Positions 1 to 38,579 of a stretch of DNA of 38,579 nucleotides are shown piece after piece. Under the pieces are notes generated by a model. It searched no databases. It was not told the DNA's origin and saw nothing but the letters and a program-made list of their open reading frames with translations. Every line of letters begins with the position of its first letter. Within the stretch, counting starts at the first letter, position 1. The position numbers were made by a program, and so were the translations under genes. The DNA is from a virus. The stretch covers positions 1 to 38,579 of IMG/VR virus record IMGVR_UViG_3300044621_001223, one strand, 5' to 3'.

Positions 1-1
1 C

Positions 2-685
2 AAGATGGAGCAGTGGGCGAAGTGCGAGTCTGGGCCTCCTGACTCACTTGAGGGTCGCGAATGCTACGTCGGCCTCGATCTGGCTACGACCTACGACACA
101 TCGGCCATGATCGCACTGTTCCCTGCACCGGACGGGACGTTTGACGTACTGTGCCGCTTCTGGATTCCTGGGGATAATGCCCTAGAGCGCGAGCGTCGCG
201 ACGGAGTGCCGTATGCCATCTGGGCGAATACCCCCGAAACTGGCCTCTATATGACCGACGGAAACGTCACGGACTACGACGTAGTGCGGCGTCACATCAA
301 CGAGTTCGGCAAGGTCTACAACGTCAAGCAGATCGCGATTGACCGCTGGAATGCGACGCAACTCAGCCTTCAACTTCAAGCAGATGGGTTCGATGTAGTA
401 GGATTCTCGCAAGGCGTAGGCTCCATGAGCCCTCCGTCGAAGATGCTTGAGAACCTAGTTTTATCTGGCCGGATTCGGCACGGCGGAAACAAAGTTCTCT
501 CGTGGATGGCAGGCAACGTGTCTGTGAAGGTAGACGCGAACGAGAACATCAGGCCGGTGAAGCCGAAGCCGGGGAGTCCGCACAGAATCGACGGAATCGT
601 CAGCCTTATCATGGCAATAGGTTCTTTTTCAGCCAGCCTGAAGCCGAAGCCTGAAGAGCCAGAACCCGGAATGCTGATTCTATGA
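2..685 (+). CDS. terL: Terminase large subunit, C-terminal nuclease part (5' truncated by window edge)
   Basis: This is the nuclease end of the DNA-packaging motor, which cuts concatemeric phage DNA at the prohead. The frame is open to the left edge, so the ATG at 5 is probably internal and the ATPase domain lies upstream. Visible RNase H-like features are the first acidic strand GLDLA (Asp about residue 25 counted from position 5), a middle strand QIAIDRW, the SPPSKMLENL helix typical of TerL, and the last acidic motif HRIDGIVSLIMA. The stop overlaps the portal start as ATGA at 682-685, which indicates translational coupling and the usual terminase-portal order. The family assignment is firm; the exact TerL subfamily is not decidable from the fragment. 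Confidence 0.9.
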   Translation, partial: KMEQWAKCESGPPDSLEGRECYVGLDLATTYDTSAMIALFPAPDGTFDVLCRFWIPGDNALERERRDGVPYAIWANTPETGLYMTDGNVTDYDVVRRHINEFGKVYNVKQIAIDRWNATQLSLQLQADGFDVVGFSQGVGSMSPPSKMLENLVLSGRIRHGGNKVLSWMAGNVSVKVDANENIRPVKPKPGSPHRIDGIVSLIMAIGSFSASLKPKPEEPEPGMLIL

Positions 686-3522
686 TCACCCAGAGCAGGA
701 TCTTGTGGCTCCCCAATGGGGCAGAGGATCGTCACGTTTCGTGGGATGACGTGTCTCCCTCCAGCGCCAGGAACCCGTCTGGCGTTCGCATTGACAGCGA
801 CACTGCACTCCAGAGCACAGTCGTGCTCGCCTGCGCTAGAGTCTTGGCAGAATCGCTCGCCGCGCTTCCGCTGCATCTCTACGAGTATCTCCCTGGCGGC
901 GGAAAGGCTCCAGCAAAGGAGCATCCTCTGTATCGCAGGCTCCATGTCTCACCGAACTCGTGGCAGACTGCCTTCGAGTGGAGGGAGCAGCAGGTTCTCT
1001 GGCTGGCTCTTTGGGGAAACGCATACAACCTTCTAGTCCCTGGTGCTGCGGGCTTCGCGACCGAACTATGGCCTCTGCACCCGAGCCGCATGAAGCCAGA
1101 GCGTATCGAGAACGGACGCATCAGGTACAAGTACCGGGACGAGAATGGTCGCGAAGAAACTTACACTCAAGACCAGATCATGCACATTCGCTGGCTGTCT
1201 GATGACGGCCTCGAAGGAATGGTTCCTGTCGAACTCGCTCGCGACGCGATTGGGCTTGCTCGCGCGTGCGAGATTCACGGAGCACGGTTCTTCGGGAACG
1301 GAGCCCGCCCAGGTTTCGTGCTGACCACCGACAACGACATGAAGCCAGAGGCGGCTTCAATGCTTCGCGATAACTGGGAGCGGATGCACAGAGGCCCGGA
1401 TCGCTCGAATCGAACCGCCGTTCTGTTCGGCGGCCTGAAGCCGCACGAACTCGGGAGTGCGAGCAATCAGGAGTCCCAGTTTCTTGAAACCAGAAGGTTT
1501 CAGATCGAAGAGGTCTGCCGCCTCTATCGTGTTCCTCCTCACCTAGTCGGCGACCTCACGCGTTCTTCGTTCTCGAACATCGAACAGCAGAGCATCGACT
1601 TCGTTCAGCACACTCTGCTCCCGTGGTGTCGTCGCTTCGAGAACGCGTTCGCTAGAGACTTGATCGTCGAGGACGACAAGTATTTTGCAGAGTTCGACAC
1701 TCGCGGACTGCTTCGCGGCGATGCGGCTGCGAGGGCTTCTTACTACTCGTCGATGTACAACCTCGGCGTCGCAAGCATCAACGAGATCCGCTCTTGGGAG
1801 AACCTGAACCCAATCGAAGGCGGCGACCTGCGGTTCGTTCAGTTGAACATGCAGACGCTCGATCAGGCGAACGTCACCGCGACGGCTACGAAGGAGCCAG
1901 AGGCCGAGCCTCAAGTCGAAGAGCAGCCGACCGCAGCAGTCGGCGATCTAGTGGCCCTCGTGGAACAGATCGGCTCCGGTGCGATCACGCCAGATGCCGC
2001 GAAGGCTGCGTTCGCTTCTGTGTTCCCGCAGATGCCAGAGTCTGTCGCAGCCGCGATCATCGAGGGTGCGATCAAAAAGCCGGAGCCTGAGCCGACTGTT
2101 ACGGAACCGATGCCGGAAAAAAATCCGGCAGAGGTTGCGGAACAGCCTGCTCCTGCCCCGGCTGGGAGGTCCCTTTGGCAAGGTTCGCTTCGTGACTCCG
2201 AAGGCCGAAGCCTGACGATCAGCATCGACTTTGACCGCACGTTTGCGGCCGACCCAGAACTCATGGGCGACTTCGCCGCGAAGGCGAAGGCCGATGGCAA
2301 CACGGTCGTAATGATTACGCGGCGGGCTGATACGCCCGAAGACCGCGATTTCATTGAGCAGACGCTTGGCTCCTACGCCGATGCCTTTGATTCCGTGATT
2401 CTGGCTGGCCCAGATACGCAGAAGGAATCCGCCGCGAAGCAGGCTGGCATCAGCGTCGATATCTGGATCGACGACAGCCCGCAGACGATCAAGGAGATTC
2501 GCGGCTTCTGCCCGACCGGCCCCGGCGGCGGGATTGATAACTCTTGCGGCAAGGAAGGCGGCGGCGGCTCGGTCGCGGCAGTCGGAGACACGCTGAAGCG
2601 AAAGGACGTTCAGGTCGGCCAGACGATCTCGGTTCAGAAGCACGGCCAGCAGAAAGTCCACAACGGAGTTGTCACGGGAGTCAAGCATGAGGCCGCAGTC
2701 TCTGAGATCACGCTGAAAGACGCAGACGGCAACGAGACAACGATCCGAATCAGGAATCTCGCACAGATTCGTGAGGCTAACCTCGGCGACTCAGGGAAGA
2801 TAAGAGAGCCATCTGAAAAGAAAGGGCCGAATCCTGGCAAGACCAAGACAATTCAGGAGGTCCCGGAGAAGCCGACCGGAGGAAGCAAGAAAGAACGCGA
2901 ACGCTTCCGGCAGGAAGTGAAGGATTTCTGTGCATCTCATGGAGTTAGCGTCGAAGACTCGTTCTCTGTAGGCAGGCAAGGCTCAACAATCGACTCGCTT
3001 CATGAGGTCGCCGTTGGAGTGAACAGGCTCGTGAAGAGCGGCCAGGAGCCGCCTCCAGTAATCGTCATGACTAGGCCACAGAAAGGCCACATGGGATACT
3101 TCAGTCCGCATCGCCCGGACGCAATCTTCGTGAACGCGAGGCTGCCTGCCGGAGAACCGCAGGGTTCCATCAACAACGGGTTTCTTGCCGGAACCGGCAG
3201 TTCAGGAAGAGGGACTATCATCGTTCACGAAAACGCACACCGACTGCATCAGGCCGCTGTCGGGGAACAAGAGTTCAGGAGGTTCCCTCGGATTCAGCCT
3301 CGCGGCGGAACCACTCTTTCGTTCAGGGACCACCAGGTCGCAGGCCAGGTAAGCAGGTACGCGCAGACCTGCGAAGTCGAGTTCGTTGCCGAAACGTATT
3401 CAGGTCACGTTGCTGGCAGGAGATACAGCGACGATGTATATACTCTGTACAACCGACTCGGCGGCCCGAGGCTCCGAGAGGTCAAGTTCACGAAGAGCGG
3501 CAAGGTCAAGGTCAAAAACTAA
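682..3522 (+). CDS. Portal protein fused to HAD-like phosphatase and HExxH metallopeptidase domains
   Basis: Residues 1 to about 400 look like an HK97-family portal, the dodecameric ring through which DNA enters the head (for example SSFSNIEQQSIDFV near residue 295). A Pro/Glu-rich linker follows. A HAD-like domain at about 508-605 has DFDRTF (Asp516, Asp518), VMITRR, the Lys of KESAAK and WIDDSP (Asp597, Asp598), which is the full set of HAD phosphatase motifs. Next is a Gly-rich linker, CPTGPGGGIDNSC (from about 610), then a small beta-rich segment. A zincin-like C-terminal domain has IVHENAHRLHQ (His849, Glu850, His853) and a downstream EVEFVAE that could give the third ligand. At 946 residues it is about twice the usual portal length. 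The portal call is firm; the fused activities are inferred from motifs. Confidence 0.88.
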   Translation: MITQSRILWLPNGAEDRHVSWDDVSPSSARNPSGVRIDSDTALQSTVVLACARVLAESLAALPLHLYEYLPGGGKAPAKEHPLYRRLHVSPNSWQTAFEWREQQVLWLALWGNAYNLLVPGAAGFATELWPLHPSRMKPERIENGRIRYKYRDENGREETYTQDQIMHIRWLSDDGLEGMVPVELARDAIGLARACEIHGARFFGNGARPGFVLTTDNDMKPEAASMLRDNWERMHRGPDRSNRTAVLFGGLKPHELGSASNQESQFLETRRFQIEEVCRLYRVPPHLVGDLTRSSFSNIEQQSIDFVQHTLLPWCRRFENAFARDLIVEDDKYFAEFDTRGLLRGDAAARASYYSSMYNLGVASINEIRSWENLNPIEGGDLRFVQLNMQTLDQANVTATATKEPEAEPQVEEQPTAAVGDLVALVEQIGSGAITPDAAKAAFASVFPQMPESVAAAIIEGAIKKPEPEPTVTEPMPEKNPAEVAEQPAPAPAGRSLWQGSLRDSEGRSLTISIDFDRTFAADPELMGDFAAKAKADGNTVVMITRRADTPEDRDFIEQTLGSYADAFDSVILAGPDTQKESAAKQAGISVDIWIDDSPQTIKEIRGFCPTGPGGGIDNSCGKEGGGGSVAAVGDTLKRKDVQVGQTISVQKHGQQKVHNGVVTGVKHEAAVSEITLKDADGNETTIRIRNLAQIREANLGDSGKIREPSEKKGPNPGKTKTIQEVPEKPTGGSKKERERFRQEVKDFCASHGVSVEDSFSVGRQGSTIDSLHEVAVGVNRLVKSGQEPPPVIVMTRPQKGHMGYFSPHRPDAIFVNARLPAGEPQGSINNGFLAGTGSSGRGTIIVHENAHRLHQAAVGEQEFRRFPRIQPRGGTTLSFRDHQVAGQVSRYAQTCEVEFVAETYSGHVAGRRYSDDVYTLYNRLGGPRLREVKFTKSGKVKVKN

Positions 3523-3534
3523 GGAGACTCTGCG

Positions 3535-3702
3535 ATGACAATGTTCGCTGAAAGCGATTACAACTCAGAAGAGCACGCGAGACTCATAGACCAAATGCTT
3601 GGAAAGAAGCCGCCAGAAAACGAGATCAACCTGATCGAAGGGGTTGATGACGACGCCGTCACGCTCGACGCACTGCCCCCTGACGATGAAGAGAAGAAAT
3701 AA
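3535..3702 (+). CDS. Small acidic protein of unknown function (55 aa)
   Basis: A short gene between portal and protease. It starts at an ATG preceded by AAGGAG (3520-3525) and ends TAATG, overlapping the next start by one base. The product is strongly acidic towards the C-terminus (VDDDAVTLDALPPDDEEKK) with no membrane segment. I do not recognise the family. Position and coupling suggest an accessory head protein, but no function can be assigned. Confidence 0.65.
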   Translation: MTMFAESDYNSEEHARLIDQMLGKKPPENEINLIEGVDDDAVTLDALPPDDEEKK

Positions 3703-4811
3703 TGCCGTTGCGCACTGAAAGCGACGCTGGATATACCGTCGGTATATCGGCGAGCGCAGATCCAAAGTCCACGCACAGAGTGTCGTCGGAGCCGGAGTCT
3801 CGGGCAGAGAAGTACGACCACATCAACTTCAAGCCTCCATCTGGGGTACGCTCCGAGGCGCAGCGTGGACTCGACTGGCGCAGTGAGTTCGGGCGTGGCG
3901 GGACAAGCATCGGGATCGCCAGGGCTCGCGACTTGAGCAACGGTTCGCAGATCAGCCCCGAGACTGCTCGCCGCATGAAGGCTTTCTTTGATCGGCATCA
4001 GTCTGATAAAAATGCAGAAGGCTGGAGCCCAGGAGAGAAGGGGTTCCCGTCCAACGGTCGCATCGCTCACGCCCTCTGGGGCGGCGATGCCGGATACGCA
4101 TGGTCACGAAAACTGGTGAGGCAGATGAACGCTGCTGACGAGCGGAGCCACGAAATGCAAATCGAAACGCGATCGCTATGCCTCAACGACGACGAGTCGT
4201 TCCCGCTGCTCAAGATCGAACGTCGCTGCTGCGAAGAGCGGGCCGACGGCCCCGAAGAGAACTGGCTCGTTGGCTACGCTGCCCGCTTCGGTGTGAACTC
4301 GCTCAAGATGGACGACTTCTATGAGCGGATCGACCCGAGTGCGTTCAGCATCGTGACCGAGCGTCGCGGCCGCAAGTCGCCGCTGGAAACTCGGGCTCTG
4401 TTCAACCACGACCCGAACCACGTTCTCGGGCGGTTTCCCAGCACGCTTCGCATGAAGGTCGATGAGCATGGACTTCGCTACGAGATCAAGATGCCGGAGA
4501 CTCGCAGCGATTTGATCGAGAGCATCGAGAGGGGCGATATCCGTGGCTCAAGTTTCTCGTTCATTGTTTCGCCTGGCGGCGAAGAGTGGTCTGTCGAAGA
4601 GGGCCGCTCGATTCGCACCGTGAAGTCCATCGCTTCGCTGATCGACGTCGGGCCGGTCACGTTCCCGGCCTACCCTGACGCGAGCGTCGCCGTGGCTCGC
4701 AGGTCTTACGGCGAGTTCATGAGCGGCCGCACTCAACGTTCTGCGGAGGTCGCAGTGATTCGGCAGCGTAAGGCCGAGATCGAGAAGTTCCTTCGCGAGC
4801 GAGGCCGATGA
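3702..4811 (+). CDS. HK97-type prohead protease with extra N-terminal domain
   Basis: The serine protease that processes the capsid protein during head maturation. The protease fold occupies about residues 155-340. The catalytic His is likely His236 in FNHDPNHVLGR and the catalytic Ser is Ser284 in RGSSFSF; the strand VGPVTFPAYPDA is typical of the family. Residues 35-147 form a separate N-terminal domain (YDHINFKPPSGVR, IARARDLSNG, ALWGGDAGYAW) seen in many environmental phage proteins but not in classical HK97 gp4, and its role is unknown to me. The gene starts in a TAATG overlap with the small upstream gene and ends in an ATGA overlap with the zinc ribbon gene. The capsid gene follows, as expected. 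Confidence 0.9.
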   Translation: MPLRTESDAGYTVGISASADPKSTHRVSSEPESRAEKYDHINFKPPSGVRSEAQRGLDWRSEFGRGGTSIGIARARDLSNGSQISPETARRMKAFFDRHQSDKNAEGWSPGEKGFPSNGRIAHALWGGDAGYAWSRKLVRQMNAADERSHEMQIETRSLCLNDDESFPLLKIERRCCEERADGPEENWLVGYAARFGVNSLKMDDFYERIDPSAFSIVTERRGRKSPLETRALFNHDPNHVLGRFPSTLRMKVDEHGLRYEIKMPETRSDLIESIERGDIRGSSFSFIVSPGGEEWSVEEGRSIRTVKSIASLIDVGPVTFPAYPDASVAVARRSYGEFMSGRTQRSAEVAVIRQRKAEIEKFLRERGR

Positions 4812-4990
4812 AATCAGGCGACGTTTGCCAGAACTGCAAGTCTGCTCAGTTCGCGACGATCTCAAGCCGCGCAGCGGGCGATTACCAGATTCGCTATCTG
4901 AGATGCCCGAAATGCGGAGCATCGTGCCGAAGCGTCGTGAAGTCTGAGAACATTCGCCGAAGAGTTATTTGTTCTGTGCAGAACAGTTGA
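4808..4990 (+). CDS. Small zinc-ribbon protein (60 aa)
   Basis: Two Cys pairs, CQNC at residues 7-10 and CPKC at about 33-36, are separated by a basic aromatic stretch (DYQIRYLRC), giving a one-domain zinc ribbon. The C-terminal tail is basic (ENIRRRVIC). Such proteins bind nucleic acid or protein; Ogr-like late transcription activators are one possible class, but the similarity is only in general design. It starts in an ATGA overlap with the protease gene, so it is translated with the head genes. The last codons contain the palindrome TGTTCTGTGCAGAACA at 4970-4985. Confidence 0.7.
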   Translation: MKSGDVCQNCKSAQFATISSRAAGDYQIRYLRCPKCGASCRSVVKSENIRRRVICSVQNS

Positions 4991-4993
4991 ACG

Positions 4994-5021
4994 CTAGACG
5001 TAGTTCGTGACTACGGTCTAG
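4994..5021 (+). promoter_or_regulatory. Hairpin upstream of the capsid gene
   Basis: CTAGACGTAGT and ACTACGGTCTAG pair with a single bulged G around a 5-base loop. It lies between the zinc-ribbon stop and the capsid ribosome-binding site (AGGAGC, 5075-5080). There is no U-run after it, so it is more likely a leader, attenuation or mRNA-processing structure than a terminator. It could adjust capsid mRNA level relative to the upstream genes. Confidence 0.4.
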
Positions 5022-5087
5022 TATCCAAGCATCGCGGCGAGAATAACTCGTCGTCGCTCAAAACAACACAGGTCAGGAGCAAACCAA

Positions 5088-6458
5088 GTGGCCGCCTCGC
5101 AAGTCAAGATGCTTCTCGATGAACTCGCCAAGGTGCTCGCCGAGATGGGCGCGATGGAAGACACTTCCGCCGAGGGCGAAGAGGGCGGCGAGCCCATGAG
5201 CGAGGAGCAGGAGGCGTCCCTTCGGTCGCTCGCCGAGAAGGCCGACAAACTGAAGGAGCGGATCGCGTTTCACGAGAAGATTGCCGAGAAGGAGAAGGAA
5301 CTGCGTGCCGTCCTTGAGCGTTCCGCTCCTGCGAAGGCCATCGAAACCCCCGAGCAGAAGAAGGAGAACGCCGTGGAGAGCCGACAGTACGCGATCCCGA
5401 AGAGCGGCCGGACGCTCAAGGCGTTCAAGGGTCCCGATGCCGAGGAGCGGGCTTACCGTGCCGGAATGCACCTCCGTGCTCACACGTTCGGCGATCGCGA
5501 GGCTCGCCGGTGGTGCGAGGATCACGGCGTCGAGTCGCGAGCCCAGGCTTCGGGCGTGAACTCGCTCGGCGGCGCTCTCGTCAGCGACGAACTGATGAGC
5601 GAGATCATCCGGCTCGTCGAGGAGTACGGTGCGTTCCCGCAGTACGCCCGCCGGATGCCGATGTCCACCGACACGATGGTCGTAGCCCGCCGGACGGCCG
5701 GCCTCGCCGCTCGCCCGATCGGCGAGAACAGTGAGCCTGCAACCAGCGATGTGACGTTCGACAACGTCGAACTGAACGCGAAGATCTGGGGCATCGCGAA
5801 TCGGGTTCCGAATTCGCTGCTCGAGGATTCGGTCATCAACCTCGCCGACCTCATGGCGACGGAAGTGGCCCAGTCTTTTGCAGTCGCGTTCGACGACTCG
5901 GGCTTCATCGGCGACGGCACGAGTGCCTACCACGGCACGACTGGCGTCTGCACGAAGATCCTGGAGTCGGCGTTCTCGAAGTCGGTCGTGTCGGCTGCGG
6001 CCGGCAACCCGACGTTCGACACGCTCGACCTCACCGACTTCACGAACGTCGTGGCCCGCCTCCCGGTGTACGCTCGGCGTGCTGCCGCGTGGTATATCTC
6101 TCCGGCCGGCTACGGCTCCTCGATGCTTCGGCTCGCGATGTCGGCTGGCGGCGTCTCGACGCAGAACATCGAAGGTGGCTTCGGGAACACGTTCCTCGGC
6201 TACCCCGTCCGTCTCGTTCACTCCATGGAGTCGAACCTCACCGGCACCACCGGAAAGGTTCTGGCCCTCTTCGGTGATCTCGCTCAGGCTGCCACCTTCG
6301 GTGAGCGGCGTGGCGTGAGCATCAAGACTGCCAGCGAGCGATACATCGAGTACGATCAGACGCTGACCTTCGCGACCACTCGCGTCGCGATGGTGGTGCA
6401 TGATCTCGGCTCGACGACCGTCGCCGGCCCGATTGTCGCCCTCCGTGGCACGACCTGA
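5088..6458 (+). CDS. Major capsid protein, HK97 fold, with N-terminal scaffolding (delta) region
   Basis: The main shell protein (456 aa). I chose the GTG at 5088 because AGGAGC stands 7 bases upstream and the N-terminus then begins directly with the helical scaffold. Residues 1 to about 100 are charged and coiled-coil-like, as in HK97-type delta domains removed by the protease two genes upstream. The remainder has the expected pattern: SLGGALVSDELMSEII at the start of the mature part, ARRMPM, WGIANRVPNSLLEDS, and a C-terminal GYPVRLVHSM with ALFGDLAQAATFGERRG near the P-domain. There is one copy, with strongly GC-biased codons as expected for a highly expressed gene. The cleavage site is not determined from the sequence. 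Confidence 0.93.
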   Translation: MAASQVKMLLDELAKVLAEMGAMEDTSAEGEEGGEPMSEEQEASLRSLAEKADKLKERIAFHEKIAEKEKELRAVLERSAPAKAIETPEQKKENAVESRQYAIPKSGRTLKAFKGPDAEERAYRAGMHLRAHTFGDREARRWCEDHGVESRAQASGVNSLGGALVSDELMSEIIRLVEEYGAFPQYARRMPMSTDTMVVARRTAGLAARPIGENSEPATSDVTFDNVELNAKIWGIANRVPNSLLEDSVINLADLMATEVAQSFAVAFDDSGFIGDGTSAYHGTTGVCTKILESAFSKSVVSAAAGNPTFDTLDLTDFTNVVARLPVYARRAAAWYISPAGYGSSMLRLAMSAGGVSTQNIEGGFGNTFLGYPVRLVHSMESNLTGTTGKVLALFGDLAQAATFGERRGVSIKTASERYIEYDQTLTFATTRVAMVVHDLGSTTVAGPIVALRGTT

Positions 6459-6497
6459 ACCAACTGACTCACACCCCATCCCCGGAGCAGACAGAAG

Positions 6498-6935
6498 ATG
6501 AACTATCTCCAAGGTAGCAAGAGCGACGTCAAGATCTCCGATCTCGCGTCGAGTGCGACCCACACCCACACGATCGACACGAAGGGTTTCTCGAAGGCCA
6601 GCATCGACGTTGCCTTCGAGCCAGTCGCTGCGGCCGGCACGAACAACCCGATCGCTCATGTGCTGACTCTCCAGCACGGCGACACGACCAGTTCGTTCGC
6701 TGCCGTGTCCGGCTTCGTGGCGGGTACGGACTACACGCTTCCGACTCCGGCGAACACGAGCGACACGACTGTCGTTCGCCTGAACATCGACCTGGAGGCG
6801 AAGAAGCGTTACGTCCGAGTGAACGTGACCCCGCGAACCGACATCGCCGTCGCCACTGCTGCTCGTCTCGGAACCGCCGAGGCGGTTCCGGTTGACGCTT
6901 CCGGTGCCGGCGTCAACGTGTTCGTGAACGGTTGA
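6498..6935 (+). CDS. Probable capsid-associated or decoration protein (145 aa)
   Basis: Soluble, Thr- and Ala-rich, beta-type sequence without Cys or membrane segments. It follows the capsid gene after 39 bases. Internal features such as GFSKASIDVAFEP, HVLTLQHGDTTSSFAAVSGF and KKRYVRVNVTP fit a family of small virion proteins often found directly after the major capsid protein in environmental phages. A role as head decoration or minor structural protein is inferred from position and composition, not from a motif. Confidence 0.65.
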   Translation: MNYLQGSKSDVKISDLASSATHTHTIDTKGFSKASIDVAFEPVAAAGTNNPIAHVLTLQHGDTTSSFAAVSGFVAGTDYTLPTPANTSDTTVVRLNIDLEAKKRYVRVNVTPRTDIAVATAARLGTAEAVPVDASGAGVNVFVNG

Positions 6936-6959
6936 CCAGACCAGACACACAAGTATCAT
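6932..6959 (+). promoter_or_regulatory. Sigma70-like promoter for the glycosyltransferase/connector operon
   Basis: TTGACC at 6932-6937, a 16-base spacer and TATCAT at 6954-6959, each box matching the consensus in five of six positions. The -35 box overlaps the stop codon of the preceding gene. The expected transcript start (about 6966) falls just before the hairpin at 6970. Confidence 0.5.
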
Positions 6960-6969
6960 GATGCCCAAG

Positions 6970-7008
6970 GACGGGCGAGCAGGCTCGAACGCCCGCTCGC
7001 CCGTCTTT
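6970..7008 (+). terminator. Strong hairpin after the capsid operon (terminator or 5' leader hairpin)
   Basis: GACGGGCGAGC (6970-6980) and GCTCGCCCGTC (6995-7005) form a perfect 11-bp stem followed by TTTC. It may end the capsid transcript. Because a promoter sits immediately upstream, it may instead form the 5' end of the next mRNA. The two roles are not exclusive. Confidence 0.6.
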
Positions 7009-7025
7009 CATTCTGGAGGCATCTA

Positions 7026-7760
7026 ATGCTCGTCAAGATCGGGAACACAGAAGCAGACGTTCGCGTCCACGCCGTCATGTCCACCCCGAGGCTCGGGTTC
7101 ATGGACAACTTCGCCTGCTGGATGCAGTCCCTGGTTCCGCTAGGGATCGTCCCCACGAAAGTGACAGGGGCTTTCTGGGGCCAGTGTCTTCAGCGTACGA
7201 TCGAAGAGCACATCGACTCGTGCGAATACATCCTGACGATTGACTACGACACGTTCTTCACGCGTGCCGACGTCGAGTTGCTTTTCGCCCTCGCCATGAC
7301 GTTTCAGTGCGACGCCCTGACCGGGTTCCAGACGAAGCGCGACGACGGACGGCCGATGATTACGCTGCTCGGGACGCAGGACGCCCCACCGGACAACGGA
7401 AAAACTTCGCTGCCAAAAGAGTGGTTCGGCCAGCCCGTTCAGAAGGTTGACGCGATTCACTTCGGCTGCACCATCCTGTCTGCGGCCGCGTTGCGCAGGA
7501 CGAAGAAACCTTGGTTCCTTGATCAGCCAGACACGAACGGCTCGTGGGGCGACGGCCGCACAGACGCCGACATGTATTTCTGGCGGAACTTCAGAGAGTC
7601 CGGAAACAGCGTCTATGTGACACCTCGCGTAACTCTTGGTCATGGTGAATACAAGATCGCGTGGCCCGGAAAGAACTTGTCTTCGTGCGTCTTCCAGAAC
7701 ACGCAGTCATTTCTGAATGATTCAAAGAAGCCGGAGGACTCCTGGGGCGTCCATCAGTGA
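7026..7760 (+). CDS. GT-A-type glycosyltransferase in the head gene cluster
   Basis: A 244-residue protein that likely transfers a sugar from a nucleotide-sugar donor. The strand-turn YILTIDYDTFF (Asp73, Asp75) matches the DxD metal-binding motif of GT-A enzymes. TGFQTKRDDGRPMITLL is an inner loop, and VTLGHGEYKIAW late in the protein supplies the usual His. It has no signal peptide or membrane segment. The start ATG has GGAGG 7 bases upstream. It lies between capsid and connector genes and shares a GTGA overlap with the connector, so it is translated with the virion genes. Glycosylation of the capsid or tail is the simplest inference; modification of a host glycan is the alternative. Donor and acceptor are unknown. 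Confidence 0.7.
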   Translation: MLVKIGNTEADVRVHAVMSTPRLGFMDNFACWMQSLVPLGIVPTKVTGAFWGQCLQRTIEEHIDSCEYILTIDYDTFFTRADVELLFALAMTFQCDALTGFQTKRDDGRPMITLLGTQDAPPDNGKTSLPKEWFGQPVQKVDAIHFGCTILSAAALRRTKKPWFLDQPDTNGSWGDGRTDADMYFWRNFRESGNSVYVTPRVTLGHGEYKIAWPGKNLSSCVFQNTQSFLNDSKKPEDSWGVHQ

Positions 7761-8359
7761 TAAACTTTCGCAGCCTGAAAAGACTGAGCGGCCCGGCAGT
7801 TGAGCCGATTACGCTCACAGAAACGAAGCAGCACCTTCGCGTTGACACCGACGCCGACGATTCGTACATCGCTTCGCTCGTCACGGCGGCAAGGGAATAC
7901 TGCGAGGACTATCTTGATCGCACGCTGATTCATACTCAGTGGCAGATGAAGATGGACAATTTCCCATCAGAGATCGGCATTCCCAGGCCGCCGATGGTGG
8001 CTTCTGGAACTGCCACTGCCGTGACTGTCACTTACGTCGAGAACTCGCTCGGAGGCACGGCGACGCTCGCCTCGAACCAGTATCGAGTTGATCGCGACGC
8101 GACACCTGGGGCTGTTCGTCCGCTGTACGGCGGCTCGTGGCCCTCGCATCTTAGCGACGAAAATTCCGTGACCGTGACATGGTGGGGAGGATACGGGCCT
8201 GGCGTGAACGACGTGCCTCGCGTCATCAGGCACGCGATGCTAATGCTGGTCGCCTCGTGGTACGAGCGACGGCAGGCTGTCGATAGCGTGTCGGCGAACG
8301 AAGTGCCGATTGGAGCCAAGGCTCTGCTCGATTTCGCAAGATGGGGGTCATACAGGTGA
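7757..8359 (+). CDS. Head-tail connector protein (HK97 gp6-like)
   Basis: A 200-aa protein of the connector ring that binds below the portal. The family signature is at the N-terminus: EPITLTETKQHLRVDTDADDS, followed by helix YIASLVTAAREYCEDYLDRTLI, then a beta-rich middle and a closing VPRVIRHAMLMLVASWYERR helix. The GTG start overlaps the stop of the glycosyltransferase gene as GTGA. The same overlap recurs at its 3' end, so expression is tightly coupled along the connector genes. Confidence 0.88.
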   Translation: MINFRSLKRLSGPAVEPITLTETKQHLRVDTDADDSYIASLVTAAREYCEDYLDRTLIHTQWQMKMDNFPSEIGIPRPPMVASGTATAVTVTYVENSLGGTATLASNQYRVDRDATPGAVRPLYGGSWPSHLSDENSVTVTWWGGYGPGVNDVPRVIRHAMLMLVASWYERRQAVDSVSANEVPIGAKALLDFARWGSYR

Positions 8360-8754
8360 GCATCAACGGCCGTGTCAATGTCGATATCGTCTTCCACGAC
8401 ATCGCCGGAGACAACTCAATCAAAATCGTCGAACTTGAGTCCACGGACTCCAAGACCGCCGGGAAAGTCGCTCTTGTTTCTGGAACTCATGGCCCTTCGA
8501 CGCACACGATTCATATCAACAACACCGGGTACTACGACGCATCGGGGAGCCAGGTTTCGCTGTCATCTATCACGCGTATTGGCCTGAAGGCGTCCCGAAA
8601 GATGACACTGACAGACAATCAGACCGACGTGTCCATCATGTCTGATGAGAACAGGGTTTCGTTCTCAGACTGCGCCGCGACCGGAAACCTCACTCTCGCT
8701 CCGGGTTTCACTTCTGGCACTGCCTCGTACACGGTCTTCTTATACGGCACATGA
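8356..8754 (+). CDS. Conserved-position structural protein, unknown fold (132 aa)
   Basis: I chose the GTG at 8356, which overlaps the preceding stop (GTGA) and has GGGGG at 8343-8347, over the in-frame ATG at 8341 which lacks a ribosome-binding site. The product is beta-rich (INGRVNVDIVFHDIAG, LVSGTHGPSTHTIHINNTGY, LTLAPGFTSGTASYTVFLYG) with no Cys pair or membrane segment. It lies between connector and head-tail adaptor genes. It is probably a small virion protein of the neck or head surface; no family was recognised. Confidence 0.7.
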   Translation: MSINGRVNVDIVFHDIAGDNSIKIVELESTDSKTAGKVALVSGTHGPSTHTIHINNTGYYDASGSQVSLSSITRIGLKASRKMTLTDNQTDVSIMSDENRVSFSDCAATGNLTLAPGFTSGTASYTVFLYGT

Positions 8755-9068
8755 TTCGCCCAGGTGAACTGAAAGAGCGAGTGGTAATTCAGGCTCCGGC
8801 AGAAAACCGGAACGCACTCGGCGAGACTACGCTTTCGTGGTCTACCTACGACACGAGGTGGGCCTCAGTCGAGGGTATGTCTGCCAGAGAAGTCCTGATG
8901 AACGGAAAGCAGGACATCAACATCACGCATCGTGTGAAGATGCGATACGTCGCAGGGCTGAACCAGAACATGCGGCTCTCGTGGCGTGGAAAAACACTTG
9001 AGATAATTAGCCTTCTTGAGCATTTCAGCAGAAGCGAACACGAACTGATTTGCTCGGAGACTGTGTAG
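8751..9068 (+). CDS. Head-tail adaptor (head closure) protein
   Basis: A 105-aa protein of the phage head-tail joining family (SPP1 gp16/HK97 gp7 type), which closes the neck after packaging. The family outline is plain: start IRPGELKERVVIQAP, then ALGETTLSWSTYDTRWASVEG, then MNGKQDINITHRVKMRY and a last strand WRGKTLEIISLLE. It starts in an ATGA overlap with the preceding gene. Confidence 0.85.
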   Translation: MIRPGELKERVVIQAPAENRNALGETTLSWSTYDTRWASVEGMSAREVLMNGKQDINITHRVKMRYVAGLNQNMRLSWRGKTLEIISLLEHFSRSEHELICSETV

Positions 9069-9070
9069 CG

Positions 9071-9742
9071 ATGGCCGTAACACGAATCCAGCAAGAAGGG
9101 CTCTATCTCGTTTGGGAGCCGCCGATTGAAGAACTTGCCAAGAGACTGAAGTCTTTCGGCCCTACCATCTCGGCGAAGTACCTCGGTGCTGCACTTAGAA
9201 CGGCGTCCGAGCCAGCCGAGAAGGCACTCAAGGCAAACGTTGCGAAACTCGGCAAAGTAACCGGCAACCTGCGCCGTGCGGTCAAGTCAAAGACCAAGCG
9301 GTACACGCGAACCGGCAACGCAGTAGTCCTTGTCGGATTCGAGGCTGTCCCAGGCAAGAAGGTTCCTCCAGGCGGCGACGAGAAGTCTGCGTTTCACGGA
9401 GGCTTGATAGAGTTCGGGACCGGCGACCGCAAGACGAAAGGCAGCATCGCTTCTTCGTTTCGTGCGAACAATACGCGAAGAGCAGGTTTCAAGATCGTCC
9501 AGCCCCGGTACAAAAAAGGCCGATCGCGTCGAATGGGCATAGATCCTGTTACGAAGCCGAAGTACCCGAGGGCGTTTTTTGCGAGGGCAATCAATGGGGC
9601 CGCTGTCGAACTAGGAAAGACCAGGGCGTACGCGCCGATTCGCAGAGCCTGGGAGCAGTCTCGTTCGCAGTGCCAGTCCTTGCTGACAGGCGCGATGTAC
9701 GACGCCATTGAGAACGCCAGGAAGGACTTGTTTGCGCCATGA
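9071..9742 (+). CDS. HK97 gp10-like tail/neck protein
   Basis: A 223-aa protein. The ATG at 9071 is chosen over the in-frame TTG at 9050 because the protein then starts three bases after the adaptor stop. The HK97-gp10 features are the helical N-terminus with KALKANVAKLGKVTGNLRRAVK, then HGGLIEFGTGDRKTKGS in the middle (the family has a similar 'hxxhxEfGT' element), and FFARAINGAAVELGK near the end. It is highly basic. It functions at the neck-tail junction; the last four bases overlap the next start. Confidence 0.83.
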   Translation: MAVTRIQQEGLYLVWEPPIEELAKRLKSFGPTISAKYLGAALRTASEPAEKALKANVAKLGKVTGNLRRAVKSKTKRYTRTGNAVVLVGFEAVPGKKVPPGGDEKSAFHGGLIEFGTGDRKTKGSIASSFRANNTRRAGFKIVQPRYKKGRSRRMGIDPVTKPKYPRAFFARAINGAAVELGKTRAYAPIRRAWEQSRSQCQSLLTGAMYDAIENARKDLFAP

Positions 9743-10167
9743 GCAGCATCTTCAAATCTCCAGAGCGTGTTCTGTACAGAAGGCTTGTCACGAGCCCGCT
9801 GTTCGCTTTGAGGGCAGGCTTTCGCGTATACCCGATGCTCGCGCCGTCTTCAGCCGAGGTCCCATTCGTGGTCTACGAACGAACGGGGATCGAGCGAAAC
9901 GCCACTCTTGGCGGCCTCGCATCGGCCGGGGTCCCGCTCGTCACTGTTTCACTGACCATTTACGGGGTTTCCTACATTCAGTGCCGAGAACTCGCTGATA
10001 TCTGTCGCGATTCGCTGGACGGATACGGCCTGGCGAGTTATGGTACAGAAGTCAAGCGAGCGACGCTGGACGTCGAGTCCGACGGGCTTGCTCAACTCGA
10101 AGGCGGCGAACTGCCGCCCGTATATCAAGTTACTCAGTCGTACGACGTTCTCTGGCAGGAGATTTAG
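9739..10167 (+). CDS. Tail completion/terminator protein (DUF3168-like)
   Basis: A 142-aa protein with the DUF3168 outline: N-terminal SPERVLYRRLVTSPLFALRA, then VYPMLAPSSAEVPFVVYER, a strand VTVSLTIYGVSYIQCRELADICRDSLDG split by a helix, and a last strand YQVTQSYDVLW. Proteins of this family cap the tail tube and join it to the neck. It overlaps the gp10-like gene by four bases (ATGA) and is followed by the tail tube genes, exactly the expected order. Confidence 0.82.
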   Translation: MSSIFKSPERVLYRRLVTSPLFALRAGFRVYPMLAPSSAEVPFVVYERTGIERNATLGGLASAGVPLVTVSLTIYGVSYIQCRELADICRDSLDGYGLASYGTEVKRATLDVESDGLAQLEGGELPPVYQVTQSYDVLWQEI

Positions 10168-10170
10168 AAG

Positions 10171-10542
10171 ATGGCCTCCACGCCTCATGATTCTTCGGGT
10201 ACGTCCTTCACCTTCAACTCGAACAACTACACGATCACGAATCTGGTCTACAACCTGACCGACGTAACCAACACAGACGAGATCGACATCTCGCATCTAG
10301 GGCTCACCACCGGAGCGTCCCTTCTGACCCAGAAGCGGCCGCTCAAGCCCGGAGGCAGCGAAACCGGCAAGGAAGTCACGATCGACTACATCGGCTCGAG
10401 CGCGATCACCGGCGGCACGTCTGCCAGTTACTCGATCTCCGGAGGTCTTTCACTCTCCGGCACCGCGACCTGCGTTTCGAGCAGCGTGACCCTCGCCATC
10501 AACGATGTGATCCGAGGAAACGCCACCTTCCGGCTCTCCTAA
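10171..10542 (+). CDS. Tail tube-like protein 1 (123 aa)
   Basis: A small all-beta protein rich in Ser, Thr and Gly (TFNSNNYTITNLVYNLTDVTNT, GKEVTIDYIGS, GTATCVSSSVTLAINDVIRGNATFRLS). The closing strand and the order before the assembly chaperone genes fit a tail tube or major tail protein. It is shorter than most single-domain tube proteins, and a second similar-looking gene follows directly, so the tube may be formed by either or both. No diagnostic motif was found beyond fold pattern and position. Confidence 0.65.
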   Translation: MASTPHDSSGTSFTFNSNNYTITNLVYNLTDVTNTDEIDISHLGLTTGASLLTQKRPLKPGGSETGKEVTIDYIGSSAITGGTSASYSISGGLSLSGTATCVSSSVTLAINDVIRGNATFRLS

Positions 10543-10545
10543 CCC

Positions 10546-10872
10546 GTGGCTACATACAGCACGGGAGTCGCCATTTCTTGGGACGGAACAGACTTCGGGG
10601 AGGTGTTCGCTCTCTCTTGGAGTTTCGGCGGAGACAGGCAGGATCGCGGTTCTGGTAGCACAGGCGGCTGGACTCAAGAGCCAGGCACGATTACATTCTC
10701 CTGCTACAGCGTGACCGGAGTCACGGCCACGAAACTCGGCAAGCGCGCCGCGTTCTCGATCACGGGCGGAGGCATGGGACACGCTGGCGACGCAATCCTT
10801 CAGTCTGTCGATGTTGACGCTCAACTAAACGGTTGTGTTCGCTATACTGTCACGCTCAAGTACCTGAACTAA
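10546..10872 (+). CDS. Tail tube-like protein 2 (108 aa)
   Basis: The GTG start lies three bases after the preceding stop. The product is beta-rich with a tube-like pattern: VAISWDGTDFGEVFALSWSFGG at the start, GTITFSCYSVTGVTATKLGK in the middle and CVRYTVTLKYLN as the last strand. It shares general design but no obvious sequence identity with the gene before it. A tube protein, a paralogous decoration of the tube, or a tail-completion component are all possible. Confidence 0.6.
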   Translation: MATYSTGVAISWDGTDFGEVFALSWSFGGDRQDRGSGSTGGWTQEPGTITFSCYSVTGVTATKLGKRAAFSITGGGMGHAGDAILQSVDVDAQLNGCVRYTVTLKYLN

Positions 10873-10886
10873 CCCGGAGAGCGAAC

Positions 10887-11231
10887 ATGGCTCTTACCAA
10901 AGACCAGATCCTTGCCGCTGACGACCTCGGGCTTCTTGAGGTTGAAGTTCCAGAGTGGGGCGATTCGGTGTTCATTCGCGTGATGACGGTCGGCGAGCGT
11001 GACGCATACGAAAACGACTGGGTCGTGAACAAGTCTCGCGGCGTCGAGGACTTTCGCACGAAGTTCCTCGCTCGCTGCCTGTGCGACTCGAAGGGGAATC
11101 GCCTCTTCGCTGACGCAGACATTCCTGCACTGTCGCGCAAGTCCGCGAAAGTGATGTCGCGACTCTGGCAGAAAGCGATGGAGCACAACGCCCTTTCAGA
11201 CAAGGACGTTGAGGAACTCGCAAAAAACTGA
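10887..11231 (+). CDS. Tail assembly chaperone, upstream (gpG-like) part
   Basis: A 114-aa protein starting at the ATG with GGAGAG 8 bases upstream. It is mostly helical, with VEVPEWGDSVFIRVMTVGERDAYEN at the start, which is the usual opening of siphovirus chaperones that coat the tape measure before tube assembly. The frame ends in GCA AAA AAC TGA; the seven bases A AAA AAC (11222-11228) are a canonical -1 slippery site. A fraction of ribosomes should therefore read on into the following frame. Position between tail tube and tape measure genes is as in lambda G/GT. Confidence 0.85.
   Translation: MALTKDQILAADDLGLLEVEVPEWGDSVFIRVMTVGERDAYENDWVVNKSRGVEDFRTKFLARCLCDSKGNRLFADADIPALSRKSAKVMSRLWQKAMEHNALSDKDVEELAKN
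11222..11228 (+). other. Programmed -1 ribosomal frameshift site (A AAA AAC)
   Basis: The heptamer occupies the last two sense codons before the TGA stop (11229-11231) in the correct phase X XXY YYZ. After a one-base back-shift the reading frame continues as CTG AAT CTC CGG and runs in frame through the ATG at 11258 to the stop at 11545, giving a fused protein of about 219 residues. This is the classical G/GT arrangement of siphophage tail genes. Confidence 0.85.
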
Positions 11232-11257
11232 ATCTCCGGCCTACGCTGCGGTTCGCG

Positions 11258-11545
11258 ATGCGTCTGGCCGGATACCTCAAGATGAAACTTGAGGACGTTC
11301 TCACGACGATGAGTTCGCGTGAGTTCGCGTACTGGCAGGCTTACCACAGATATTATGAGCCTGTCGGTGGCGACTGGGACAAGACCGGTCTGGTCGTTTC
11401 TGCATCTCTTGCTCCATACTGCCCTAGAGGTTCTTCGCCGAAGCCGAAGGACTTTATCCCAGTAATGAAGCCTCCGCAGCATCCGATCCAGATGCTCGAA
11501 GAAATGCAGAGGCTCAAGGAAGACATCGAGAAAGGCAGAAACTAA
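11258..11545 (+). CDS. Tail assembly chaperone, frameshift (gpT-like) part
   Basis: This frame is read mainly as the C-terminal extension of the upstream chaperone after the -1 shift at 11222-11228, entering at 11228. The internal ATG at 11258 has no good ribosome-binding site. The sequence MSSREFAYWQAYHRYYEP is typical of the T domain, which links the chaperone to the tape measure or tube. The C-terminus is charged and helical (MLEEMQRLKEDIEKG). The stop TAA shares its last base with the tape measure ATG at 11545. Confidence 0.82.
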   Translation: MRLAGYLKMKLEDVLTTMSSREFAYWQAYHRYYEPVGGDWDKTGLVVSASLAPYCPRGSSPKPKDFIPVMKPPQHPIQMLEEMQRLKEDIEKGRN

Positions 11546-14500
11546 TGGCTACCGCCATCGGCCTCTCGATGCAGTTGTCGGCCAGCACCTCTGGCCTGAC
11601 CTCTGGGCTCACGGAAGCAGAGAAACTCATCAACAAACTCGGCCGAGGTGCCGAGTCTGCGGCTAAGTATTTCGACACGTTCCGTGACGCCACTACTGGC
11701 GAACTGCCTTCTGCGATGCAGAGCATCGTTGACCAGGCAGGAGCACTTGCGACGTCGTTCCGTTCTGGTGCGACTGATTCTGACGCGTTCGCGGCCGGGA
11801 TCGCAGAACTCTCTGCTCAGGCGTCCTCGGCGACGAAGGCTTTCCAGGAGGGGGCCGCCGTCACGGCGAAATACACAACCGACGAAGAGAAACGGGCGGC
11901 GACCACCGAACGGCTTGCTCAACTCCTTGATCAGGGGGCAATCAGCCAGCAGACCTACGACCGGGCCATCGCCGAGACGAGCGGATCGAACGCTGCTGCG
12001 GCTGCTGCGGAACGAGAGCGTGCCGACGCACTCCAGCGAGCAGCACAGATCACCGAACAGAACCTTACCGCACAAGAGCGATACGACAGGACGATCCAGG
12101 GGCTTCAGGAGCATCTCGACGCCGGAAGGATCTCGCAGGAGACGTTCGACAGGGCGGCAGGGAAAGCGAAGGGAACGCTAGACGCTGCCTCTGCATCAAC
12201 CAAGAAGGCTGGCGACGCAGCCGCCGACGCGGGACTCAAGTTCAACGAACTGTCTGGGTTCTTCTCGCTGCTCCCAGGACCGATCGGCAACGTCGCCGGC
12301 CGCATTTCTGGGTTCGCATCGTCTATTGGCGGCGTTGAGAAACTTGTGAGCAATCCGGCTGCGGCGATCGAAGGGCTCGCGAGCACGTTCACGCTTCTAA
12401 CAAGTCCCGTCGGGCTCGCGGTCGCCGGTATTGCCGCGTTCGGTGCGGCGTCTGCCGCCGTTACGAAGGGACTCTTGGATCTATCAGACCGCGTCGAGCG
12501 TCTCGGTCAGCAGGCCGACAAGATCGGTGCGAGTTTTGAGTTCATTCAGGTCATCGAAGAAGCGGCTCAGCGTGCCGGAAGTTCTGTCGAGACTGTCGGT
12601 GCGTCGTTCCGCAAGTTCCTTCCGCTACTCGACGATGCCAAGAACGGAAGCGAAAAGGCTGTCTCGGCGTTTGAAAAAATCGGAATCTCCGCCCAAGAAC
12701 TTGAGTCACTGACCCCGGAAGAGGCTTACCAGCGAGTCGCTGCTGCACTCGTCGAGATCGAAGATCCGGCTGCCAGAGCAGCCGCCGCAACGGACTTGCT
12801 CGGCAAGTCGGCACTCGAACTGATCCCGACGTTCAAGGGAATCGCAGAATCAAGGAAAGATCTTGAGCGATACTTCGCAGTCCTGTCGGACGTAGACAAG
12901 GTTCGCCTGGAGGGCTTCGATAGCAGCGTCGAGAAACTCGGCACAGCAACGAAAGGACTTGGGCAGTCCTTGCTACTGCCATTTGTGGGCCTCGGCGACG
13001 GCATCGCGAAGGGCTCTGCTGAGTTCATCGGCGGCATCACGGCCATCGTCAAGCCGATCGGGCAGATTCTTGAGCCTGTGTTCACACAAATTGGCAGAAT
13101 CATCGAACTTCTGCTGAGCGGACTTGGCTCAATCGGAAGAGTCATCGGCGCAGTTCTGGCTCCGTTCGGCGAGGTGTTCTCTGCTATAAGCGAAGCCATC
13201 GCGCCGGCCTATGACGCGATTGTCGGCTTTCAGCAGGCAGTGCAGTCTGCTGCCGAGCAAGCGGTGTCGTTCATCGCTGAGTGGTCTGTTATCGGCGTAG
13301 TCGCAGAGAACATCGACGCCATCACGGCCTCAGTCAAGCCGTTCGTTGACTCGTTCGTTAGCGGCCTGAATTCTGTCATCGAGACTATCCAGCGTGTCGG
13401 CACCATCATCGCGACGGTCTTCGGAAAGGTAGCAGAGTTCTTCGCCAAAGCGATCGGCGACGTCGGTTCTGTCGCGTCGGCGTTCCTTGAGTTCGCCGGA
13501 GTCGGCACTGCAATCACCGCGACGCTCGACGCAATCGGGTCGGCTTTCGGCTCGCTCTGGGACAACATCAAAGCGATCGTCGGCCAGATCGGAGGCTTCA
13601 TTGATCGCGTCCTGACGTTCGCTGAAGACTGGCTCGGAATCAAGAGAACCGTCGAGGAGCCGGTCGAGGCGAGCGTCGAGATCGGAATCACTGAGCCCGC
13701 TGCCGCAGCGACCCAGTTCTACGCTGAGATCACGAAGGCTGTAGACAAGACAAAGGAACTCGGCTCCGAGGGGTTCGATGCCGCACTGAAGTATCAGGCG
13801 GCACTCGAGGAGATCTCGCAACTCGCACTCGAAGGAACTTACAGCGAAGAGGAACTGAAGCGGGCGGCCGAACAGGCGACGGCGGCTTTTGAGTCCAGTA
13901 TCGCTCCGCTTGAGGCGGCGAAGAAAGCCCGCGAGGACGCGGCGAAAGCGGCAGAGCAGGCTGCGCAGCAGCAGATTGACGCCGACCGGAAAGTCGCCGA
14001 CTCGCTGCTAGAAACCCTCCGCATCGAGCAGGAGTTCGGCGGAGACTCTGGCCGCGCGAAGGCGGCGGAGGATCTTCTTGCCATTGAACGCGAGATCGCT
14101 CGCGTCCAGGAAGCCGCAGCGTCGGCTACCACAGAGGCCGAAAAACGTGCGGCGAACTCAAGGCTCGCTGCGCTGGATCAAGTTCAAGCCGGGCTCGCTG
14201 AGACTGCCGAGTTTGGGTTCAATCAGTCCGACGTTGACGCTGCAATCTCTAAGGTTCGCAAGAGCCTTGAGGACTCAGTCTCTGACGCTGACATCGAACT
14301 CGCACCGGACGCCGCGCAGAACTTCTTCGACACCATCAAAGACCTTGAGCGTCAACTCGAACTCAAGATCATCGACCCGAAGCAGTTCGAGGAAGCGACG
14401 AAGGCCGCACAAAAGACGTTTGACGCCGCGAAGAAGCAGGCCGAGCAGGTTCGCGACCTTCAGGTCAAGTACGCCGAAGAGGCTGCAAAGATTGAGCAGG

Positions 14501-14712
14501 ACAGGCTCGACAAACTGAACACTCGCTCACAGGAGGCACTCCAGGGTTCGGACATTAGGACGAGCGAGGGTGCATCTCAGTTCATCAGGCTCGCAACTGG
14601 GCGTGAAGATCCAGCGATCGCTGAGTACCGCAAGCAACTGAAGGAACTACAGGACATCAGGCGAGAGATCGCGAAAGCGAACGCGGCACCCGTAGACATT
14701 CTGGGAGCGTGA
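11545..14712 (+). CDS. Tail tape measure protein
   Basis: A 1055-aa, Ala/Glu/Lys-rich protein whose length sets tail length. It begins with the usual TMP opening (IGLSMQLSASTSGLTSGLTEAEKLINKLG). Long helical and coiled-coil stretches occur at about 90-230 and 740-1050. A hydrophobic central part at about 280-310 (LTSPVGLAVAGIAAFGAASAA) and 470-680 holds several amphipathic or membrane-compatible helices, as in other tape measures. I see no lysozyme, peptidase or NlpC domain. From residue count, roughly 1.5 angstrom per residue would give a tail near 150 nm. The gene is directly coupled to the chaperone frameshift frame. Confidence 0.92.
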   Translation: MATAIGLSMQLSASTSGLTSGLTEAEKLINKLGRGAESAAKYFDTFRDATTGELPSAMQSIVDQAGALATSFRSGATDSDAFAAGIAELSAQASSATKAFQEGAAVTAKYTTDEEKRAATTERLAQLLDQGAISQQTYDRAIAETSGSNAAAAAAERERADALQRAAQITEQNLTAQERYDRTIQGLQEHLDAGRISQETFDRAAGKAKGTLDAASASTKKAGDAAADAGLKFNELSGFFSLLPGPIGNVAGRISGFASSIGGVEKLVSNPAAAIEGLASTFTLLTSPVGLAVAGIAAFGAASAAVTKGLLDLSDRVERLGQQADKIGASFEFIQVIEEAAQRAGSSVETVGASFRKFLPLLDDAKNGSEKAVSAFEKIGISAQELESLTPEEAYQRVAAALVEIEDPAARAAAATDLLGKSALELIPTFKGIAESRKDLERYFAVLSDVDKVRLEGFDSSVEKLGTATKGLGQSLLLPFVGLGDGIAKGSAEFIGGITAIVKPIGQILEPVFTQIGRIIELLLSGLGSIGRVIGAVLAPFGEVFSAISEAIAPAYDAIVGFQQAVQSAAEQAVSFIAEWSVIGVVAENIDAITASVKPFVDSFVSGLNSVIETIQRVGTIIATVFGKVAEFFAKAIGDVGSVASAFLEFAGVGTAITATLDAIGSAFGSLWDNIKAIVGQIGGFIDRVLTFAEDWLGIKRTVEEPVEASVEIGITEPAAAATQFYAEITKAVDKTKELGSEGFDAALKYQAALEEISQLALEGTYSEEELKRAAEQATAAFESSIAPLEAAKKAREDAAKAAEQAAQQQIDADRKVADSLLETLRIEQEFGGDSGRAKAAEDLLAIEREIARVQEAAASATTEAEKRAANSRLAALDQVQAGLAETAEFGFNQSDVDAAISKVRKSLEDSVSDADIELAPDAAQNFFDTIKDLERQLELKIIDPKQFEEATKAAQKTFDAAKKQAEQVRDLQVKYAEEAAKIEQDRLDKLNTRSQEALQGSDIRTSEGASQFIRLATGREDPAIAEYRKQLKELQDIRREIAKANAAPVDILGA

Positions 14713-14715
14713 GAG

Positions 14716-15603
14716 ATGGCGGTCATTGATTCGCGCGAGGTTATACCCCGCACATTTAGCCACAAGTTCGGAGAGGCACCTACGGCCGAGCGTAAGTACA
14801 TCGTCACAACTGACGGTGCTACGCCTACACAGGAAGTTCTCAACCACGTTGGAATCTTTCACGGAGCGAACCATCCTGAGTACGCGTATCTCAGGTGCCT
14901 GAACGGCTCGTTCAATGAAATTGACCTGTATCACGTCGAAGCGACGTATTCGTATGAACTCCCATCCGCCGGTTCTAATGACCTAGACCCGAACCCGCTG
15001 GCAAGGCCAGACATCTGGTCATTCTCTACTGGCGGTGCTCAAGTTCCTGCATTGGCTTACTTCGAAGGGCAAGGAAACGCAAACGGTCGTCCGCTCGTGA
15101 ACTCGGCATTTGATTTCTTCGAGGGGCTTACGACGCTTGAGGCGGAAGTCAGGGCGACGATTTCGTGGAATCGTGCTGCGTTTCCGGCGTCACTCGCTGC
15201 GTCAGTAACGAACGCGATCAACGCGTCTCCGTACTTGTGGGGTGGGATTCATGCGTGGCAGTGCGCTGGCATCTCTGCACAAAAGCAGTACGAGATCGTG
15301 AACGACATCGAGATCGGGTATTGGAGCGGCACCACAGAACTTGTGTACCGCGATTCGGGATGGAATCTTTACCTTCCGGACATCGGATTCAACTGCATCC
15401 AAGGTGGAGAAAAGCGGCCTTGCCGTGTGAAGGGTCTTGAAGATGGCGACGAGGACGTCGCTGCATCGACTCCACAGGCACTGAACTCAAACGGAACGCA
15501 GAAGTATCCTCCAGGCACGGCGGGCGGGCCGCCTGCTATCCTGACTCGACGAATCTATCGAGAGATCAACTTTCAGCAGTATTTTGGAACTCCTCCGTCA
15601 TAG
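14716..15603 (+). CDS. Distal tail/baseplate protein, unknown family (295 aa)
   Basis: It starts three bases after the tape measure stop. It has a mixed alpha/beta sequence rich in Tyr and Trp (PEYAYLRCLNGSFNEIDLYHVEATYSYE, GGIHAWQCAGISAQKQYEIV, LVYRDSGWNLYLPDIGFNCI). Its place after the tape measure corresponds to distal tail or baseplate hub genes, which are often too diverged to name. No enzymatic motif or signal peptide is seen. A structural tail-tip role is an inference from order only. Confidence 0.65.
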   Translation: MAVIDSREVIPRTFSHKFGEAPTAERKYIVTTDGATPTQEVLNHVGIFHGANHPEYAYLRCLNGSFNEIDLYHVEATYSYELPSAGSNDLDPNPLARPDIWSFSTGGAQVPALAYFEGQGNANGRPLVNSAFDFFEGLTTLEAEVRATISWNRAAFPASLAASVTNAINASPYLWGGIHAWQCAGISAQKQYEIVNDIEIGYWSGTTELVYRDSGWNLYLPDIGFNCIQGGEKRPCRVKGLEDGDEDVAASTPQALNSNGTQKYPPGTAGGPPAILTRRIYREINFQQYFGTPPS

Positions 15604-15613
15604 AAAGGCAAAT

Positions 15614-15982
15614 ATGCCAGACGTCAACTACACGATCACTGGGCAAGTATCGAAGGGCTCTCTGTCGCAGTCGTTCGCCGCAAATGGCATCACAGCGAAC
15701 ATGGCTACGGCAGGAGTCATGGCACTGACGATGAACCTTGGGACGAACGTGTTCTCAGTCTCGACGACGAACATGGGATCACTCGGCCTGGCGTTTGTTC
15801 GCTCGCTCGCTACTGCTTCTACGCACACAGTTTCCCTCGGTAGGTATGTCGGCGGAACACTGCACGAGACTGTCCGGCTCAAGGCAGGCGAAGCGGCAGT
15901 GCTTCGGCTCGCCCCAGGTGACTACGCTGCAAAAGCAGCAGTAGAGAACACTCGCGCCGTGCTGACGATCTACGAGGACTGA
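15614..15982 (+). CDS. Small tail-region structural protein (122 aa)
   Basis: The ATG at 15614 follows GAAAGG (15603-15608). The product is beta-rich and Ala/Thr-rich (NYTITGQVSKGSLSQSFAANG, NLGTNVFSVSTTNMGSLGLAFVRSL, GRYVGGTLHETVRLKAGEAAVLRLAPG). It looks like a small jelly-roll or tail-decoration domain; I do not recognise the family. It lies between two putative tail-tip genes in an uninterrupted operon. Confidence 0.6.
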   Translation: MPDVNYTITGQVSKGSLSQSFAANGITANMATAGVMALTMNLGTNVFSVSTTNMGSLGLAFVRSLATASTHTVSLGRYVGGTLHETVRLKAGEAAVLRLAPGDYAAKAAVENTRAVLTIYED

Positions 15983-15989
15983 ACTAACG

Positions 15990-16730
15990 ATGGCAGGTTC
16001 AAAGAAGCCAGACGGAGGCGCAGCACGCGATGAGCGTGTAGCGTTTACGAAGCCTGCGGCAGAGCGAATCGCTCGAGCCGTTCGCAAGGTGGAGTCGGGC
16101 GACCGTCAGGGCGAGGGGCTTCGCTTTGGCGTGCGGCTCGGCGGAGCCGGCGACAACAAGTCACTCAAACTCTGCAAAACGACCAGCGAGTGGGAGATCG
16201 GCAATGCCGCCACTCTCAACGTGTGGCACGACGGCACGCCGCCAAATGAGGAGTCGAGCGGCGAAACGGTGGAAGCCATCAACAAGACGACGCGGGTCGG
16301 TGCGAATACGTTCGTCCTGGTAGGCAGAGCGGAGAACGGCTCCTGGTATCTGGTCGAGGCCGGCGTCTATTCGGGGGATGGCGAATGCGCGCTGGCCGAG
16401 CGGCTCACCGAGGAAGGACTCGACGACAGCGTTGCAACTACGACGATTGAAGTTGGCTTAGGCCCACAAGTGCTTATGCACAACGCGGGGTGCCTGGCGT
16501 GGGTCAGCCTCTCGAAGATCACGGTGCTCACCGCAGTGTCGCTAGGCGAAGATGGCCTGGTGTTCTCGCGCAACGAGATCTGGACATTCCCAGATGCGAA
16601 CTCGTCGCTTGAGTCGACGGAGATTGGCACGACCGACTGCCCGCCGCCAGAAGAAGAAGATCCGCCGCCAGAAGAAGATCCGCCGCCAGAAGAAGATCCG
16701 CCGCCAGAAGAAGATCCGCCGCCGGAGTGA
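15990..16730 (+). CDS. Tail-tip protein with C-terminal PPPEED repeats (246 aa)
   Basis: Residues 1-210 form a soluble domain with basic N-terminus (KPAAERIARAVRKVE), then beta-rich sequence including NVWHDGTPPNEES and GAVYSG-like turns. Residues 217-246 are a run of PPPEED repeats encoded by 18-bp tandem repeats that end at the stop. The extended acidic polyproline tail could reach out from the tail tip or bind a partner carrying basic residues. The family was not recognised. The next gene starts four bases downstream, so the two are translated together. Confidence 0.65.
   Translation: MAGSKKPDGGAARDERVAFTKPAAERIARAVRKVESGDRQGEGLRFGVRLGGAGDNKSLKLCKTTSEWEIGNAATLNVWHDGTPPNEESSGETVEAINKTTRVGANTFVLVGRAENGSWYLVEAGVYSGDGECALAERLTEEGLDDSVATTTIEVGLGPQVLMHNAGCLAWVSLSKITVLTAVSLGEDGLVFSRNEIWTFPDANSSLESTEIGTTDCPPPEEEDPPPEEDPPPEEDPPPEEDPPPE
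16641..16727 (+). repeat. Tandem 18-bp repeats encoding PPPEED
   Basis: One 21-bp unit (16641-16661), three identical 18-bp units CCGCCGCCAGAAGAAGAT (16662-16715) and a 12-bp partial unit. Lengths are multiples of three, so copy-number change would alter tail length of the protein without breaking the frame. Confidence 0.9.
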
Positions 16731-16734
16731 CGCA

Positions 16735-18543
16735 GTGCCGCTGGTTGTGAAAAACGGCGATCTCGTGACCGTCTCCGGTTCACTGGCGACGGACGTGGCG
16801 TGCTGCTGCGATGGCCCAGACGAGTGCCCGTGTCTGTTCCCGACAGAATGGCGTATCACCGACGCCGACGGGAACGTCTACGCCAAGGGGCCAGTTGTCG
16901 CGGTTGGCGGCCCTCAGTGCGAGACGGTCGTTCCCTCGCTTGAAGATTTGCCGAACCCGTTCACGCCGCTGTTTTACTGGGCTACTGGCGAGATCGAATT
17001 CACGCTTGAACTATTGGGCTGCAACGAGGAGGCGTGGGACACGCTTGATTCATGGTCCGCGACTATCTCGCTTTGCGACGACGGTCGTTACCCATCGCAG
17101 TCGCTCGATGGCCCGTGGCAGCCGCCAGGGCCGTGCCAGTGCAAAAACCAGCAGAACGTCGATGACGGAATCGAGGAGTGCGACCCGTGCCCAGACCTGA
17201 CCGCCGGGTCCGGCGACGGGCAGGAGTGGCGCGACCCGCAGCCTGGAACTGCGACGACGTTCACAGGCGCGATCGACGGTGAGTGGACGAACCTTCTGAA
17301 CTGGGAGGACGCCAACGGTTTGACGCCGGCCGGCTCGCTGCCGGGTATTGGCACGAACGTGTCCGTCGAGGCAAACGTGACCTCGACGGCCGGTGCGATC
17401 TCGGTGGGCGAGTTGACGATTCAAGCCGGCGCGGAGTTCAGCGTGGCCGCGAGCGCGGCGGACCTGCACTGTTACGGAGCAATCGAGCGAAACGCTCTGT
17501 GCGAAGGCGTGTTCGGCGTGGTGACTGTGATGAGCGGCGAGGCGTTTGTCTACGGCGGCGGCCGCAACAACGGGGAGATAGTAAACGCATTGGTGAAGTT
17601 CAGCGGAGACGGGCTCAACGACACGGACGGCGTGGTCACTGGGGACGCCAGGTTTGATGACACGTCGCGAAACGACGGAACGATTGCTGGTGATGCTGGG
17701 CTCCATGACGGGTCGTACAACAACGGGACGATCACGGGCGATGCGGAGTTCTATGACGATTCAGTAAATAGCGCGGTTGCCGGAGAATATACCGGCACTG
17801 TTGGAGGCAATGCTACGTTCCATGATGATTCGTTCAACGCAGGAGGCGTCGTTGAAGGCAACGCGGAGTTCCACGAAAACTCGCAAAACGTACAACTTGG
17901 TTGGGTGAAAGGAAACGCAGTCTTCAACGATACGACCAAGAATGACGGTGCCGTGGACGGCGATGCAGAGTTTAACGACAGTTCTTGGAATGGATACGAC
18001 ACAGGCAGACCGTCTCTACCAAGCGGGCAAGAGTCTGTTGGCGGCACCGCGACGTTCAACGGCGCATCCAAAAACACACAGAACGATGTTAGCGTTGCTG
18101 TGTTTAACGATTCCGCCGAAAACACTTCCTCTATTTTTGGTGGAGGTATATTTATTGGCGGCGTAGCCACCGCCACGTTTAACGACGATTCAGTAAACGA
18201 CGGCGGCACGGCCGACACCGCAACCTTCAACGACTCTGCCAGCAACAACGGCATCGTGGGTTCCGCAACCTTCAACGACTCTGCCAGCAACGACAACACC
18301 GTGGGTTCCGCAACTTTCAACGGCACGACGAGCAACGCCGGAATCGTCTCCAGTTCTGCCACTTTCAACGGCAGTTCCGTCAACGCCGCGTCCGGAATCG
18401 TCTCCGGCGGTGCCACTTTCAACGACGACACCATTCACCAAGGTAGTGCCGGCACCGCCATCTTTAACGACTGCTCCTACAACGAAGGCGGCACGGCCAG
18501 CACGTTCGTTCCCGATCCGCCGCCGGATGAGTACCCATGCTGA
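16735..18543 (+). CDS. Putative receptor-binding adhesin with beta-solenoid repeats (602 aa)
   Basis: I chose the GTG at 16735, four bases after the previous stop, with GGAG 8 bases upstream. The open frame before it only mirrors the PPPEED repeats. Residues 1-160 are Cys-rich (ACCCDGPDECPC, CQCKNQQ, CDPCPD). Residues about 180-230 carry a W-N-NW motif (GEWTNLLNWEDANG) and a turn LPGIGTNVSVEANVTS typical of right-handed beta-helix passenger domains. Residues about 305-586 hold about 16 repeats of 15-25 residues with core A-[TVE]-F-N-D-x-S-x-N, best read as a beta-solenoid. The tail ends in PDPPPDEYPC. Tail-fibre or host-binding function is inferred from position and architecture. Confidence 0.72.
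   Translation: MPLVVKNGDLVTVSGSLATDVACCCDGPDECPCLFPTEWRITDADGNVYAKGPVVAVGGPQCETVVPSLEDLPNPFTPLFYWATGEIEFTLELLGCNEEAWDTLDSWSATISLCDDGRYPSQSLDGPWQPPGPCQCKNQQNVDDGIEECDPCPDLTAGSGDGQEWRDPQPGTATTFTGAIDGEWTNLLNWEDANGLTPAGSLPGIGTNVSVEANVTSTAGAISVGELTIQAGAEFSVAASAADLHCYGAIERNALCEGVFGVVTVMSGEAFVYGGGRNNGEIVNALVKFSGDGLNDTDGVVTGDARFDDTSRNDGTIAGDAGLHDGSYNNGTITGDAEFYDDSVNSAVAGEYTGTVGGNATFHDDSFNAGGVVEGNAEFHENSQNVQLGWVKGNAVFNDTTKNDGAVDGDAEFNDSSWNGYDTGRPSLPSGQESVGGTATFNGASKNTQNDVSVAVFNDSAENTSSIFGGGIFIGGVATATFNDDSVNDGGTADTATFNDSASNNGIVGSATFNDSASNDNTVGSATFNGTTSNAGIVSSSATFNGSSVNAASGIVSGGATFNDDTIHQGSAGTAIFNDCSYNEGGTASTFVPDPPPDEYPC
17647..18493 (+). repeat. About 16 solenoid repeats, consensus A-T-F-N-D-x-S-x-N
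   Basis: Repeat cores include ARFDDTSRN, AEFYDDSVN, ATFHDDSFN, AVFNDTTKN, ATFNDSASN (twice), ATFNGSSVN and AIFNDCSYN. Two neighbouring units share an identical 29-bp block at 18218-18246 and 18263-18291, offset by 45 bp, which points to recent tandem duplication. Confidence 0.85.
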
Positions 18544-18833
18544 TCCGCCGCTGTACCCGCGCGTGGTTCTCCGCCCGCTGTCGCATGGCTGGCAAGACGG
18601 CCGAGGGCTGCGAACGCTGCGTCGTCGCTGACGACGGCAAGACGCTCCAGGTGGACGCCGAGCACGCGGACTACCCGCGGCCGGGGCTCGGCGACCGCGT
18701 GGCGGCGGGGCTCGCGGCCGTTGGCGTGACGGAGGAGCGGGTGGCGCGAGTCGTGGGGGTGAAGGACTGCGGCTGCAAGAAGCGGCGCGAGGCACTGAAC
18801 AGGTCAGGGAAGATACTAGGGATAGGCAAATGA
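18537..18833 (+). CDS. Small Cys-containing phage protein, unknown function (98 aa)
   Basis: It overlaps the adhesin stop by seven bases (ATGCTGA). The N-terminus is basic with three Cys, and the C-terminus has VTEERVARVVGVKDCGCKK followed by REALNR. A closing C-G-C-K-K-R plus LN helix is a pattern I associate with small proteins near phage tail genes, function unknown. The Cys residues may bind a metal. There is no signal peptide. It could be a tail-fibre chaperone by position, but nothing proves it. Confidence 0.6.
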   Translation: MLIRRCTRAWFSARCRMAGKTAEGCERCVVADDGKTLQVDAEHADYPRPGLGDRVAAGLAAVGVTEERVARVVGVKDCGCKKRREALNRSGKILGIGK

Positions 18834-19114
18834 AGAAGAACTACAAGTTCATCATCGACGGAAAATCATGGTCTTGGGTGTACCGCTCGCTGAAGCAAAC
18901 AAAACCTAGAATACTCGGATTGTGCGACTGGGCGTCAACGAAAGTGACGATCTGCACGAGTTGTGAAGGCATCGAGCGTTTGGATACCGAACTCCACGAG
19001 GCACTCCATGCGATGCAGGGCTTTGCCAGCGAAGAGCACACCGAGCAGGTTGCGACTACGCTTGCGCAGATCCTGTGGAAGATCGGCTATCGCAGGAGCG
19101 AAGAGCCTTCTTGA
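18830..19114 (+). CDS. Small HExxH zincin-like protein (94 aa)
   Basis: A compact metallopeptidase-like protein: DTELHEALHAMQG gives HExxH at about residues 56-60, followed by a helix EEHTEQVATTLAQILWKIGY whose Glu could act as third ligand. Length and pattern match small phage HExxH proteins with an ImmA/SprT-like minimal core. It starts in an ATGA overlap with the preceding gene. Activity and target are unknown. Confidence 0.65.
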   Translation: MKKNYKFIIDGKSWSWVYRSLKQTKPRILGLCDWASTKVTICTSCEGIERLDTELHEALHAMQGFASEEHTEQVATTLAQILWKIGYRRSEEPS

Positions 19115-19176
19115 AGACGAAGACGATGAAGATGTCGATAACTTGATCGGCATCACTTTCCTTGTGGAGAGATACG

Positions 19177-20055
19177 GTGGTAAGCCAAAAGTGGTCAGTC
19201 TCGAAGTTGAGCGGCTCTGTGAGCCGAATCGTGTTCGGCCGCGAGCCCCTCTGGGCGTATATATCGAGCGACTGGCACTGGGACAGCATCAAGTGCGACC
19301 GCGATCTGCTTGAGAAAGACCTGCGTCTTGCGAAGAGGGTCGGTGCTCCGGTTCTTGCGTTCGGTGACATCTTTGATGCGATGGGCGGAAAGTACGACCC
19401 TCGCGGCAGCAAAGACGAACTCAGGCCAGAACTGCTGCGTGGGAACTACTTCGACGAGGCGATCGAGCAGTGCGCTGAATGGCTGAAACCCTACGCTGGG
19501 CAGATCGCGTTCATGTCGCCAGGAAACCACGAGACTGCGATCCGTAAGAGGCAGGAAACGTGCATGACGACGCGACTAACAGAGAGGCTGAAGCAGTTCG
19601 GCTCTCCTGTTCAGCAGGGAGGCTACTCAGGGTGGGTCATGCTCCACGCGAAACCAGGGGGTAAGAGGTCTGGGACTCACAGGATGTGGTATCACCACGG
19701 GTACGGTGGAGGTGGCCCGGTCACGCGTGGAGTGATCGACTTCGCAAGATTCATGGTGGACGTTGACGCCGACTCAATCGTCGCCGGTCACGTTCATCAG
19801 CGAACGCTGATCGAGGCTACGAGGCAGCGAGTGACTGACGCGGGGCAAGTTCGCGTCCAGCCTATTTACTTAGTGCGGTCTGCGTCCTATAAAAGCGAGT
19901 GCCTGACCGACGGCTGGGCCGTCGAGAAAGGCATGTCCAGCCGTCCGCTTGGCGGATGGTGGGCTAAGTTCAAGTTGAACAAGAACACGGGAGCGATGGT
20001 CGCTTCGTTTCATGACAGACCTTACCTCGAAGGAGATGCAGATGCAGACACTTGA
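19177..20055 (+). CDS. Calcineurin-like metallophosphoesterase
   Basis: A 292-aa protein with the full metallophosphoesterase motif set: SDWHWD (Asp32, His34), FGDIFD (Asp64), PGNHE (Asn117, His118), WYHHGYGGGG and AGHVHQ. Substrates in phages range from nucleic acid ends to cyclic nucleotides, and the sequence alone does not decide. I prefer the GTG at 19177, with GGAGAG at 19166-19171, over the TTG at 19162. It follows the tail genes after a gap of 62 bases and overlaps the next gene by 14 bases. It may be a virion-associated, DNA-repair or anti-defence phosphoesterase. Confidence 0.85.
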   Translation: MVSQKWSVSKLSGSVSRIVFGREPLWAYISSDWHWDSIKCDRDLLEKDLRLAKRVGAPVLAFGDIFDAMGGKYDPRGSKDELRPELLRGNYFDEAIEQCAEWLKPYAGQIAFMSPGNHETAIRKRQETCMTTRLTERLKQFGSPVQQGGYSGWVMLHAKPGGKRSGTHRMWYHHGYGGGGPVTRGVIDFARFMVDVDADSIVAGHVHQRTLIEATRQRVTDAGQVRVQPIYLVRSASYKSECLTDGWAVEKGMSSRPLGGWWAKFKLNKNTGAMVASFHDRPYLEGDADADT

Positions 20056-20500
20056 TTTGTCCAACGCGGCACTCAGGGAAGCAGTCGAGACTCGCCTGAA
20101 GAACGCTGGAAAGCCGCACGAGCGTTGGTACGAGAAGGACGCAGAGTCAAGGATCGTGCAGGTTGGCTCGGTCAGCAGCGAGGTCAGTGAGCGTCACGAA
20201 CGCCCAGGCTCTCTGGCGTTCATGGAGGTGATCGAGGAGATTCGTCAGATCCACATCAAGAAGTCGCAGGACTACGGCGAGCCCGGAGACGCACTGGCGA
20301 ACATTCGCTCCGGTGCGGAACTCGTCGGCATTGAGCCGTGGCGTGGATGCCTTGTACGCATCGCGGACAAAGTCCAGCGGATTCGCTCGTACTGCCGCGA
20401 CGGCAGGCTCGCCAACGAAGGCTTCGAGGACACGCTGCTCGATCTCGCCAGTTATGCCGTGATCGCACTCATCATGTTTCGCGAAAGTCAGGCGAAATGA
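20042..20500 (+). CDS. DUF1599/Nmad1-like (MazG-fold-like) nucleotide-associated protein
   Basis: A 152-aa protein. AAGGAG at 20030-20035 places the start best at ATG 20042 rather than 20036. The C-terminal half has IHIKKSQDYGEPGDALANIR, RIADKVQRIRSYCRDG and FEDTLLDLASYAVIAL, which is the pattern of the DUF1599 family (all-helical, related in design to MazG-type NTP pyrophosphohydrolases and listed as nucleotide-modification associated). It probably acts on a nucleotide pool or in making a modified base. It lies directly before a DUF4406 gene. Confidence 0.75.
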   Translation: MQTLDLSNAALREAVETRLKNAGKPHERWYEKDAESRIVQVGSVSSEVSERHERPGSLAFMEVIEEIRQIHIKKSQDYGEPGDALANIRSGAELVGIEPWRGCLVRIADKVQRIRSYCRDGRLANEGFEDTLLDLASYAVIALIMFRESQAK

Positions 20501-20501
20501 A

Positions 20502-20816
20502 GTGAAGGTCTATCTCGCTGGGCCTATGACCGGGTTCCCGGAGTTCAACTTCCCTGCGTTCGACAGGGCGGCCGAGGCTTTGGCCTCCCATGGGTACACG
20601 GTCTTCAATCCAGCGCAGATGGATCGCGATATCGGTTTCAATCCGTCCTCATCTGGCGTCACGCAGGAGTTCTTGCGTGACGCCATGAGGAGGGACTTGA
20701 CCGCGATCTGTGAGGCTGATGCAATAGCGATGCTTCCAGGGTGGGAGAAATCGGGAGGTGCGAGAGTCGAGTGGACGCTGGCTACGCATCTGGGGCTCAA
20801 GGTTATTTACCTGTAA
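20502..20816 (+). CDS. DUF4406 protein, nucleoside 2-deoxyribosyltransferase-like
   Basis: A 104-aa protein with a GTG start two bases after the previous stop. The family signature is complete: MKVYLAGPMTGFPEFNFPAF, then helix FDRAAEALASHGYTVFNPA, then RDLTAICEADAIAMLPGWEKSGGARVEW. This is the Rossmann-like fold shared with nucleoside 2-deoxyribosyltransferases. In phages these are thought to act on nucleotides, but activity is rarely shown. Pairing with the DUF1599 gene supports a nucleotide function. Confidence 0.85.
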   Translation: MKVYLAGPMTGFPEFNFPAFDRAAEALASHGYTVFNPAQMDRDIGFNPSSSGVTQEFLRDAMRRDLTAICEADAIAMLPGWEKSGGARVEWTLATHLGLKVIYL

Positions 20817-20825
20817 GGAAAAAAC

Positions 20826-21071
20826 ATGGTCGCAACGACTGAGGCTTACTTCAATGCAACGTCTGCCGCAAAAGAACTCGGCTGCTCAAGAAGCAGCGTG
20901 TGTCGAGCGGCAAAGAACTACGGCATCGGGATCTTCACGAACGGCAGGCTGGCAGTCCTGAGTAAGCAGGACGTCGCGTCAATCAAGAACCATATCCATG
21001 AGACTTCCGGCAATCCGCTGTGGATCGCGGCCAGAGGGCGAAAACACAAGAAGGGCCGGAAAAAGAAATAA
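20826..21071 (+). CDS. Small helix-turn-helix DNA-binding protein
   Basis: An 81-aa protein: residues 10-30 (NATSAAKELGCSRSSVCRAAK) form an excisionase/MerR-like helix-turn-helix. A turn with NGRLAVLSKQD follows, and the C-terminal tail is very basic (ARGRKHKKGRKKK). It could repress or activate a nearby promoter, such as the one at 21418. No integrase is in the window, so an excisionase role is not supported. It starts after AAGGAAAAAAC. Confidence 0.72.
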   Translation: MVATTEAYFNATSAAKELGCSRSSVCRAAKNYGIGIFTNGRLAVLSKQDVASIKNHIHETSGNPLWIAARGRKHKKGRKKK

Positions 21072-21085
21072 GGGCATATAGATAG

Positions 21086-21316
21086 ATGACTCTCCCGTCA
21101 CAACGAACGCGATCAGTCATCGCTGCGAGGAAGTTCTTGATGAGGCTCGGGCATCCGGGCGTCAAGGACGGAATCAAGAAGATACCTGCTTCTGTGAGAG
21201 AAGAGGCCCGAGCGATCCTGAGACACTACCCGTTCTGGTTTGATCTCAGCAGAAAAGATTCTTGGGATGAGCAAGAAGCGATCAGAATCGCAGAAGAAGC
21301 AGACGAACTGACGTAG
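21086..21316 (+). CDS. BPSL0761-like phage protein (76 aa)
   Basis: It matches the pattern of the BPSL0761 family: start MTLPSQRTRSVIAARKFLMRL, then KKIPASVREEARAILRHYP and a short acidic end. The family occurs in many phages and prophages and has no known function. The upstream spacing is short and the preceding DNA is A-rich. It ends an operon; the following 190 bases hold only GC-rich DNA and a promoter. Confidence 0.7.
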   Translation: MTLPSQRTRSVIAARKFLMRLGHPGVKDGIKKIPASVREEARAILRHYPFWFDLSRKDSWDEQEAIRIAEEADELT

Positions 21317-21417
21317 CATCGCTGCCGTCAGGTTGCCCGGCCCCCTATAAATAGCCTAGACGCCGGCGGGGGGCGGGGCGGCCGTTTTATCCCGGCTTGC
21401 TCCCGGCCTAAAGACTA

Positions 21418-21445
21418 TTGCACCAAATGGCCGATATGCTAATAT
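21418..21445 (+). promoter_or_regulatory. Promoter of leader cassette 1 (AAA+ operon)
   Basis: CTATTGCACC contains the -35 box TTGCAC (21418-21423). TAATAT at 21440-21445 follows after 16 bases. The same ATTGCAC or ATTGCCC start occurs at the promoters at 25233 and 27265. The DNA before it (21317-21417) is very GC-rich with a stray TATAAATAG, and I see no gene there. Confidence 0.6.
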
Positions 21446-21454
21446 GTAGTGTGT

Positions 21455-21502
21455 CGGCTGGGCGTCCAGCCGGGTTCAGTTCGGTCAGTTCAGCAAAGGA
21501 CA
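21455..21502 (+). promoter_or_regulatory. 5' leader element 1: hairpin, GGTTCaGTTCGGT, CAAAGGACA
   Basis: CGGCTGG and CCAGCCG pair around a GCGT loop (21455-21472), close to the predicted transcript start. GGTTCAGTTCGGT and the ribosome-binding block CAAAGGACA (21494-21502) follow, 6 bases before ATG 21508. The same order is seen at 25265 and 31393. Confidence 0.65.
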
Positions 21503-21507
21503 TACCA

Positions 21508-22785
21508 ATGGCAGTTCAGGGAATCATGATGGTCGCCGGTCGTCGCTACATCACGGTCACGGGTCGTGGGTTCACGCTGATCCGTCGCTTCAAGAAGCAG
21601 GGTGCGAAGACTCGGCTCGTGCAGATGGGCGAGATCAAGTGGGACAACGACGAGCAGACGTTCGAGATCACGCGTCGCATGTTCAACAAGATGGTGACGC
21701 GGGTCGCGACGCCTGGTCAGGACGATGTGAAGCCAGACGTCGCTGACACGACACCCGATGTCGCTCCGGCGACTCCGGTTCCGTCGCTGAACAGCGATCT
21801 CGCTCAGGCGATCGCTGCGGCTGTCGCTCCTCACGTTCGTGCTGGCATCGACCGCGATCAGATTGAAGCCATCGTCGATGCTCGCATCGTCGATAGCCTG
21901 CTCCCTCGTCGAATCGAGGTCGTTGTGCCTGGGACCGGCGACATGAAGGATGTCGGCGTCCAGCACACTTACTTCGAAGCGATCCGGCGTCTGGCGATCC
22001 AGAGGCTAAACATCTGGCTCAACGGACCTGCCGGCGGCGGCAAGACCACGATCGCGGCGTCCATCGCCGACTCGCTCGGCCTTCCGCACTACGCACAGAG
22101 CGTCTGTGCGTTGACGAGCAAGGCCGACCTGATCGGCTACAAGAACGTGACAGACGGTAATTACGTCGCGACCGACCTGCGGAAGGCGTACGAAGAGGGC
22201 GGCGTGTTCCTGCTCGACGAGTGCGATGCTGGCAACGCGAACGTGATGGTCATCATGAACGCTCTGCTGGCGAACGGTCGGTGTGCATTCCCCGACGGGA
22301 TGGTGGACAAGCATCCCGACTTCATCATGATCGCCGGAGCAAATACCGTCGGGCTCGGTGCCGATAAGCAGTACGTCGGTCGCAATCAGTTGGACAAGGC
22401 GACGCTCGACAGGTTCGTGATGCTGGAGTTCCCGTACGATCCCACGATCGAGGCTTGCATGGCCGGAGTCAGCCCGTCGTGCTTCGCCGAAGCCGACCGG
22501 CCCGAGCCGATCGAGTTCATCCAGGTCGATGACAAGGCCGACTCCGAGAACGACGCTCGGCTGAAGTCTGCCGCCGAAGTTCGGTGTGCTGAGTTCTGCC
22601 GCCGCATCGTTCGGATTCGCAAGGCGATGGACGAACTGAAGGTGCGTCACATCGTCAGCCCTCGTGCCACGAAGGCTGGATGCACGATGATCCGGCTCGG
22701 CTTCACGATGGCCGACACGATGAAGATGGCGGTCTGGAAGGGGCTGGACGCCGACACGGTGTCCAAGGTTGAGAGCCGGATCTGA
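21508..22785 (+). CDS. MoxR/CbbQ-like AAA+ ATPase
   Basis: A 425-aa protein. The ATG at 21508 has CAAAGGACA just upstream. Residues 1-60 form a small basic beta-rich domain, 70-100 a Pro/Asp-rich linker and 165-330 the AAA+ module with Walker A GPAGGGKTT (173-181), Walker B GGVFLLDECD (231-240), sensor Asn in GANT (279) and LDRFVMLEF after it. Such MoxR-family ATPases act as chaperones that load metals or remodel partners, usually with a VWA-domain protein encoded next door. The downstream gene has a VWA-like segment, in line with that rule. The C-terminal 110 residues are helical. The target is unknown. Confidence 0.85.
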   Translation: MAVQGIMMVAGRRYITVTGRGFTLIRRFKKQGAKTRLVQMGEIKWDNDEQTFEITRRMFNKMVTRVATPGQDDVKPDVADTTPDVAPATPVPSLNSDLAQAIAAAVAPHVRAGIDRDQIEAIVDARIVDSLLPRRIEVVVPGTGDMKDVGVQHTYFEAIRRLAIQRLNIWLNGPAGGGKTTIAASIADSLGLPHYAQSVCALTSKADLIGYKNVTDGNYVATDLRKAYEEGGVFLLDECDAGNANVMVIMNALLANGRCAFPDGMVDKHPDFIMIAGANTVGLGADKQYVGRNQLDKATLDRFVMLEFPYDPTIEACMAGVSPSCFAEADRPEPIEFIQVDDKADSENDARLKSAAEVRCAEFCRRIVRIRKAMDELKVRHIVSPRATKAGCTMIRLGFTMADTMKMAVWKGLDADTVSKVESRI

Positions 22786-22815
22786 AACCCAATCACACGA
22801 AAGGAGACATGAACC

Positions 22816-23643
22816 ATGGAACGACACGAATTCAACTCGCTCGCCGAACTGCTCCGCGATAACCTGCGGTGGAGTGATGGCAAGACAGACGGCTCCTCGT
22901 CGCACGAGACGGGGGCCACGAAGTTCAACGGCATGACCGTTTCATACGAGTCGGCCGTCAAGATGGCGAACGAGGGCTGGCGTGACGGCGCGAAGCGAGT
23001 TGACGCTCTTCGCAAGGAACTCGACGACGCAGTGCAGTCGCTCGTCGCGGCGAAGGCTGCGGCGATGGTGTACGGCGTTGACGGCGACTGGGTTGACATC
23101 GGCCGCATCGTCACAGGCGACCCGGAGTGTTGCGGCTCATGGGTCGTGCAGGGTGACGAGCGTAACGAGAAAGTGGTCAAGATCGTTGCGAACGTGAGCG
23201 TGAGTTGTGCTGTCGAGGCCGAAACCATCTTCGCTCGCGGTGCAGCCTGCCTCGCGGCCGTCGATATCCTTGAGTCACTCGGCAAGCGAGTTGAACTCTG
23301 GGTCGGCCTCGGCTTGAACGACCAGGGCAAGCGGATCGAGACTCACGTTCTCGTGAAGCCGTCGAGTCAGCCCGCTGAACTCGACAGGCTGGCGTTCGTT
23401 CTGTGTCACGCGTCGATGCTTCGCAGAATCCTGTTTGCTCACATGGAGATGAACCAGCACAATCCGTGCAGGACGTACCCCGGCCCGGTCGAGGCAGACG
23501 ACGCGATCGTGCTGCCCGAACTCAAGACTGGGCGTCCTCCGAATCGTGAGGGAAACATCCGCGAGGTCATCAAGATCTGCGAACTCGCTGGCATCGTGTT
23601 CGGTGACGAAGACATCCGTAGTTTGGTTTCTAGCGTTCTGTGA
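22816..23643 (+). CDS. DUF7192-like protein with degenerate VWA-like segment, partner of the AAA+ ATPase
   Basis: A 275-aa protein with AAGGAG at 22801-22806. The N-terminus (LAELLRDN, GATKFNGMTVSYESAVKMANEGWRDG) resembles the DUF7192 type of phage and archaeal proteins. Residues 119-165 read EKVVKIVANVSVS, then FARGAACLAAVDILESLGKRVELWV, which looks like the first strand, MIDAS-type N-x-S-x-S (Asn126, Ser128, Ser130) and helix of a VWA domain with Asp replaced by Asn. Being directly downstream of a MoxR-like gene supports a MoxR-VWA pair. The name is an inference; no experiment is implied. Confidence 0.6.
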   Translation: MERHEFNSLAELLRDNLRWSDGKTDGSSSHETGATKFNGMTVSYESAVKMANEGWRDGAKRVDALRKELDDAVQSLVAAKAAAMVYGVDGDWVDIGRIVTGDPECCGSWVVQGDERNEKVVKIVANVSVSCAVEAETIFARGAACLAAVDILESLGKRVELWVGLGLNDQGKRIETHVLVKPSSQPAELDRLAFVLCHASMLRRILFAHMEMNQHNPCRTYPGPVEADDAIVLPELKTGRPPNREGNIREVIKICELAGIVFGDEDIRSLVSSVL

Positions 23644-23668
23644 ATTTCAAACCCAAAAGGAGCATGAC

Positions 23669-23983
23669 ATGAACATCAAGGCACTTTCTATCGACCTGAA
23701 CGTCTCGCAGGATCTCATGTGTGCGATCGTGGTTCGCAGGCTTCGCGAACTGCGGTGGACGCCGAAGGAGATTGAGTCGTCGGCAGAAAAGGCAATCGTC
23801 CGAATCGAGCGGGTCATCAAGAACGAGGACGTTCTTTCGGAACTCGCAAAGGATGCGGCGTTGATGCACGCCGGTGGAGCCGGAGACAAGATGGTTCAGC
23901 AGATGGCGAACGCTCTGTTCGCGGTTCGTGCGGTGACGGTGGCCGACGACATGCACAAGTCGCGTGTCGCGGAGTTCAACTGA
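23669..23983 (+). CDS. Helical protein of unknown function (104 aa)
   Basis: The ATG at 23669 has AAAAGGAG about 7 bases upstream. The product is almost entirely helical and charged (MCAIVVRRLRELRWTPKEIESSAEKAIVRIERVIKN; DKMVQQMANALFAVRAVTVADDMHKSRVAEF). No Cys, motif or membrane segment. It belongs to the AAA+ operon by spacing; it could be a small partner protein, but I do not recognise it. Confidence 0.6.
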   Translation: MNIKALSIDLNVSQDLMCAIVVRRLRELRWTPKEIESSAEKAIVRIERVIKNEDVLSELAKDAALMHAGGAGDKMVQQMANALFAVRAVTVADDMHKSRVAEFN

Positions 23984-24018
23984 GTTCGATTCCTCAAGCC
24001 TACAGAGAGGGCTTTCCA

Positions 24019-24423
24019 ATGGTTGATTCGAATCGGTGGTTCCAGGGAAACAAAGACGTCAGCGGGTTCGACATGAGCAACGTCGCTGACTTCAAGAGGT
24101 GGATCGAGGACAACAAGAGCAAGACCAACGAGGGTCTTGAGGCACTACAGGCTGTCATGTCCATCGGGACTGATGTCGCGTCCGCCGCTTGTGTGAAGCG
24201 GTTCCGCGACAAGGGCAAGGAGCAGACCGAGGTCGCTGCACTCACTTCCGAGATCTGCGACAAGATCATCGCGGCCTGCAATGAGAACAAGAGTGAGGTC
24301 GTCAAGGACTGTGCTAGTTTGTTCGCCGGCACCGGGAACACGGCACTCGTCATGATGATGGGGTTCGTGTGCTACTCCATTATCGGGATCAACGTGGCCG
24401 ACGAGTTGATGGACGAGGTCTGA
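24019..24423 (+). CDS. Unknown protein with one hydrophobic C-terminal segment (134 aa)
   Basis: It follows the previous gene by 35 bases with GAGAGGG before the start. The first 100 residues are helical and charged (FKRWIEDNKSKTNEGLEALQAV, RFRDKGKEQTEVAALTSEICDKIIAAC). Residues about 108-125 are hydrophobic (NTALVMMMGFVCYSIIGINVADEL), which may be a membrane helix or a buried one. Function unknown. A strong hairpin follows directly after the stop. Confidence 0.6.
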   Translation: MVDSNRWFQGNKDVSGFDMSNVADFKRWIEDNKSKTNEGLEALQAVMSIGTDVASAACVKRFRDKGKEQTEVAALTSEICDKIIAACNENKSEVVKDCASLFAGTGNTALVMMMGFVCYSIIGINVADELMDEV

Positions 24424-24434
24424 TTCATTCACCT

Positions 24435-24466
24435 GCCCCCGTGCAGCATCTTCGCTGCACGGGGGC
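24435..24466 (+). terminator. Perfect 13-bp hairpin without U-run
   Basis: GCCCCCGTGCAGC (24435-24447), loop ATCTTC, GCTGCACGGGGGC (24454-24466). It lacks a following T-run, so termination would need help; it may instead shield or process the mRNA before the next gene's GAGAGGAC site. Confidence 0.6.
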
Positions 24467-24530
24467 CGAACCAGAGAGGACGTTCCAATGAGTTTCGCAC
24501 CTACACTTTTCAGCATGGAGGGCTTCGACG

Positions 24531-24740
24531 ATGAACGACGAACCGGCGAAGTGGCAGAGGGACATGGCGATGCTGTTCTGCGGAGCGATGCAGACGGCGA
24601 TCGAGGCGTGGAAGGACCCGAGGATAGAGGCGATGAGCAAGGAGGACAGGGCTTCAGTGATGGCGGAGATCACGAAGGAGTTCGTGCTCCAGTCGTTCGA
24701 TATCGTGGACCGGCTGCTCGGCACGACGAGTTCTTCGTGA
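24531..24740 (+). CDS. Small helical protein of unknown function (69 aa)
   Basis: An amphipathic helical protein (WQRDMAMLFCGAMQTAIEAWKDPRI; SVMAEITKEFVLQSFDIVDRLLG). Codon pattern is strongly GC-third-position, which supports this frame over the overlapping one. The ribosome-binding site GGAGGG is rather far (about 11 bases). The stop overlaps the next gene's GTG as GTGA. Function not recognised. Confidence 0.6.
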   Translation: MNDEPAKWQRDMAMLFCGAMQTAIEAWKDPRIEAMSKEDRASVMAEITKEFVLQSFDIVDRLLGTTSSS

Positions 24741-25252
24741 GCGAGCGAGTCACGCTCCGCAAGGGAGACATCTTCCGTGCGAAGGGTGGCCCGTACTACG
24801 AAGGCAGTGCCGGGCAGAAGGTGAAGATGGCCGAGCGAGGCCCGTTCCGGTTCTCTGCTTACTGCGAGCAGGGAGAGCAGAAGTGGATCGAGGCGTATTC
24901 GGTTCGCGAGGGAGGATTTACAATCCTCAGCCTCACGGAACGAGACAGCCTTCTTCCGGGCTCCTACGTCACGAGGCCGTATCGCATCTGCGGTCGCGTG
25001 ACAGGGAAGCCTCTCGCTCGCATCGAAGGGCGTCGCCACAAGAAGGGGAAGAAGAAGTTCGTGATCGACGCGGCTGATGTCGCGGCCGTGAGCGACGAGG
25101 CTCCCCCGATGGCGGCGATGGGCAAGCCTGACAAGGCCGGCAGACGTGAGGCCCGGAAGGCGGCGGCATCACGCCGGGCCGCAGGGGGCCGCAGGGCCGC
25201 AATCCAGGCGGTCCTCGCGGGTTTGTCACCTATTGCACCGGCCGGGCAATAG
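24737..25252 (+). CDS. Basic protein with beta-rich N-domain and repeat-derived C-tail (171 aa)
   Basis: The GTG at 24737 overlaps the previous stop. Residues 1-100 read as a small beta domain (TLRKGDIFRAKGGPYYEGSAG, FTILSLTERDSLLPGSYVTRPYRICG). From 100 on it is basic and Ala-rich (RRHKKGKKKF, KAAASRRAAGGRRAAIQA). The last part is encoded by a GGGCCGCAGG-type repeat (25173-25202), so the tail may have been extended by repeat growth. Nucleic acid contact is plausible. No family was recognised. Confidence 0.6.
   Translation: MSERVTLRKGDIFRAKGGPYYEGSAGQKVKMAERGPFRFSAYCEQGEQKWIEAYSVREGGFTILSLTERDSLLPGSYVTRPYRICGRVTGKPLARIEGRRHKKGKKKFVIDAADVAAVSDEAPPMAAMGKPDKAGRREARKAAASRRAAGGRRAAIQAVLAGLSPIAPAGQ
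25173..25202 (+). repeat. Short GGGCCGCAGG-type repeat
   Basis: GGGCCGCAGGG, GGCCGCAGGG and CCGCAA follow each other within the 3' end of the gene ending at 25252. The same unit forms the much longer tract at 27341-27520. Confidence 0.7.
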
Positions 25253-25261
25253 GTGTATGAT
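25233..25261 (+). promoter_or_regulatory. Promoter of leader cassette 2
   Basis: CCTATTGCACC gives -35 TTGCAC (25233-25238). TATGAT at 25256-25261 follows after exactly 17 bases. It overlaps the stop region of the preceding gene. The box pair is nearly identical to that at 27265. Confidence 0.7.
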
Positions 25262-25264
25262 GAA

Positions 25265-25324
25265 GGGGTCGCCGGGGCGTTCCCGGCGACCCCTGGTTCG
25301 GTTCGGTTGAAAAGCAAAGGACAC
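25265..25324 (+). promoter_or_regulatory. 5' leader element 2: hairpin, GGTTCgGTTCGGT, CAAAGGACAC
   Basis: A perfect 12-bp stem GGGGTCGCCGGG / CCCGGCGACCCC with loop GCGTT (25265-25293) starts about 4 bases after the -10 box, so the mRNA should begin with it. GGTTCGGTTCGGTT and CAAAGGACAC (25315-25324) follow, 4 bases before ATG 25329. It has the same layout as the leader at 21455. Confidence 0.7.
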
Positions 25325-25328
25325 GACA

Positions 25329-25631
25329 ATGGCAAACGCAATCAATCCCGTCTCCGGCATCCGGTTCATGGATCAGGACGACCTCATGTCGTTCAGTGGT
25401 GCCGAGGAGTTCGCGTTCGGCGGTCAGCCGCCGGTCATCTATGAAAACAGCGACCGACTCATCGTCGCCGGTCGCAACGGAGTCGAGGTCATGTTCGGCG
25501 ACCATGAATGCGATCACTACGTTCTGGCTCGCGAGCAGATGACGATGTGCGAGGCGATCGCAGTCATCGAGATGATTTCGCATGCGAGTCGCATCGCCAT
25601 GAAGGCTGTCGGCTTCACGATCGGTCGTTGA
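25329..25631 (+). CDS. Unknown protein driven by leader cassette 2 (100 aa)
   Basis: The first gene of a short series of small genes. It has an acidic N-terminal half (GIRFMDQDDLMSFSGAEEFAFGG), a beta-like middle (NGVEVMFGDHECDHYVLA) and a helical end (MCEAIAVIEMISHASRIAMKAVG). There are two Cys. No membrane or catalytic motif. Strong promoter, stable 5' hairpin and good ribosome-binding site imply high early expression. Function unknown. Confidence 0.65.
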   Translation: MANAINPVSGIRFMDQDDLMSFSGAEEFAFGGQPPVIYENSDRLIVAGRNGVEVMFGDHECDHYVLAREQMTMCEAIAVIEMISHASRIAMKAVGFTIGR

Positions 25632-25670
25632 TTCTGGTTCCATCCACACTTTCACAAAGGACACACTCAA

Positions 25671-25907
25671 ATGGCTACGCGAGCGACACGTCGGTTCTTC
25701 AGCGATCGCAAGAAGCAGGCGAAGGTTCGCCAGAAGTTTCACGAGCGGATGTCTTCGCTGAAGGGTCACGCCGCGATGGACTACGCGTTCCTGCTTCGGG
25801 CGCAGTCATTCGTGAAGCGTAACGGGCTTGAGGACAACAGGAACGTGATGCTGGCACTCGCCGAACTCACGTCCGAGACGATGGACATCATTCGGAAGCA
25901 GTCGTAG
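25671..25907 (+). CDS. Small basic helical protein (78 aa)
   Basis: The N-terminus is very basic (MATRATRRFFSDRKKQAKVRQKF) and the rest helical (MDYAFLLRAQSFVKRNGLED, LALAELTSETMDIIRKQ). The start has CAAAGGACAC (25655-25664), as in four neighbouring genes. Likely DNA- or RNA-contacting by charge; family not recognised. Confidence 0.6.
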   Translation: MATRATRRFFSDRKKQAKVRQKFHERMSSLKGHAAMDYAFLLRAQSFVKRNGLEDNRNVMLALAELTSETMDIIRKQS

Positions 25908-25943
25908 TTTTTCATTCACTCAATTTCACAAAGGACACTAATC

Positions 25944-26312
25944 ATGTTTCGCAACATCATCAAGAAGTTCGCTCTGTCGCTGGTCGCCGATGACATCAAG
26001 TCCATGATCAACGCAGCCGTCGCCGAAGCGATGGACAACGTTTCGGATCACATCGACCTGGATGATCTGGCGTCCACAGTTGCCGAGAACACTGACTTCG
26101 ACTGCGAGGAAATCGCCCGTCACATCGACACCGATCGCATCGCCGAGTCGGTCGCCGACGAAATCGACACCGATCGGATCGCGGAGTCGATCGCCGAGAA
26201 CATCGACATGGAGGCAGTCTCCGAGGGGATCGACCTCGACGATCTGGCCGAGGCTATGAATAAGGTTCGCCAGATGCGTCGCAAGATTCGGCTCGCGAAG
26301 GCTGCCCGCTGA
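25944..26312 (+). CDS. Repetitive acidic helical protein (122 aa)
   Basis: The ATG follows CAAAGGACAC (25929-25938). Residues 36-105 are a series of about six near 12-15-residue units of the form I-D-[TLM]-[DE]-x-[IL]-A-[ES] (IDLDDLASTVAEN, IDTDRIAESVADE, IDTDRIAESIAEN, IDMEAVSEG, IDLDDLAEAM). The last 15 residues are basic (VRQMRRKIRLAKAAR). The acidic repeat plus basic tail could mimic DNA or form an elongated solenoid or coil. No known function was recognised. Confidence 0.65.
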   Translation: MFRNIIKKFALSLVADDIKSMINAAVAEAMDNVSDHIDLDDLASTVAENTDFDCEEIARHIDTDRIAESVADEIDTDRIAESIAENIDMEAVSEGIDLDDLAEAMNKVRQMRRKIRLAKAAR

Positions 26313-26352
26313 TTATTTCATCTCATCATCAAACAAGAAGGGACACTAAACG

Positions 26353-26667
26353 ATGACTCGCTTTCAAGTTGCTGATCGTGTGCTGGCAGTCGTTCCGAAC
26401 GGAGCGAGCGAGGTCACGATCGTCGAGGGTTTCGTTACCGGGATCGAGCAGGACGGGCGGCTCGTCGCCGTTCGGCCTGCCAGCCCCGATGAGTGGGAAG
26501 AGGGCATCATGGACAACGACCCGGCCGCTCTGTCGTGGTGGTGGGGAGCGAGCGAGGTCTATCACGTTGTCGATGCGGACAAGGCGATCGAGCAGTGTTC
26601 ACGGATGAACGCTGACGACGATGTTCTTCAGGGAGGGTGCGAAGATGAACTGGGAGTTGATTGTTGA
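26353..26667 (+). CDS. Small beta-barrel-like protein of unknown function (104 aa)
   Basis: The first half reads as a barrel-type domain (FQVADRVLAVVPNGASEVTIVEGFVTGIEQDGRLVAVRP), the second is acidic with WWWG (SWWWGASEVYHVVDADKAIEQC). The start is preceded by AAGGGACAC. It overlaps the small frame at 26645 by 23 bases. Function unknown. Confidence 0.6.
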   Translation: MTRFQVADRVLAVVPNGASEVTIVEGFVTGIEQDGRLVAVRPASPDEWEEGIMDNDPAALSWWWGASEVYHVVDADKAIEQCSRMNADDDVLQGGCEDELGVDC

Positions 26668-26716
26668 GTTGCTCGTGATGATCCTGCGGATCGTGTCCGC
26701 AGGGCAGGCTGATTGA
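26645..26716 (+). CDS. Possible hydrophobic microprotein (23 aa)
   Basis: An ATG with GGGAGGG at 26631-26637 opens a 23-residue frame that is mainly one hydrophobic helix (WELIVELLVMILRIV) with a short polar end. It overlaps the 3' end of the previous gene and ends before the next promoter-less start at 26743. Real expression is uncertain; a membrane microprotein is the reading if translated. Confidence 0.35.
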   Translation: MNWELIVELLVMILRIVSAGQAD

Positions 26717-26742
26717 GTTTTCTTTCTTCAAGGAGTTCTATC

Positions 26743-27159
26743 ATGGCGATTGCAGTTGACGACAAGATGGCGGCCCTCCTGGCCGAGGTTCAGAAGATTC
26801 TTGATCCCATCAAGGCGAAGGACGCCGGTGCAGCGAAGGTAGCCAAGGAGGTTGCGAAGATGATTCAGGTTCCGGAACTGCGTGGCCTGCGTGTGACGAA
26901 GAGGTTCAAGGTCAAGTTCACGTCCGGGCAGTTGATGCTCTCGGACGGGAAGGGGCCGAAGGAGCGTCGTGCGGCGATCGTGAAGATCAACTCGTCGTTG
27001 GCGAAGATGATGAACGCCGACTGCGAGCCTGCTGAGATCACGGCGACGATGAGCACGGTGCTGGACTCGCTGAAGGCAGTGGATGCCAAGAACAAGGACT
27101 CGGAGGCTCTCATCAAGAAGGCCGTCGAGATCTACGCTCGCGAGCGAGGGAACTCCTGA
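26743..27159 (+). CDS. Helical, Lys/Ala-rich protein (138 aa)
   Basis: The ATG at 26743 has AAGGAG (26730-26735). The sequence alternates helices (MAALLAEVQKILDPIKAKDAGAAKVAKEVAKMI; AEITATMSTVLDSLKAVDAKN) with a central beta-like part (LRVTKRFKVKFTSGQLMLSDGKGP). It is basic overall. It ends the series of small genes: a strong terminator lies 28 bases after the stop. No family recognised. Confidence 0.65.
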   Translation: MAIAVDDKMAALLAEVQKILDPIKAKDAGAAKVAKEVAKMIQVPELRGLRVTKRFKVKFTSGQLMLSDGKGPKERRAAIVKINSSLAKMMNADCEPAEITATMSTVLDSLKAVDAKNKDSEALIKKAVEIYARERGNS

Positions 27160-27186
27160 GCCGATCGCGGAAGTCGTCTCATCTCG

Positions 27187-27220
27187 GCGGAGGGTCGCCT
27201 CGGCGGCCCTCCGCTTTTTT
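27187..27220 (+). terminator. Intrinsic terminator after the small-gene operon
   Basis: GCGGAGGG (27187-27194) pairs with CCCTCCGC (27207-27214), with GCC/GGC pairing inside, followed by six T. Confidence 0.85.
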
Positions 27221-27264
27221 GTATCCGCGATCGCGCTCGCTGGAAAAAAATCACGCGAGCCCTA

Positions 27265-27293
27265 TTGCCCGTGCCGTGCAGTAGGCGTATGAT
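27265..27293 (+). promoter_or_regulatory. Promoter with start codon at the predicted transcript start
   Basis: CCTATTGCCC gives TTGCCC (27265-27270). TATGAT at 27288-27293 follows after 17 bases. The ATG at 27301 lies 7 bases beyond the -10 box, so the mRNA would have almost no leader. It is nearly the same promoter as at 25233 but without the hairpin element. Confidence 0.7.
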
Positions 27294-27300
27294 GTGAGCC

Positions 27301-27663
27301 ATGAGCATGAACGCCGCAAGCCGCCGCACTAACCCCCGCAAGGGGGGCCGCAAGGCCGGGGCCGCAGGGGGCCGCAGGGCCGCAGGGGGGCAGGGGCAGG
27401 GCCGGGGCAAAAAGGGGCAGGGGCAGGGCCGCAGGGGGCCGCAGGGGGCAGGGCCGCAGGGCCGGGGCCGCAGGGCCGGGGCCGCAGGGCCGGGGCAGGG
27501 CCGGGGCCGCAGGGCCGCAGTGACCATGACAACGGCAGAGCGCGACGCCATCGCCGCTGCGTATCAATGGTTCGTCGTGAATCGCGAGTGCGAGCAGGCG
27601 AGCATCCTATACAGGCTTCTGGTTCGTTCGTTCGGTGAGCCTCGTTCAATGAAAGAAAACTGA
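27301..27663 (+). CDS. Protein with G-rich-repeat-encoded N-terminus and small helical core (120 aa)
   Basis: Residues 1-74 are a low-complexity Gly/Arg/Gln/Ala stretch (KGGRKAGAAGGRRAAGGQGQG and so on) encoded by the G-rich repeat tract. Residues 76-120 (MTTAERDAIAAAYQWFVVNRE, ASILYRLLVRSFGE) form a normal-looking small helical protein that could start at ATG 27526. The upstream promoter at 27265 fits the ATG at 27301. Either the tract is translated as a basic disordered arm or it is a repeat insertion and the core starts at 27526. The stop overlaps the next gene (TGATG). Confidence 0.5.
   Translation: MSMNAASRRTNPRKGGRKAGAAGGRRAAGGQGQGRGKKGQGQGRRGPQGAGPQGRGRRAGAAGPGQGRGRRAAVTMTTAERDAIAAAYQWFVVNRECEQASILYRLLVRSFGEPRSMKEN
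27341..27520 (+). repeat. G-rich degenerate repeat tract (GGGCCGCAGG / GGGGCAGGG units)
   Basis: About 180 bp built from permuted GGGCCGCAGG, GGGGCAGGG and GGCCGGGG units. Several runs meet the four-G-run quadruplex pattern, for example 27385-27407. It stays open in the reading frame from 27301. A short copy is at 25173-25202. Confidence 0.85.
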
Positions 27664-28115
27664 TGCAGACTTTCTTGCCGTATCCTTCGTTCGGCCAATC
27701 AGCCAAGTCTCTGGACTACAAGAGACTCGGGAAGCAGAGAGTCGAATCGAAGCAGATCCTGATCGCTCTCGGTTGCACTGTCGGGGAGCATGAAGGCAAT
27801 CCGACATCTCGGTGGAGGAATCATCCGGCCGTCAAGATGTGGCGTGGTCATGAGTTCTTTCTCGTTGACTACTCGCTCGCGATCTGTGCCGAATGGGCGA
27901 ATCGCGGATATCGCGACACTCTACACAGTCAGTTTCACCAACTCTTGGTCAACCTCGGCCGCCTGCGAGAATTCTGGACGCCCCCTTCGTGGCTCGGCGA
28001 GGCGTCACTTCACGCATCTCACAGAAGCAATCTGCTTCGCAAACTGCCGGATCACTATTCGAAGTTCGGGTGGACTGAGCCTGACGACCTTGAATACGTT
28101 TGGCCCGTATCTTGA
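27663..28115 (+). CDS. MSMEG_6728-like pyrimidine dimer DNA glycosylase / endonuclease V-like protein
   Basis: A 150-aa protein with the family pattern: start MQTFLPYPSFGQSAKSLDYKRLGKQRVE, then KQILIALG, NHPAVKMWRGHE, CAEWANRGYRDT and HASHRSNLLRK. This relates it to T4 endonuclease V-type DNA glycosylases, which cut UV-induced pyrimidine dimers, but T4's catalytic N-terminal Thr is replaced (Met-Gln at the start; the Thr at residue 3 would become the N-terminus only after processing). A DNA repair or DNA-processing role is likely. It is coupled by TGATG to the gene before. Confidence 0.8.
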   Translation: MQTFLPYPSFGQSAKSLDYKRLGKQRVESKQILIALGCTVGEHEGNPTSRWRNHPAVKMWRGHEFFLVDYSLAICAEWANRGYRDTLHSQFHQLLVNLGRLREFWTPPSWLGEASLHASHRSNLLRKLPDHYSKFGWTEPDDLEYVWPVS

Positions 28116-28129
28116 AGGAGGACTGCGAG

Positions 28130-28396
28130 ATGGATAGATTCATCGGCGTGATTGGTTGCCAGGACGTGATCACCTATCGCCAAGCATGGTGGATCACTCG
28201 GGCGAAAGAGACTGACGGCGTGATTGACGGAAATAGAGTGCTGAAGGTAGGGGACACGCTGTTCATGGACGACCCTTCGTCGTGGCGTCCCGACAGGAAG
28301 CAAGCGATCCGGGACGTCATTAAGAAGATAGAGTCGGTGAGGCAGGCACTCGCCGACCAGATCGAGGAACTCAAGAATGAAGAAGGCATCGCATGA
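28130..28396 (+). CDS. Small protein of unknown function (88 aa)
   Basis: The ATG at 28130 has AAGGAGG (28115-28121). The first half is beta-like (MDRFIGVIGCQDVITYRQAWWITR, VLKVGDTLFMDDPSSW) and the second a charged helix (RDVIKKIESVRQALADQIEELKN) that may form a coiled coil. Overlaps the next start (ATGA). Not recognised. Confidence 0.6.
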   Translation: MDRFIGVIGCQDVITYRQAWWITRAKETDGVIDGNRVLKVGDTLFMDDPSSWRPDRKQAIRDVIKKIESVRQALADQIEELKNEEGIA

Positions 28397-28704
28397 AAAC
28401 AGTTTGCATCGACCGTTCGTTCTACGACTTCGACAAAGAGTGCGGGCTCGGCGAGATTGACATTGACGTAACGCTGGTCTGCGACTGCGATGAGTCCGGC
28501 AGCGGGAAGGCTGAACTCAAAGAGGTTCTGTTTCGCAGAATCAGCGACAAGTTCGGATCGCTGATCTACCCTGGCGAAGTCGAGACGCGAGTGTGGTCTG
28601 TTCTTCACGACTACGTCGCCGATCGTTGCCGCGAACAGTGGGCGACCCTCGAATTGTTTGCACTGGCGTCCGATCCGACCTCTTACCCAATCCTTGCGAG
28701 GTGA
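28393..28704 (+). CDS. Small acidic protein of unknown function (103 aa)
   Basis: Starts in an ATGA overlap. A beta-rich acidic first half (IDIDVTLVCDCDESGSG) is followed by helices (KAELKEVLFRRISDKFG, WSVLHDYVADRCREQW). Three or four Cys, no recognised metal site. Part of the operon leading to the SNF2-type helicase. Confidence 0.6.
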   Translation: MKTVCIDRSFYDFDKECGLGEIDIDVTLVCDCDESGSGKAELKEVLFRRISDKFGSLIYPGEVETRVWSVLHDYVADRCREQWATLELFALASDPTSYPILAR

Positions 28705-28707
28705 ACA

Positions 28708-28983
28708 ATGGAAGACCAGATCTCTCGACGGCCGGCACGAGGCACTGTGTTCAAGGACTCAGAGGAACGACGTGCCGCGAAGACAAAGGAGTCCGCTCGG
28801 CTCTGGCGGGCTCTTCGCGCTGCGACTCGGCTCACAGACGAGGCTCGTTCTGTCGGTCGCGGAGTGTACGAGATATCGCCCGAAACGATGATGTCAGTGC
28901 GTCATCATTGTGAAGGACTGCGTCACAAACTCGAGCAGCACGAACGCGAACTCATGGAGCAGAAAGGAGAAGGCGACAAATGA
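28708..28983 (+). CDS. Small charged helical protein (91 aa)
   Basis: Very charged, helical throughout (GTVFKDSEERRAAKTKESARLWRALRAATRL; VRHHCEGLRHKLEQHERELMEQK), probably with coiled-coil propensity at the C-terminus. The stop overlaps the helicase ATG (ATGA), so it may be a helicase-associated factor by position. Family unknown. Confidence 0.6.
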   Translation: MEDQISRRPARGTVFKDSEERRAAKTKESARLWRALRAATRLTDEARSVGRGVYEISPETMMSVRHHCEGLRHKLEQHERELMEQKGEGDK

Positions 28984-30347
28984 GCGACATCCTCGTCGTC
29001 TGTCCGCAGGCTGTCGTTTCTGCGTGGGGCCATCAGGTGGAAACGTGTCTCGTCAAAGAACCTTGGGAGCATCAGGTCAAGGCGAGCGACTGGGTAAAGT
29101 CCCGAAAGTCTGCGATGCTTGCTCTTGACATGGGGACCGGAAAGACGCTGACTGCACTCATGGCGACTTGCTCTGAAGGGGCGTCTCATGTATTGCTCGG
29201 ACGCGGAAGCACAAAGTCGCGTGCGGCGAAGTTCAAGAAGGCAATGCTGACTCGCTCAAAAGACCAGACGCTGGTCGTGGTCACAAACTACGACTCTGTC
29301 TGGCGTGGAGAACTCGCGAAAACAATCGGTGCTCACAAATGGAAGGCGATCATCTTGGATGAGTCGCATCGCGTGAAGTCACCAAACGGGAGGGCGTCGA
29401 AGTGGCTGGCATCACTGGCGAGAGCGAATCCGCAGGCGAAACTCTTGTGCCTCACTGGAACGCCGATGCCTCACTCTCCGCTGGACTTGTACGGGCAGTT
29501 CAGGTTTCTTGATCCGAGCGTGTTCGGGACTTCTTACGCGAGGATGAGGGCTAGATACGCAGACTGCGACCCGATGTTCCCGAGCAAGGTCAGGCGATGG
29601 CTTCGTCAGGACGAACTCGCCGCGATCTTAGACAGGAACTCATTTCGGGTTACGGCCGACGAGGTTCTGGATCTTCCTGACGCCATTCACGAAAGAATCC
29701 CGGTTATCTTGTCTGCCAGGGAGCGCAAGTTCTACGACAGCCTTGAGCGCGACATGGTCGCATCCGTCGGTGGCGGTCATGTAGTCGTGTCAAATGCGTT
29801 GACCAAACTACTGCGGCTCCAGCAGGCGACTGGAGGCCATTCGGTAGTCGAAACTGGAACCGGGCAGGCCACGATCTATCTGGACAAGACTCCGTCGAAG
29901 CGAGTCGCTTTCGAGGGGTGGCTAGAAGACCTTCCGCAGAAAGAACCGATCGTCGTGTTCTGCCGTTTCAGAAGCGATATACGCGATGTCATCGAGTCGT
30001 GCAAAACCTACGGAAGAACCTACGCGGAACTCTCTGGAGAGAGGGACGAACTTGCAGAATGGCAGGCAGGGAGCGCAGATGTGATCGTTGTCCAGATTCA
30101 GTCTGGCGGCGTAGGAGTCGATCTAACCAGGGCAGCATACTGCGTCTACTACAGCCTTGGATACAGCCTCGGCGATTACGAGCAGAGCCTCGCTCGCCTT
30201 CGGCGTCCTGGTCAAACGAGGTGCGTCAGGTACTACCATCTCGTTGCTGAGAACACTGTCGATGAAGCCGTATACAAGGCTCTCTCGCAGCGTAAGGATG
30301 TTGTCGAGCACGTTCTTGGAATGCTTTCTTGCAGGACTGAAAAATGA
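28980..30347 (+). CDS. SNF2-type (SF2) DNA helicase with displaced motif Ia
   Basis: A 455-aa protein with Walker A LDMGTGKTLTAL (GTGKT at 52-56), motif II DESHR (Asp127, Glu128), LTGTPMPHSPLDLYGQFRFLDP (motif III), IVVFCRF, QSGGVGVDLTRA and RLRRPGQTRCVRYYHLVAENTVDEAV (motifs V-VI of the SNF2 type). Unusually, the strand ILVVCPQAVVSAW, which in relatives follows Walker A as motif Ia, is at residues 4-16, before HQVKASDW. It starts in an ATGA overlap. A GTG at 29039 is an alternative start. It probably remodels or translocates on DNA during replication or recombination. Confidence 0.85.
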   Translation: MSDILVVCPQAVVSAWGHQVETCLVKEPWEHQVKASDWVKSRKSAMLALDMGTGKTLTALMATCSEGASHVLLGRGSTKSRAAKFKKAMLTRSKDQTLVVVTNYDSVWRGELAKTIGAHKWKAIILDESHRVKSPNGRASKWLASLARANPQAKLLCLTGTPMPHSPLDLYGQFRFLDPSVFGTSYARMRARYADCDPMFPSKVRRWLRQDELAAILDRNSFRVTADEVLDLPDAIHERIPVILSARERKFYDSLERDMVASVGGGHVVVSNALTKLLRLQQATGGHSVVETGTGQATIYLDKTPSKRVAFEGWLEDLPQKEPIVVFCRFRSDIRDVIESCKTYGRTYAELSGERDELAEWQAGSADVIVVQIQSGGVGVDLTRAAYCVYYSLGYSLGDYEQSLARLRRPGQTRCVRYYHLVAENTVDEAVYKALSQRKDVVEHVLGMLSCRTEK

Positions 30348-30667
30348 AAATCATGTCAAACACAATCGACTTCGATGTCTACGAGTGGGACGACCCAGGC
30401 GATTACCCGAACGCTGTCGCGTCTGGCCCGCTCCCTTCTTATCTCGTGTGCGAGTGCAGCGGCGATATTACGATGCGGCTCGAAAGCGACGACGAGATGG
30501 AGGGGGTCCACAATATAGAGGACTGGTTCGGCGATTGGATCGAAGCCTCTGGCGAGATAGAGGTTCCTTTCGGATGGAGAGTGAAGTGGAAGTTTCAGAT
30601 GGAAGGAAAGACGCTGACGGTCGTGCCAGAGAGCGCAGAATTCGACGAGACATCGTTGAGCGACTGA
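30344..30667 (+). CDS. Acidic protein of unknown function (107 aa)
   Basis: Starts in an ATGA overlap with the helicase gene. It is acidic and beta-rich with several Trp (IDFDVYEWDDPGDYPN, SGDITMRLESDDEMEG, IEDWFGDWIEASGEIEVPFGWRVKWKF). Possibly a small beta-sandwich. No motif or membrane segment. Function unknown. Confidence 0.6.
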   Translation: MKIMSNTIDFDVYEWDDPGDYPNAVASGPLPSYLVCECSGDITMRLESDDEMEGVHNIEDWFGDWIEASGEIEVPFGWRVKWKFQMEGKTLTVVPESAEFDETSLSD

Positions 30668-30873
30668 TGGAAGCGTCGAAGTTCGCACTGATGGACGGTG
30701 CGAGATCGACGGTGATAGAAGCCGCTGAACTCATAACGGAACTAAGAAGATGGCAAAGATATGCGAAATCTGCGGAGGGCGTGAGTGCGTTGACCCGTGG
30801 AGAATCTGCGGACAATGCGACGCAAAGCGAACAGAGTGCATCAGAAGCGAGGAGAGGCTTAGGAAGGAGTTGA
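30667..30873 (+). CDS. Possible small helical protein, overlapping the next gene (68 aa)
   Basis: The ATG at 30667 is coupled to the preceding stop (TGATG). The first 33 residues are good helix (EASKFALMDGARSTVIEAAELITELRRWQRY). The C-terminal half lies in the shadow of the zinc-ribbon gene at 30750 (124-base overlap), and its composition there is doubtful. It may be a short protein ending in the overlap or not expressed in full. Confidence 0.4.
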   Translation: MEASKFALMDGARSTVIEAAELITELRRWQRYAKSAEGVSALTRGESADNATQSEQSASEARRGLGRS

Positions 30874-31019
30874 GGGAAGCGAACGAGAAGTTGATTGGAA
30901 GAACTACGCCTGGGATGAAGAGTCGGGCTGGCTCTGTGCATGAGAGACGCGGGCGAAAACTTATTCGTCCGGTAAAGCAAGAAGTTTTCATGGAGGACGG
31001 CGACGATGAACCTGAATGA
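30750..31019 (+). CDS. Small Cys-rich zinc-binding protein (89 aa)
   Basis: Cys5-x2-Cys8, Cys13, Cys20-x2-Cys23 and Cys30 in the first 30 residues (ICEICGGREC, RICGQCDAKRTEC) form a probable zinc ribbon. A charged helix (EERLRKELREANEKL) and a basic region (RRGRKLIRPVKQ) with acidic end follow. Possibly a nucleic-acid contact factor near the helicase and primase genes. Its start is within the preceding frame; the stop overlaps the next gene by 14 bases. Confidence 0.6.
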   Translation: MAKICEICGGRECVDPWRICGQCDAKRTECIRSEERLRKELREANEKLIGRTTPGMKSRAGSVHERRGRKLIRPVKQEVFMEDGDDEPE

Positions 31020-31422
31020 AATACTTGACGCTGTGGTCAAGAAGCAAGCAGAGTGCGACGAGTTGGAGATGAGGATGAAGAAACTCGACGATCAGCGAAA
31101 GCAACTTGAAGATCTCGCGGCGGAGGCACTTGCGGCAAGCGGCCTCGACCGTGTAACGTATGCGGGCCGCTCGTGGCGGGTTGAAGTGGCTTCATACCTA
31201 AGTGTGCCAAAGGACAACCGCGACGCCGTGCTCCAGGCGGCATATAACGAAGGCATCGCGGACGAACTGACTACGGTCAATACCGCGACACTAAAGTCGT
31301 GGCTCATCGAGCGGAAGAAAGAGCAGGGGCAGGATGTCTCTGGCAAACTCGCAGAAGGCACTGCGTTCGACGGGCTCGTCAGTGAGTATTCACAGATCCG
31401 GCTGCGTAGCCGGTCTGTGTGA
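31006..31422 (+). CDS. Coiled-coil protein with C-terminal DNA-type domain (138 aa)
   Basis: The start has GGAGG (30992-30996). Residues 5-45 are coiled coil (ILDAVVKKQAECDELEMRMKKLDDQRKQLEDLAAEAL). The rest reads RVTYAGRSWRVEVA, then DNRDAVLQAAYNEGIADELTTVNTATLKSWLIE and a closing SQIRLRSRSV, a pattern common in phage replication clusters. No named family recognised; its gene neighbours suggest a DNA metabolism role. The gene's 3' end contains the hairpin of leader element 3. Confidence 0.6.
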   Translation: MNLNEILDAVVKKQAECDELEMRMKKLDDQRKQLEDLAAEALAASGLDRVTYAGRSWRVEVASYLSVPKDNRDAVLQAAYNEGIADELTTVNTATLKSWLIERKKEQGQDVSGKLAEGTAFDGLVSEYSQIRLRSRSV

Positions 31423-31454
31423 GTTGGTGGTTCGGTGTGTTTCATCGCAAGGAG
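31387..31454 (+). promoter_or_regulatory. 5' leader element 3: hairpin, GGTTCGGT, GCAAGGAG
   Basis: A weak promoter (TTCGAC 31366-31371, TATTCA 31387-31392, 15 bases apart) is followed at once by a hairpin CAGA(T)CCGGCT / AGCCGGTCTG with loop GCGT (31393-31417). Then come GGTGGTTCGGTGTG and GCAAGGAG (31447-31454), 7 bases before ATG 31462. The same order and loop are seen at 21455 and 25265. Confidence 0.55.
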
Positions 31455-31461
31455 TGTGGCT

Positions 31462-32220
31462 ATGAGTCCCACTGGTGATTTGGTTCCGGGTCAGGGAGGT
31501 TCAAAGTTCCTGGCTCTTCGCCCCGACAGTGATGTTCGCGAGGCTCTCGTCGCGAACCTCGGCCCCGGAGAAACCCTCCAGGCGTCCGATCTGCCGAGAG
31601 TGCCGACGCCGTCGGGAGGCGGCAAGGTCTGGGCGTGGACTGACTCGGGCAACAACGAGCAGTCGGCGAAGAGCATCGACGGTGTGCTCGCCTACTACGG
31701 CGTTCGCGGAACGCTGTGGGGGAGCGAGGAGCCGCAGGGTAAGGTCAGCCCCGTCCTCGTGACGTATGACCTCATCACTGCGACTCGGCTGAACGACGAC
31801 ATCGGCGATCTCGACGCCGAGATGCTGGAGTCGTGCCGGACGGGCGACCGCACCTATGACTGGCAGCGACTGCCGTACAACCAGTACGGCACGAGCAAGT
31901 CCGGTCGAGGGAAGCGGTGCAAGGAGTCTCGACTGCTCGCGATCCTGCGGGCCGACGAGGCATGGCCTCTGCTCGTCTCGGCCGGGCCTGGTTCGCTGAA
32001 GACGGTCGTGCCGTTCGTGAAGAGGCTTCCGGTGCCGCACTTCCGGGCCGAAGTCTCGTTGACGCTGGAGCGGATCGAGAACGCGGGCGGTCAGCCCTAC
32101 TCGCAGATCGTCCCGAAACTCACCGGGACGCTGTCGCGTGAGGAGGGCGAACTGGTTCGCAGGCTCTACACGAATCCGCTATCGAAGGTCGCCCAGCAGG
32201 TTGACTTCGACGGCGAGTGA
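31462..32220 (+). CDS. Candidate ssDNA-binding-like protein (252 aa)
   Basis: The ATG at 31462 has AAGGAG 7 bases upstream; the in-frame TTG at 31435 is less likely. Beta-rich core: GVLAYYGVRGTLWGSEEPQGKVSPVLVTYDL, QRLPYNQYGTSKSGRGKRCKESRLLAILR, then PGSLKTVVPFVKRLPVPHFRAEVSLTLERIENAGG and an acidic C-terminus (DFDGE). An acidic tip and a basic, beta-rich core are usual for phage SSBs, but no SSB motif is certain. Placed directly before the primase-polymerase. It has its own leader element and terminator, which fits high expression. Treat the function as a suggestion. Confidence 0.5.
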   Translation: MSPTGDLVPGQGGSKFLALRPDSDVREALVANLGPGETLQASDLPRVPTPSGGGKVWAWTDSGNNEQSAKSIDGVLAYYGVRGTLWGSEEPQGKVSPVLVTYDLITATRLNDDIGDLDAEMLESCRTGDRTYDWQRLPYNQYGTSKSGRGKRCKESRLLAILRADEAWPLLVSAGPGSLKTVVPFVKRLPVPHFRAEVSLTLERIENAGGQPYSQIVPKLTGTLSREEGELVRRLYTNPLSKVAQQVDFDGE

Positions 32221-32245
32221 TCGCTGATCCCTGACGTCGCTTCAT

Positions 32246-32288
32246 CGCCGGAGGGGAGTCGCGATCGCGGCCCCCTCCGGCGTCTTTT
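32246..32288 (+). terminator. Intrinsic terminator before the primase-polymerase gene
   Basis: CGCCGGAGGGG (32246-32256) and CCCCTCCGGCG (32272-32282) make a perfect 11-bp stem, then TCTTTTC. Ends the 31462 transcript. Confidence 0.8.
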
Positions 32289-32310
32289 CACTCACCATCA
32301 AGGACTGAAT

Positions 32311-33969
32311 ATGAGTGCTCACGTTGGAAGGTATTGTGAACTTGGATGGAGGATCGTCCGGCTCAACGGCGTAGCGAAGCCGTCCGTATGCACCTGCCAC
32401 AAGGGAGCGAGATGCCCGACGCCCGGAAAGCATCCGGTTGGTACGGAGTGGCAGAAGCACGCGACATCGGACGAGGATGTCGTCGAGTCATGGTTCGAGG
32501 ACAACGAGAACATCAACATCGGAGTTCTGCTCGGGCCGTCATCTGGCGTCATCGACATCGAACTCGATGACGACGCCGCGAAGGAGACATGGGCTTCGCT
32601 CGGGCTCGGAGAGATCTGGACTCCGACATACACAGCAGGAAGAGGTCCGCATCGGATCTTCAAGTGGCAGGACGGCCTCCCGCCGGTCGCGGTCAAGAAA
32701 GCGATGGGCATTGAGTTCCGGCTCGGGAACGACGGCAAGGCTTCGCAGTCTGTGCTCCCGCCGAGCACGCATCACAGCGGCGCGAAGTACGCCTGGGTCG
32801 ATGGGCTCTCGCCGAGCGACGTAGAGATCGCGGAGGTTCCAGACAAACTCCTTCGCATCCTGTGGAACGACGACGGGGCCGGGCCGGTAGCAGAGCACAA
32901 GCCGCCAGCGAGCCTCATCGTCCATGAGAAGATTGAGAAGGGCGGCCGGAACAACGCTCTGTATCGTTTCGCGTGCGACGAAGGCTTCAGGTGTCGCGAC
33001 ATCAACTCCGAGAAAGAGCAGCAGGACATGCTCGCCAAGATCTCGGCGATCAACGCGATGCAGTGCGTGCCTCCGCTTTCGCCAGAAGAGGTCGTGTCAA
33101 TCTACAGGAGTGCGGTCGCGTTCGTCCGCAAGACTCAGTCTGTCGGGATGCCGATAGATGTCGCCATGAGCCAGTGTGAAAGAGGCATCGCCGAGAAGAA
33201 GAAGCGTGGCGACCCGACACCGAAGGAGAAGGACTGGGTTCGTGCCTTCACAGTGACCGGGCTTCACTACGCCCCGCCTCGTGACGGTGCTGATCCAGAA
33301 TGGTGGCCTGGTGAATGGCAACTCACGGTCGTGCATTCAGATCCGCTTGAGTACCGACTCCACGTTCCCGCATGGGCTGAGTGGACAGCGAACGGTTCTG
33401 GCAACATCAGCCTCAGCGTGGCTACATACAGGTCATCAACGAAGGTGGCGGCAGCGGTCCTCGCGGCCACCGGAGTCGTCATGCTGGACGATGAACCTGG
33501 GAAGTGGAAGCGAATCTGGGACGGCGGCGGCAAGAAGAAGCCGACGCGAGGAATCAAAGCAAAACTGCTTGATAACGTTACGCACGAATGGCCCGGAGCG
33601 TCGTCGCTACGGTACGTCGTGCTGGCGGGATGGCTCTACGACAGGCTGTCCCAGGCTTCGCAGCCGAACGACGATGACACGCCATGCCCGACCGGAAGGG
33701 CAGCGTGGAGGGCCGACGGGACGCTCTGGTGGAACTGGACGAAGGTCTGGGAGGACATCGAGCGGAACCACAGGGTCATGGAGGGAGAGCGTCAGGCATT
33801 GAAGCGGAGGCTGATTGGAAAGTTTGGGGATAGTGCGACGGACTTCAGGCACGCGGAGTTTAGGCATCTTGGGGGAGCCAGGAAGACTTACGTCGTGTGG
33901 ACGAAGCGAGAGTTCGCTGTCCTGGAGCAGATGGCGACAGAAGAAGCAGGGGGCTTAGGGGGGCAGTAA
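32311..33969 (+). CDS. Bifunctional primase-polymerase (prim-pol) with PriCT domain
   Basis: A 552-aa protein that likely starts DNA synthesis in phage replication. The N-terminal prim-pol domain has CTCHKGARCPTPGKHP (28-42), the metal motif VIDIELDDD (Asp82, Glu84), RGPHRIFKW (His114) and LPPSTHHSGAKYAW. At about 203-275 a PriCT-1-type region reads KGGRNNALYRFAC, MQCVPPLSPEEVVSIYRSAV. The C-terminal 250 residues show VLAGWLYDRL and a winged-helix-like end (RHLGGARKTYVVW). There is no helicase domain in the same protein. The ATG is preceded by AAGGA. A UvrD-like helicase is encoded next. Confidence 0.85.
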   Translation: MSAHVGRYCELGWRIVRLNGVAKPSVCTCHKGARCPTPGKHPVGTEWQKHATSDEDVVESWFEDNENINIGVLLGPSSGVIDIELDDDAAKETWASLGLGEIWTPTYTAGRGPHRIFKWQDGLPPVAVKKAMGIEFRLGNDGKASQSVLPPSTHHSGAKYAWVDGLSPSDVEIAEVPDKLLRILWNDDGAGPVAEHKPPASLIVHEKIEKGGRNNALYRFACDEGFRCRDINSEKEQQDMLAKISAINAMQCVPPLSPEEVVSIYRSAVAFVRKTQSVGMPIDVAMSQCERGIAEKKKRGDPTPKEKDWVRAFTVTGLHYAPPRDGADPEWWPGEWQLTVVHSDPLEYRLHVPAWAEWTANGSGNISLSVATYRSSTKVAAAVLAATGVVMLDDEPGKWKRIWDGGGKKKPTRGIKAKLLDNVTHEWPGASSLRYVVLAGWLYDRLSQASQPNDDDTPCPTGRAAWRADGTLWWNWTKVWEDIERNHRVMEGERQALKRRLIGKFGDSATDFRHAEFRHLGGARKTYVVWTKREFAVLEQMATEEAGGLGGQ

Positions 33970-33971
33970 AT

Positions 33972-34090
33972 CTTTTTTCAAAAAAGTTGTTATTTCGCGT
34001 GCGGTTTGTGCGGCAGGTGAGTTTCGTGCTCTTTTTTATGGGGCGAAACGTGCCGGGAAAAGCAGCGGGAAAGCCTATATGCCGCACAAA
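33972..34090 (+). promoter_or_regulatory. Structured AU-rich intergenic region before the UvrD-like gene
   Basis: The 175-base gap holds CTTTTTT C AAAAAAG (33972-33986). A nested pair follows: outer 11-bp arms TTTGTGCGGCA (34005-34015) and TGCCGCACAAA (34080-34090), inner GTTTCG (34021-34026) and CGAAAC (34044-34049). No frame is coding. It may be a leader RNA or a protein-binding site. Base composition differs from the flanks. Confidence 0.5.
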
Positions 34091-34144
34091 TACCTCCGTT
34101 TTTGTGACATGGTTGCCCAGTTTATCAGGAAGGACGTATAGACT

Positions 34145-35788
34145 ATGCAGATTGCCCGTCTTGTTGGTGGGGCCGGGACAGGGAAGACGACCGAACTCCT
34201 GAAGATCATGGAGTCGGCCCTTCAGGTCGTCAAAGATCCGACCCTCTTAGGGTTCGCGTCTTTCACTCGTGCTGCCAGGGCCGAAGCGGTCAGTAGGGCG
34301 AGTTCAGCGTGGAACATCGACCCGGAAATACTCTCTAAAAAAGGGTGGTTTCGGACTGTCCACTCGACGGTGTTGAGATGTCTCGGAGACTCGGCGAGCG
34401 AACTCATCGGCGACTCCAAGGAAGACCTGGAGTGGATCTCGAAGTCACTCGGCGTGAAACTCTCGACAGACCTCGACGACCAATACGGCCGCCAGAAATA
34501 CATCGGCGACCCGGTAGTGTCGGCGTCTCTCAACTGCTGGTCGCTCGCACGCGTGACGATGACCAGCCTTGAGGAAGTCGTGCGTCGCGCCAGGGCGATA
34601 GACGACAACGTGCCTGAGTACGCGAAGGTCGTGTCGGTCGCCGAGCGATACGAGATGGCGAAGCGTCTGGACGACAGGATGGACTTCGACGACTCGCTGA
34701 TGAGGTTCTCGGGCGTAAGAATGTCGCCTACCTACGGCATCTCAATGATCACGCCGATGGGCTTTCTGCCGGAGGTTCAGGCGTGGCTCTTCGACGAGCA
34801 ACAGGACGCGTCGCCCCTGCTCGATATCGTGTGCAAGCGGCTCGTGTCGTCTCCAACCGTAAAGTGGTGCTACGTCGTCGGCGACCCGTTCCAAAGCATC
34901 TACGGCTTCGCTGGATCATCGTCCTCGTGCTTCATGGCGTGGAAGGCCGACAAGGAGCGGATCATGCCGAAGTCTTGGAGATGTCCGAAGCAAGTCCTGG
35001 ATCTTGGAGAGCGTTGCTTGAGGCGTCTATCGAAGGGCTACTTCGACAGAGGCATCGCACCGGCAGACCACGATGGTAGCGTAAGCGAGTCAACGATCGA
35101 GGACGCAGCGATGATGGCGAAGCCTGACGAAGACTGGCTCTTCATCGCACGGACGAACTTCCAGGCAACGAGGCTCGCTGCTGCGCTTCACAGTTTCAGC
35201 AGACCGATGCGATGGGTGAACCAGCCAGATGGGCTGTCTGGAAGAGCGGTCGGGCTTCGTGGCCTGTACGCACTCGAAAAAGGCGAAACGATCACAGGAA
35301 TTCAGTGGAAGCAGGCGATCGAACTGCTACCGGTGAAAGACAAGGACGGAGCGACGTTCCTGAAGCGTGGAGTGAAGGCTCAGTGGCGGAAGGACGAAGA
35401 ACTGCCGTCGAGGTGGGACAGGATCTGGATCGACGAACTCCACGAGGTCGGTGCGACCGACGCACTCATATCAGCCATCAAGGATGCCCGCTGGGGTGGG
35501 CTCGTAGACCGTGGGAATGAGTGGCGTCGCATGGCGGCAAAGTGGGGGCCGGAACTAGCGAGCCTGCCACGGATACGCGTCGGCACGATCCACTCGGTCA
35601 AGGGTGCCGAGGCCGAGAACGTTGCACTGCTGACCACGACGAGCAAACTCGTTGAGCGAGGGCTAGAGGAGCCTTCGCAACGAGATGAAGAGCACAGGAT
35701 CGCGTATGTAGGCGTGACCCGTGCTAGAAGGAACCTGATCGTCATCAACGAGGGGCGTTCAGGCACATCAAGGATGGAGGTTCTATGA
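34145..35788 (+). CDS. UvrD/Rep-like superfamily 1 DNA helicase
   Basis: A 547-aa protein with all main SF1A motifs: Walker A GGAGTGKTT (8-16), Ia GFASFTRAARAEAVSRA, Ic RTVHS, II LFDEQQDASP, III YVVGDPFQSIYGFAG, IV SWRCPKQVL, V VGTIHSVKGAEAENVALL, VI RIAYVGVTRARRNLIV. It is shorter than UvrD (about 720), with short 1B/2B domains, as in phage Dda-like or RecD2-like enzymes. It likely unwinds DNA in replication or recombination. AGGAAGG lies about 10 bases before the ATG; the gene overlaps the next one (ATGA). Confidence 0.9.
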   Translation: MQIARLVGGAGTGKTTELLKIMESALQVVKDPTLLGFASFTRAARAEAVSRASSAWNIDPEILSKKGWFRTVHSTVLRCLGDSASELIGDSKEDLEWISKSLGVKLSTDLDDQYGRQKYIGDPVVSASLNCWSLARVTMTSLEEVVRRARAIDDNVPEYAKVVSVAERYEMAKRLDDRMDFDDSLMRFSGVRMSPTYGISMITPMGFLPEVQAWLFDEQQDASPLLDIVCKRLVSSPTVKWCYVVGDPFQSIYGFAGSSSSCFMAWKADKERIMPKSWRCPKQVLDLGERCLRRLSKGYFDRGIAPADHDGSVSESTIEDAAMMAKPDEDWLFIARTNFQATRLAAALHSFSRPMRWVNQPDGLSGRAVGLRGLYALEKGETITGIQWKQAIELLPVKDKDGATFLKRGVKAQWRKDEELPSRWDRIWIDELHEVGATDALISAIKDARWGGLVDRGNEWRRMAAKWGPELASLPRIRVGTIHSVKGAEAENVALLTTTSKLVERGLEEPSQRDEEHRIAYVGVTRARRNLIVINEGRSGTSRMEVL

Positions 35789-36198
35789 TCACCCGAATGG
35801 ATGGCCGCACAGTCTGCGAAAGATGCGGAGGATCTGCTCACGATTTGGTAAGCCACTATCGCGGCGAGATGACCGTCCAGTGCGTCTACTGTCTTGAGTT
35901 CGCCAAGATCTTTGGGTATCCACCTGAGAATGAACTGCGGCCAGAGAGCCGAAACGCAGGGGATTACGTCCTGAAACATGGACGCTATAAAGGGCAGAGC
36001 ATCGCCGAGGTGGCATCGTCTGGACAACGTGGCATCGAGTACCTAAAGATCTTGTCAAAGGATTCGCCCAAGATGACCGGGATCATCGCCGAGTACTTCG
36101 ATTCACGCTCCGCCGTGAGCGTTCAAGCGGCCGAATCTCAGCATGAGCCGCATCGGTCGCCAAGCCGAGACGAGGCGGGTATCTCCGGCAGTCCGTGA
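35785..36198 (+). CDS. Zinc finger protein with ExoX-C-like domain (137 aa)
   Basis: Cys11-x2-Cys14 and Cys33-x2-Cys36 (CERCGG, CVYC) give an N-terminal zinc finger. Residues about 60-95 (YVLKHGRYKGQSIAEVASSGQRGIEYLKIL) match the exodeoxyribonuclease X-like C-terminal domain, a small DNA-associated module also found alone in phages. The C-terminal 25 residues are polar. It overlaps the helicase gene (ATGA) and is followed by a strong terminator. No nuclease catalytic site of its own is visible. Confidence 0.75.
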   Translation: MITRMDGRTVCERCGGSAHDLVSHYRGEMTVQCVYCLEFAKIFGYPPENELRPESRNAGDYVLKHGRYKGQSIAEVASSGQRGIEYLKILSKDSPKMTGIIAEYFDSRSAVSVQAAESQHEPHRSPSRDEAGISGSP

Positions 36199-36228
36199 CG
36201 AATGCCAGTCCTTCATTCGTGTGCGGTC

Positions 36229-36259
36229 AACTCGGGGGCTTCGGCCCCCGAGTTTTTTT
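36229..36259 (+). terminator. Intrinsic terminator with UUCG tetraloop
   Basis: AACTCGGGGGC / GCCCCCGAGTT with loop TTCG, then a run of T (7 in all). The clearest terminator in the window; it ends the prim-pol/helicase operon. Confidence 0.93.
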
Positions 36260-36269
36260 GTGAATAGAC

Positions 36270-36298
36270 TTGACACGCGAGACTTCGCGGGGTATCAC
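36270..36298 (+). promoter_or_regulatory. Consensus promoter with near-leaderless start
   Basis: Consensus TTGACA (36270-36275), a 17-base spacer and TATCAC (36293-36298). The ATG of the VRR-NUC gene at 36309 is 10 bases after the -10 box, so the mRNA would have only about 3-4 leader bases. No ribosome-binding site is visible. Confidence 0.75.
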
Positions 36299-36308
36299 AC
36301 CCATCGCC

Positions 36309-36668
36309 ATGCCAAGAGAGTCTTCGATCGTCGCCTCAATCGTTCGCGCCGCCAATGCCGACGGATGGTGGACGATGAAGATTCACGGAGGGCCGTATCA
36401 GTTGTCTGGAGTGCCAGACGTTCTGTGCCTGAAGAGTGGTCGCGCCGTTTTCCTTGAGGTAAAGCAGCCCGGAAAGAAGCCGACTGAGATCCAGAAGGCC
36501 AGGATGAAGGAGATCAGCGAAAAGGGCGGCGCAAAGTGTGCCGTCGTGACTTCTAAGGAGGAGGCGATTCATGCTCTTCAAGATCATTCGCGCCGTGCAG
36601 TTAGAAACGCTCTCGATCAGGATCACGTTCGAGCAGAGCGAAGATTTTCCGTGCGAGGCGATGACTGA
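36309..36668 (+). CDS. VRR-NUC domain nuclease
   Basis: A 119-aa PD-(D/E)xK-type nuclease: SSIVASIVRAANADGWWTMKIHG, then GVPDVLCLKSGRAVFLEVKQPGKKPTEIQ (Asp, then Glu-x-Lys in LEVKQ) and a helix. These single-domain nucleases act on branched DNA and are often encoded near SNF2 and primase genes in phages. The ATG at 36309 gives the natural N-terminus, though an upstream in-frame ATG exists at 36270. The C-terminus overlaps the next gene by 98 bases; the tail after about residue 90 looks non-conserved. Confidence 0.85.
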   Translation: MPRESSIVASIVRAANADGWWTMKIHGGPYQLSGVPDVLCLKSGRAVFLEVKQPGKKPTEIQKARMKEISEKGGAKCAVVTSKEEAIHALQDHSRRAVRNALDQDHVRAERRFSVRGDD

Positions 36669-36828
36669 GCACGCAGACGCAGTAGAAGACGCCGTGCGGA
36701 ACGAGTACGAGGGGACAGACAAGCCGGCCGACATCATCGCGTTCGAGATCGCAGACAGGTACCGACGCGTTGAATGCGTTGAGGTTGAGGACGAAGCGGG
36801 CGATGTCATCTGCTGCGAGTGCTGCTGA
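36571..36828 (+). CDS. Small acidic Cys-ended protein (85 aa)
   Basis: A strong AAGGAGGAGG lies at 36556-36565. The sequence is acidic (MTEHADAVEDAVRNEYEGTDKPADIIAFEIADRYRRVECVEVEDEAGDVICCECC) and ends in four Cys. No family recognised. Starts within the VRR-NUC gene, so it may be translated from the same mRNA. Confidence 0.6.
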   Translation: MLFKIIRAVQLETLSIRITFEQSEDFPCEAMTEHADAVEDAVRNEYEGTDKPADIIAFEIADRYRRVECVEVEDEAGDVICCECC

Positions 36829-36829
36829 A

Positions 36830-36997
36830 ATGGGATACACGCCTCCTAGATTCCGCGAAGACCGCTATCAGCAGGCATATCCAGGGCTCGTCGTGATTGC
36901 GATACTCTGCATCTGCATGTTCTCATTCTCGGTCGGGATGCTTGTTGGTCAGTCACAAGTCCTGTGTTCGATCGAGGCAGAAAAAGGCAATGAATAG
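36830..36997 (+). CDS. Single-span membrane protein (55 aa)
   Basis: From ATG 36830 the protein has about 18 polar residues and one clear transmembrane helix (GLVVIAILCICMFSFSVGMLVG), then a short polar tail. The in-frame ATG at 36803 would add nine residues. No strong ribosome-binding site. Size and single helix would suit a small holin-like, pinholin-like or accessory membrane protein; this is only topology. Another tiny membrane protein follows. Confidence 0.55.
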   Translation: MGYTPPRFREDRYQQAYPGLVVIAILCICMFSFSVGMLVGQSQVLCSIEAEKGNE

Positions 36998-37009
36998 GAG
37001 CACACTTGC

Positions 37010-37111
37010 ATGAGCGTTGCTGAACTGTGCTGGATCTGCATCGGGCTATCTATAAACACAGTCACGTTCTTCATCGGAATGGCGGTCGGCGCATCAACAA
37101 AGGTCAAGTGA
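37010..37111 (+). CDS. Tiny hydrophobic protein (33 aa)
   Basis: The ATG at 37010 has AGGAG (36997-37001) 8 bases upstream. The 33 residues form one hydrophobic helix (AELCWICIGLSINTVTFFIGMAVGA) with a short basic end (STKVK). It stops in a TGATG overlap with the next gene. Probably an inner-membrane microprotein, possibly paired with the membrane protein just upstream. Confidence 0.5.
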   Translation: MSVAELCWICIGLSINTVTFFIGMAVGASTKVK

Positions 37112-37323
37112 TGGGAAACCTAAAAGACAGGCTGATCGAAGCCGAGGAGCCGAGGGAAGACGTGGTCAACTCGTGCGTGTTTGATTTGATTCAGGCACTT
37201 AGAGAGGCACACTCAGAACCAGAGCCTCGCGACCACAGGCAACTACTGCTAGTGGCAGCAGATGCTCTTGAGAACCAGAAGCAGGTCATCAGGAATCTAA
37301 TCCTTGAGGTAGCGAAGAAATGA
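37111..37323 (+). CDS. Small helical protein of unknown function (70 aa)
   Basis: Starts in a TGATG overlap. Two charged helices (NLKDRLIEAEEPREDVVNSCVFDLIQALREAH; RQLLLVAADALENQKQVIRNLILEVAKK). No motif. Its stop overlaps the FkbM-type methyltransferase start (ATGA), so it is expressed with that gene. Confidence 0.6.
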   Translation: MGNLKDRLIEAEEPREDVVNSCVFDLIQALREAHSEPEPRDHRQLLLVAADALENQKQVIRNLILEVAKK

Positions 37324-37916
37324 TCGAAGAACCTTGGCTTTACCAATGGTCGGGCCACATCAGGCACGGGAGGTCTGCTCTGGCGTTCGACATTGGGGCG
37401 AACACAGGAACGTGGACTTCCGTGATGAGGCACTGGTTCAAGAGCGTAGTGTCAGTAGAGCCTGACAGGAGATGCCATCCTCCTGCCGGCCACGATTACG
37501 TCAGGAACGCGGTTTCTTCGCAATCCGGCGGGAAAGTGAGGATGTACCTTCGAGAGAGTGCTCTCCAGAACTCGCTAGACCAAAGACACGCCGTCGGCTC
37601 TGTAGGAGAGGTAGTCCACGTTATTGCGAGCGAGGAGGTCGATTCTGTCACACTAGACGATCTAGTTCGCGTTTACGGCGAGCCTGACTTCATCAAGATG
37701 GATATCGAGGGCGGAGAGACGGACGCACTAAATGGCGCGACTCTTGATTGCCTCAAGAGATGCCGGTGGGTCATCGAGTTGCACGACACTCGCGTTGAAG
37801 TGTGCGAACAACTGCAGAGGCTCGGGTACAAGAAAATCACAATCATGAAGCATCCTCATCCAGATGCCGGCAAGGGGCATGAGTGGGCATTGATCCTTCC
37901 GGAGTCAATCGCATGA
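37320..37916 (+). CDS. FkbM-family methyltransferase
   Basis: A 198-aa SAM-dependent methyltransferase with motif I FDIGANTGTW (23-32), VEP (Glu47), SVTLDDL and DFIKMDIEGGETDALNGA. FkbM enzymes methylate hydroxyl groups of sugars or natural products. It is smaller than most (about 230-260 aa) but all core motifs are present. It starts in an ATGA overlap and ends in an overlap with a glycosyltransferase gene, so a sugar methylation step coupled to glycan transfer is a reasonable inference. Confidence 0.85.
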   Translation: MIEEPWLYQWSGHIRHGRSALAFDIGANTGTWTSVMRHWFKSVVSVEPDRRCHPPAGHDYVRNAVSSQSGGKVRMYLRESALQNSLDQRHAVGSVGEVVHVIASEEVDSVTLDDLVRVYGEPDFIKMDIEGGETDALNGATLDCLKRCRWVIELHDTRVEVCEQLQRLGYKKITIMKHPHPDAGKGHEWALILPESIA

Positions 37917-38579
37917 AGCCGCCAGAGTGGATGCTCGAGCCGGCGTTTGAGGAGTTCAAGGAAGAGTTTGAGGCGCGAGCGATCCACGGAACTAACGTGC
38001 TGTCGCAGTCAGCAGTAGCGATTGTCGGCCTAGCCAGGAACTGCGGCCGCTCGCTTCCTGCGAACCTGCACCGTGCTTCCATGATCTCGAAGGCTTCACG
38101 CGAATCCCGCATGATGATCTTCGAGAACGACAGCGTTGACGACACGAAGAAGATCCTTGCCAAGTACGAGGCCGGCTCTGAAGGTTTGGTCAAGTGCGAA
38201 CTGAACGACTTCGGCCGCAAGCAGCGTACGTCCGAGATGGCCGGACCGCGAACCGTAGAACTTGCCGAATACAGAACTTCGTGCCAGGAGTGGGTTCGCC
38301 AGAACTGCCAGGGCTACGAATACACGGTCGTCATTGACTGGGACGCTTGGGGCGGATGGATTCACTCTGGAGCAATGACTGGATTCTCTTATCTGGCAAC
38401 TGAGCAGCAGGCTTTCGCGATGGCGAGCGTATCGCTGCTTGAGCAAGAGAGTCCAGTGCTCGGCGACAACAAAATCGTCGTTCAGCATCAGTGGATGCAC
38501 TACGACTGCTGGGCTCTGCGGCTCAATGCGTACTGGGACGACTACAGTGCCGGAGTCGGCGGATGGAAGCACAACTGGA
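37913..38579 (+). CDS. Glycosyltransferase, CAP59/CMT1-like type (3' truncated by window edge)
   Basis: The first 222 residues are in the window. ENDSVDDTKKILAKYEAG (about 71-88), RTVELAEYRTSC (about 113-124) and the metal-binding DWD in TVVIDWDAWGGW (Asp142, Asp144) match the order seen in fungal CAP59/CMT1-like and related bacterial GT-A glycosyltransferases. There is no signal peptide. ATGA overlap with the FkbM gene. The donor and acceptor sugars are unknown; the C-terminus lies beyond the window. Confidence 0.65.
   Translation, partial: MKPPEWMLEPAFEEFKEEFEARAIHGTNVLSQSAVAIVGLARNCGRSLPANLHRASMISKASRESRMMIFENDSVDDTKKILAKYEAGSEGLVKCELNDFGRKQRTSEMAGPRTVELAEYRTSCQEWVRQNCQGYEYTVVIDWDAWGGWIHSGAMTGFSYLATEQQAFAMASVSLLEQESPVLGDNKIVVQHQWMHYDCWALRLNAYWDDYSAGVGGWKHNW

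Follow-up and report, generated by a model that had tools for sequence, protein, structure and literature searches.

A phage portal protein with a lineage-fixed HAD domain and exchangeable zincin cargo joined at a conserved Cys-Gly peptide

One plus-strand open reading frame of the window (the whole stretch of DNA analysed here, a 38.6-kb virus record) encodes a 946-aa chain in which a portal is followed by a HAD phosphatase-like domain, a junction peptide, a Tudor-like barrel and a zincin (682–3522). Judged by sequence comparison, the HAD domain is a lineage-fixed part of the portal in a group of freshwater phages, the zincin part is exchangeable cargo swapped exactly at the junction peptide, and the peptide marks the carrier–cargo border on phage head proteins. 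We rate as a little better than even the reading that the portal and its fixed HAD carry effector-type cargo, with the peptide as a release site and the freed enzyme entering the host.

The plus strand of the window encodes terminase, portal, prohead protease, capsid protein, tape measure, helicases and primase. Upstream of the chain lies a partial terminase large subunit (5–685, plus strand; phrog_2699, E = 1e-61), and downstream are a prohead serine protease of the S78 type (3702–4811, plus strand; PF04586, E = 3e-33) and the major capsid protein (5088–6458, plus strand; phrog_10, E = 2e-43). An earlier note on this DNA described positions 682–3522 as a single frame of 946 codons, and the frame does run from ATG to stop. 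An assembly or frameshift artefact fusing separate genes, which the note had named as its own refuting case in the form of a sequencing error joining two frames, would fit the occurrence of the zincin as a separate gene in relatives. We reject it as extremely improbable, because the identical chain (100% over 946 aa) is present in two further contigs, 3300044631_000523 and 3300042905_004845 (loci L002 and L003), and the same fusion, with cargo 55–61% identical, recurs in a diverged lineage, 3300042383_000439 and 3300042555_002466 (L009 and L010). The note's interpretation holds in that portal, HAD and zincin are real and form one chain; the extra domains are, though, no curiosity of a single phage. 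Among isolate phages, no place covering 80% of the protein was found, and the best 30 matches listed reach the portal only.

The HK97-type portal occupies residues 25–411 (754–1914, plus strand; phrog_12 over residues 25–411, E = 7e-119), and its core matches PF04860 over residues 47–374 (E = 5e-110, 368 bits with a cut-off of 39). It leads into a linker rich in Pro, Glu and Ala by sequence (residues 412–495, 1915–2166, plus strand), for which profile searches of Pfam and PHROG gave no convincing family match. The HAD phosphatase-like domain follows at residues 508–604 (2203–2493, plus strand), with D516, D518, T546 of the VMIT motif, K581, D597 and D598 exactly where the earlier note had placed them. 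The profile search that the note proposed matched this region to phrog_4919 (E = 5e-15) and phrog_4256 (E = 3e-13), PHROG families with no assigned function, and gave no convincing Pfam match. An alignment of 26 relatives, from which three false rows were taken out before modelling, shows D516, D518, K581, D597 and D598 to be invariant and the motif II residue to be Thr or Ser. The AlphaFold2 model (core pLDDT >90) has the HAD fold at the residues expected. Its best fold match is the T4 Pnkp 3′-phosphatase (Z 10.2, rmsd 3.1 over 96 residues), followed by MDP-1, AphA (Z 8.1) and others; by Foldseek alone the best E is only 1.5e-3, sequence searches of the PDB gave weak matches, and the T4 Pnkp family is matched weakly by sequence (phrog_415, E = 0.005 only). 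Motifs and modelled Rossmann-like fold together identify the domain as HAD superfamily phosphatase-like. It shares the core fold and all four motifs with the T4 Pnkp 3′-phosphatase and class B acid phosphatases but, unlike T4 Pnkp, has no kinase domain and is fused to a portal. Its predicted activity is probably that of a phosphatase of DNA or RNA ends, or of nucleotides, at the portal vertex.

Searching with the HAD domain alone returned at least 80 viral loci from freshwater. In nearly all of those listed, a portal precedes the HAD within one frame; the small number of the 80 listed that differ are contigs that end before the portal. Where enough downstream sequence was present for evaluation (63 listed portal–HAD loci), 55 had neither junction peptide nor cargo, and most of the portals end shortly after the HAD. 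Because the portal–HAD arrangement is found in nearly all listed loci, mostly without further cargo, the HAD is the fixed part, a description that applies to this lineage and not to portals generally, since the loci were picked by similarity to this HAD.

The C-terminal part of the chain consists of two domains. A Tudor/SH3-like barrel at residues ~636–691 (2587–2754, plus strand; model strands 42–85) was recognised by fold comparison with Tudor domains (Z ~6, rmsd 2.0–2.5 over ~50 residues), a modest Z for a small domain. The zincin metallopeptidase-like domain covers residues ~729–946 (2866–3519, plus strand) and contains HENAHRLH, an HExxHxxH motif, at residues 849–856 (3226–3249, plus strand), as well as Y893 and the segment EVEFVAE at 898–904 (3358–3393, plus strand); HENAH (849–853) and the downstream EVEFVAE had both been correctly located in the earlier note. 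An alignment of 50 zincin relatives has in common H-E-x-x-H-x-x-H, V-x-x-Y and E-F-x-A-E, with H849, E850, H853, H856, Y893, E900 and E904 invariant. We take E900 to be the third zinc ligand, and assign the roles of the Tyr and Glu, by analogy with M34-like/ATLF zincins. AlphaFold2 gave a model with pLDDT ~95 across the domain and a zincin fold at the residues that the note had proposed for it. The best match of this model is the lethal-factor protease domain (Z 9.9, rmsd 4.2 over 176), then PPEP-1 (Z 6.9). The label "M34-like" is used, and the domain is not filed as a family member, because Foldseek alone found no significant PDB match for the model and the window protein has no Pfam ATLF match among those listed up to E = 1. 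With the lethal-factor domain and PPEP-1 it shares the fold, HExxH and the downstream Tyr...Glu arrangement, whereas the extra invariant third His (HExxHxxH) and the location on a phage head protein set it apart.

Between the HAD and the barrel lies the junction peptide, EIRGFCPTGPGGGIDNSCG (residues 605–623, 2494–2550, plus strand; predicted disordered), and the relationship of the window to its relatives changes at this point. The portal of a relative, L004, is 97% identical to that of the window over the 117 aa before the peptide and unalignable after it; the stand-alone zincin gene of the same locus is 79% identical over the 242 aa after the peptide and unalignable before it. This zincin is the next gene after the L004 portal and begins with a short leader of its own and the peptide. 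The portal–HAD core is followed by a zincin in the window and L010, by a DRAT-like ADP-ribosyltransferase (ART) in L004 (E = 3e-4) and L200 (E = 6e-5), both below Pfam's cut-off, and by an ADPrib_exo_Tox ART in L124 (E = 2e-12). The breaks in the L004 alignments and the replacement of the zincin by ADP-ribosyltransferases in relatives are the reasons for regarding the cargo as swapped at the peptide.

Three pattern scans of viral contigs, each with different fixed parts, agree on one signature, E-x-R-[AG]-F-C-[PA]-T-G-x-G-G-G-[IV]-D-N-S-C, which corresponds to residues 605–622 of the window protein, between HAD and cargo. The earlier note had overlooked it. In the scan for the second half, both Cys residues and the first Gly are present in 138 of 138 distinct instances, the Thr in 134, the Arg in 130 and the Glu in 108. 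Of 172 matches to the first half, 107 were full copies and others were variants, among them GNGIDNSC, GGGVKNDC and GGGIENTC; the rest have no second Cys and look like chance. Selection by pattern biases the fixed positions of each scan, and the use of two half-scans corrects most of this. A logo of 92 contexts whose flanks are less than 40% alike shows sharp limits to the signature and a Gly/Ser-rich linker after it, and the pattern has no match in 3.66 M shuffled residues. The exact pattern occurs in none of ~85,000 bacterial and archaeal genomes and only once in the whole window, the S78 protease being without it, and the peptide strings were not found in open-licence PMC text. A peptide match in Gordonia phage BaxterFox was dismissed (E = 5, antisense to an annotated gene). 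The prohead-protease sites known to us are shorter and less strictly conserved, a point against the release reading. If it were the DNA that is conserved, with no role for the peptide in the protein and with, say, a recombination site there through which cargo cassettes move, this would explain why the exchange breakpoints coincide with the peptide and why similarity at four-fold third positions is slightly higher in the junction than in its flanks (0.43 vs 0.33). However, all synonymous codons are in use, and the copies average 73% identity as DNA against almost complete identity as amino acids. This codon variation disfavours a DNA site, which we consider very unlikely.

Across all viral loci collected, 351 copies of the peptide occur in 217 ORFs, with up to five per ORF and two to five in 79 of the 217. 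All gaps between copies (n = 134) are at least 122 aa long, and the last copy is followed by 86 aa or more (median 335) in the 156 ORFs whose 3′ end is complete, so that every copy precedes a domain-sized segment. Only a short leader, 12–67 residues from stop to peptide, stands ahead of the peptide in 42 ORFs. Segments upstream of the peptide match portals and S78 prohead proteases; those downstream match ART-PolyVal, ADPrib_exo_Tox, DRAT, Ntox46, zeta toxin, GNAT, Mu F and zincins, most being without a known family. Of 226 motif ORF entries, 101 have a recognised portal or S78 protease and none the terminase large subunit (TerL) or major capsid protein (MCP), roughly half of the entries having no carrier label with the few seed families used. 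Likewise, the peptide is found in no recognised terminase or capsid ORF of the motif loci collected. Gene order at these loci is TerL, portal, cargo or polyprotein, S78 protease and MCP, consistent with the peptide as a marker of the carrier–cargo border.

Zincins of the same family are found elsewhere at the C-terminus of lambda-type portals (~1050 aa), in MuF proteins and as separate genes in other phages. The junction peptide is absent from the zincin-bearing lambda-type portals, and it is therefore not required for portal-borne cargo. These portals, together with the retention of the HAD on the portal in most listed relatives that have no cargo, would also suit a chain that stays whole and permanently displays HAD and zincin for use in assembly, packaging or DNA ejection. 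Yet an integral part of the vertex would not be expected to be swapped for unrelated ARTs or to exist as a separate gene, and we regard a permanently whole chain as unlikely. We hold a similarly low opinion of the zincin as a maturation protease for head or fusion proteins instead of a delivered effector. The zincin adjoins the prohead protease gene, and a study of polyvalent proteins proposes virion polyprotein processing by zincins (PMC5512222); but S78 is already present, no zincin was matched in the examined parts of the motif-rich contigs L090, L094 and L119, and the peptide-free lambda-type portals indicate that the zincin is not the peptide's dedicated cutter.

In the favoured release reading, it is inferred that the cargo lies within the head, is cut off at the peptide and is delivered, as are the activities of the enzymes and what they act on. 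The C-terminus of a portal lies on the inner side of the head vertex, and cargo attached there would therefore ride into the prohead, on ~12 portal subunits. The peptide, one per cargo domain and placed between carrier and cargo, would act as a recognition site with a candidate release site around RGFCPTGPGGGIDNSCG, and the cargo would most likely come loose from its carrier there, either as the head matures or at ejection. Once free, the zincin would enter the host along with the DNA and cut host proteins early in infection. One copy per domain, on fused cargo and on the 42 short-leader ORFs alike, favours a per-domain step such as release over a plain linker or a single tag.

The two invariant Cys residues point to a loop, a metal site or a disulfide no less than to cleavage, and a targeting or disulfide-loop role is graded nearly as likely as release. 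In the specific form of this role, the peptide would stay uncut and, much as a capsid-targeting sequence does, place each cargo in the prohead core by docking, packaging or a disulfide loop; this is possible although we lean against it. The pairing of invariant Cys with a Gly-rich loop would fit such a role, and the short leaders recall the short N-terminal propeptides of head proteins (PMC10052503). On the other hand, a portal or prohead protease enters the prohead without an extra tag, and the arrays have a copy ahead of each domain and not one per chain.

As for what might cut the peptide, S78 is not the obvious candidate, because the capsid protein has no peptide and the protease is also present in most motif-less relatives; 55 of the 63 evaluable portal–HAD loci are without peptide or cargo. 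The zincin was rejected in the same role, zincin and peptide each occurring without the other, and no dedicated cutter gene was found in the loci collected, many of which are partial contigs.

The host can be addressed only as a lead. Two contigs that share synteny with the window fall in bins of Planctomycetota and Phycisphaerales MAGs, and a search of bacterial and archaeal genomes found close portal–HAD relatives only in contigs binned with such MAGs; a third match, in an Acidimicrobiia MAG, was set aside as a distant HAD only. A Planctomycetota host is tentative because viral contigs can be misbinned. No matching prophage was found in the genomes searched (~85,000 bacterial and archaeal).

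Two publications already describe portals, MuF proteins and prohead proteases that are fused to enzymes with an expected entry into the host (PMC5512222, PMC9503650). The polyvalent proteins of phages and conjugative elements, for which Iyer et al. (2017) proposed packaging and injection, resemble the proteins described here in having several domains, with ARTs, zincins and other effectors, in their MuF and portal fusions and in zincins likened to lethal factor, whereas the junction peptide, portal–HAD core and exchange pattern are not described in the accessible text (PMC5512222). The window chain itself has HAD and zincin, with ART-PolyVal and arrays in motif-bearing relatives, and no curated polyvalent profile matched the window protein. 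Head-protein fusions with Nudix or ART use the same three carriers, with enzymes presumed to be injected, but the portions available describe no common junction peptide and no portal–HAD–zincin chain (PMC9503650). The MuF polymorphic toxins, for which Jamet et al. (2017) proposed enzyme fusion and injection, likewise combine a head protein with a variable C-terminal toxin domain and adjoin the portal (PMC5576092); in contrast, profile searches found no MuF domain (PF04233) in the window protein, and the gene that follows on the plus strand, at 3702, encodes the S78 protease and is not a small immunity-type ORF. T4 Alt, internal proteins, capsid-targeting propeptides and SPN3US ejection proteins offer a further parallel, as head-packed proteins that enter the host and N-terminal propeptides removed by a prohead protease (PMC10052503), whereas the junction peptide is unrelated and much longer, and its cargo often sits at the C-terminus of the portal or protease itself. 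The carrier-plus-effector principle is thus published, while the peptide, its use in arrays, the portal–HAD core and the domain combination appear to be new.

A signature of ~17 residues marks carrier–cargo borders in hundreds of head-region proteins, so that cargo can be listed across metagenomes with a single pattern, and the question of release or targeting becomes testable with one peptide. Enzyme loading into heads and release are known for few phage models (T4, N4 and P1). The portal–HAD core raises the question of why a phosphatase is welded onto the DNA gate. More speculatively, and with the odds somewhat against it, the Cys-Gly peptide may be a shared address-and-release code of a group of uncultured aquatic phages, perhaps of Planctomycetota, by which arrays of enzymes on head proteins are freed in the host. 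If so, it would represent a modular injection system within a capsid, with portal, prohead protease and intervening polyproteins as carriers.

Among the related loci compared with the window, two contigs with synteny to it (L351 and L352) are binned in Planctomycetota/Phycisphaerales MAGs. L352 encodes the HAD domain in a separate frame directly after the portal, although that stretch contains masked bases. Two further loci (L134, positions 1-8753, and L324) carry four tandem ORFs with a zincin domain between the portal and the S78 prohead protease, one of the four being a portal–zincin fusion. A HAD domain also occurs as cargo in these loci, preceded by its own copy of the conserved Cys-Gly junction peptide. 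Polyproteins of ~2000-2500 aa with 3-5 junction peptides each lie between the portal and the prohead protease in L090 (2432-9214), L119 (2313-8180), and L197 (2789-10435), and known domains are nearly absent from them.

At 21418-23643 in the window, a phrog_1909 protein lies beside an ATPase whose match is to a ‘porphyrin biosynthesis’ PHROG, and we infer that the two possibly form a cobaltochelatase-like pair.

The same zincin as in the window ORF also forms the C-terminus of lambda-type portals of the PF05136 type (L254-L318, e.g., L254:2376-5522; ~1050-1170 aa), four of which were assigned by profile and the others by length and layout. These zincin-ending portals lack the junction peptide and carry a phrog_2859 domain mid-chain, a family that is also found at the N-terminus of the window prohead protease (3702-4811). 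The lambda-type portal–zincin is an independent fusion.

Follow-up and report, generated by a model that had tools for sequence, protein, structure and literature searches.

Among bacterial mRNAs, the protective stem-loops of the ompA type lie at the extreme 5' end, with few unpaired bases ahead of them and the SD sequence free downstream; RppH of B. subtilis requires at least 2 unpaired 5' nucleotides (reviewed in PMC3997798). The SAS and ESAS of cluster K mycobacteriophages are repeated, start-linked elements with inverted repeats and a subcluster-specific consensus in the non-structural half of the genome; the SAS spans 13 bp at the start codon, and departures among the ESAS repeats do not, according to the authors, support RNA pairing (PMC3203893). 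HK022 has a pair of put RNAs close to its early promoters, each a structured nascent RNA of ~70 nt with two stem-loops, putR lying ~270 nt from its start (PMC9378689). The loading elements of Q, AlpA, and GafZ lie between the -35 and -10 boxes, that of GafZ as a near-perfect palindrome, and the proteins are large enough to include a nozzle segment, with AlpA and Q also needing a -10-like pause sequence (PMC9371919, PMC11150451). Finally, the translational operator of T4 gene 43 is a conserved-loop hairpin upstream of a phage start codon that reaches the ribosome-binding site and serves autoregulation of a single gene, and between T4 and RB69 the gp43 hairpins differ in stem but not in loop (PMC3014915).

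The element described here comes from the whole of one IMG/VR virus record, 38,579 bases long with 58.6% GC (the window), and it resembles each of these systems in part. Its hairpin sits at the predicted 5' end like those of the ompA type, but it is reused at several phage operons, is tied to an operator-bearing promoter, and has a conserved loop, and its role in stability is a predicted one. In contrast to the SAS, the hairpin lies just after the -10 box and its pairing is backed by covariation; reading the leaders of 58 cassettes and the gene starts of the window revealed no copy of the 13-bp GGGATAGGAGCCC at a start codon. As with put there are usually two copies per genome, yet each has one hairpin of ~20 nt at +1, followed by an unstructured linker. 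The dyad of the promoter spacer, a candidate binding site, lies between -35 and -10 in all lineages as do the Q, AlpA, and GafZ elements, whereas the protein encoded nearby has 81 aa and an N-terminal winged helix rather than a nozzle and a C-terminal HTH. Unlike the gene 43 operator, the hairpin precedes several unrelated genes and leaves the SD free. The AlpA/GafZ promoter-spacer elements and the put RNAs are the nearest working models, neither of which matches in full. We favour, with a probability of roughly 0.55, a repressible promoter module whose mRNAs would carry a 5'-terminal protective stem-loop. The features of the window, all on the plus strand, are as follows.

20826..21071, +, gene for an 81-aa winged-helix protein (excisionase/MerR-type), candidate regulator of the cassettes
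21415-21510, +, cassette 1, a genuine copy related to cassette 2
21415..21436, +, operator dyad of cassette 1 in the promoter spacer (CTATTG..CGATA), containing the -35 box TTGCAC at 21418-21423
21440..21445, +, -10 box TAATAT of cassette 1, transcript start predicted at ~21452
21454..21473, +, leader hairpin of cassette 1, 8-bp stem and GCGT loop
21474..21507, +, linker of cassette 1 (GTTCAGTTCGGT..) and SD GCAAAGGA, ahead of the ATG at 21508
21508..22785, +, AAA+ (AAA_5) gene under cassette 1
25227-25331, +, cassette 2, a genuine copy related to cassette 1
25227..25255, +, operator of cassette 2, perfect inverted repeat CACCTATTGC-N9-GCAATAGGTG, containing the -35 box TTGCAC at 25233-25238
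25256..25261, +, -10 box TATGAT of cassette 2, transcript start predicted at ~25268
25265..25293, +, leader hairpin of cassette 2, 12-bp stem and GCGTT loop
25295..25328, +, linker of cassette 2 (GGTTCGGTTCGGTT..) and SD GCAAAGGA, ahead of the ATG at 25329
25329..25631, +, small gene of unknown function under cassette 2
27262..27293, +, third operator-promoter (CCTATTGC..GCAGTAGG, -10 TATGAT), lacking the cap hairpin
31391..31419, +, hairpin once taken for a third copy but not a member, inside the coding 3' end of the ORF at 31006-31422

The original prediction held that a cassette of promoter, hairpin, shared leader motif, and GCAA(A)GGA was used at least three times, at 21418, 25233, and 31387. 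At the first two sites the order was borne out: a -10 box, then a hairpin close to where the transcript is predicted to start, followed by a GGTTC(A/G)G-type stretch and finally the SD. The hairpins, TCGGCTGG-GCGT-CCAGCCGG and GGGGTCGCCGGG-GCGTT-CCCGGCGACCCC, have RNA fold z scores of -2.4 and -3.6 against shuffled RNA, and the pattern CTATTGCACC-N6..9-CRATA occurs at exactly two sites of the window, 21415 and 25230, where shuffles expect 0.00. A consensus promoter scan of the window picked up neither site, so the promoter call there rests on the relatives. An intrinsic terminator was ruled out for the leader hairpin, which has no T tract and sits between promoter and start codon. The motif said to be shared by the leaders stood only in part, as site 1 reads GGTTCAGTTCGGT and exact copies of the 8-mer GGTTCGGT are confined to 25295, 25300, and 31429. 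GGTTCGGT was rejected as a defining motif, variants of it being frequent in coding sequence and its leader copies being limited to one subclade (the window, with near variants in L010 and L109); it belongs to that subclade and not to the whole element. GCAA(A)GGA, read earlier as part of the cassette, is an ordinary SD: CACAAAGGACAC also precedes the cassette-free genes at 25671 and 25944, and GCAAAGGA was likewise dropped as a special signal.

The site at 31387, which was to place the putative SSB gene in the same regulatory class, does not belong. Its hairpin is part of the last codons of the ORF at 31006-31422 (..IRLRSRSV, then stop), has a fold z score of -1.65, and lies downstream of no CTATTG dyad; the consensus scan found no promoter there either, a weak point given that the same scan misses sites 1 and 2. 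The third copy was dropped on comparison with 15 relatives of the SSB gene, most of which are missing the hairpin; where it persists, in L010 and partly in L015, it encodes the same RLRSR/RLRGR peptide. The original prediction had overlooked the dyad between -35 and -10, the adjoining winged-helix gene, and the promoter at 27262, whose leader would be short or absent if the ATG at 27301 is the start. Behind this operator-promoter, at 27345-27520 and ahead of a pyrimidine-dimer glycosylase gene, lies a T-free, G-rich array (GGGCCGCAGGGCCGGGGCCGCAG..) that is also seen at ~6220-6470 of L010; a short piece of it is found upstream of cassette 2 as well.

Relatives were gathered by searches with the SSB, HTH, and AAA+ proteins and by two pattern scans of IMG/VR, which together yielded a clade of uncultured phages, mostly as fragmentary records. 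For the AAA+ protein, a single-protein search was empty and an alignment search retrieved the relatives. In the phage collection, nucleotide searches with window positions 15000-38579, or for known phage relatives, gave zero matches, as did a search with the HTH protein. A mismatch-tolerant pattern, curated by hand with 12 matches discarded as chance hits or duplicates, gave 58 cassettes from 25 virus records. A Planctomycetota MAG contig (L189, VGYP01000148.1) encodes an SSB-like protein with 82% identity, which could be a clue to the host; a homolog was absent from the other 293 Planctomycetota genomes searched, and the contig may therefore be a binned virus contig.

Across the relatives the element comprises a sigma70-type promoter (a TTGAC-like -35 box, a spacer of 16-17 bp, and a TATAAT-like -10 box), a spacer dyad of the form CCTATTG-N10..12-C[GA]ATAGG, a hairpin, an unstructured linker, an SD, and a start codon. 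CCTATTG overlaps the -35 box and CGATAGG directly precedes the -10 box; in many relatives the -35 box is itself preceded by an A/T-rich tract, which the window lacks. The dyad pattern matched 50 sites in 21 of 23 whole records, and a reversed control pattern matched 0. Two copies per genome are usual, with four or more in G304 and G314. In G312 both copies carry the same shortened dyad (CTATTGACAGCCGATAA), with a spacing of N5 as opposed to N10-12 elsewhere, and such a concerted change fits a DNA-bound regulator. Operator-promoters without a hairpin form a minority (27262, one at 3444 of L017, and two in L196), and in G301 the regulator gene is present but a recognisable cassette was not found. 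On the minus strand of L019, at 2029-3423, four operator-promoters of the same CCCTATTGAC..CGATAGGG type have A-rich leaders and no hairpin.

The winged-helix gene accompanies the element closely. Of 23 records, 22 have a member of its family (A1/A5) ahead of the first cassette, and in 19 of 19 records the ~80-aa gene ends 46-560 bp before the first exact operator, on the same strand. The protein encoded at 20826 gave weak matches to excisionase-family and HTH entries in sequence libraries, and its structural model is a winged helix of moderate confidence (pLDDT 73), N-terminal and followed by a short basic tail. A fold search with this model returned the RacA, MerR-type, and BldC DNA-binding domains as best matches, none at E <= 0.001. 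From the position of its gene, the protein most likely is the binder of the dyad. A second excisionase-like HTH gene is often found directly upstream of the winged-helix gene (L004 2754-3125, L191, and others).

The hairpin is fixed in position. In 55 of the 58 curated cassettes the first pairing of the folded transcript falls at +1 to +5 of the predicted start, and fold energy is strongest where the transcript begins and almost vanishes along the linker and start region. Cassette hairpins are stronger than those of 244 other gene leaders of the same loci, but ~40% of the latter reach the same score and hairpin strength alone proves little; similarly, single hairpins reach p <= 0.05 against shuffles in only 38 of 58 cases, so that it is position and covariation that carry the argument. 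Each of the 7 stem pairs shows double (compensatory) changes across 26 distinct hexaloop hairpins, in 25 cells where shuffles give 7.2, a count that, as the sequences are related, is not a probability; slid controls collapse. Stems differ among copies within one genome and still pair, as in G304 (CGCGG, GTCGGGG, and CCGGGG types), G313, G314, and the window. As the stems vary but pair, the loop is asymmetric and invariably in the transcribed orientation, and G-U pairs are present, the sequences argue for an RNA structure rather than a DNA palindrome. A search of IMG/VR with the commonest hairpin and no promoter condition found a comparable promoter ahead of 21 of 21 sites among the matches listed. 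A hexaloop covariance model run over 250 kb returned, above ~23 bits, nearly all training cassettes and few sites elsewhere (L202:4214, near 15 kb in L004 and L006, and an antisense site in L014 and L196), and Rfam release 15 gave nothing at or above the gathering score in the window and seven relatives. Covariance and further copies in relatives had been named beforehand as the check; its outcome was positive and strongly supports a promoter-hairpin-leader cassette reused within one phage.

Copies in one genome mostly have the same loop; from lineage to lineage the loop differs. In the main clade it is CGGACA, with the variants CAGACA, AGGACA, CGGACC, and CGGACG; in the window, L010, and L109 it is of GCGT type, with GGTTC(A/G)GTT or something close to it behind; and L017 has a pair of its own. 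More distant phages identified through AAA+ (L112-L116, L120, and L121) carry an unrelated palindrome before the -10 box (e.g. CGCGACGTCGCG) and other hairpins, which start at +1 or +2 in 7 of 7 cases. The recurring trait is layout, rather than sequence.

We propose that the cassette acts as a transcription-plus-leader module at the head of early-region operons. The small winged-helix protein encoded just upstream most likely would bind the spacer dyad and, as the dyad overlaps -35 and abuts -10, the bound protein should block polymerase, resulting in coordinated repression or timing; two to five operons per genome would thereby be switched together, probably by repression. The stem-loop at the transcript start would leave ~0-4 unpaired 5' bases, followed by the unstructured, SD-bearing linker, and would most likely protect the 5' end against pyrophosphohydrolase and 5'-end-dependent RNases while the SD is kept free. 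Given the RppH requirement for unpaired 5' nucleotides, such a cap hairpin should slow 5'-end-dependent decay with the SD open. Comparison itself shows the architecture to be conserved, the hairpin to keep its place relative to -10, the pairing to be compensatory, and the regulator gene to be linked; we infer where transcripts start, that the regulator binds and represses, and that the hairpin stabilises the mRNA. Against this reading stand the hairpin-less operator-promoters, the G301 regulator gene with no recognisable cassette, a dyad spacing whose variability is unusual for one rigid dimer, and the conservation of CGGACA and its variants on differing stems, which mere 5' protection does not need and which makes a loop-binding factor, for antitermination or translational control, a live alternative. 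That the loop is particular to each lineage may point to a trans-acting binder in addition.

Chance is hardly credible as an explanation: GC-rich leaders do form hairpins regardless, as the many other leaders with equal scores and site 3 itself illustrate, but for sites 1 and 2 it is contradicted by the covariation, the fixed position, the recurrence in two lineages, and the promoter linkage recovered by the operator-free search. That the leader repeat is a second DNA operator with no RNA structure is also very improbable; promoter-adjacent, GC-rich perfect inverted repeats often are operators, but the stems that differ and still pair, the oriented loop, and the G-U pairs already contradict this. 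The hairpin could instead be the site of a translational regulator, in the manner of gene 43 autoregulation or of a CsrA-like protein recognising GGA in a loop, which would place the operons under post-transcriptional control. Most hexaloops contain GGA, and loop retention on changing stems has its precedent in T4 and RB69, yet an unstructured linker sets the hairpin well back from the SD, the GCGT loop of the window lineage has no GGA, and unrelated first genes share the hairpin, all of which make this account quite unlikely.

An unlikely account, though a less remote one, is that the hairpin is recognised by a trans-acting factor or by RNA polymerase itself for processive antitermination, along the lines of nut in lambda or put in HK022, with a factor resembling Q, AlpA, or GafZ possibly loaded at the spacer dyad. 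It would explain a loop kept on different stems, alike within genomes and different between lineages, and agrees with the few copies at operon heads, the two put RNAs of HK022, and the location of the dyad. However, the 81-aa candidate has no room for the nozzle domain of Q or AlpA, inspection of 58 leaders by eye showed no conserved -10-like pause sequence early in the transcript, the cassette has one hairpin where put has two, and read-through of an internal terminator is here a conjecture. Similarly doubtful is a new control system in which a spacer-bound winged-helix factor and a loop-specific 5' hairpin jointly affect RNA polymerase or the fate of the mRNA, and in which operator, hairpin, and factor have co-evolved from one phage lineage to the next.

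Under the favoured repressible module with a protective stem-loop, a compact unit would control several operons per phage in more than 20 uncultured virus records, and it would allow a direct test of 5'-end protection versus loop recognition in phage mRNA. The hairpin also represents a covariation-backed RNA element missing from Rfam, and the cassette motif marks operon starts in otherwise unannotated phages.

Other sequence features were also noted. A near-identical CTATTGTCAATGGGTGAACGATAGGGTATAATAATCTCTTCACTTGACC stretch in L020, L022, L024, L026, L028, and similar contigs was probably picked up by the pattern from another family, coding or unrelated. At 24434-24468 of the window, before the gene at 24488, a perfect GC-rich intergenic hairpin with no T tract is followed by CCGAACC. 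GATTGTTCGG occurs ~2 to 5 times per locus in L004, L006-L009, L011, and L014, mostly at a TGA stop or directly behind it; in many instances a GC-rich intergenic hairpin comes next, with an SD.
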